Below, piece by piece: positions 1-35,423 of a DNA stretch of 35,423 bases. This DNA is from Clostridia bacterium (GTDB taxonomy: Bacteria; Bacillota; Clostridia; Lachnospirales; JAKSVV01): assembly GCA_024407775.1 (NCBI GenBank), contig JAKSVV010000004.1, positions 1 to 35,423 on the forward strand, written 5' to 3'. The first letter of the stretch is position 1, and every line of letters starts with the position of its first letter. The position numbers and the translations under genes are program-made. The notes under the pieces were generated by a model. It had not been told where the DNA came from, did not search any database, and saw nothing but the letters and a program-made list of their open reading frames with translations.

Positions 1-55
1 ATTCTTTTGCTCCAGTGTTATCAGCAACTTTTAATCTAGTTTCTTGTTGAATCAT
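1..55 (-). CDS. rplN: 50S ribosomal protein L14, partial (first 18 codons)
   Basis: The reverse strand reads MIQQETRLKVADNTGAKE and then leaves the window. This is the characteristic L14 N-terminus. L14 is a 50S protein at the subunit interface. It follows rpsQ by 13 nt with an AGGAGG-type site (TAGGAGGTATTATC region), which fits the canonical S17-L14 order of the S10/spc region. Only the first 18 codons are visible, so nothing can be said about the rest. Confidence 0.93.
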   Translation of the reverse strand, partial: MIQQETRLKVADNTGAKE

Positions 56-68
56 GTGATAATACCTC

Positions 69-323
69 CTATTTAGCTTTTTCAATAATTTCAACAAGTC
101 TCCATCTCTTATCTCTAGATAGTGGTCTTGTTTCCATTACTCTTACTTTATCTCCAATATTAGCTTCATTGTTTTCATCATGAGCTTTTAATTTATATGT
201 TCTTTTCATAACTTTGTTATATAATTTATGTTTTACGTGTTCAGTAACTGATACAACGATAGTTTTATCCATTTTATCAGATGTTACTAATCCAACGATT
301 TCTTTTCTTGCGTTTCTTTCCAT
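69..323 (-). CDS. rpsQ: 30S ribosomal protein S17
   Basis: This 84-aa protein is a primary 16S rRNA binder of the 30S subunit with an OB fold. It begins [20 protein letters not shown], which fits the S17 pattern of a basic N-terminus followed by an I/VVxV strand ([20 protein letters not shown]), and it contains the conserved [16 protein letters not shown] segment near the C-terminus. Length is normal for bacteria. It lies 17 nt downstream of rpmC and just upstream of rplN, the expected position. The stop is TAG. Identification is secure from sequence and synteny. Confidence 0.97.
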
Positions 324-340
324 CTATAGTTCCCCCTCTC

Positions 341-544
341 TTACATATTTCCTTTTTGTGTAATAAGAGTTTGTACTCTTGCAATGTTTTTCTTTACTTC
401 ACCAATTCTTGCTGTATTTGCTAATTGGTTTGTTGCATTTTGGAATCTTAAGTTAAATAATTCTTTCTTTAAGCTTACTAATTCTTCATTTAAATCAGCA
501 GCTGATTTATCTTTAATTTCTTCTAAATATTTATTAGTTTTCAC
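341..544 (-). CDS. rpmC: 50S ribosomal protein L29
   Basis: This is a 67-aa helical-hairpin protein of the 50S subunit near the exit tunnel. The family core is visible as [20 protein letters not shown] followed by [17 protein letters not shown]. The start is a GTG at 542-544 inside the last codons of rplP, giving an 11-nt overlap; the AAGAG-rich end of rplP may act as a weak ribosome site, so translation is probably coupled to L16. Length and order fit L29. Confidence 0.95.
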
Positions 545-971
545 TCTTTTCTTCCTCCTCTTGCATAGCTTTTGTTACAAACTTACATTTTAGAGGTAAT
601 TTGTTGATTGCAAGTCTCATAGCTTCTCTAGCTACTTCTTCTGAAACTCCTCCGCATTCAAACATTACTCTTCCTGGTTTTACTACGGCTGCCCAGTAAT
701 CTAGACCACCTTTTCCTTTACCCATACGTACTCCAATACCTCTTGATGAAATTGGTTTGTCTGGGAATATTTTAATCCAAACTTTTCCGTCTCTTTTCAT
801 ATATCTTGTCATAGCAACTCTGGCTGCTTCTATTTGATTTGATCTTACCCAAGCTGGTTCACAAGCTACGATAGCGAATTCTCCGTTTGTAATCTTGTTT
901 CCTCTTAGGGCTTTACCAGTCATTCTTCCTCTAAATGATGTTCTTCTTCTAGGGTTATTTGGCATTAACAT
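534..971 (-). CDS. rplP: 50S ribosomal protein L16
   Basis: This 145-aa protein helps form the A-site region of the 50S subunit. It starts [20 protein letters not shown], and shows the conserved [23 protein letters not shown] block and the [17 protein letters not shown] end of the family. The C-terminus adds a short acidic tail ([10 protein letters not shown]). Its ATG overlaps the rpsC stop by one base (TAATG), a translational-coupling junction, and its 3' end overlaps rpmC by 11 nt. Confidence 0.97.
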
Positions 972-1705
972 TATTTAGCACCTCCCTTTTTTTCTCTTGG
1001 AGCTCTTGTTTTAGCTTCAGCTTTAGGAGCTCTTGTTTTCTTTTCGCTCTTAACTTCTGCTTTAACTCCGTTTTTACCTTTTAGGATTTCTCCATTATAA
1101 ATCCAAACTTTAACACCGATTTTTCCGTATGTTGTATTTGCTTCAGCAAATCCATAGTCAATATCAGCTCTTAATGTTTGTAGTGGAACGTTTCCTTCAA
1201 CATAGTGTTCGCTTCTAGCGATTTCAGCACCTGCTAATCTTCCTGAAACGTTTGTTTTAATTCCTTTAACACCTGATTTTAATGCGTTTTCGATACCTTG
1301 TTTCATTGCTCTTCTAAATGCAATACGATTTTCGATATCTAAAGCGATTTTTTCTGCTACTAATTGAGCATCTCTTTCAGGGTTTTTGATTTCTTGAATA
1401 TCTATTAATACATTTGTAGAAGCTAATTTTTGAACTTCATTTTGCATTGCTTCGATGTTTGCTCCTTGTTTACCAATTAAAACACCAGGTCTTGAAGTTT
1501 TGATTATTACTTTAGCTCTTTTAGATGTTCTTTCAATTACTACGTCTGAAATTCCAGCTTTGTAGTATTTATCTTTAATGAATTTTCTTATTTTTTGATC
1601 TTCAACAAGTAATGTTGAGTAGTCTGCATCTGATGCATACCATTTAGAACTCCATTCTTTGTTGATTCCTACTCTTAAACCATGTGGGTTAACTTTTTGT
1701 CCCAT
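971..1705 (-). CDS. rpsC: 30S ribosomal protein S3
   Basis: This 244-aa protein is part of the mRNA entry channel of the 30S subunit. It opens with [20 protein letters not shown], carries the KH-domain GxxG loop in [14 protein letters not shown] at about residues 75-88, and has the C-terminal S3 core ([20 protein letters not shown], and the [14 protein letters not shown] strand). It is longer than the usual ~218 aa because of a Lys/Arg/Ala-rich tail containing two TRAPxxEA/K-like repeats. Ribosome site GAAGGAGGAAC is well placed. It follows rplV and overlaps rplP by one base. Confidence 0.97.
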
Positions 1706-1726
1706 CTTGTTCCTCCTTCTTTAATA

Positions 1727-2119
1727 CTATTTATTGTCTACTCCGATTGAAATATGACTTGTTTTCTTTTCAATTCTATAAGCTCTACCTTTAGCTCTTG
1801 CTCTAATTCTCTTTAGAATTGGTCCTTGGTTAGCTGTTGCATATGCTACAACTAATTCATCTTTATTCATACCTTTATTGTTTTCTGCATTAGCTACTGC
1901 TGAAAGTAATACTTTTCTAGCGATTCTAGCTGCTTTTTGAGGTTGGTATAAAAGAATAGCGTCAGCTTCTTTTACGCTTTTTCCTCTAATTAAGTTTAAA
2001 ACAAATTGTGCTTTTTGAGCTGATACCATTTGGTATTTAGCTGTTGCCATAGGCATTTTAGCTGCATTTGTTTCTGCGTTTCTTGCTTTTTTAATTTGAG
2101 ATCTATGTCCTTTTGACAT
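1727..2119 (-). CDS. rplV: 50S ribosomal protein L22
   Basis: This 130-aa protein lines the 50S exit tunnel. The family core starts near residue 25 (TAKYQMVSAQKAQFVLNLIR), followed by GKSVKEADAILLYQPQKAAR and the tunnel-loop/C-terminal strand (RIRARAKGRAYRIEKKTSHI). About 17 extra residues precede the usual start (MSKGHRSQIKKARNAETN), basic and apparently disordered. The start at 2119 follows an AGGAGG-type site, so the extension is likely real. The stop is TAG. Confidence 0.96.
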   Translation of the reverse strand: MSKGHRSQIKKARNAETNAAKMPMATAKYQMVSAQKAQFVLNLIRGKSVKEADAILLYQPQKAARIARKVLLSAVANAENNKGMNKDELVVAYATANQGPILKRIRARAKGRAYRIEKKTSHISIGVDNK

Positions 2120-2168
2120 TGTCTTTCCTCCTTCCGATAATTACTTATTTATTTATCTTTTTTAATTC

Positions 2169-2453
2169 TTATTTCTTTTTAGTTTTCTTATCTGCGTCTT
2201 TTCCATGTCCTCTATATAATCTTGTTAAGGCAAATTCACCTAATTTGTGATCTACCATATCTTCTGTTATATATACTGGTACATGTTTTCTTCCGTCATG
2301 AACAGCTACTGTGTGTCCTACGAATTCAGGAGTGATTGTTGATCTTCTTGACCAAGTTTTAATTACTTTCTTTTCTCCACTTTCGTTCATAGCGTTAATA
2401 GCTGCTAATAATTTAGCTTCAACGAATGGTCCTTTCTTTAATGAACGTGCCAT
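2169..2453 (-). CDS. rpsS: 30S ribosomal protein S19
   Basis: This 94-aa protein sits in the 30S head and contacts S13 and the 16S rRNA. It is highly conserved here: [20 protein letters not shown] at the start, then [20 protein letters not shown], and [20 protein letters not shown] at the end. Length matches the family. A GGAGG site precedes it (AAGGAGGTACAAA). It is separated from rplB by a 130-nt AT-rich spacer and from rplV by about 49 nt, long for this operon. A short hairpin (TGTGC...GCACA, 2475-2489) lies just upstream of its ribosome site. Confidence 0.98.
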
Positions 2454-2583
2454 TTTGTACCTCCTTAGTTTTTTTCTGTGCTAAGCGCACAATAATTTAT
2501 ATTTTTCTTTTCTTTCGAAATTGTTTTCGATTGTTTGTTTAATTATTTCTTTTACTTTTACTAACTTATATAAAAGATTAATT

Positions 2584-3423
2584 CTAGTGTTTATCATTTT
2601 TTCTTCTGATGATAAGTTTGTTAGAATATCTCTTTTTATCTCTAGTTTTAAGTCCAAGTGCTGGTTTACCCCAAGGTGTAAGAGGAGCTTTTCTTCCTAC
2701 AGGAGCTTTACCTTCACCACCACCGTGTGGGTGATCATTAGGGTTCATAACTGATCCTCTAACTGCTGGTCTAATTCCTAGATATCTTGTTTTACCTGCT
2801 TTACCTAATTTAACAAGTGAGCTATCTTCGTTACCGATTCTTCCGATTGTTGCTCTACAAATTACAGGTACTAATCTCATTTCGCCTGATGGCATTTTGA
2901 TTGTTGCATATTTTTCATCTTTAGCAACTAATTGAGCTTCATTACCAGCTGATCTAACAAGTTTTCCACCTTGTCCTGGATTTAATTCGATGTTGTGGAT
3001 TGTTGTACCAATAGGCATGTTTGCCATAGCCATTGCGTTACCAACTTTAATTTCAGCATTTTCTCCACTCATTAGTTTGTCTCCAACCATTAATCCCTTT
3101 GGAGCTAGGATATATCTTTTTTCACCATCTTCATATTGAACTAAAGCGATGTTAGCTGTTCTGTTTGGATCGTATTCGATACCGATTACTTTACAAGCTA
3201 CATTGTCTTTGTTTCTCTTGAAGTCGATAATTCTATATTTTTTCTTGTTTCCACCACCTTGGTGTCTTACTGTAATTTTACCTTGAGCATTTCTACCTGC
3301 TTTTGATTTCATAGGAGCAAGTAAAGATCTTTCAGGTTCTTGTTTTGTTATTTCCTTACTATGATCAAGAACTGTCATGTTTCTTCTTGATGGTGTATAA
3401 GGTCTGTATGACTTAATTGCCAT
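2584..3423 (-). CDS. rplB: 50S ribosomal protein L2
   Basis: This 279-aa protein is needed for subunit association and peptidyl-transferase assembly. The sequence shows the L2 N-terminus ([20 protein letters not shown]), the OB-fold region ([40 protein letters not shown]) and the signature [16 protein letters not shown] near residue 223 containing the conserved functional His. Length is normal. The start has a GAAGGAGGAAC ribosome site. The preceding spacer to rplW is 189 nt and repetitive, which is unusual in this operon. The stop is TAG. Confidence 0.98.
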
Positions 3424-3507
3424 TTTTCTGTTCCTCCTTCTAATATCTTACCTAATCGATAGTTAATAATTTTTTTCCGATTAGCTTTTATAATTATTTC
3501 TTAATGT

Positions 3508-3597
3508 AATTAATTTTAATTTTAATTTTAATTTTTATATCTCATTAATTTAATCATTTTTACATTGTTTGTTTGTTTTGTTTGTTTTTGTTTTTTA
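3508..3597. repeat. Low-complexity tandem repeats in the rplW-rplB spacer
   Basis: The 189-nt spacer between rplW and rplB holds about three and a half copies of the hexamer AATTTT (3512-3535) followed by a run of GTTT/GTTTT units (3567-3597). On the transcribed strand these are A-rich repeats of the AAAAC type. They contain no ORF and no convincing hairpin. Such a spacer is long for an S10 operon, where neighbours usually lie within a few tens of bases. Replication slippage is the simplest origin. Confidence 0.7.
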
Positions 3598-3612
3598 ATT
3601 CATTTCATTAAA

Positions 3613-3972
3613 TTAGTTAGCTGCGAATAATTCAATATCTTTGCTATCTTGTTTTAATGTTACTACTGCTTTCTTTTTAGCAGCTGTTTTACCAACGAAT
3701 CTTCCAACTCTCTTTTGTTGTCCTCTAACGTTCATTGTGTTAACGTTTTCAACTTTTACTCCATCAAACATTTTTTCAACTGCTTGTTTGATTTGGATTT
3801 TAGTAGCTTGTGGATGTACGTAGAAAGAATATTTTCTAATTGTAACTGATTCTTTAGAAACTTTACCTTTAGAATCTTTTTTGCTTCTTTGAACTTCTTC
3901 GTTCATAGCTACCATAGATTTTTCTGTAATAATAGGTCTTAAAATTACATCATAATATTTTAAATCAGCCAT
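3613..3972 (-). CDS. rplW: 50S ribosomal protein L23, with internal insertion
   Basis: This 119-aa protein sits at the exit-tunnel rim, the docking point for trigger factor and SRP. The family pattern is clear: [15 protein letters not shown] at the start, [20 protein letters not shown] in the middle, then [20 protein letters not shown]. The usual length is ~95 aa; here about 22 extra charged residues (residues ~23-46, [18 protein letters not shown] and following) sit between the first helix and the first long strand, in a region expected to be exposed. Its start overlaps the rplD stop by one base (TAATG). Confidence 0.95.
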
Positions 3973-4601
3973 TATCTATATACCTCCTGTATCTTTTCTA
4001 CTGCTTCTTTTGTTACAACGAAATTGTCGTATTTAAGAATGTCATATACATTAATTGTGTTGATACCAGCTGTTTTAACACCTTGAATGTTTCTTGATGC
4101 TAACATAATGTTTTTAGCTGTTGCTTGTTCTCTATCGAATACAACTAATGCTTTGTTAACTTTTAAGTTATTTAAAATTGTTTGCATTTCTTTTGTTTTA
4201 GCATTGTTTAATACTAATTCATTTAAAACGATCATTTTGTTATCGTTTACTCTTGATGTTAGTGCAGATTTAAGAGCTTGTCTCTTTTGTTTTTTATTCA
4301 TTCCAAATGAGAAGTCTCTCATCTTTGGTGCGAATACAACACCTCCACCTTTCCATTGTGGTGATCTGATTGATCCTTGTCTTGCTCTTCCTGTTCCTTT
4401 TTGTGCCCATGGTTTTCTTCCACCACCACTTACTTCTGCTCTTGTTAGAGTTCCTTTTGTTCCTTGTCTGTTGTTAGCCATTTGGTTAACTACTGCTTCA
4501 TGTACTAAAGCTTCGTTTACTTCAACACCAAATACTGCTTCGTCAAGTTCCATTTCTCCAACTTTATTTCCTTCTATATTAAAAACGTCTGTTTTAAGCA
4601 T
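3972..4601 (-). CDS. rplD: 50S ribosomal protein L4
   Basis: This 209-aa protein has a globular domain and a long loop reaching into the exit tunnel. The tunnel loop is recognisable by [20 protein letters not shown] and [20 protein letters not shown], and the helical C-terminal half by [20 protein letters not shown]. Length is normal. In several bacteria L4 also regulates its own operon by acting on the S10 leader; a structured leader is present here (5616-5836), so the same is possible but not shown. It shares one base with rplW. Confidence 0.97.
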
Positions 4602-4627
4602 TGTTTATTTACCTCCTTCTTCTATAA

Positions 4628-5269
4628 TTACTTAGCTATTCTTACTGCATTTTTAATTGTTACTAATGCATTTTTAGCTCCAGGTACTGAACCTTTTATT
4701 AAAATTAAATTCTTTTCTGCGTCTACTCTTACAACTTGTAAGTTTTGAACTGTTACTGTTTCAGCTCCCATATGACCAGCCATCTTTTTACCTTTTCTAA
4801 CTCTTCCTGGGTAAGATGCTTCAGCCATAGCTCCGGCTTTTCTGTGATATTTAGAACCGTGAGTTTCAGGTCCTCTTGAGAAGTTATGTCTCTTAATAGC
4901 TCCTTGATATCCTTTTCCTTTTGATGTAGCTGTTACGTCAATGATGTCTCCTTCAGCGAAGATATCAACTTTGATTTCACTTCCTACTTCGTAAGCATCA
5001 CAGTTATCTAATCTGAATTCTTTAAGATATCTTTTAACGATGTCTTTTAATCCAGCTTTTGCTTGATGTCCTTGTTCTGCTTTAGTTGCATTTTTTGTTG
5101 ATTTGTCTAAGAAACCAACTTGGATTGCATTGTATCCATCTATTTCAGTTGTCTTCTTTTGAACTACTGTACATGGTCCAGCTTCTAAAACTGTTACTGG
5201 AACTAAAATTCCGTCAGTAGTGAAGATTTGTGTCATTCCGATTTTCTTTGCAAGTATTGCTTTTTCCAT
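4628..5269 (-). CDS. rplC: 50S ribosomal protein L3
   Basis: This 213-aa protein is an early assembly factor of the 50S subunit whose loop approaches the peptidyl-transferase centre. It begins [20 protein letters not shown], then shows [20 protein letters not shown] and the [20 protein letters not shown] segment typical of L3. Length is normal. It lies 34 nt after rpsJ with a GGAGG site (AAGGAGGAAATA) and 26 nt before rplD. Confidence 0.98.
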
Positions 5270-5303
5270 AATCGTATATTTCCTCCTTCTTTAATACTAT
5301 TTA

Positions 5304-5615
5304 TTATTTAACGTCTACTTTGATATCAACACCAGCTGGTAATTCAAGATTCATTAATGCTTCAACTGTTTCTTGATTGTTTACCATAACGTCGATTAAT
5401 CTTTTGTGAGTTCTAACTTCGAATTGTTCACGAGAATCTTTATATTTGTGAACAGCTCTTAAAATTGTTACTACTTCCTTTTTAGTTGGTAGTGGAATAG
5501 GACCACTTACCTTTGCTCCAGTCTTTTCTGCTGTTAAGACTATTTTTTTAGCAGATTGATCAATTAAATCATGATCAAATGATTTTAGATTAATTCTAAT
5601 TTTTTGGTTTGCCAT
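5304..5615 (-). CDS. rpsJ: 30S ribosomal protein S10 (NusE), first gene of the operon
   Basis: This 103-aa protein is part of the 30S head and, as NusE, a transcription antitermination factor. It reads [20 protein letters not shown] and contains [20 protein letters not shown] and the [16 protein letters not shown] block, all standard S10. It has a strong GGAGGGGC ribosome site 8 nt upstream and is preceded by a ~220-nt leader with its own promoter, so it is the promoter-proximal gene of the operon. Confidence 0.98.
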
Positions 5616-5836
5616 AAAAAAAGCCCCTCCTTTTCGTATTTTTATTTTTCTTGTAACTACGAGAAGTGGTGCTGTACAACTATTCCGTGTGTGTCGCTAA
5701 TAAAATTTGTTAAAATTTTTACACATATTAATAAGTACATAACCATCTCGCTAGCCTTCTAGGTCTAGCATCGCTCCGCGTGAAAACCAGATATCTCTAT
5801 CTGCAACCTCTCGCATCATTGCTCCCATGTCACATG
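5616..5836 (-). promoter_or_regulatory. Structured 5' leader of the S10 operon
   Basis: About 220 nt separate the predicted transcription start (~5836) from rpsJ. This stretch is markedly richer in G and C than surrounding spacers. Read on the minus strand it holds a GCAA...TTGC pair around a GCGAGAGG element (~5803-5822), an AGAT...ATCT hairpin next to it, a perfect GCTAG-A-CCT/AGG-CTAGC stem (5750-5769) and a TTGTA...TACAA pair close to the ribosome site (~5650-5680). Position and structure suggest a ribosomal-protein autoregulatory leader, possibly L4-responsive; the ligand is inference. A 61-codon frame here has no ribosome site and is not called. Confidence 0.6.
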
Positions 5837-5842
5837 CTTTAT

Positions 5843-5871
5843 ATTTTAGCATAATATCTATATGAATGCAA
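5843..5871 (-). promoter_or_regulatory. Promoter of the S10 operon
   Basis: On the minus strand TTGCAT (5871-5866), a 17-nt spacer and TAAAAT (5848-5843) form a good sigma-A type promoter. The start would be near 5836. The core lies within an otherwise AT-rich region and directly precedes the GC-richer leader. Confidence 0.75.
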
Positions 5872-6032
5872 GCATTTTTCAAAAGTTTTTTGAAAAAAAT
5901 AAACTTTTTTAAAACTAGGTGCCTAGTGATATGCAAAGCGTGATAAATAAAGGGATTGAGGCATACTAATTTTCTTTAAAATTTGGTTTACATTTTTAAT
6001 TTTTTTGCTTTACATAATTTTTTATATAAAAA

Positions 6033-6104
6033 ATGTATATAATATAGAAGGAAAATGATCATAGTTTACATATTTTTTTATTTTTCCTACTATATTATAT
6101 ACAT
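6033..6104. repeat. Long imperfect inverted repeat (23-bp arms, one mismatch)
   Basis: The left arm (6033-6055, beginning ATGTATATAATATAG and ending AAGGAAAA) and the right arm (6082-6104) are complementary except for one position, around a 26-nt loop. Each arm holds a TATAAT-like core pointing inward. It lies between the terminator of the 630-aa gene and the S10 promoter. It could be a hairpin terminator, a regulatory dyad or a small mobile repeat. The rest of 5872-6240 contains only AT-rich sequence and the terminator listed next. Confidence 0.65.
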
Positions 6105-6154
6105 CAAATTAATATATCCTTTAATATCTCTTTCTAAGCCTTGGTTTTATGGCA

Positions 6155-6208
6155 AATAAAAAAGGCAAGATGGTAATTACTTTGGGAAATAATCACTATT
6201 TTGCCTTT
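6155..6208 (-). terminator. Intrinsic terminator after the 630-aa gene
   Basis: On the minus strand AAAGGCAAAATAGTGATTA (6208-6190) pairs with TAATTACCATCTTGCCTTT (6179-6161) with a few mismatches, followed by a run of T. It lies 35 nt downstream of the stop codon at 6243. Confidence 0.75.
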
Positions 6209-6242
6209 AGTATAAAATAATTTGGTTTTGGGAACTTAGTTA

Positions 6243-8135
6243 TTACATTTCGTAGAAATCTGCTGTATCGATTCCTTCGATTGTATTTTCTTCTTCATCT
6301 TCTTGTTCTTGTTCTTCGTAATTTACTTGTTCACCGATTTCGGGAACATCGTTTGTTAAGTTACCTAAGTTATCAGTATCTGCTTCATAGAAGGCTGATG
6401 CTGAAATCTTAACTTGGTTTTCTTCTCTTTCTCTTTCTGGTATATATATTTTTATGTCACTATCATCTTCTTGTTCTTCTTGTTGTTCTACCATAGCTTC
6501 TGATGATTCAGATTCTTCTTCATTTAGGTACTCAGTTTCAATTTCATCAAGCATTGAAATAGTTTCTCTATCTGCATTTATTAAATTTGCTATACTTGTT
6601 GTATATTTCATTGATCCTTCTATTACTGCTTGGTTTTCTTTTGCTATTGTTTCTAGTCTCTTTGTTTTATCTATAGCTTCAGCAAATTCTTGATATAAGA
6701 TTTTAATTTGTAATTCCTTTTTTAAATCTTCTGCTTTTATGGCTTCATCAAGTAATTCTTCTGATTTATCTTCATGCTTTTTAACTTGGTCATCATAATA
6801 AGCTTGAAGTGTTAATTGTTCTTTATTTGATACCTTAGCATGTGAATATAAGAATTCTTGTTGTTTTTCAAATTTTGCTTGACCTTCATCTCTTAATAAT
6901 ATTTCTTTTTCTGAATCTTCAAAATAAGACATATATTGTTCATCAAGCATTTCTAATAATTCTGTTCCATCTAAGGATGAAATCTTTTTACCATTATATG
7001 TTGTCATATCATGTTCTTTAGCATAGGCTTTAACTTTGGAGTTAATATCTTGATTTATTCTATGTAAGATTCTGTTACCTGATCCTGATTCTCTCATGAC
7101 TATGAAACTATATAATTTTGAGAGGGCTTTTTGTGTTTCTTCATCTTTACAGTTAGCACTATTTTTAATAAAATCTACCATCGCATCACTTTGAAGTACA
7201 GTGCTTAATCCTTTATAATTATCTACTTTATTACCAAGGAAATGTAAGATGTTTTGAATTCTTGCTGCATTTTTAGCTGCTTTTTTAAATTCATCTTGGT
7301 TATCTACTACTAAGGTACCGTCGCTAAGTCTTGTACAATTTTGTAATGCTTCTTCAGGAAGTACTTTAGCATTTTCTACTGCAGAATTTCCTCCTAGATA
7401 GATCTTTTTATCTTCAGTACCATGTTCTACTTCTTTTTCTTGAGCACCTAGGAATATATCTAATTGTTCTTGTGGAACTCCCATTCCTTCAAGAACATCT
7501 GCTGCAACTGATTTAATATCACCATAAGTGAATGTGTTAGTTTCCATATCGTATGCTTGTCCATAACCTTTTTCATCACCACATAATAAGTTATTACATA
7601 TACAGTTAATTAGTGACATGTATTGTTTAGGACCAGATAATACATATGAGAATGCATGTTCTGCATCTTCTGGAATTTCAACTAATGTTTTTGTATTATC
7701 ATTTTTACCATCTATATCTGATTTAAATAATCTATCTCCGATAATATCGGCTTCTATATCATGAATATCATGGGTTGCTGCATATTCGTCTTTAGAGATT
7801 ATGTTATGGAATTGAGATAAATCTGCGCCTTCATTAATATCGAAAGAAAAAACTTTATATCCAGCTTTGTCTCTTATTTCTAATTGGTTAGTTAGTTCGT
7901 CATGAACAATAGTAAATTCTGAACCTGAAGCAATTTCATCATCAATAGTTGTTATTTTAGGTGCATTACTATCATCAACAATACCTACTTGTTCTTGTTT
8001 ACATGTAAGAACAGCACCTATCCCAATTAAACAGAAATAAGTTTTTACCCTTCCCAATAAAGGTAATTCTTTTCTATGTTGTTCTGCTTTTGTTAAATAC
8101 TTCTTTCCAAATAATTTGTCCTTTATCTTTCCCAT
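6243..8135 (-). CDS. Unknown acidic protein with one N-terminal membrane segment (630 aa)
   Basis: I do not recognise a family. The first ~28 residues are basic (GKIKDKLFGKKYLTKAEQHR), then one hydrophobic stretch at about 30-44 (TYFCLIGIGAVLTC) could be a membrane anchor. The remaining ~585 residues are hydrophilic: a mixed region to ~350, helical and charged segments to ~520, and a strongly Glu/Asp-rich C-terminus (SEAMVEQQEEQEDDSDIKIY and onward). With a Lys-rich N-terminus inside, the acidic part would face outward. The start has a GGGAGG site 7 nt upstream and its own promoter. It is the last gene of the envelope-like locus. Cysteines occur at about 173-185. Confidence 0.85.
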   Translation of the reverse strand: MGKIKDKLFGKKYLTKAEQHRKELPLLGRVKTYFCLIGIGAVLTCKQEQVGIVDDSNAPKITTIDDEIASGSEFTIVHDELTNQLEIRDKAGYKVFSFDINEGADLSQFHNIISKDEYAATHDIHDIEADIIGDRLFKSDIDGKNDNTKTLVEIPEDAEHAFSYVLSGPKQYMSLINCICNNLLCGDEKGYGQAYDMETNTFTYGDIKSVAADVLEGMGVPQEQLDIFLGAQEKEVEHGTEDKKIYLGGNSAVENAKVLPEEALQNCTRLSDGTLVVDNQDEFKKAAKNAARIQNILHFLGNKVDNYKGLSTVLQSDAMVDFIKNSANCKDEETQKALSKLYSFIVMRESGSGNRILHRINQDINSKVKAYAKEHDMTTYNGKKISSLDGTELLEMLDEQYMSYFEDSEKEILLRDEGQAKFEKQQEFLYSHAKVSNKEQLTLQAYYDDQVKKHEDKSEELLDEAIKAEDLKKELQIKILYQEFAEAIDKTKRLETIAKENQAVIEGSMKYTTSIANLINADRETISMLDEIETEYLNEEESESSEAMVEQQEEQEDDSDIKIYIPEREREENQVKISASAFYEADTDNLGNLTNDVPEIGEQVNYEEQEQEDEEENTIEGIDTADFYEM

Positions 8136-8181
8136 AATAGCCTCCCAAAAATATCAACCAAATTAATTATTTTATAGTTAT

Positions 8182-8210
8182 ATTATACCACCTTTTCCAT
8201 TAAATTACAA
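8182..8210 (-). promoter_or_regulatory. Promoter of the 630-aa gene
   Basis: On the minus strand TTGTAA (8210-8205), 17 nt, TATAAT (8187-8182). The start would be near 8175, giving a ~40-nt leader ending in the GGGAGG ribosome site. The leader contains TTGGTTG, complementary to seven bases of the candidate sRNA at 22595; a match this short can arise by chance. Confidence 0.75.
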
Positions 8211-8329
8211 TACTTTATTTGTATTTTTTTACATTTTTTCAAAATATTTTTATATACATTTTTATGTACTTTATGACCTAGAAGTCTTTATTTAAGGCAT
8301 TTTTAAGATTAGAAAGATACATCCGGACA

Positions 8330-8640
8330 CTTGGTAAATTGGAAATTATCAATACTTTATTAGAAAATGCTGGAAATTATATGCGTTTAAATTGGTAAAT
8401 TTCCTTCTATTATATATGTAATTTGCTCTTATTTTGGGGAGTTATAATTAATACAAGCGAATTACCAGTTGGCTAAAAAGGGGCAAATATAGCGAAATTA
8501 CCATACCTATTTTGATAGTTGCAGCGATAAAAGTTAATAGTCTTAATTATTTATTAATTTAAAACACTGGAAAATAGGGGAAAAATAAAAGGAAAATGAA
8601 AGGAAAATAAAAAGAAAAAAGGGAAAAAATTAGACAAAAA
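8330..8640. repeat. Gene-free spacer with short repeats and a polypurine tract
   Basis: No plausible ORF was found in 8211-8640. It contains TTGGTAAATT twice (8331-8340, 8392-8401), TGGAAATTAT twice (8340-8349, 8371-8380) and AATTACCA twice in the opposite sense (8460-8467, 8496-8503). From about 8570 to 8630 the plus strand is almost entirely purine, built from GGAAAATRAAA-like units. The stretch could be a decayed element or a non-coding region; I cannot assign it. Confidence 0.55.
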
Positions 8641-8667
8641 AATACCTAGGATTAAAATCCTAGGTAT
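8635..8667 (-). terminator. Intrinsic terminator after the 598-aa SLH gene
   Basis: ATACCTAGGAT (8642-8652) and ATCCTAGGTAT (8657-8667) form a perfect 11-bp stem with a 4-nt loop. On the minus strand it is followed by seven T. It ends the 598-aa SLH gene. Confidence 0.9.
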
Positions 8668-8689
8668 CTATATTTCATATAATTATTTA

Positions 8690-10486
8690 CTATTTAATAA
8701 CTATTTCTTTTCCGTCTTCTCCACGTTTATATGAATAGTTAACTGATGCTGCACAGATATCTTTAGCTGCCCAGTGACTATTAGATAGATCATTATAGAA
8801 TACATCTAATCTCTTTGATGGGTTTCTGAATTGTACTCCATTTACTAGATATACAACTTCAGCTCTTGTTGCTTCAACTTCAGCATCTCTTTCTTTCATG
8901 TCTGTAAGCATTTTTAATCTTACAAGTCCTGCTATGTAGTTCTTTTCCCATGAATCTAATTTCTTATATTGTTTTGGTACAAATAATGCTTTTTCATCTT
9001 CAGGGATTTCCATAGCTCTATATGTCATTGCATATAATTCACCTCTTGTAATGTTACCAAATGGTTTAAATGTTCCATTTGCATATCCATTTACAATTCC
9101 TTTTGTAGCACAAGCCATAATGTAGTTATATGACCAGCTATTCTTTTTAACATCACTAAATGTTTTAGAAGTTACTCCAGCTTTTAAGTTAAATGCTCTA
9201 GCCATAACTGCTGCTACTTCTTCTCTTGTGATATTGTTATCTGCTCTGAATGATGTATCAGGATATCCTGTTACATAAGCTGCAAATTGTCCTTTGCCGC
9301 CTTCTTCATATATCATAATTCTTTGTGTAGATTGATCTTCTTCATCGTCATCTTGTAAGATAACTGCTACAACGTTTGTTGGTACTTCACATGTATCTTC
9401 ATCTGTTGCTTTTAATGTAAAGTATACAGCTCTTACTTCTTTACTTGGAACTGTTCCAATATTATATGTAATTACGTCATTTTTTACTTTTACACTACCA
9501 TATGGAGTAGATTTAGATACTACTTCAAATCCATCTGGTACTTCAACTTCAATTGTTACTTTATCAGCTGCTTTTTTATCAGCATTGTAGTAATATGCTA
9601 CGAATGGGATATTATCTTCATCTAATTCGTAGAATCTTGTGTCTTCTCTAAGCCATAAGTCAATTACTAAACCATCTAAATCTGGGTTAATAATTCCTTC
9701 ATATACGTCATCTTTTGGTTCATCAGGTGTTCCTGGTTCATCGTCATTATCTACTATTGTGTAGTAGTAAATTCCTTTAGCTGTGTTTCCTAAGATATCT
9801 GTTGATAATACTTCAACTCTATATCTTCCTGGTTCAAATGACATTACTTTTGTATAGTCAAGTGGGTTTGAACCATTTGCATAAGATGATGTTCCTGTTT
9901 TTTCATATAATTTTTCATTTGTGTCATCATTAAATACTTTAACGTTACATGTTTTTGTTCCTACATATACATTTGTTGATGTAGTTGTAAATGTAACTTT
10001 TGAATCTTTTTTAATAACTGATCCACTTGGTACAGATGGTTTAATAGAAATTGTGTTACCATTATTTCCGTTATTTCCTCCATTGTTACCTGTGTTTGGT
10101 CCATTAAATTTAAATTCTTTTGAATAACTTGCACCTTTTACATCTTTACCTTGTACTCTTGCAATAAGTGATTTAGCTGTACAATCAACTGGTACTAAGA
10201 TGATAGAAGATACTGGGTTATTTCCAATTTCTTTATCTGTTATATTATTAGTGTTTGTTCTAATAATTGTTCCTGTTTCTCCGTCGATTAAAGAAATACT
10301 AGCTTCTTTAAATCCTAAATTTCCTGGTAGTGTTTGAATAACACTAATTGAGTCTCCAGGTTTAACTGTGCTTCCTTCGCTTGGTGATACTTGATATGTT
10401 GCTGATGCGCAGCTTCCAGTAATCACGAAAGCAAATACCATAATAGTTGTTAAAACTAATGTGCTAAATAATTTTGTAAATTTCAT
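8690..10486 (-). CDS. Secreted SLH-domain surface protein (598 aa)
   Basis: An export signal is clear: basic MKFTK, a long hydrophobic core, and a likely cleavage after SCASA (residue ~29). Two Ig-like modules begin near 31 (SPSEGSTVKPGDSISV) and 145 (PSVPSGSVIKKDSKVTF), followed by a region beginning INPDLDGLVIDLWLREDTRF (~265) and three SLH repeats from ~398 to the end: TGYPDTSFRADNNITREEVA, VNGYANGTFKPFGNITRGEL, and a divergent third repeat. SLH domains normally anchor proteins to pyruvylated wall polymers, so this is probably an S-layer or surface protein. The C-terminal ~330 aa are paralogous to the 809-aa neighbour. AGGGGG ribosome site. Confidence 0.9.
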   Translation of the reverse strand: MKFTKLFSTLVLTTIMVFAFVITGSCASATYQVSPSEGSTVKPGDSISVIQTLPGNLGFKEASISLIDGETGTIIRTNTNNITDKEIGNNPVSSIILVPVDCTAKSLIARVQGKDVKGASYSKEFKFNGPNTGNNGGNNGNNGNTISIKPSVPSGSVIKKDSKVTFTTTSTNVYVGTKTCNVKVFNDDTNEKLYEKTGTSSYANGSNPLDYTKVMSFEPGRYRVEVLSTDILGNTAKGIYYYTIVDNDDEPGTPDEPKDDVYEGIINPDLDGLVIDLWLREDTRFYELDEDNIPFVAYYYNADKKAADKVTIEVEVPDGFEVVSKSTPYGSVKVKNDVITYNIGTVPSKEVRAVYFTLKATDEDTCEVPTNVVAVILQDDDEEDQSTQRIMIYEEGGKGQFAAYVTGYPDTSFRADNNITREEVAAVMARAFNLKAGVTSKTFSDVKKNSWSYNYIMACATKGIVNGYANGTFKPFGNITRGELYAMTYRAMEIPEDEKALFVPKQYKKLDSWEKNYIAGLVRLKMLTDMKERDAEVEATRAEVVYLVNGVQFRNPSKRLDVFYNDLSNSHWAAKDICAASVNYSYKRGEDGKEIVIK

Positions 10487-10522
10487 TATTTACCCCCTAA
10501 AAAAATCAATAATATAGAAACA

Positions 10523-10551
10523 ATTATACCACAATTTGGTTTTCACTTCAA
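10523..10551 (-). promoter_or_regulatory. Promoter of the 598-aa SLH gene
   Basis: On the minus strand TTGAAG (10551-10546), a 17-nt spacer and TATAAT (10528-10523), about 35 nt from the AGGGGG ribosome site. Because a terminator (10754-10799) separates it from the other SLH gene, the two paralogues are independently transcribed. The rest of the 332-nt spacer is AT-rich without other visible signals. Confidence 0.8.
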
Positions 10552-10753
10552 GTATTTTTTAGAAATTTTTACCATTTTTTATTCGATTCCATACCATTGT
10601 ATAATCTACTTATAATAATATACCGTAAAAAATATTTTTCAATATCTTAAACCTAATATATTCCTAGTTTTTTCAATAATTTTATTGATAAGTTTATTAG
10701 ATATTTTAAATAATTCCTACCTATATATGTAATTATATAAATAACCAATTACT

Positions 10754-10799
10754 TATGACATAAAAAATGCACTGCTAAGCAGTGCATTTATATGTCATA
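10754..10799 (-). terminator. Two-tier hairpin terminator after the 809-aa SLH gene
   Basis: An inner 11-bp perfect stem (AAATGCACTGC at 10765-10775 with GCAGTGCATTT at 10779-10789) is followed on the minus strand by a T run. An outer 9-bp stem (TATGACATA at 10754 with TATGTCATA ending 10799) encloses it. It lies 20 nt from the stop. Confidence 0.9.
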
Positions 10800-10818
10800 T
10801 TGTATTATTCAATATTAA

Positions 10819-13248
10819 TTATTTTAGGTAGTTGCTTTCTGATTCTAAGAATGTTGTTCCTAGTTTAACAGTTTCTTTACCACCTGATTTTCTTGTGAAT
10901 GAATAATTGTATGAAGCTGCTTCGATGTCTTTTGCGTTCCAGTAAGAACTTGTTACATCGTTGTAGTAGTTAACTTTGAAGCTTGATGTATTTCTGAATT
11001 GTACTCTTGAAATTAAGTATACAACTTCAGCTCTTGTTGCTACATCATCTTTATCTAAGTCATCCATATCATCAATCATTCTTAATCTTTCAAGACCTGC
11101 AACATATGGTGTATCCCATGATGTTTCTTTTCTATATGCCTTTGGTACAAATAATGGTTTTTCTTCTTCATCGATTTCCATTGATCTGAATGTCATTGCA
11201 TATAATTCAGCTCTTGTGATTTTGTTTGTTGGTCTAAATGAACCATCTGTATATCCTTTAATTACGTTTTTATTGTAACATCCTGCTACATATTTGTATG
11301 CCCAGTTTGTTGTTTTAACGTCTGTAAATGTTTTTGAAACTGATTTAGCACTGTAATTGAATGCTCTTGCCATCATAGCAGCAACTTCAGCTCTTGTGAT
11401 GTTGTTATCTGGTCTGAAGCTTCCGTCTGTGTATCCTGTTACGAATGCTTTTCTATTTCCTTTTTCACCAACTTCATAGATGTAAATTCTTTGTGTTGAT
11501 GTATCTTCTTCATCATCTGTATCTCTATAGATGATTGCTTTAATGTTTTGTGCTGTTTCTGATAGATCATCATCATCAGCTTTTAATGAGAATCTTACTT
11601 CTCTTAATGTTTTACTTGGAACTGTACCTACTTTGTAGATAATGTTTCCGTTTTTAACTTGGCTTGAACCATAGCTTGTTGATCTAGATTTTACTGTAAA
11701 TCCGTCTGGTACTTCTATTTCGATTACTACATTTTTAGCATCTTTTTTATCGAAGTTATAGTAATATGCTACGAAGTTGATTGTTGAATCAAGTTCGAAC
11801 ATTCTTTCTTTTTCTACTGTCCATAGGTCAATTGCTAGACCATCAAGATCTGGGTTGATGTATCCAGAATAGATATCATCGTCATCATCATCGTCATCGT
11901 CGTCATCATAATCTTCTAAATAATATTTAGCTGTAGCTGATCCTGTAACTCCTGATACAGTTGTTGCTACTGTTTCGATTGTGAAGTATCTTGTATCAAT
12001 TCCTGATGGAACTGTTATATTGTAATATAATTTTGGAGAATTTCCTGTTACTGTTTTAGATGTAATTTTATCTCCATCAGCATCATAGATATTATATCTA
12101 ATTGATACTACAGGATCAGAATCAATTGATGTGATTCCTGTTACTTTAATTAAATCGTCTTCTTCTACTGTTGAACCTGATACTGGATCATAAGTTACTG
12201 CAACAGATGAAGATGGAGTAGGTGTTGATCCTGGGATTACAAAATAGAAAATTTCTTTTTTGTAGTTTCCGTCAGTATCATATGCTACTATTTCAACTCT
12301 ATATCTTCCTGGTTCTGTTGGCATTGTTTTTCCATATTCTAATGGGTTAGAACCATTTGGATATGAACTGTTTATTGTTTTATCAAATAATAAATTATCT
12401 GGATTTTCTTTATATAATTTAAAGTTAATATATTTAATATTTTTTGTTGTTCCTCTTGATGCAAATGTAATTACTTCTCCTGGGTTGATGTTTGAACCGC
12501 TTGCTTTATCAGGTGTAATTGTAATTACGTTTCCTGTTGGTGTTGATCCAGCATCCATTGTATAGTTAAATGTTTTAGAGAATGTTCTTCCTCTAATATC
12601 ATCAATATCTACTGTTAAAATTACATTACTAGCAACTTTTGATGGTGCGTACATTGGATCTAAGTAGAATTTATTTACTCCACATCCAAGTCCTTTATCA
12701 TTAGCTACTGTAGAATAATCTAATAATACATTTCCTTGTGTATCTTTAAATGCTAATTTAACATTTTTAATACCAATTCCGTTTTGGCTTGCTGTACAGA
12801 TCATGCTCATAAGTTGACCTTTAGTTAACTTACCTGATGATGGTGTTACATCAATTGTGAATACATTTTTAGTATCCATTGTATATTTGTAATCAGCAGT
12901 TTTTGTGTTACCGCTTTTATCTTTTAATGTTACCCTAACATTAATGTTATCATATGCAACTTCTGGCATGTAAGCTGTCATATTCATTGTTTGTACATTT
13001 GATTTGCTAGCAGGAAATGTTTGTGTTTTTAATTCTTTTCCTGTTGCTACGTCTGTAATAGTATATCCAATTGATTGAATAAATACTGTTGTTGAGTCTG
13101 TTTTACCTGTGTATTTAATAGCTTCATTATTTTTAACTTGTCCAGATGTTTTACCTGCTGAAATTGATAGTGTTGCAGCAAATACAACTGTACTTGTTAA
13201 AACTAACATAACCATTATTAAAGGTAATAATAATTTTTTTAATTTCAT
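10819..13248 (-). CDS. Secreted SLH-domain surface protein, large paralogue (809 aa)
   Basis: The start is placed at 13248: the in-frame ATG 12 nt earlier is part of the GGAGGG ribosome site. The signal peptide is MKLKKLLLPLIMVMLVLTST, with cleavage likely at VFA/ATL (~24). Four Ig-like modules of ~105 aa start near 26, 130, 240 and 348 (for example PDKASGSNINPGEVITF). An 11-Asp run (about 448-458) precedes the shared INPDLDGLAIDLW region and three SLH repeats from ~596 (TGYTDGSFRPDNNITRAEVA, IKGYTDGSFRPTNKITRAEL, VATRAEVVYLISRVQFR). Likely a wall-anchored surface protein. The 598-aa gene looks like a shorter duplicate with two modules instead of four. Confidence 0.9.
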   Translation of the reverse strand: MKLKKLLLPLIMVMLVLTSTVVFAATLSISAGKTSGQVKNNEAIKYTGKTDSTTVFIQSIGYTITDVATGKELKTQTFPASKSNVQTMNMTAYMPEVAYDNINVRVTLKDKSGNTKTADYKYTMDTKNVFTIDVTPSSGKLTKGQLMSMICTASQNGIGIKNVKLAFKDTQGNVLLDYSTVANDKGLGCGVNKFYLDPMYAPSKVASNVILTVDIDDIRGRTFSKTFNYTMDAGSTPTGNVITITPDKASGSNINPGEVITFASRGTTKNIKYINFKLYKENPDNLLFDKTINSSYPNGSNPLEYGKTMPTEPGRYRVEIVAYDTDGNYKKEIFYFVIPGSTPTPSSSVAVTYDPVSGSTVEEDDLIKVTGITSIDSDPVVSIRYNIYDADGDKITSKTVTGNSPKLYYNITVPSGIDTRYFTIETVATTVSGVTGSATAKYYLEDYDDDDDDDDDDDIYSGYINPDLDGLAIDLWTVEKERMFELDSTINFVAYYYNFDKKDAKNVVIEIEVPDGFTVKSRSTSYGSSQVKNGNIIYKVGTVPSKTLREVRFSLKADDDDLSETAQNIKAIIYRDTDDEEDTSTQRIYIYEVGEKGNRKAFVTGYTDGSFRPDNNITRAEVAAMMARAFNYSAKSVSKTFTDVKTTNWAYKYVAGCYNKNVIKGYTDGSFRPTNKITRAELYAMTFRSMEIDEEEKPLFVPKAYRKETSWDTPYVAGLERLRMIDDMDDLDKDDVATRAEVVYLISRVQFRNTSSFKVNYYNDVTSSYWNAKDIEAASYNYSFTRKSGGKETVKLGTTFLESESNYLK
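11875..11907 (-). repeat. GAT/GAC trinucleotide run encoding 11 Asp
   Basis: Eleven consecutive Asp codons in the 809-aa SLH gene, alternating GAT and GAC, form a 33-nt microsatellite between the Ig-like modules and the shared INPDLDG region. The 598-aa paralogue has a shorter acidic linker at the same point. It may bind divalent cations and could change length by slippage without a frameshift. Confidence 0.9.
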
Positions 13249-13275
13249 AATTCCCTCCATAGAAATATTATCCTA

Positions 13276-13339
13276 ACTTAAATGATAATACGAATATTTT
13301 ATATTTCAATATTTAATACGTATTTAGTATCATTTAAGT
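13276..13339. promoter_or_regulatory. Inverted repeat upstream of the 809-aa SLH gene
   Basis: ACTTAAATGATA (13276-13287) is exactly repeated in inverse (TATCATTTAAGT, 13328-13339), 40 nt apart, within 30-90 nt of the SLH start codon. It may be an operator pair or a leader hairpin; I could not define a convincing -35/-10 pair here. The remaining spacer 13340-13610 contains the long hairpin at 13452 and otherwise no visible gene. Confidence 0.5.
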
Positions 13340-13445
13340 AGATAATCTTTAACATAATTATATATATAAATTTTAAACTTATTTTTATTTTCATATTTTT
13401 TATTTTTTATTATAAATAATTATAAATTTGTTTTATTAAAATTTT

Positions 13446-13494
13446 TGCAAAGTAAAAGTAATTATTAAGATTAATAATTACTTTTACCATGCAA
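13446..13494 (-). terminator. Long hairpin after the 438-aa gene (probable terminator)
   Basis: A 17-bp perfect stem (13452-13468 with 13471-13487, GTAAAAGTAATTATTAA and complement) is extended by a TTGCA/TGCAA pair outside a small internal loop. It lies ~120 nt downstream of the 438-aa stop. The run after it on the minus strand is AAAAATTTT and not a clean T tract, so it may be a weak terminator or an mRNA-stabilising hairpin. Confidence 0.5.
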
Positions 13495-13610
13495 TTTTAT
13501 ATAGCTTTCTAAACATTACGCATTACACGTTTCATGCCATATGCCCATACTCACTATATAAGTTTATGTAAAAATGATTAGTATTAAATTTTAATAATAA
13601 CTATTTATAA

Positions 13611-14927
13611 CTAGTCCATAAAGAATTCAGGTTGTGCTTCATCATTTGTTCCGTCATATCCAAAGATATCATCTAAATCATCATCTGTTAATGAAGCGAT
13701 ATCTTCAGGTGATGGCATACCTTGTGTATCTCCAACGTCTTCTGTTGCTGGAGCTTGTGGAGCTGGTGATGACATACCTTGTGTATCTCCAACTTCTTCT
13801 CCTGGTGCTGGCATTCCTTGATGATCTTCAGCATTTGGAGCTGGTTTTTTATCTCCTACAACATCTTCTGTTGTTACATCAGGTGTTTCTGGTGTAATTG
13901 GAGTTGGATCTGGTATATCTTCTGGAATAATTTCTGGTTCTTTTTCAGGTGTTACTACTGGAGCTGGTGTTTCATTAACAACTGTTTTAGTAGAAGTTAC
14001 TTTAACTAATTCTTTAACATTTGTTCTATAAACTGTTCCCCATTGACCTGTAATATTATCTTTTGCATTTTGTACATGATCGATTTCATCAAAGATACCT
14101 TTTTCTTTTTGAGAATCATGTTCTTCTTCAATGTATAATTGATATTCATCAGCTTGATCATTGATTGAATCAATGAATGCTGCTTCGTTTTCAAATACTA
14201 CATATACACTAGGTGTTCCCATAATTTTTTCTAATTTATCATAGTTAACTGTTACTGCTTCATCTTTTTCCATAAAGCTTTTAACTGTTTGAATTGTGTT
14301 TTCTCTTGCTGCTTCAACGTCAGCTCTTTCGATTTGAACTGTTACTTCACCATTTGCTGCAATGTCGAAATAATCATCGATTGTTCTTGCAGCTTCATCT
14401 GATAAGTATTCATCATCATCTAAAGCTTCTTGTGATAAGATATCATTAAAGATTCCGATTTCTTCATTAACGTAATCTTTTTCTGCTCTTAAGATATCTC
14501 CATCATTTAATGTTCTTTCTCTCCAACTAGATTCTTTACTTGGAGTAAAGTGTGTTGATTCATCAACGTTTTCTAATTTTTCATCAATAGTTTTAACTAA
14601 AGCTTCTTTTTCTTCAACGATTTCTCTAATATCATCATATGTATATTTATCGTCTTCTTCGAAGTCTTTATCGTTATCACCATCTATTGAAGTTTCAATA
14701 GCTGCTCCTGTATAGTTTTCTTTTTCTGTTGAAAGATTACCATAAGCATATAATCCTACGGCTGCTGCTGATAGAACACCAGCTGCATATCCTGCAAGTC
14801 CCATACGTTTAGCTGCTTTTTTAGCTGCTTTAGTTTCTTTGTTCTTTACTTTTTTATCTTTTTTATCGCTTGATTTTGCTTTTGTATCTTCAACATCGAT
14901 TTCATCAATATCAACTCTTTTTTGCAT
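13611..14927 (-). CDS. Unknown membrane-anchored acidic protein with QGM repeats (438 aa)
   Basis: No family recognised. Residues 1-42 are highly Lys-rich, residues ~44-62 form one hydrophobic segment (GLAGYAAGVLSAAAVGLYAY), and the rest is acidic, so an inside-N, outside-C topology is likely. The middle (~80-300) is predicted mostly helical. The C-terminal third is Pro/Glu-rich, with two close copies of VGDTQGMxSP and a related DHQGMPAP, then an Asp-rich end (TDDDLDDIFGYDGTNDEAQP). The DNA for the QGM motif is repeated at 13708, 13765 and (diverged) 13804. It follows the 851-aa gene by 70 nt without an obvious terminator. GGGAGG ribosome site; stop TAG. Confidence 0.85.
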   Translation of the reverse strand: MQKRVDIDEIDVEDTKAKSSDKKDKKVKNKETKAAKKAAKRMGLAGYAAGVLSAAAVGLYAYGNLSTEKENYTGAAIETSIDGDNDKDFEEDDKYTYDDIREIVEEKEALVKTIDEKLENVDESTHFTPSKESSWRERTLNDGDILRAEKDYVNEEIGIFNDILSQEALDDDEYLSDEAARTIDDYFDIAANGEVTVQIERADVEAARENTIQTVKSFMEKDEAVTVNYDKLEKIMGTPSVYVVFENEAAFIDSINDQADEYQLYIEEEHDSQKEKGIFDEIDHVQNAKDNITGQWGTVYRTNVKELVKVTSTKTVVNETPAPVVTPEKEPEIIPEDIPDPTPITPETPDVTTEDVVGDKKPAPNAEDHQGMPAPGEEVGDTQGMSSPAPQAPATEDVGDTQGMPSPEDIASLTDDDLDDIFGYDGTNDEAQPEFFMD

Positions 14928-14997
14928 TTTATTGCCTCCCTAAATTTCTAATATATTTTTTATTTTAATTTTGTTTATATAATTATTGTAGTTATTA

Positions 14998-17553
14998 TTA
15001 TTCTGCAAGATCAGGTCCTTCAACTTCTTCACCTGCTTCTTGTTCTTCTGCTGCTTCTTCAAGTTTTGCAATTTCTTCAGCTGCTTTTTCTGCTTCTTCT
15101 TCAGTTTCTTTTGCTGCTTCAGCTTTTTGTCTTTCAAGTTCAGCAATGAATTCTGGATATTTTTCTTTAACGTCTTCATCATCAAAACTGAATGTATATC
15201 CACGTTTAGCGTTTTTAGCAATTTCATTTAAAACATCATCACCAAGACAGAATAGATCTCTATCTATATCTATGCCTTCATCAGCGCTCATAATTACAGT
15301 AAGTAAATTAGCTTGGTAATATCTATATGCTGCAACTTTTTCTTCTAGTGTTAAATCATCTATGCTAATTTCTTTTGATTCAGTTTCTTTAACTGGTTCT
15401 TCTCTAACTACATAGTCAAGATCTCCAGCTGGTTTGAATCCAACTTCTTCTTCAGTTGTTTCAACTACAGGTTCTTCTTTAACAACTGGTTCTTCTTTTA
15501 CTGGTTCTTCTTTTGCTGGTTCTTCTTTTGCTGGTTCTTCTTTTGCTGGTGGTACTACAATTGTAGCTTCTTTAGTTTCTGTATCAATATGTAATTCAGA
15601 ACCACCTTTCATTTTAACTACTGTTTCGTCTTTTACTGGTTCTTCTTCAGCAACTTCTTCTTCAGCCACTTCTTCTTCAACCACTTCTTCTTTTACTACT
15701 GGTGCAACTGTGATTGTTAAATCTCTAGTTACATCTAAATCAAATACTTTATCAACATCTTTTTCCATATCTATTGTTGCTGCTTTAAATTTACCCATAT
15801 TTGATTCTAATTGATTTATTTTTTCTATTCTTACATCTTCTGTTTTTACAAATGTTTCTTCTAGTTCTTCTGATAAGTACTTACAGAATTTTGTATCTTT
15901 ATAAGATTTGATGGCTTCAGGATTTACTATGTTTCCTTCTTCATCTTTAATTACTTCTGCATTTAATTTATCTTCATATACTTTCTTAAATCCATATAAT
16001 TCTAAGTCTTTTGTTGCTACGCTCATATTAAAGAAGTCATCACCAACTACTTTAACTCCTTCAGCGTAACCTTCTCTTCTTTTAACATCTATTACTTCTC
16101 TTGTGATGTCTAAGTCTGGAAGCATTTCTCTGAATTCTTTTACTGTAGCATTTAATACTTTGTTTTCTTGATTAATTATATGTTCTGAATTTTTGTATAT
16201 ATCAAATGTCTTTTTGATTTCTTCAAATGATAATGAAATAGTTTCTTTTACTACTGTACCATCTTTATCTACTATTGCATTTCCTGCTTCGTCTTTTTTA
16301 ACTACTTCATATGTAAATAATTTTTCAATTTGTTCTCTATATTCTCTGTCTCTTCTTGTTGTTTTCATTCTTTCTATAAAGCTTAATGATTCTAATTCTT
16401 TTCTAGAATGAGAATGTTTTTCCATTCGGTTATATGCTTTTTCTGGATCTGCTAACATTACTGAAATGTCTGCAGCAAATTCTGCATTACCTTGATGGTT
16501 TTGTTCATTGATAGCTTTTGCAATTCTGTTAAAAGCAATTGTATTTAAGCTTTGTAACATTGTATCTGCGCTATCTCTTTCTTCTTTAGGAAGTTTTTTC
16601 ATTTCTTGATAGAAGTATTTCATTGCTTCTTTATCTTTAGCACCTAATTCTTGTTGGAATTCATGACTCTTTTTAAGATCAATTGGTACGAAAGTTTTAA
16701 CTTTCTTTCCATCTATTTCTTTTTCTTCTACTTTAAAGTAGTCTTCTGAATCTTGTGCTTTTGTTAAATCAAATCCATAACCAATTAAAGTTTCTACTTT
16801 ATTAGCATTGATTGCTTCAAGTACAATTCCTCTAATTTCTTTTGCTTTATCTATAATTTGTTCATTTCTTTCTTGACAAGTTTGAACTTCAGCGGCTGCT
16901 ATGTGTTCAAATACATTAGTTTTCATTCTGTCTTCAAATGATGTATTAATTTCATCAATTGTACTTGCTAATGTATCTTTATTAATATCTTTAACTTCTT
17001 TAATGCTATCTGTTAAACCTGCTCTATTAAGAATTGTTTTAACATCAAGTCCTTTGTAAATTGTTTTTCCATCGCTAGAAGTTGCTAGAGCAATTTCTTC
17101 ATCTGTAAATGCAATTGAATCTTTAAATTTACCAACGAATTGTTGTTTTAAGGCTACTATATATTCAGCAGCTGCTTTTGCTGCTGCTTGATCGCCATCT
17201 AATCTTGCTTTTGCCATATTAAATTCAGCTTTATTTAATGCATTTACCATAATTGATAATCTATCTAAATCTTCAGCTGATAGTTTTCCAAGTTTTTTAG
17301 GTTTTTCTTTCTTTGGTTCTTCAATTCCAGCTTTCTTTTCATAATATTTTTGTTTTCTTTCTAGTTCTGGCATTCCAATTTGTAATTCCCAAAGTAAATC
17401 TGTTGCAGATCCACCATTTTGTGAATTTGCTTCGATATCTTCGTTCATTTCTTCAATATCGATGTTAACCTTTTGTAACTTAAGCTCAGCTTGTCTTTTA
17501 GCTAATTCCTCTAATTCTTTTTGTATTCTTTCTTTTTCTTGGTTTCTGTCCAT
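14998..17553 (-). CDS. Unknown Glu/Lys-rich cytoplasmic protein with tandem repeats (851 aa)
   Basis: No family recognised and no signal peptide or membrane segment is seen. The N-terminus is a predicted coiled coil (QEKERIQKELEELAKRQAEL). A long helical, globular-looking region spans ~60-600. Low-complexity blocks follow: an EEEVA/EEEP repeat near 610-635 and KEEPA/KEEPV pentapeptides near 665-690, from a 15-bp tandem DNA repeat at about 15478-15550. A short ordered stretch (EKVAAYRYYQANLLTVIMSA, ~745) precedes a Glu/Ala-rich helical C-terminus. Length and composition suggest a structural or scaffold role, which is inference. It heads a probable two-gene operon with the 438-aa gene. GGGAGG ribosome site. 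Confidence 0.85.
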   Translation of the reverse strand: MDRNQEKERIQKELEELAKRQAELKLQKVNIDIEEMNEDIEANSQNGGSATDLLWELQIGMPELERKQKYYEKKAGIEEPKKEKPKKLGKLSAEDLDRLSIMVNALNKAEFNMAKARLDGDQAAAKAAAEYIVALKQQFVGKFKDSIAFTDEEIALATSSDGKTIYKGLDVKTILNRAGLTDSIKEVKDINKDTLASTIDEINTSFEDRMKTNVFEHIAAAEVQTCQERNEQIIDKAKEIRGIVLEAINANKVETLIGYGFDLTKAQDSEDYFKVEEKEIDGKKVKTFVPIDLKKSHEFQQELGAKDKEAMKYFYQEMKKLPKEERDSADTMLQSLNTIAFNRIAKAINEQNHQGNAEFAADISVMLADPEKAYNRMEKHSHSRKELESLSFIERMKTTRRDREYREQIEKLFTYEVVKKDEAGNAIVDKDGTVVKETISLSFEEIKKTFDIYKNSEHIINQENKVLNATVKEFREMLPDLDITREVIDVKRREGYAEGVKVVGDDFFNMSVATKDLELYGFKKVYEDKLNAEVIKDEEGNIVNPEAIKSYKDTKFCKYLSEELEETFVKTEDVRIEKINQLESNMGKFKAATIDMEKDVDKVFDLDVTRDLTITVAPVVKEEVVEEEVAEEEVAEEEPVKDETVVKMKGGSELHIDTETKEATIVVPPAKEEPAKEEPAKEEPVKEEPVVKEEPVVETTEEEVGFKPAGDLDYVVREEPVKETESKEISIDDLTLEEKVAAYRYYQANLLTVIMSADEGIDIDRDLFCLGDDVLNEIAKNAKRGYTFSFDDEDVKEKYPEFIAELERQKAEAAKETEEEAEKAAEEIAKLEEAAEEQEAGEEVEGPDLAE
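15478..15550 (-). repeat. 15-bp tandem repeat (KEEPA/V pentapeptides)
   Basis: Units of the type GGTTCTTCTTTTGCT on the plus strand, about five in a row, the last three nearly identical, encode KEEPA/KEEPV. The length is a multiple of three, so copy-number change would keep the frame. A second, more diverged Glu-rich repeat lies at about 15645-15700. Confidence 0.85.
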
Positions 17554-17583
17554 AACAACCTCCCAAACTTATATTATGTAATT

Positions 17584-17612
17584 ATTATACAATTTTTTCC
17601 ATTGAAAGTCAA
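17584..17612 (-). promoter_or_regulatory. Promoter of the 851-aa/438-aa operon
   Basis: On the minus strand TTGACT (17612-17607), 17 nt, TATAAT (17589-17584), about 30 nt from the start codon. It is divergent from the sigma-factor promoter, with 81 bp between the two -35 boxes. Confidence 0.85.
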
Positions 17613-17693
17613 TACAATTTTGGAAAAAATTAGTCAATTTGTATGAATTTTTACAAAATTTTAGTAAAAAATCTTGCAAAACCGCTCCTAGAC

Positions 17694-17722
17694 TTGATTT
17701 CCGAAAATGGATATTGTATAAT
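17694..17722 (+). promoter_or_regulatory. Promoter of the sigma-factor gene
   Basis: TTGATT (17694-17699), a 17-nt spacer and TATAAT (17717-17722), close to consensus. GGAG at 17741 is the ribosome site for the ATG at 17753. Confidence 0.8.
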
Positions 17723-17752
17723 TTATTCAATACTTTTTTTGGAGATTAATAA

Positions 17753-18367
17753 ATGAAAAATTTAAGCGAATTATCTGACGAAGAATTAATAGAAAAAATC
17801 AAGGAAAGTGACTCCCAGAGCGCGATTAGTGAACTTTTTAGTAGGTATAAAACCACTCTAAAAACTAAATGTCGTGCTTTTTCTAGTTCGAGACTAGACT
17901 ATGAGGATCTTCTCCAAGAGGGAATGATAGGGCTATATACTGCCATAAAAAACTTCAATCCCGTATCTGGAGTGCCTTTCAACTTTTTTGCTAAGGTTTG
18001 TATAAACCATCAGATCCTAACAGCTCTAAGATCAAATAATCGCAAAAAGAATGAAATTTTAAACAATTCTCTATCACTTAATCAAACCATAGGACAGGAA
18101 TCAAATTCTGACCATAAGGTTGAATTTATATCATTAATCTCTAGTAAGTCTAGAAATCCTGAAAATATACTTCTAGACACAGAAAGGTATCATATCATAA
18201 AAGAGCACCTAAGTCCACTAGAAAATCAAATATTTTTGCTTTTTTTAGATGGATATACATACTTTGATATATCAAAGGAATTAAAAGTGACTAAAAAGAG
18301 CGTAGATAATGCATTGCAAAGGATTAAAAAGAAATTATCTGATGTTAAAGAATTAAAATATGATTAA
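17753..18367 (+). CDS. SigH-like (sigma-70 family) RNA polymerase sigma factor
   Basis: This 204-aa protein has the two-domain layout of alternative sigma factors of the SigH (sigma-30) group. Region 2 spans ~18-95 with the core-binding signature YEDLLQEGMIGLYTAIKNF and then VPFNFFAKVCINHQILTALR. Region 4 lies at ~140-200, with LSPLENQIFLLFLDGYTYFD and ISKELKVTKKSVDNALQRIK as its helix-turn-helix. Unlike ECF factors it has the longer region-2 pattern of SigH. It is the only plus-strand gene between 6 and 18 kb, monocistronic, with its own promoter and terminator, and divergent from the envelope-like locus. Its regulon, stress, competence or surface genes, cannot be read from here. Confidence 0.85.
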   Translation: MKNLSELSDEELIEKIKESDSQSAISELFSRYKTTLKTKCRAFSSSRLDYEDLLQEGMIGLYTAIKNFNPVSGVPFNFFAKVCINHQILTALRSNNRKKNEILNNSLSLNQTIGQESNSDHKVEFISLISSKSRNPENILLDTERYHIIKEHLSPLENQIFLLFLDGYTYFDISKELKVTKKSVDNALQRIKKKLSDVKELKYD

Positions 18368-18385
18368 ATATAAAAAATATTAAAA

Positions 18386-18420
18386 AAATACCAAAAAGTA
18401 ATATACTTTTTGGTATTTTT
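18386..18420. terminator. Bidirectional terminator between the sigma gene and divIC
   Basis: AAATACCAAAAAGTA pairs with TACTTTTTGGTATTT around a 3-nt loop, with a T run on the plus strand and a matching run of A on the left that gives T on the minus strand. It lies between convergent genes, 20 nt after the sigma stop and ~60 nt after divIC. Confidence 0.9.
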
Positions 18421-18481
18421 ATTTTAATTAATTAATTTTTTAATTTTAAATCATTATTTTTTTATTTTTCTTTTTACTAGA

Positions 18482-18796
18482 TTAGTTATTTGGAATAAAT
18501 ACAATTTCTTGTGGCATAACTAATCCTAATTCTTCTCTAGCTTTCTTTTCTATGTTTTCATCAGATTGATAGTAATTTAATTCATATTGTTTCTTTGTTA
18601 ATTCTTTTTGTTTTTCTTTTTGTTCTCTTTCTAGTTCTTCTAGTTCTATTTCTTTTGCTTCGTTCTTTTCCATTATCTTATTTAAGAAGATCCCATATAT
18701 TAATGCTACACCGATGAAAATTACCGCTGTTATTATAAATAAGCTCATATTTTGTCTTCTTCTTTTCTTTCCCTTACGGTTTTTCTTTTTTGCCAT
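18482..18796 (-). CDS. divIC: Septum formation initiator DivIC (FtsB family)
   Basis: This 104-aa bitopic membrane protein belongs to the division complex. It has a basic N-terminus (AKKKNRKGKKRRRQN), one transmembrane helix at about 18-37 (SLFIITAVIFIGVALIYGIF), a coiled coil (ELEELEREQKEKQKELTKKQ) and the family end YYQSDENIEKKAREELGLV followed by MPQEIVF. Family members pair with FtsL/DivIB partners at the septum. Length is standard. An AGGAGG site precedes it. It is downstream of dnaE after a 134-nt AT-rich spacer; no terminator is visible between them. Confidence 0.9.
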   Translation of the reverse strand: MAKKKNRKGKKRRRQNMSLFIITAVIFIGVALIYGIFLNKIMEKNEAKEIELEELEREQKEKQKELTKKQYELNYYQSDENIEKKAREELGLVMPQEIVFIPNN

Positions 18797-18930
18797 TATA
18801 GGACCTCCTTTTTATAAATTTTTTATATTTTATATATTTCTTTATATTTTTTATTTACTCTATATTTCTTTAAATATTATTATAAATAAATTATTTCTAT
18901 TTGTAAATTATATATGAGTTATAATTTTAT

Positions 18931-21900
18931 TTATATATTTGATATTACATTACTATCTCCTAGTAAGAATCCTAGTTCTTTTAATAGTTCTTCACATACT
19001 CTTATTTTTAATTTAGGATATCTTGTTTTTCCATCATCCTTTGAGTATATTTCACAAGTACTATTACCTTCATATCTTTGCATTATCTTTTTTATATTAT
19101 CTAGCATATTTTTATCACTTACTGTATCTACTTTTAATGTTAATGCACTCATCACCACTTCATTATCTAGTGATTTTATCTCCTCTGCTATTAGCTGCAC
19201 ATTATCTTCTTTAACTTGGCATCTAGCTCTTAGCATTATTACATCTTCTTCTCTTAACAAGTGTTTATATCTATCAAATGTTTTAGGGAATACTATAACT
19301 TCTATTTCTCCTGACATATCTTCTAGTTTTATAAAACACATCATTGAATTATTTTTTGTTACTTTTAAATTTACGTTATTTATTATTCCTATCACTAGTA
19401 CTTCTTTATTATCTTTTATTTCATACTCATCAGTCTCTTCATTTTTCATTAAGATATCAGATATACTTATTGCATTATATTTACTTATTGCTTTTTCATA
19501 TTCTTTTAGAGGATGACCTGATACATATAGTCCTAGCAATTCTTTTTCCATAAGTAATTTTATTTTATCATCTAGTTCATCAAGTTCTGGGAAGTCATCT
19601 GTTGCTTCTTTTTCTTTTTCTTCATCACTTAGTCCTATGCTAAATAAATCTAATTGTCCATCTAGTTCTCTTTTTGCTTTAGCTAGGAGTCTATCATAAA
19701 CTAACATGTATACTGCAAGGTATTGTGATCTATGTCCTCCCATATTATCGAATGCTCCAACTTTTATTAAGTTCTCTATGGCTTTTTTAGATATATTATA
19801 CTTAAGCATTCTTTCTATGAAATCTGTTAATGATTTAAATAAACCATTTTCTTCTCTTTCATTTTGAAGGTTAATAATTATATCCATACCTATGCCTTTT
19901 ATTTGTGATAAGGCATAACTTATTGAGTCATCTTTATTTGCATTAAATAAATATCCAGATTCATTAACATCTGGTGCTTTTACTTCAATACCCGCTCTTC
20001 TTGCCTCTTCTATGTAGTAAGCTGTCATACCTTGATTTGCCATACCACTTGATATTAGTGAAGCAAAGAATTCACTCTTATAGTAATATTTTAAATAAGC
20101 AGTTTGGTATGCTACAAATGAGTAACATGCGGAGTGTGATTTATTAAATGCATAGTTAGCAAAATCTATCATCTTATCAAAAATCAATTCTGCTGTTTCT
20201 TTATCTATGCCATTATTAATTGCACCTTTTATTCCTCTAGTTTCATCACCATAAACGAATGTTTCTTTTTCTTTTATCATAACATCCATTTTCTTTTTAC
20301 TCATTGCTCTTCTTATAAGGTCACTATCACCTAGGCTATATCCAGCAAGTGTCTTTAAGATTTGCATTACTTGTTCTTGATAAACTATTACTCCGTTAGT
20401 ATCCTTTAATACTGGGATTAATAATTCATGATCATACTTAATAGATGATGGATTATTTTTACCCTTAATATAGTTTGGAATAAAATCCATAGGTCCTGGT
20501 CTATATAAACTTATTCCTGCTATGATATCTTCAAGTCTTTCTGGTTTTAGTTCTTTCATGAACTGAGTCATGCCTTTACTTTCAAGTTGGAATACTCCAG
20601 ATGTATCTCCCTTTGATATCATGTCATAAACATTCTTATCATTCATATCTATTTTTCTAATATCAAGATCTATATTTTTATTTTCTTTAATACTCTTAAT
20701 AGTATTATTAATAACAGATAAATTTCTAAGACCTAAGAAGTCCATCTTTAATAGTCCTAGTTCTTCGATGGTTGTCATGTTAAACTCTGTTACTACGAAA
20801 TCTTCACTTTTTGATAGTGGTACATATTCGTATATTGGTTTATCACATATGACTACACCCGCAGCATGAGTTGAAGCATGACGTGGTAGTCCTTCTAGTT
20901 TTTTAGCAGTATCTATTATTTCTCTAACTTTTTCATCTTGTAAGTATAGAGTTTTAAGTTCACTATTTTCTTCAAGTGCTTTATCTATTGTTACGTGCAT
21001 TTCATAAGGAATCATTTTAGCAATGATATCAACATCGCTATAAGGCACGTCAAGTACTCTTCCTACATCACGAATAACTTGCTTTGCTGACATAGTTCCG
21101 AATGTAACAATTTGTGATACACATTCACTGCCATATTTTTTAGTAACATACTCTATTACTTCGCCTCTTCTTATGTTACAAAAGTCAACGTCTATATCTG
21201 GCATAGATACTCTTTCTGGATTTAAGAATCTTTCAAAAAGTAAGTTATACTTAATAGGGTCAACTTCAGTGATGTTAAGAAGATAACTAACAAGTGAACC
21301 TGCAGCTGATCCACGGCCAGGTCCTACTGGTATGTCATTATCCTTAGCAAATTTAATAAAGTCCCATACAATTAAAAAGTAATCTGTAAATCCCATTTGG
21401 TTTATGGTATCTAATTCATACTTTAATCTATTTTTCAAATCATTTATATCATAGATGTATTCGTTATCATTTGTTTTAAAATATTTATCTAATCCTATTA
21501 AACATAATTTTTCTAATAGTTCTTTGGATTCTAGTTTGCCATATTTTTTAATGTCATCATCATTCATCTCGTATCTTGGTAATTTATATTTACCAAACTC
21601 TATTTCAACGTTACATCTAGCTGCTATCTTATTTGTATTTTCTAATGCTTCATAACCTATTTCATCATCAAAGATCATAGTCATTTCATCATAGTTTTTA
21701 AAATAAAAAGCATTTTGTTCTAGTCTCATTCTATCTTCATCAGTTATTTTTTTACCTGTTTGAATACACATAAGAATTTCTTGTGTCTTATAGTCATCAC
21801 GTGTTAGATAGTGAGAGTCACATGTAGCTACTAGTGGTATATCAAGTTCTGTGCTCATCTTCTTTAATATTTCATTAACCTTAGTTTGGTTAGGAACAGT

Positions 21901-22440
21901 ATTAGCTTGCATTTCTAGATAAAAATTATTTTCACCAAAAATATCTTTATAATCTAGTGCTACTTTTTTAGCCATATCTATGTCACCAGATAATATAACT
22001 CTAGCTACTTCACCTGATAGACATGCTGATAAGGCTATAATTCCTTCGTGATACTTTCTTAACATTTCTTTATTCATACGAGGTTTATAGTAATAACCAT
22101 CTTTATGAGATATGGATACAAGTTTCATTAGGTTCTTATAACCTATTTCATTTTCTGCAAGCAAAATAAGATGGTAACGTTCTTCATTTAAGCCGCCATC
22201 TTTATCTAAAATATCTCCATTTATAACATATGCTTCTACTCCTAGGATAGGTTTTATACCTTCCTTTTTACATTCTTTGTAGAAGTCAATAACTCCGTAC
22301 ATAACTCCATGATCAGTTATAGCAATGCTATCCATGCCAAATTCCTTAGCACGAGCTACTAAATCAGTGACTTTTGAAGCACCATCTAGCAAACTATATT
22401 GTGTATGTACATGTAAATGTGTGAAATTTTTTTCTTGCAT
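18931..22440 (-). CDS. dnaE: DNA polymerase III alpha subunit, DnaE type
   Basis: This 1169-aa C-family replicative polymerase starts at 22440: the ATG 24 nt earlier overlaps the -10 box and GGAG lies correctly for the downstream Met. Domains in order: an N-terminal PHP domain (HLHVHTQYSLLDGA, residues ~8-21), the polymerase core with GPGRGSAAGSLVSYLL (~370) and the catalytic PDIDVDF aspartates (~416-422), a fingers/helix-hairpin-helix region (LSQIKGIGMDI), and a C-terminal OB fold (~970-1060, SGEIEVIVFPKTFDRY). Low-GC Firmicutes usually also have PolC; this gene is the second, primer-extending type or the only alpha subunit, not decidable here. Confidence 0.96.
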   Translation of the reverse strand: MQEKNFTHLHVHTQYSLLDGASKVTDLVARAKEFGMDSIAITDHGVMYGVIDFYKECKKEGIKPILGVEAYVINGDILDKDGGLNEERYHLILLAENEIGYKNLMKLVSISHKDGYYYKPRMNKEMLRKYHEGIIALSACLSGEVARVILSGDIDMAKKVALDYKDIFGENNFYLEMQANTVPNQTKVNEILKKMSTELDIPLVATCDSHYLTRDDYKTQEILMCIQTGKKITDEDRMRLEQNAFYFKNYDEMTMIFDDEIGYEALENTNKIAARCNVEIEFGKYKLPRYEMNDDDIKKYGKLESKELLEKLCLIGLDKYFKTNDNEYIYDINDLKNRLKYELDTINQMGFTDYFLIVWDFIKFAKDNDIPVGPGRGSAAGSLVSYLLNITEVDPIKYNLLFERFLNPERVSMPDIDVDFCNIRRGEVIEYVTKKYGSECVSQIVTFGTMSAKQVIRDVGRVLDVPYSDVDIIAKMIPYEMHVTIDKALEENSELKTLYLQDEKVREIIDTAKKLEGLPRHASTHAAGVVICDKPIYEYVPLSKSEDFVVTEFNMTTIEELGLLKMDFLGLRNLSVINNTIKSIKENKNIDLDIRKIDMNDKNVYDMISKGDTSGVFQLESKGMTQFMKELKPERLEDIIAGISLYRPGPMDFIPNYIKGKNNPSSIKYDHELLIPVLKDTNGVIVYQEQVMQILKTLAGYSLGDSDLIRRAMSKKKMDVMIKEKETFVYGDETRGIKGAINNGIDKETAELIFDKMIDFANYAFNKSHSACYSFVAYQTAYLKYYYKSEFFASLISSGMANQGMTAYYIEEARRAGIEVKAPDVNESGYLFNANKDDSISYALSQIKGIGMDIIINLQNEREENGLFKSLTDFIERMLKYNISKKAIENLIKVGAFDNMGGHRSQYLAVYMLVYDRLLAKAKRELDGQLDLFSIGLSDEEKEKEATDDFPELDELDDKIKLLMEKELLGLYVSGHPLKEYEKAISKYNAISISDILMKNEETDEYEIKDNKEVLVIGIINNVNLKVTKNNSMMCFIKLEDMSGEIEVIVFPKTFDRYKHLLREEDVIMLRARCQVKEDNVQLIAEEIKSLDNEVVMSALTLKVDTVSDKNMLDNIKKIMQRYEGNSTCEIYSKDDGKTRYPKLKIRVCEELLKELGFLLGDSNVISNI

Positions 22441-22462
22441 AACCTTCTCCAATTTTTTCTTC

Positions 22463-22490
22463 ATTATAGCATATAATTTGCCAAAATCAA
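22463..22490 (-). promoter_or_regulatory. Promoter of dnaE
   Basis: On the minus strand TTGATT (22490-22485), 16 nt, TATAAT (22468-22463). The predicted start (~22456) falls downstream of the first in-frame ATG, which is why the downstream Met is preferred. The promoter is divergent from the sRNA promoter at 22560. Confidence 0.7.
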
Positions 22491-22559
22491 TATCAAAAAA
22501 AGTATTGCAAAGCTAGGAAATTCCTATCAATACTTTACTCTTAAATTTAAAAAAGTTGG

Positions 22560-22588
22560 TTGACATAAAGATATAGCTGATATATAAT
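22560..22588 (+). promoter_or_regulatory. Near-perfect consensus promoter of the candidate sRNA
   Basis: TTGACA (22560-22565), exactly 17 nt, TATAAT (22583-22588): full consensus at both hexamers, the best promoter in the window. Predicted start near 22595. An 8-nt GTTGGTTG (22555-22562) overlaps the -35 and is complementary to CAACCAAC in the first transcribed bases. Confidence 0.85.
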
Positions 22589-22594
22589 TAGGGC

Positions 22595-22690
22595 ATACCC
22601 AACCAACCAACACACACTCACCTTGTGTAGCAGTTAATAATATGATTTATATCATATAGATTGTATTATTAACTGCTACACATTTTTTTG
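22595..22690 (+). ncRNA. Candidate small RNA, ~95 nt
   Basis: A full-consensus promoter is followed at the right distance by a short stretch with no usable start codon and ribosome site, ending in a strong terminator. The 5' part (22595-22623) is C/A-rich and contains ACCCAACCAACCAACACACA and then CUCACCUU, so it should be single-stranded and could pair with G-rich ribosome-binding regions. The 3' part is a 19-bp perfect stem (22624-22642 with 22664-22682) capped by a small inner hairpin, then seven U. No Rfam family is recognised. It may be a trans-acting riboregulator, which is inference. A second small fold (ACACA with UGUGU) could compete with the stem base. Confidence 0.6.
22624..22689 (+). 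terminator. Intrinsic terminator of the candidate sRNA
   Basis: The perfect 19-bp stem (UGUGUAGCAGUUAAUAAUA with its complement) and the run of seven T at 22683-22689 match a Rho-independent terminator on the plus strand; the minus strand has no T run after the stem. The region 22690-22909 beyond it is AT-rich with nested complementary segments and no ORF. Confidence 0.85.
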
Positions 22691-22909
22691 TGACAAGCTA
22701 TAAATCACTTTTCTAATGTTTTATATTGTTACTAATAATTTATAAGATGCTAATAAATATATTTAATAAATATATTTTATATAAGGTAAAGCACAATGAT
22801 ACTTATAAATTATACCAAACCATATAGCTTATCATAAATTAATGTGCGAGAACAATGTATTATAAATGTATTTATATACATGTGTGTTTAATTATACTAT
22901 AGAATAGAA

Positions 22910-22943
22910 AAAGAGGATTTACTTTTGGTAAATCCTCTTTTTT
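22910..22943. terminator. Bidirectional terminator after the 80-aa XRE-like gene
   Basis: AAAGAGGATTTAC (left) pairs with GTAAATCCTCTTT (right) around a 5-nt loop, with T runs on both strands. It ends the minus-strand 80-aa gene 35 nt downstream of its stop and would stop any plus-strand transcript from the sRNA side. Confidence 0.85.
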
Positions 22944-22977
22944 GTTTTTATTATTAATTCTTTATTTTTAAATCTAA

Positions 22978-23220
22978 TTAAAATTTCATAAATGATCCCA
23001 TCTTTCCATTCATATCAGGGTCTGGCATACCAGCTTGCTTATAGATACTCATAAGTAAGTTAACATCTTTATCAGATGGTTTAACCATATTGTTTTCTAT
23101 AGCCATAAGGTTAATATCATGACCTACTCCTCTAGCTATTGATTCTACAACAGGAATTTCAAGTCCTGCATTTTCTCTTGCTTCTTTGAAGTCTATTTTA
23201 AACATTGATTTATATTTCAT
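22978..23220 (-). CDS. XRE-like mini-protein (80 aa), paralogue of the 81-aa gene at 26152
   Basis: No named family. The N-terminal KIDFKEARENAGLEI matches KVDFKTARENAGMSK of the 26152 gene, and both continue with a possible second helix, an IE/VEE stretch and a VNLLMSIYKQAGMPD / VDTLCGMYGIPD end. This resembles a single helix-turn-helix unit of the Cro/CI type, with ARENAGL as helix 1-2 and the MAIENNMV part where XRE proteins have IERG. DNA binding is inference. The C-terminus is Gly/Met-rich. It has its own promoter and terminator. An AGGTATAAT-type site with GGAGG precedes the ATG. Confidence 0.75.
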   Translation of the reverse strand: MKYKSMFKIDFKEARENAGLEIPVVESIARGVGHDINLMAIENNMVKPSDKDVNLLMSIYKQAGMPDPDMNGKMGSFMKF

Positions 23221-23291
23221 AATTATACCTCCATAAATAAAATTTATTTATTATTTATTTTTTATTATGTTTATATTTTTAAGATAAAGTT

Positions 23292-23320
23292 ATTATACAA
23301 CTAAGGTGATAACAAGTCAA
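23292..23320 (-). promoter_or_regulatory. Promoter of the 80-aa XRE-like gene
   Basis: On the minus strand TTGACT (23320-23315), 17 nt, TATAAT (23297-23292). The leader of ~65 nt ends in the GGAGG ribosome site. The rest of the 323-nt spacer (to 23543) holds the divergent promoter at 23435 and AT-rich sequence. Confidence 0.8.
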
Positions 23321-23434
23321 CCATAATTTTATCTAACATTTATCTTTTATTCATCACATATTCATCTTATATATATTTAATCGGCATTTTTTATTTATAA
23401 TTTAACTAAAAAAATTTTGTATTGAAAAATCATA

Positions 23435-23464
23435 TTGACAAAAATAGAAGATGAGATATATAAT
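23435..23464 (+). promoter_or_regulatory. Promoter of the two-gene small-protein operon
   Basis: TTGACA (23435-23440), 18 nt, TATAAT (23459-23464). The leader (~23471-23543) contains an AAAGC/GCTTT hairpin (23517-23531) ending right at the AGGA ribosome site, so ribosome access may depend on its folding. Confidence 0.75.
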
Positions 23465-23543
23465 TCAGTTTAATAATTTGTGCAAATATTGCATACTGTA
23501 ACGTATTAACTTTTTTAAAGCATTGGGCTTTAGGACGTATGTT

Positions 23544-23867
23544 ATGATTGAAAATTTTAAAGAGGCTAAGAAGTTAGCAAAGAAAAAGTACAAAGAAGAT
23601 CTTAAGAAGATTAAGTTTTGGAAGAAGACTAAAAAGCTTTTTGAAAAGAGCAGGAAGAATAATGACATATTAGTATGTTTCGCACTTCCTTTAAATATGG
23701 AAGATGAAATTAACATTGCATCAGAGTATGCAGCGCTTTATAACTATGAACTTACTACAAAGATTAAAGAAGATTATGACTTTGTTCTTGAATTCAAAGA
23801 AGCTGGTAAGATTAACACAATTAGGAAACTTAATGATGCATTAGCTAGAGGCGAGTTAACGCTTTAG
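23544..23867 (+). CDS. Small unknown protein, family member A (107 aa)
   Basis: The start at 23544 follows AGGA (23532-23535) by 8 nt; an upstream TTG lacks a ribosome site. The N-terminal ~45 residues are a Lys-rich helix (FKEAKKLAKKKYKEDLKKIK, then FWKKTKKLFEKS), followed by a hydrophobic strand (DILVCFALPL), a helix ending ASEYAALYNYEL and a last strand (YDFVLEFKEAG). The genes at 23880, 25145 and 25417 share this plan, most clearly 25417 (IKFW/LKFW and ALYNYEL/KIYNYTV). No function recognised. Lys codons favour AAG. The stop TAG overlaps the ribosome site of the next gene, so translation is coupled. Confidence 0.8.
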   Translation: MIENFKEAKKLAKKKYKEDLKKIKFWKKTKKLFEKSRKNNDILVCFALPLNMEDEINIASEYAALYNYELTTKIKEDYDFVLEFKEAGKINTIRKLNDALARGELTL

Positions 23868-23879
23868 GAGGATATGGCT

Positions 23880-24164
23880 ATGTATAATAACTACGAGAAA
23901 GAAAGAAAAGAACTTTCAAAGAAGTATGAGCAGGATCTTAAAGCACTTGAAATGTTAGAGAAGATTGAACTCGAGTTCGATAAGAGAAGAAAGAATCGAG
24001 AAAAGGCATTCATCTTAAGAACAGAACTCAGGGTTTGGAATGAAGTTTGTGACTATGCAAGAACTCTTTCATTTATTGCTGATCACTATGGCTACAAGTT
24101 ATATCAGTTTGAAAAGAGTGATACTGATATCAAGTTTTTCTTTCAGGAGAGATATAACATCTAA
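23880..24164 (+). CDS. Small unknown protein, family member B (94 aa)
   Basis: The AGGAGG at 23866-23871 suits the ATG at 23880 (8 nt) better than the one at 23874 (2 nt). The N-terminal half is a charged helix (YEKERKELSKKYEQDLKALE and onward), then a hydrophobic strand (AFILRTELRV), a helix ending FIADHYGYKLYQF and a last strand (DTDIKFFFQERY). It aligns in plan with the 23544 and 25417 proteins. All three Gln codons are CAG. It ends just before the bidirectional terminator at 24225. Function unknown. Confidence 0.8.
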   Translation: MYNNYEKERKELSKKYEQDLKALEMLEKIELEFDKRRKNREKAFILRTELRVWNEVCDYARTLSFIADHYGYKLYQFEKSDTDIKFFFQERYNI

Positions 24165-24224
24165 AAGATCTAAAAAGAGAAAGAAAAACAAAACAAAAAA
24201 GAAAAAAATTTAATACTGAAAAAG

Positions 24225-24260
24225 AAAAAAACTCACAAGAATATTTCTTGTGAGTTTTTT
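24225..24260. terminator. Bidirectional terminator between convergent small genes
   Basis: AAAAAACTCACAAGAA (24225-24240) pairs with TTCTTGTGAGTTTTTT around a 3-nt loop, with T runs on both strands. It serves the 23544-24164 operon and the minus-strand 92-aa gene. An A-rich tract without features (24165-24224) precedes it. Confidence 0.9.
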
Positions 24261-24291
24261 CTTTTTAAAAAGTTTAATAAGTTTTATAAGT

Positions 24292-24570
24292 TTAATTAGG
24301 CATATCATCAATGTACCAGCGGCATGATTTATACCATCCAATTGAGTAAGATGACCTAAAGAATTCTACAACTTCTATTGCTTCATCACTTATTAAAATA
24401 TCATCAGTTGTTCTATAAATAAAGTTTTCTCCATCGAAATAGATATACTCTTCATCATCAAAGTTATTACACATAACAACCTTGTCAGCATCTTCTGATA
24501 TCTCAACAAGTAGTGATAAGAACTTATATTCTTCTTCACTTAAAAAACTTCTATACTGTTCTTTTCTCAT
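24292..24570 (-). CDS. Small unknown acidic protein (92 aa)
   Basis: The start is set at 24570, downstream of GGAGGG (spacing ~10 nt); an upstream Met is hydrophobic and lacks a ribosome site. The sequence is acidic and mixed alpha/beta: FLSEEEYKFLSLLVEIS, then a Cys-containing strand (DKVVMCNNFDDEEYIYFDG), RTTDDILISDEAIEVVEFFR, and a Trp-rich end (SIGWYKSCRWYIDDM). No family recognised, not obviously related to members A-D. Its one Gln codon is CAG, as in the neighbouring plus-strand genes. Divergent from the 24764 gene; ends at the shared terminator at 24225. Confidence 0.7.
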   Translation of the reverse strand: MRKEQYRSFLSEEEYKFLSLLVEISEDADKVVMCNNFDDEEYIYFDGENFIYRTTDDILISDEAIEVVEFFRSSYSIGWYKSCRWYIDDMPN

Positions 24571-24630
24571 GAGATTATTTCCCTCCAAAAGAATTAATAT
24601 GCATAAGTTGCACAACAGCATTACTCGTAT

Positions 24631-24659
24631 GTTATATCAAAGTTTTCTAAATTTATCAA
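24631..24659 (-). promoter_or_regulatory. Promoter of the 92-aa gene
   Basis: On the minus strand TTGATA (24659-24654), 17 nt, TATAAC (24636-24631). The -35 lies 17 bp from that of the divergent promoter at 24677. Confidence 0.7.
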
Positions 24660-24676
24660 CTAGTTATAAATTTATA

Positions 24677-24711
24677 TTGACTTTTTACCCAAACGCTAAT
24701 ATACTTTGGGT
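24677..24711 (+). promoter_or_regulatory. Promoter of the 24764-25719 operon with an ACCCAAA dyad
   Basis: TTGACT (24677-24682), 17 nt, TATACT (24700-24705). A perfect 7-bp inverted repeat, ACCCAAA (24687-24693) and TTTGGGT (24705-24711) 11 nt apart, covers the spacer and the -10 box: the typical place for a repressor operator. Confidence 0.75.
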
Positions 24712-24763
24712 GTAACTTTAGTTTTTGATTTTTTGCATATAAAAAATTAATGGAGGATATTCT

Positions 24764-25096
24764 ATGAGTAATACTTGCTTTGTACTTTTACTATTTGCAA
24801 TTATTTTCGCATTTGGATATTTATTTGTTTACCTTGATGGTAAGAAAAATAATGCTCTTCCTATCACTAAGTTTTCTGGTAAGGTTTGTCTCATTGACGC
24901 TTGTCCTGTTTACTACACACTATATTGTAGTGACAACATTGCTTCTATCACAATAAAAAGTGAAGGAGACATTAAGACATTTAAGTCATCAGCAAACATT
25001 GCTAGTAAATTAACTTGTGAGAGTGAAGGCGAATTTTTTGCAAAGGGTAATACAATCATTAAAGCAATAATTGATGGAATAGAAATCAATTATTAA
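24764..25096 (+). CDS. Unknown small protein with an N-terminal membrane helix (110 aa)
   Basis: One hydrophobic stretch at about 5-24 (CFVLLLFAIIFAFGYLFVYL) is followed by a short basic loop and an ~85-residue hydrophilic domain, probably outside the membrane, with four Cys (CLIDAC, LYCSD, LTCE). Many Ser/Ile/Thr-rich strands suggest a beta fold. No family recognised. GGAGG lies 8 nt before the ATG. First gene of a three-gene run with 25145 and 25417 (spacings 48 and 38 nt). It could be a type-1 anchored membrane protein; function not known. Confidence 0.75.
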   Translation: MSNTCFVLLLFAIIFAFGYLFVYLDGKKNNALPITKFSGKVCLIDACPVYYTLYCSDNIASITIKSEGDIKTFKSSANIASKLTCESEGEFFAKGNTIIKAIIDGIEINY

Positions 25097-25144
25097 AAAA
25101 TAATTTTAGTTTAATATTAATGGTCTCTCTAGAAGGTGATTACT

Positions 25145-25378
25145 ATGATGAAAAAGAATTTTAACAATCAGGAAGAATTCGATGCTTACTTAGCTAAGAT
25201 GTTCGAAAAGAATCAGAAGAAGAAAACTTTTGAACTCGTTGTTTCTTACACAGACTATGGCAGATTTGCTAGTTCTCAGTGGGATGCTATCAATAAAGTA
25301 GCTCGTCAGCATGGCTTTAAGGTAGTAAATGAGTTCCCTTATTTCGAAGCTGTTAAGCTTGTAATGGAAAAGTTTTAA
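25145..25378 (+). CDS. Small unknown protein, family member C (77 aa)
   Basis: The start is ATG at 25145 (or the adjacent 25148), 8 nt after AGAAGG; an in-frame GTG at 25136 lies inside the ribosome site. A short charged N-terminus (NNQEEFDAYLAKMFEKNQKK) leads to a beta-alpha-beta-like unit: FELVVSY, then SSQWDAINKVARQHGFKVV, then EAVKLVMEKF. This corresponds to the C-terminal part of members A, B and D, without their long helix. All four Gln codons are CAG. Function unknown. Confidence 0.75.
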   Translation: MMKKNFNNQEEFDAYLAKMFEKNQKKKTFELVVSYTDYGRFASSQWDAINKVARQHGFKVVNEFPYFEAVKLVMEKF

Positions 25379-25416
25379 GTAGCAACAACCCGGTTTTATT
25401 ATGAGAGGTGAAATGT

Positions 25417-25719
25417 ATGAATTTTGTTACTAACTTTAAGGACGAATTTAAAAAGGTCAAGAATGAACACAAAGAACAAATTAAAGAGTTAAAGTTTTGG
25501 CGCAGGATTAATGACAACTTACAGTATGCATATTGTGATAACACACTTGCATTTCAGATTACAGTATCAATTGAGCAGTGGAAGTATTGCACAAGTTCAG
25601 ATCTTCTTGAAAGATATGCAAAGATTTATAACTACACTGTATACCAGACTAGAGTTTTCAAAGATGACTGCGTGCTTATTGCATTTGTAACTATTAAAAG
25701 AGACGAAGAAGAGAGTTAA
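25417..25719 (+). CDS. Small unknown protein, family member D (100 aa)
   Basis: The start at 25417 lies 8 nt after AGAGG; an in-frame GTG at 25408 is part of that ribosome site. Charged N-terminal helix (FKDEFKKVKNEHKEQIKELK, then FWRRIND), a strand (TLAFQITVSI), a helix ending DLLERYAKIYNYTVY and a strand (CVLIAFVTIKR). It resembles member A most closely. Four of five Gln codons are CAG. Last gene of the run, followed by a bidirectional terminator at 25757. Function unknown. Confidence 0.8.
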   Translation: MNFVTNFKDEFKKVKNEHKEQIKELKFWRRINDNLQYAYCDNTLAFQITVSIEQWKYCTSSDLLERYAKIYNYTVYQTRVFKDDCVLIAFVTIKRDEEES

Positions 25720-25756
25720 CCATTAAGAAATTAAAAAAAGAAAAAACTAAATTAAG

Positions 25757-25798
25757 ACATAAAAAAATGTGAGCATATATGCCCACATTTTTTTATGT
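25757..25798. terminator. Bidirectional terminator between the small-gene island and rqcP
   Basis: A 15-bp stem (ACATAAAAAAATGTG at 25757-25771 with CACATTTTTTTATGT at 25784-25798) is capped by a GCAT...ATGC stem. Both strands carry T runs. It separates member D from rqcP. Confidence 0.9.
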
Positions 25799-25856
25799 TA
25801 TAAAATTTTTTTAAATTTATTTTTTATAAATTTATTTTTATTCACAAATTATTTTT

Positions 25857-26180
25857 TTAGTTTTCCACATTATCAACTCTTTTTTCCTCTAAAATTTCAT
25901 ACATTTCTTTTGCATCATCTTTTTTAGTTGATAGTTTTAAATCTGTTACTTTAAACTTTAATAAGTTGTTACCAAACTTAATAGTAACAATATCATTAAG
26001 TCTAATTTTTGAACTCGCTTTTGCATCGCGTTCGTTAACCCATACTCTATCTGTATCGCAAAAGTCTTTTGCTACACTTCTTCTTTTTATTATTCTTGAT
26101 ATCTTTAAAAATTTATCTAATCTTATGCTATCTAAATCTTCATTAGCATTCTTAGAATTTTTTGTTTGAGTATTTTTCAT
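25857..26180 (-). CDS. rqcP: S4-domain ribosome rescue factor RqcP (YabO family)
   Basis: This 107-aa protein carries an S4 RNA-binding domain (about 18-80): IRLDKFLKISRIIKRRSVAK, then VNERDAKASSKIRLNDIVTI and KFGNNLLKFKVTDL. This matches RqcP, which binds the 50S/peptidyl-tRNA interface and works with RqcH in Ala-tailing of stalled nascent chains. The N-terminus is ~17 residues longer than usual (Asn/Lys-rich), and the C-terminus acidic. The start overlaps the end of the XRE-like gene by 29 nt. GGGAG lies very close upstream. Last gene of the operon. Confidence 0.88.
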   Translation of the reverse strand: MKNTQTKNSKNANEDLDSIRLDKFLKISRIIKRRSVAKDFCDTDRVWVNERDAKASSKIRLNDIVTIKFGNNLLKFKVTDLKLSTKKDDAKEMYEILEEKRVDNVEN

Positions 26181-26397
26181 ATGCTCCCTTTCTTAAGAAG
26201 TCTGGTATACCATACATTCCGCAAAGAGTATCTACTTCTTGTTGATTAAGATATGCGTTTCCTTCTTCAACATCATCAATTGAGATATCACTAAATGATA
26301 CTTCTTTAAAAATTTGACTTGCAAGTTCTTTACTCATTCCTGCGTTTTCTCTTGCTGTTTTAAAATCAACCTTTACTACTCCATTAAATTCATCCAT
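26152..26397 (-). CDS. XRE-like mini-protein (81 aa), paralogue of the 80-aa gene at 22978
   Basis: It shares the core KVDFKTARENAGMSKELASQ with the 22978 product, and then ISIDDVEEGNAYLNQQEVDT and LCGMYGIPDFLRK. The pattern is that of one helix-turn-helix of the Cro/CI type: the ARENAGMSKELA segment resembles helices 1-2 and VEEGNAYL the place of IERG. DNA binding is inference. AGGAGG lies 6 nt before the ATG. It sits between recU (13-nt gap) and rqcP (29-nt overlap), inside what looks like a housekeeping operon. Confidence 0.75.
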   Translation of the reverse strand: MDEFNGVVKVDFKTARENAGMSKELASQIFKEVSFSDISIDDVEEGNAYLNQQEVDTLCGMYGIPDFLRKGAYEKYSNKKF

Positions 26398-26410
26398 AAT
26401 GAGCCTCCTC

Positions 26411-26923
26411 TTAAATAAAATTATTAAGTTGTTTTAAATAATTAATATATGTACCACGTTCAATTTTAAGTTCATACTTAGAATCAAACTCTTTATACGA
26501 TATTGATTTTTTATCTGATTGGTTAACTAGTTCTAAATATTTTTCTATTGGTACTAAAAATAATTTATCTACCTTTTTGTAATAGAATATAAAAAAGCTT
26601 ACTCCATTTTGTTTTTTAAAATCTATCATGTATTCTACTTGATGATCATGTATGTTTTTTAACGGCATTGATACTTCATTAGTTTCTTTAGCATCAAAAC
26701 ATACTGGAACTCCTTGAGCTACTCCTATGTAGTCAACTGTACTTTTTTCATCAAAGAATGCTAGAGTAATTTTTTTATGTTCTTTATCCATTTCTATTGG
26801 TTTAATTGGTGTAGGTATTTTTTGAACTAATGCTATGCCTTCTTTTCTATACATCTCATTAGTCATATTAATCATTTCTTCAAGTTCTGATCCTCTAAGA
26901 CCATTTGTTTTAAAATAACCCAT
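26411..26923 (-). CDS. recU: Holliday junction resolvase RecU
   Basis: This 170-aa endonuclease resolves recombination junctions in Firmicutes and Mollicutes. Conserved parts are GLRGSELEEMINMTNEMYRK, EGIALVQKIPTPIKPIEMDK, and the catalytic STVDYIGVAQGVPVCFDAKE followed by T, where the Asp, an acidic residue (Asp in place of the usual Glu in FEAKET) and Lys form the metal site. MPLKNIHDHQVEYMI and FFIFYYKKVDKLFLVPIEKY follow as in the family. It is shorter than the ~200 aa B. subtilis enzyme, mostly at the N-terminus. AGGAGA ribosome site. It follows acpS by 38 nt. Confidence 0.92.
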   Translation of the reverse strand: MGYFKTNGLRGSELEEMINMTNEMYRKEGIALVQKIPTPIKPIEMDKEHKKITLAFFDEKSTVDYIGVAQGVPVCFDAKETNEVSMPLKNIHDHQVEYMIDFKKQNGVSFFIFYYKKVDKLFLVPIEKYLELVNQSDKKSISYKEFDSKYELKIERGTYINYLKQLNNFI

Positions 26924-26961
26924 ATTAATTCTCCTAGTAAATTTTATTAAGTAATATTTAT

Positions 26962-27324
26962 TTAATCCTTATAGCATATGACATAAGCCATAGCTACTTT
27001 TTTAATATGAGATATTGATAATTCAAATTTTAATTCCTTAAAGTTATCATCATCTTTTAAAATTTTAGCAATTGGTTTACCTAGTTCGTCATTAGTTATT
27101 TCAATATCAGTAGGACTTATATTTCTAAATCCTGTTCCTAGTGATTTAACTATTGCTTCTTTAGCTGCAAACCTTCCTGCTATATGTTCACTTTTAATTT
27201 TACTCTTAAAATTTATATTATCAATTTCTTTTTGTGTTAAAAATTTATTTAGATATTTTTCATTTGATAGTTTACCTGCTCTATCAACTTCAACAATATC
27301 ACAACCTATACCTACAATATTCAT
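26962..27324 (-). CDS. acpS: Holo-[acyl-carrier-protein] synthase
   Basis: This 120-aa phosphopantetheinyl transferase moves 4'-phosphopantetheine from CoA to apo-ACP. It shows the AcpS magnesium-site motif GIGCDIVEVDR near the N-terminus, RFAAKEAIVKSLGTGF in the middle (Glu coordinating Mg), and LSISHIKKVAMAYVI at the end. Length is normal. It lies 40 nt after clpC. The ribosome site is weak (ATGGAAAAATAATT). In this window it is in a protein quality-control operon and not beside lipid genes. Confidence 0.95.
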   Translation of the reverse strand: MNIVGIGCDIVEVDRAGKLSNEKYLNKFLTQKEIDNINFKSKIKSEHIAGRFAAKEAIVKSLGTGFRNISPTDIEITNDELGKPIAKILKDDDNFKELKFELSISHIKKVAMAYVICYKD

Positions 27325-27364
27325 AATTATTTTTCCATTAAATTATTTTTTCTTTTTTATTTTT

Positions 27365-29899
27365 TTATTTTTTTATTTTTTCTTTGCTACTTTTTTTAGT
27401 AATTGTTTTTGTTTTTGTTTCTTTTTTAGGTGCAACTTCTTTTTGAGATTTTGCTTTTACTATTACTTCTTCTTTATCGTTTTTCTTAACAACATCAAGT
27501 GTAACAGTATCTCCTTCTTTAATTGTACCTTCAAGAATTTTTTCTGCAAGTAAGTCTTCAAACTTAGATTGTATTGCTCTCTTTAATGGTCTTGCACCAT
27601 ATGCTGCATCATATCCTTCTTTTGCTATGAAGTTAATTGCATTATCTGTTACTTTAAGATCTAGTTTTATATTATCTTTTGCTTTCTTTACTAAACCTTT
27701 TATTAATATCTTAACAATATCCTTTATGTTATCTTCAGATAATTTATGGAATACTGTTATTTCATCGATACGGTTTAAGAATTCTGGTTTAAATTGTTCT
27801 TTTAATTTATCCATTACATTCTTTTTCATATCTTTATAATCAGTTTCTGCTTTATTTTTGTTTGAAGCAAATCCTAATTGTTTTGGTTCTGTTATATCTC
27901 TTGCTCCAACATTTGATGTCATAACTATGACTGTATTTTTAAAGTCTACTTTTCTTCCTTGTGAGTCTGTTATATGTCCATCATCTAAAATTTGAAGTAA
28001 GATATTAAATACATCTGGATGTGCTTTTTCTATTTCATCAAATAGTACAACACTATATGGTTTTCTTCTTATTGCTTCAGTAAGTTGTCCTGCTTCATCA
28101 TGACCTATGTATCCAGGAGGTGCTCCTATTAATTTACTAGCTTCATGTTTTTCCATGTATTCAGACATATCTATTCTTATCATAAATTTTTCATCACCAA
28201 ACATTACCTGGGCTAGTGCTTTTGTAAGTTCTGTTTTACCTACACCAGTAGGTCCTAAGAATAAGAATGAACCTATTGGTCTTTTTGGATCTTTAAGTCC
28301 AACTCTTCCTCTTCTTACTGCTGTTGCTACACCCTTAACTGCTTCATCTTGTCCTACTATTCTTTCATGTAATAGTTCTTCAAGTTTAGTAAGTCTTGTA
28401 GATTCTTCTTCTTCAAGTTTAGTAACAGGAACTCCTGTCCAGTTTTCTATTACTAGTCCAACTTCTTTTTCTGTTACTTTAGATTTATTATCTGTCTTAT
28501 CTAATTTCCACTTATCATATAGTTTTTCTATTTTAGTTTTTAGTGTTTGTTCTTTCTTTTTAATAGCACCAGCTTTTTCAAATTCTTCATCTTTGATTAA
28601 TCTTTCTTTTTCTAGTTTTAATTCATCAAGTTTATTTTCTTCTTTAGTTATTTCTTCTGGTTTAGAATAACTTAAAAGTTTAACCTTAGATGCTGCTTCA
28701 TCGATAACATCGATTGCTTTATCTGGCATATATCTATCTGTTAAATATCTAGCTGATAATTTAACTGCACTCTTTAGTGCTTCATCTGTAATTAATACTT
28801 CGTGATGAGCTTCATACTTATCACGTAATCCCTTAAGGATTTCTAGAGTTTCTTCATCAGTTGGTTCTTCAACTTGAACTGGTTGGAATCTTCTTTCTAG
28901 TGCTGCATCTTTTTCAATGTGTTTTCTAAACTCATCAATGGTTGTTGCTCCAACGACTTGAAGTTCTCCACGAGCTAGTGATGGTTTTAAGATGTTAGCA
29001 GCATCAAGTGATCCTTCGGCTGAACCTGCGCCTATGATTGTATGTAATTCATCTATGAAGATAATTATATTTGTATTAGCTTTTAGTTCTTCGATTACTT
29101 TTTTAATTCTTGCTTCAAATTCACCACGGTATTTTGTTCCTGCAACCATACCTGAGATATCTAAAGATAAAACTCTTTTTCCTCTTAGCATTTCTGGTAC
29201 GTCACCTGATACTATGGCTTCAGCTAATCCTTCGATGATAGCTGTTTTACCAACGCCTGGTTCACCGATAAGACAAGGGTTATTTTTTGTTCTTCTTGAT
29301 AAGATTTGAATAACTCTTTCAATTTCTTTTTTTCTACCGATGACTGGATCAAGTTTATTTTTTTCAGCAAGTTTTGTTAAGTCTGTTGTATATTTTTCAA
29401 AAGTATTAGATTCTTTTTTGTCATCATCAAATTTACTATCAATGTCAAAATCAAAATCTTTATTAAGACCTCTTAACATACCCATAAGATCATCATGTAT
29501 CTTATCGATATCTATATCTAATTCTTCTAGAACTTTTATTGCTAAGGAATTTTTATCACCTAAAATTGTAAGTAAGATATGTTCTGTACCTACATAGTTT
29601 TCACCAAATTTTAGAGCTTTACTTTTACTTAGTTCTAATAATTTTTTTGTTCTAGGTGAGAAATCAACTTTACCTTTGCCATCAAAATCACCTATGCCTA
29701 CATAGTTTTCAATGGCTTCGACAACTTCGCTTTTTGTAAGTCCTTGAAGTTCTAGAACTTTACATGCAACGCCTGATCCCTCTTCTATAAGTCCAACTAA
29801 TATATGTTCTGTTCCAACGTAATTATGTCCCATTTCTATAGCAGCTTGTTTTGCTAGTTCTAATGCTCTTTCTGCTGCTTGAGAAAACTTTCCAAACAT
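27365..29899 (-). CDS. clpC: ClpC, AAA+ unfoldase of the ClpCP protease
   Basis: This 844-aa HSP100 protein feeds substrates to ClpP. Order: Clp_N double repeat (residues ~1-140, FSQAAERALELAKQAAIEMG), AAA-1 with Walker A GEPGVGKTA (~213) and Walker B IIFIDELHTIIGAGSAEGSL, a middle domain with a UVR-like helix (EEFEKAGAIKKKEQTLKTKI), AAA-2 with Walker A GPTGVGKTE (~550), and a C-terminal Lys/Thr-rich tail ending TITKKSSKEKIKK. The tail is longer than in B. subtilis ClpC. AGGAGG site 9 nt upstream. It follows mcsB after 116 nt that includes tandem repeats. Confidence 0.97.
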   Translation of the reverse strand: MFGKFSQAAERALELAKQAAIEMGHNYVGTEHILVGLIEEGSGVACKVLELQGLTKSEVVEAIENYVGIGDFDGKGKVDFSPRTKKLLELSKSKALKFGENYVGTEHILLTILGDKNSLAIKVLEELDIDIDKIHDDLMGMLRGLNKDFDFDIDSKFDDDKKESNTFEKYTTDLTKLAEKNKLDPVIGRKKEIERVIQILSRRTKNNPCLIGEPGVGKTAIIEGLAEAIVSGDVPEMLRGKRVLSLDISGMVAGTKYRGEFEARIKKVIEELKANTNIIIFIDELHTIIGAGSAEGSLDAANILKPSLARGELQVVGATTIDEFRKHIEKDAALERRFQPVQVEEPTDEETLEILKGLRDKYEAHHEVLITDEALKSAVKLSARYLTDRYMPDKAIDVIDEAASKVKLLSYSKPEEITKEENKLDELKLEKERLIKDEEFEKAGAIKKKEQTLKTKIEKLYDKWKLDKTDNKSKVTEKEVGLVIENWTGVPVTKLEEEESTRLTKLEELLHERIVGQDEAVKGVATAVRRGRVGLKDPKRPIGSFLFLGPTGVGKTELTKALAQVMFGDEKFMIRIDMSEYMEKHEASKLIGAPPGYIGHDEAGQLTEAIRRKPYSVVLFDEIEKAHPDVFNILLQILDDGHITDSQGRKVDFKNTVIVMTSNVGARDITEPKQLGFASNKNKAETDYKDMKKNVMDKLKEQFKPEFLNRIDEITVFHKLSEDNIKDIVKILIKGLVKKAKDNIKLDLKVTDNAINFIAKEGYDAAYGARPLKRAIQSKFEDLLAEKILEGTIKEGDTVTLDVVKKNDKEEVIVKAKSQKEVAPKKETKTKTITKKSSKEKIKK

Positions 29900-29951
29900 C
29901 TATTATCCTCCTAGTATATTTTTAATTTTTGGTTTTGTTTTTTTGAATTTT

Positions 29952-30014
29952 AATTTTTAATTTTTAATTTTTATTTTTTAATTTTTAATTTTTAATTTTT
30001 AATTTTTAATTTTT
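29952..30014. repeat. Tandem heptamer (AATTTTT)x9 in the mcsB-clpC spacer
   Basis: Nine 7-bp units in a row, one variant (ATTTTTT), begin directly after the mcsB stop. On the minus strand these are AAAAATT repeats in the leader between mcsB and clpC. No hairpin is formed. Copy number is likely variable and would change the mcsB-clpC distance. Confidence 0.9.
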
Positions 30015-30015
30015 A

Positions 30016-31089
30016 TTAATCTAGTCCTAATAATTTTTTAATATCATTTATGTCATCATCATCAATGTCATCTCCATCGATATCATCAAAATTAATATCT
30101 ACTAGTCCTAATTCTTCTTTAATTACCTGTGCTCTTGCTTCATCCATTTCTATCTTATCATCAGATGGTACTTGAGCTTGTATTGATTTATCATTAATTA
30201 TATTTAATAAATCATATACATTAAAATCTTTTAATTTCATTTTAATATCATTATCAAATAAATCTAAGTCTAAACCTAGTTTAATATAACTGATTAATAC
30301 TTCAGCTTCTTTAAGTGAAATTAATTTTGCATGTGTTATTATTCCATATGCTCTATGTACTTCATCAGTAAGTCTTAGTCTTTCTTTTTTAACTATTTCA
30401 CTTCTTAATGATTTTTCTTTATCACATAGTTTTAATATCATAAGTTTTAAGTTTGATAAAATTTCTTTTTCACTAATACCTAGTGTTAGCTTTGTATAGA
30501 TTTCATAAAAACCACCATTTGATTTTTCATCATATGAGAATACTGGTTTAATATCATATCCAAATTTATTACAAGCTTCTTTAACTTTTGGCATTTGATT
30601 TGATAATTCTAGCATTGGAATGTGTAATACAAAACTTGGTATCATACCTGTTCCTACATGAGCAAGATCTGTTGTTAAGTATCCATATCTTGAGTCAAAT
30701 GCAAATTTAAATTTCTTATCAATTTTATCTTCTAATTTTTTAACTTCATCATAAAGTAAAAGAACTTTATCATCGTAAGATCTTGCATCTATTCTTATAT
30801 GATCATCTTCATTGACCATGATAGTTGTAGTAAAATCTTTGGATGCTAATAATAATTTTTCTAAGTCATTATTTGTAAAACTATCAGATACATAATTTAC
30901 TGCATTAAATGCATAAAGCATTTCTATTGAATGTGCATTATTAAAATCAAATATCTTTAGTTTCTTGTTTGATTTAAATATTTTTTTAACTTCGTCTGCA
31001 ATTAATTTTGAATCTTCATAAGTGATAGTTGAAGGAAATAAAAAGTCTTCGAAATTTCTTCTTAAAGTTATCTTACTTGCTATTACCAT
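30016..31089 (-). CDS. mcsB: McsB-family guanido kinase, apparently with altered active site
   Basis: This 357-aa protein belongs to the protein arginine kinase McsB family. Family markers: VIASKITLRRNF at the N-terminus, NEDDHIRI (~95), YGYLTTDLAHVGTGMIPSFV (~135-155), LTLGISEKEIL and RAYGIITHAKLISLKEAEVL. Compared with the B. subtilis pattern as I recall it, SSRIRLARN is ASKITLRRN, the catalytic-Cys motif SCPTNVGTGLR is TDLAHVGTGMI, and RGxYGEG is replaced by VFSYDEKS. Cys and several ATP-binding Arg are thus absent. It starts ~20 aa later than usual. Probably an adaptor-like or pseudo-kinase, which is inference. The tail is Asp-rich. It overlaps mcsA by 17 nt. Confidence 0.8.
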   Translation of the reverse strand: MVIASKITLRRNFEDFLFPSTITYEDSKLIADEVKKIFKSNKKLKIFDFNNAHSIEMLYAFNAVNYVSDSFTNNDLEKLLLASKDFTTTIMVNEDDHIRIDARSYDDKVLLLYDEVKKLEDKIDKKFKFAFDSRYGYLTTDLAHVGTGMIPSFVLHIPMLELSNQMPKVKEACNKFGYDIKPVFSYDEKSNGGFYEIYTKLTLGISEKEILSNLKLMILKLCDKEKSLRSEIVKKERLRLTDEVHRAYGIITHAKLISLKEAEVLISYIKLGLDLDLFDNDIKMKLKDFNVYDLLNIINDKSIQAQVPSDDKIEMDEARAQVIKEELGLVDINFDDIDGDDIDDDDINDIKKLLGLD

Positions 31090-31732
31090 TTCTCTTACCT
31101 GCTACTTTCTTTGTTTTAGTTTCTTTAGTCGCATTTTTAGATTTAGTACTAGTTTGTTTTTTAGTTGTAACTTTTTTAGTTTCAGTTTTCTTAGTTACTT
31201 TTTTACCTTCAAGTTTTTTAATTTCATCACGAAGCATTGCTGCTTTTTCAAAGTCTTCATTTTTAATTGCATCATTTAAATCTTTTTTATAATCTCTTAA
31301 TAAAACATCTTTATCTATGTCATTTGTCTTTTTAGCTTTGGATGTTTTAGCAGAATTTTTATTATCACCTTTATATGATATATCTTTAGAAATGCTATCT
31401 ACTATTTCATCAATATCACTTCTAAATGTATCATAACACTTAGCACAACCTATTGTTGAACCTAATATAACTTCATCATATGTAGATCCACAAACAGGAC
31501 ATCTTTTATTTTTATGTTTCTTAGGAGCTTTTTCTGGAGTAGATTTTGTTTCTTCTCCAGTGAAGTCTAATAAACTTTTTATTAACTTTTCAATTTGCAT
31601 ATTACTTGGCATTATTGTTTCTTTGTGTTTCATTGCACAATCTTCACATAATGCAAGTTGTCTTTCTTTACCGAATACAACTTCTTTAATAAAGAATATT
31701 GCATCTTTCTTTTTACAGATTTCACATACCAA
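31073..31732 (-). CDS. mcsA: McsA, zinc-binding activator of McsB
   Basis: This 219-aa protein (start TTG at 31732, 4 nt after AGGTGAT; a GTG at 31741 is the alternative) has four CxxC pairs in the N-terminal half: CEIC, CEDC, CPVC and CAKC, for two zinc sites, as in McsA. A UVR-type helix follows (RDYKKDLNDAIKNEDFEKAA, then MLRDEIKKLEG), and then a ~50-residue Lys/Thr-rich tail not seen in the usual ~185-aa protein. McsA normally activates McsB and tethers ClpC. It overlaps mcsB by 17 nt. Confidence 0.9.
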   Translation of the reverse strand: MVCEICKKKDAIFFIKEVVFGKERQLALCEDCAMKHKETIMPSNMQIEKLIKSLLDFTGEETKSTPEKAPKKHKNKRCPVCGSTYDEVILGSTIGCAKCYDTFRSDIDEIVDSISKDISYKGDNKNSAKTSKAKKTNDIDKDVLLRDYKKDLNDAIKNEDFEKAAMLRDEIKKLEGKKVTKKTETKKVTTKKQTSTKSKNATKETKTKKVAGKRNGNSK

Positions 31733-31748
31733 TATGATCACCTACTAT

Positions 31749-32171
31749 TTAATAAATTTTTTCTAATTTCAATTTATAAATGTATTTCTTATCATCTTTT
31801 AAAATAATAATTGTATCATCATTATCATCATCCATAAAAGATGGTTTCTTATCAAAAACTTTTAGATCTTCATCTTCAAGATTTTTTTCTTCTTTAAAAA
31901 GCTCTATTCTTTTTTCAAGTTCTTTGATGTATGCATTTTTAACATCAATTTGTTTGCAAAGAATATCTATGTTTGAAGAATCAGTTTCTTCATTACGAGC
32001 ATTGTATACTAATTCTCCTATGGCTTTATATATTTTTCCTATTTCATGTTTCACTTTAGCGATTTCTACTTCTGTCTTTTTTGTGTTATAAAAATAATTA
32101 ACGTCCTTTGAGGCTTTCTTTGTTAATACACCTGCTTTTTCCATTAATCCATCTAAAAATTCGCTATTCAT
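31749..32171 (-). CDS. Coiled-coil protein of unknown function at the ctsR position (140 aa)
   Basis: Residues ~15-100 form a long coiled coil (KHEIGKIYKAIGELVYNARN, IDVKNAYIKELEKRIELFKE), with an acidic Asp-rich stretch (FMDDDNDDTII) and a short basic end. The plan EIGKIYKAIGELVY...EE...IDILCKQID...I..LE is seen in small Firmicutes coiled-coil proteins that often carry a C-terminal zinc ribbon; none is seen here. It lies 16 nt before mcsA, where other Firmicutes usually carry ctsR, but it has no winged-helix features. GGAGGG ribosome site and its own promoter. Confidence 0.75.
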   Translation of the reverse strand: MNSEFLDGLMEKAGVLTKKASKDVNYFYNTKKTEVEIAKVKHEIGKIYKAIGELVYNARNEETDSSNIDILCKQIDVKNAYIKELEKRIELFKEEKNLEDEDLKVFDKKPSFMDDDNDDTIIILKDDKKYIYKLKLEKIY

Positions 32172-32209
32172 ATTTACCCTCCAAAAATGTATATGTTTTA
32201 ACTAAATAT

Positions 32210-32245
32210 AAGGTAGCATACTAATTTATTTTGTCAACAAAATAA
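32210..32245 (-). promoter_or_regulatory. Promoter of the mcsA-mcsB-clpC operon with a perfect dyad
   Basis: On the minus strand TTGACA (32237-32232), a 16-nt spacer and TACCTT (32215-32210), with TG one base before the -10 (extended -10). TTATTTTGT (32226-32234) and ACAAAATAA (32237-32245) form a perfect 9-bp inverted repeat centred on the -35. No CtsR-type heptamer repeat and no CIRCE element is evident. The rest of 32246-32460 is AT-rich without other signals. Confidence 0.6.
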
Positions 32246-32460
32246 CATCGAATTTTTCTAGATTTTATCAAGGTTTGAAAAGTATTGTAATTTAAAATTT
32301 AGTCACATATTTTTTGATATATTTTTATGTAATTAGGGATATATAATGCTTAGATAATTTTATATATTTCTTATGTAATTTTATGTAATAAATAAAGTAT
32401 AGATATAGATAAAAATTAATTAGAAATATAATAAAAATCAAACACAAATATATTAAAAAT

Positions 32461-32500
32461 ATAAAAAAAATAAGGTTATGAATTACTTCATAACCTTATT
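32461..32500 (-). terminator. Intrinsic terminator after gatB
   Basis: AATAAGGTTATGAA (32469-32482) pairs with TTCATAACCTTATT (32487-32500) around a 4-nt loop; on the minus strand eight T follow. It lies 20 nt after the gatB stop and ends the gat operon before the 32245 promoter. Confidence 0.9.
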
Positions 32501-32519
32501 TATATAAATTATTTATGTA

Positions 32520-33962
32520 CTATTTATTTAATTCTTCCATTAAGAATGCTTGTACTTTTTCAGGGTTAGCTTTACCTTTTGTTTCTTTCATGATGCCTCC
32601 CATAAGTGCTTTAATTGCTCTATCTTTTCCTGCTTTAAAGTCAGCTACTGATTGAGGTTGTTCACTTACAACTTTTAATACTACTGCTCTTAGTTCATCA
32701 TCATTATCTATTTGTTTTAATCCTTGTTCTTCAACAATTTCATTTGGTTTCTTTCCTGTTTCGTACATTTCATCTAGTACTTTCTTAGCAATATTTTTAC
32801 CTATTACTCCACTAGCTATTAAGCTATCTAGATCTCCTAGGTCTTTTGCTGTAAATGGCATATCGAATGCTTCTTTTTCTTCTTCTGTATCTATTCTCTT
32901 ATAGATTTCACTAATAATTGTGTTTGCAATATTCTTTGTATCTTTTCCGTATGTACATGCTTCTTCATAGAATGCTGCAACCTTTTTATAATTAGCTATT
33001 AAGTCTGCATCATATGCTGTTAATCCAAATTCTTTTTGATATCTTTCTTTTTTAGCTTGAGGTAGTTCTGGAATAGTTTTACGTACTTCTTCTACTCTAT
33101 CACTTGATAAAACAATTGGCATTAAGTCTGGTTCTGGGAAGTATCTATAATCCATAGCTTCTTCTTTACTTCTTAGACTTTCTGTTATTTGTTTATCTTC
33201 ATTCCATCTTCTTGTTTCTTGAATTATTCTGTTACCTTTTTCTAGTTCATCAATTTGTCTCTTATATTCATATTCGATAGCTTTGATTGCATGACTAAAT
33301 GAGTTCATGTTTTTAAGTTCTGTTCTTGTACCAAATTCACTGCTACCTTTTTTCATAACTGAGATGTTAATATCACAACGAAGTGATCCTTCTTCCATCT
33401 TACAGTCTGATACGTCTATATATTTTAAAATTGATTTTAATGTTTCAAGGTATACTCTTGCTTCTTCTATTGATCTAAAGTCAGGTTCTGTTACGATTTC
33501 AATTAGTGGTACACCACCTCTGTTGTAATCTATTAAAGTTCCATTTGTTCCTTCATGTAATAACTTACCTGCATCTTCTTCAATATGCATTTCATGAATT
33601 CTAATTCTAGACTTTCCTCTTTCTTCTGTTTCGATATCTAAATATCCATCGTAACATATTGGCATTTCAAATTGTGTAATTTGATATGCTTTAGGAAGGT
33701 CAGGATAGAAATAATTCTTTCTGTCATGTTTAGAAAATTCTCTAATCTTACAATTTAATGCAAGTCCTGTTCTCATTGCAAAATCTACAACTGCTTTATT
33801 AACAACAGGTAGTGTTCCAGGAAGTCCTAGACATACTGGACATACATGTGTGTTAACATCAGCACCAAATTCTGTTGAACATGAACAATAAATTTTTGTT
33901 TTTGTTTTTAGTTCAGAGTGAACTTCAAGTCCTAATACTATTTGATAATCATCGTATGACAT
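32520..33962 (-). CDS. gatB: Asp/Glu-tRNA amidotransferase subunit B
   Basis: This 480-aa subunit binds and phosphorylates Glu-tRNA(Gln) or Asp-tRNA(Asn) for transamidation. It starts YQIVLGLEVHSELKTKTKIY, carries the zinc Cys cluster (CSCSTEFG and HVCPVCLGLPGTLPVVN), the kinase region with YFYPDLPKAYQITQFEMPIC and IHIEEDAGKLLHEG-type motif, and the C-terminal tail domain with AVVLKVVSEQPQSVADFKAG and GGIMKETKGKANP. Length is normal. It begins one base after the gatA stop; its GGAGGTG site lies inside gatA, so translation is coupled. Stop TAG. Confidence 0.97.
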   Translation of the reverse strand: MSYDDYQIVLGLEVHSELKTKTKIYCSCSTEFGADVNTHVCPVCLGLPGTLPVVNKAVVDFAMRTGLALNCKIREFSKHDRKNYFYPDLPKAYQITQFEMPICYDGYLDIETEERGKSRIRIHEMHIEEDAGKLLHEGTNGTLIDYNRGGVPLIEIVTEPDFRSIEEARVYLETLKSILKYIDVSDCKMEEGSLRCDINISVMKKGSSEFGTRTELKNMNSFSHAIKAIEYEYKRQIDELEKGNRIIQETRRWNEDKQITESLRSKEEAMDYRYFPEPDLMPIVLSSDRVEEVRKTIPELPQAKKERYQKEFGLTAYDADLIANYKKVAAFYEEACTYGKDTKNIANTIISEIYKRIDTEEEKEAFDMPFTAKDLGDLDSLIASGVIGKNIAKKVLDEMYETGKKPNEIVEEQGLKQIDNDDELRAVVLKVVSEQPQSVADFKAGKDRAIKALMGGIMKETKGKANPEKVQAFLMEELNK

Positions 33963-33963
33963 A

Positions 33964-35423
33964 TTATTTCACCTCCAAACTAGCAATTTCATTTATGTTT
34001 AATTCTTTTTCAAGACAACTTGCTGCCCTAAAGATTTCTTTTTCATTAAATTTGTTTGCAAGTAATTGTACACCTATTGGCATATGGTCTTCATCAAAAC
34101 CACAGTTAATACTCATAGCTGGAATACCTGCTACGTTAACTGGTACTGTGCATACATCATTTAAATACATCTTTAATGGATCATCTTCGTTTTGTCCAAA
34201 TTTAAATGCTACTGTTGGTGCTGTTGGCATCATAATTACATCAACATCTTCAAAAACTTTTTTATATTCATCCATAATTAATGTTCTAACTTGTTGTGCT
34301 CTCTTATAGTAAGCATCATAATATCCACTAGATAGTACATAACTTCCTAGCATGATTCTTCTTTTAACTTCTTTACCGAATCCTTCACTTCTAGTTTTGC
34401 AATACATATCAACTAGATCTTTATAGTCTTTTGCTTTATATCCATATCTAACACCATCATAACGAGCAAGGTTACTACTTGCTTCAGCACAGCATAAGAT
34501 ATAGTAAACTGCTATGGCATCCTTTGATGCATTAAGTGAAATTTCAGATACAATTGCACCTTTATTTTTTAATACTTCAATGGCTGCTAAAACTTTTTCT
34601 CTAACACTATGATCTATTCCTTCACTAGTAAATTCTTTAGGAACACCAATCTTCATGCCACTAATATCTTTGCCGCAATATGATGTAAAGTCATCATATG
34701 TTCTATCTTCACTAGTAGCATCATGAGTGTCGTGTCCTGCTATTACATTGTAAAGTAATGCTGTATCATAAACAGTTCTTGCTGTTGGTCCAATTTGATC
34801 AAGACTTGATGCAAATGCTACAAGTCCGTATCTTGATACTGTTCCGTATGTTGGTTTTAATCCAACTACTCCGCAGTATGATGCAGGTTGTCTTACTGAT
34901 CCACCTGTATCTGAACCTAATGCACATGGAGCAAATCCAGCACTAACTGCTGCAATTGATCCACCTGATGAACCACCAGGTACTCTATCTAAATTCCATG
35001 GGTTTTTAGTTTTCTTAAAGTAAGATGTTTCTGTAGAACCACCCATAGCGAATTCATCCATGTTTGTTTTACCAATGATAACTGCACCTGCTTCTTCAAG
35101 TTTTTCAATAACTGTAGCGTTATATGGCGGGATGAAATCTTCTAGCATTTTAGAAGAACATGTTGTTTTAATACCTTTAGTACAAATGTTATCTTTAATA
35201 GCAATAGGTACTCCAGATAGTGCTCCAACTTTTTCTCCACTAGCTCTTTTTTCATCTTCAACTTTTGCTCTTGATAGTGCATAGTCTTTTGTTAAAGTAA
35301 CGAATGCACCAATTTTATCTTCATACTTTTCGATTCTATCAAAATAAGCGTTAACAAGTTCAGTACTAGTAACTTTTTTAGAATCTAAAAGTTCAAGAAT
35401 TTCTTTAACTGATAGTTTTTCTA
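33964..35423 (-). CDS. gatA: Asp/Glu-tRNA amidotransferase subunit A, 5' end beyond the window
   Basis: The amidase-signature subunit that releases ammonia from glutamine. The frame is open to the window edge: upstream of an internal ATG (35148) it reads EKLSVKEILELLDSKKVTST and GALSGVPIAIKDNICTKGIK, standard GatA sequence, so the true start lies off the right edge, a few codons away. The Ser-cis-Ser-Lys triad is seen as Lys in AIKDN, Ser in SSGGSIAAV and SDTGGSVRQPAS. About 486 aa are visible, near full length (~485). It is followed directly by gatB. gatC is not in the window. Confidence 0.97.
   Translation of the reverse strand, partial: EKLSVKEILELLDSKKVTSTELVNAYFDRIEKYEDKIGAFVTLTKDYALSRAKVEDEKRASGEKVGALSGVPIAIKDNICTKGIKTTCSSKMLEDFIPPYNATVIEKLEEAGAVIIGKTNMDEFAMGGSTETSYFKKTKNPWNLDRVPGGSSGGSIAAVSAGFAPCALGSDTGGSVRQPASYCGVVGLKPTYGTVSRYGLVAFASSLDQIGPTARTVYDTALLYNVIAGHDTHDATSEDRTYDDFTSYCGKDISGMKIGVPKEFTSEGIDHSVREKVLAAIEVLKNKGAIVSEISLNASKDAIAVYYILCCAEASSNLARYDGVRYGYKAKDYKDLVDMYCKTRSEGFGKEVKRRIMLGSYVLSSGYYDAYYKRAQQVRTLIMDEYKKVFEDVDVIMMPTAPTVAFKFGQNEDDPLKMYLNDVCTVPVNVAGIPAMSINCGFDEDHMPIGVQLLANKFNEKEIFRAASCLEKELNINEIASLEVK

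Follow-up and report, generated by a model that had tools for sequence, protein, structure and literature searches.

A 2.3-kb cassette of small paralogous genes with atypical codon usage, probably imported, in a Clostridia genome

We describe a cassette of about 2.3 kb (approximately 23435-25798) located between host genes of a Clostridia bacterium. The window, which is the whole stretch of 35,423 nucleotides analyzed here, is one contig (C59) of an assembly comprising 1.43 Mb in 124 contigs and 69.8% complete. We read the cassette as accessory, duplicated, and probably imported, with a probability of about 0.5; this figure leaves out the immunity role considered further below. In the proposed scheme, an accessory insert of 2.3 kb, made of two short units with good sigma-70-type promoters and encoding small proteins, would lie between host genes. 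Three of its proteins (A, B, and D) descend from one ancestor through old duplication. The insert would be part of a second codon class (CAG, AAG) with members across the genome, and we infer that a Clostridia-like donor or pool of genes probably supplied it by horizontal transfer.

Layout of the cassette and its flanks

The cassette consists of two units on the + strand. The first unit starts with a perfect sigma-70-type promoter found by the promoter scan (P1, TTGACA-18-TATAAT, 23435-23464, +), continues with A (107 aa, pI 9.3, 23544-23867, +) and B (96 aa, near-neutral pI, 23874-24164, +), and closes with a bidirectional terminator-like hairpin (24226-24260, both strands). The second unit has a promoter-like site with 10 of 12 matches (P2, TTGACT-17-TATACT, 24677-24705, +), followed by E (110 aa, with a hydrophobic N-terminal stretch, 24764-25096, +), C (77 aa, pI 9.2, 25145-25378, +), D (100 aa, near-neutral pI, 25417-25719, +), and a terminator-like hairpin at the island end (25757-25798, scan match on the - strand). 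Between the two units, F, an acidic ORF of 95 aa (pI 4.1, 24292-24579), is encoded on the opposite strand.

The four ORFs of the first-pass annotation, A to D, were found on the + strand with start codons and Shine-Dalgarno-like sequences, the start of B being at 23874. Its claim of tight spacing and coupled starts holds for A and B, as B starts 6 nt past the A stop and an AGGAGG overlaps that stop codon; it does not hold for the set, because C follows B at a distance of 1 kb. The interval between B and C contains F and then E, both absent from that annotation. The terminators proposed around the genes were recovered as terminator-like hairpins at 22907-22943, 24226-24260, and 25757-25798, and the terminator scan returned 6 sites against 1.1 expected. 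Perfect promoters are rare, with 14 in 595 kb of the genome, and promoter-like sites overall are not above chance (22 vs 28.7).

One flank of the island is dnaE (18931-22464, -), and the other is a - strand run of S4-domain, HTH-like, recU, acpS, and clpC genes. The S4 domain and RecU were assigned by Pfam, and dnaE, acpS, and clpC were recognized from their sequences. An S10-Clostridia leader and the best RecU matches, which come from Epulopiscium and other Clostridia at about 55% identity, assign the host to Clostridia, with a probable position close to Lachnospirales.

Further features were observed in these surroundings. Two HTH-like paralogues of 80 aa with host-type codons flank the island (22978-23220 and 26152-26397, both -); they share 31% identity, their score was reached by 0 of 1000 shuffles, and the latter has a weak PHROG match to a transcription regulator (E 2.7e-4). 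A candidate small RNA of about 100 nt lies at 22560-22692 (+), where a perfect promoter (TTGACA-17-TATAAT) precedes a long hairpin (22624-22682) with a T run after it. Its 5' part is single-stranded and contains many ACC repeats, and its predicted fold has -36.5 kcal/mol (z -10.7). This candidate had no match in Rfam, and the order-wide search returned short pieces only, mostly of the AT-rich hairpin. In addition, a 204-aa ORF (17753-18367, +) resembles a sigma-70-family factor by eye and is mildly atypical in codon usage (CAG 3/7, AAG 8/22).

Relationships among the small proteins

A, B, and D are shown by sequence comparison to be diverged paralogues of one ancestor, separated by old duplication. 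None of 1000 composition shuffles reached the local alignment score of A-B, A-D, or B-D (z of 10.2, 10.5, and 5.7), and the copies are 20-30% identical. Against the whole of its own genome, D matched only itself and A (E 4e-5), and A matched itself, D (2e-4), and B (0.003). The first-pass annotation had placed A to D in one family; this stands for A, B, and D and fails for C by sequence, as 469 of 1000 shuffles reached the score of C with A. Its statement that A and D are the closest pair is not upheld, since the pair ties with A-B (scores 95 and 100).

There is an even chance that C is unrelated, so that the four proteins would be a family of three plus a bystander gene. C fails every sequence test: besides the shuffles, it fell outside the top 15 of the A+B+D HMM search, and in hhalign with the A/B/D profile it ranked 22 among 150 sequences of similar size. 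A match of the A1 profile to C in its own genome was discarded as circular, C itself being one row of A1. The structure models argue in the other direction. The AlphaFold model of D (three-sequence alignment; pLDDT 85.7, pTM 0.75) has the order H7-14, H19-40, E45-51, H52-59, H63-70, E73-81, E85-92, and the independent model of C, made with no alignment (pLDDT 84.0, pTM 0.71), has H9-22, E28-34, H43-55, E58-66, E69-76. Once the split second helix of D is merged and its extra N-terminal helix set aside, both follow H-E-H-E-E. Their displayed Foldseek PDB lists have 14 entries in common; none of these is significant, and the arrangement is generic. On these models, C may share its fold with the A/B/D family.

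The search for relatives used different members, or a profile, for each collection, and the collection scans rely on short peptide patterns that reach mainly close relatives. A-D had no credible match in Pfam, PHROGs, NCBIfam, or PADLOC, and BFVD gave no significant match. No convincing relative was found in viral contigs (searched with the profile, D, and C), phages (D), plasmids (A), genome contigs (D), 295 genomes of the order (D), or 391 genomes of the class (profile A1), nor for the island proteins among PDB sequences and folds. Several weak hits were rejected. Matches of D in 30 other genomes of the order (E 0.002-0.05) were mostly partial or in stop-containing frames and were attributed to chance, as were five other weak partial matches in the class-genome profile search (E 0.002-0.007), of which four fall within larger ORFs. 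The best match of the PDB profile search, Csm6 (E 0.056), was not credited. E matched weakly within a surface-type protein of 341 aa and a frame full of stops; these matches were rejected, and F yielded no relative.

No other member of the host's genus or family is represented in the collections searched, which contain almost nothing of its lineage. Given this and the short-pattern scans, "orphan" is used here in the sense of "not found in the collections searched". We read the island as an ORFan array of an ordinary sort, restricted to its lineage, and A, B, and D as a new orphan family of the ordinary kind, with three sure members and no outside relative in those collections.

Codon usage and the origin of the cassette

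In A-D, 11 of 12 glutamine codons are CAG and 37 of 55 lysine codons are AAG, compared with 8/224 and 154/957 in the 24 other ORFs of the window, in agreement with the CAG preference and frequent AAG reported by the first-pass annotation. It had named the same CAG preference across the genome as one of the outcomes that would refute it. To check this, we used a genome sample of 61 stretches (595 kb, about 42% of the assembly, window included), in which the 304 ORFs of at least 200 codons carry 307 CAG among 2979 glutamine codons (10%) and 2450 AAG among 12129 lysine codons; A-D thus stay atypical. The hypergeometric P values, 4e-13 (CAG) and 5e-16 (AAG) against the window and 1e-10 and 5e-14 against the genome sample, are optimistic, as they treat codons as independent and set small genes against longer ones. 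E uses AAG in 6 of 10 lysine codons, and both E and F hold too few diagnostic codons for a firm class assignment.

Other loci share the codon bias. CAG makes up at least half of the glutamine codons in 42 of the 367 ORFs with at least three of them, counted on a mechanical longest-first list of which a few entries may be non-genes. These ORFs occur singly or in small clusters scattered among normal genes, which makes the island one of many patches of the second class. The class is commoner in small ORFs (11/52) than in large ones (16/191), and its members include a second RNase R-type gene, ClpP, a PreP-like M16 peptidase, large surface-type proteins, and small orphans. The same-strand neighbors of CAG-type genes are mostly CAA-type (17/26), which led us to reject a strand or regional effect, and contaminating contigs were rejected because CAG genes adjoin normal genes on the same contigs.

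An alternative for the origin is a native, lineage-specific orphan cluster. It supposes that the CAG/AAG class comprises the host's own young or weakly selected genes and that A, B, and D were duplicated within the lineage. Consistent with it, we found no donor of the island genes and no mobility gene, tRNA, long direct repeat, or att-like repeat at the island; the class is widespread (42/367 ORFs) and includes the sole ClpP copy of the 595-kb sample, and the collections contain hardly any genomes of the host lineage. However, the CAG fraction per ORF has two peaks instead of a gradient, the majority of ORFs being close to 0 and a small set close to 1, and near-exclusive CAG is not an easy outcome of relaxed selection within a single genome. 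Two adjacent RNase R-type paralogues (L162:82-2226 and L162:2500-4449) also speak against it, being 38% identical with opposite usage (CAG 0/12 and 19/19). The CAG copy of this pair may have been acquired horizontally next to the native gene. We consider a native cluster rather unlikely.

Import is the better explanation of the second codon class. The placement of class members singly among normal same-strand genes was counted in its favor. In the RecU set, CAG often accounts for at least half of the glutamine codons of Clostridia with 35-45% G+C, so a donor pool of this kind is plausible. The first-pass annotation had suggested imported cassettes, perhaps derived from a phage or plasmid. The atypical codon usage against a genome with 10% CAG keeps the import part tenable, even though the bias is widespread; the phage or plasmid source found no support, with no significant match in PHROGs, phages, plasmids, viral contigs, or BFVD.

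Tandem paralogues elsewhere in the genome were also considered. The AAG class is over-represented among genes that form tandem paralogue pairs (10/27 vs 32/349, Fisher P 2e-4), a lead rather than a test, since the 0.45 cut-off was chosen post hoc and paired genes are non-independent. A, B, and D are not counted as tandem here, as the filtered BLAST did not link them. From this enrichment, the accessory class seems to have expanded locally several times, the island being one instance. Further tandem diverged paralogues, most of them AAG-rich, were observed at L154:7939-8413, L170:1206-2333, L123:15508-19080, L145:9207-11744, and L150:5728-7285; those scanned (L154:8129, L170:1845, and L123:17959) had no Pfam match.

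Possible function and comparison with known systems

Tandem, non-identical small genes that encode small soluble alpha/beta proteins make a partner-neutralizing role of the orphan immunity type our first guess, by analogy and with about one chance in four. The proteins would be made constitutively, each binding and neutralizing a single partner variant, in the manner of orphan immunity arrays, and diverged tandem copies would broaden the range of partners. Against this guess, A-D belong to no Pfam or PADLOC family, and the 70%-complete genome has no LXG match over the cut-off and no WXG100; orphan immunity genes need neither.

A less likely reading, which we doubt, is that the small proteins bind nucleic acids or act as regulators and are expressed from strong promoters, for instance as decayed remnants of the early genes of a phage or plasmid that had integrated. 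The basic character of A and C (pI 9.3 and 9.2), the short units with strong promoters, and a weak fold likeness to Alba, the IF3 C-terminal domain, and an archaeal-type DNA-binding protein are in line with it. On the other hand, B and D are near neutral, all the fold matches are insignificant, and PHROGs, phages, plasmids, and viral contigs gave no match. It is very improbable that A-D are founders of a new small alpha/beta family, one of a number of orphan arrays that expanded independently within an imported codon class and would jointly form a novel anti-toxin or anti-phage repertoire.

As it stands, an orphan cluster is a common kind of finding. The present one is a clear-cut example of an orphan family in a genome whose codon usage divides the genes into two classes. 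Should that codon class prove to be imported, the small tandem arrays within it would be a good hunting ground for undescribed interbacterial or anti-phage functions.

Three known groups were compared with the cassette. D is loosely similar in topology to Alba, the IF3 C-terminal domain, and Top7-like alpha/beta sheets (Foldseek, TM by query length 0.43-0.52), but no E-value is significant, the arrangement is generic, and there is no sequence similarity. Firmicutes carry strings of non-identical small immunity genes, some of them orphan and without a toxin (PMC9484751). The EsaG, TsaI, and TipC arrays described there resemble the island in their small tandem genes, their non-identical copies, and the known occurrence of orphan copies; the island differs in having no sequence match to them, in the 20-30% identity of its copies, and in the interruption of the series by C, E, and F. 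There is also a likeness to the ORFan accessory genes of bacteria (PMC5575156), which are likewise short, atypical in codon usage, without a detectable relative, and located among host genes, whereas the island adds a local set of three paralogues and near-consensus promoters.
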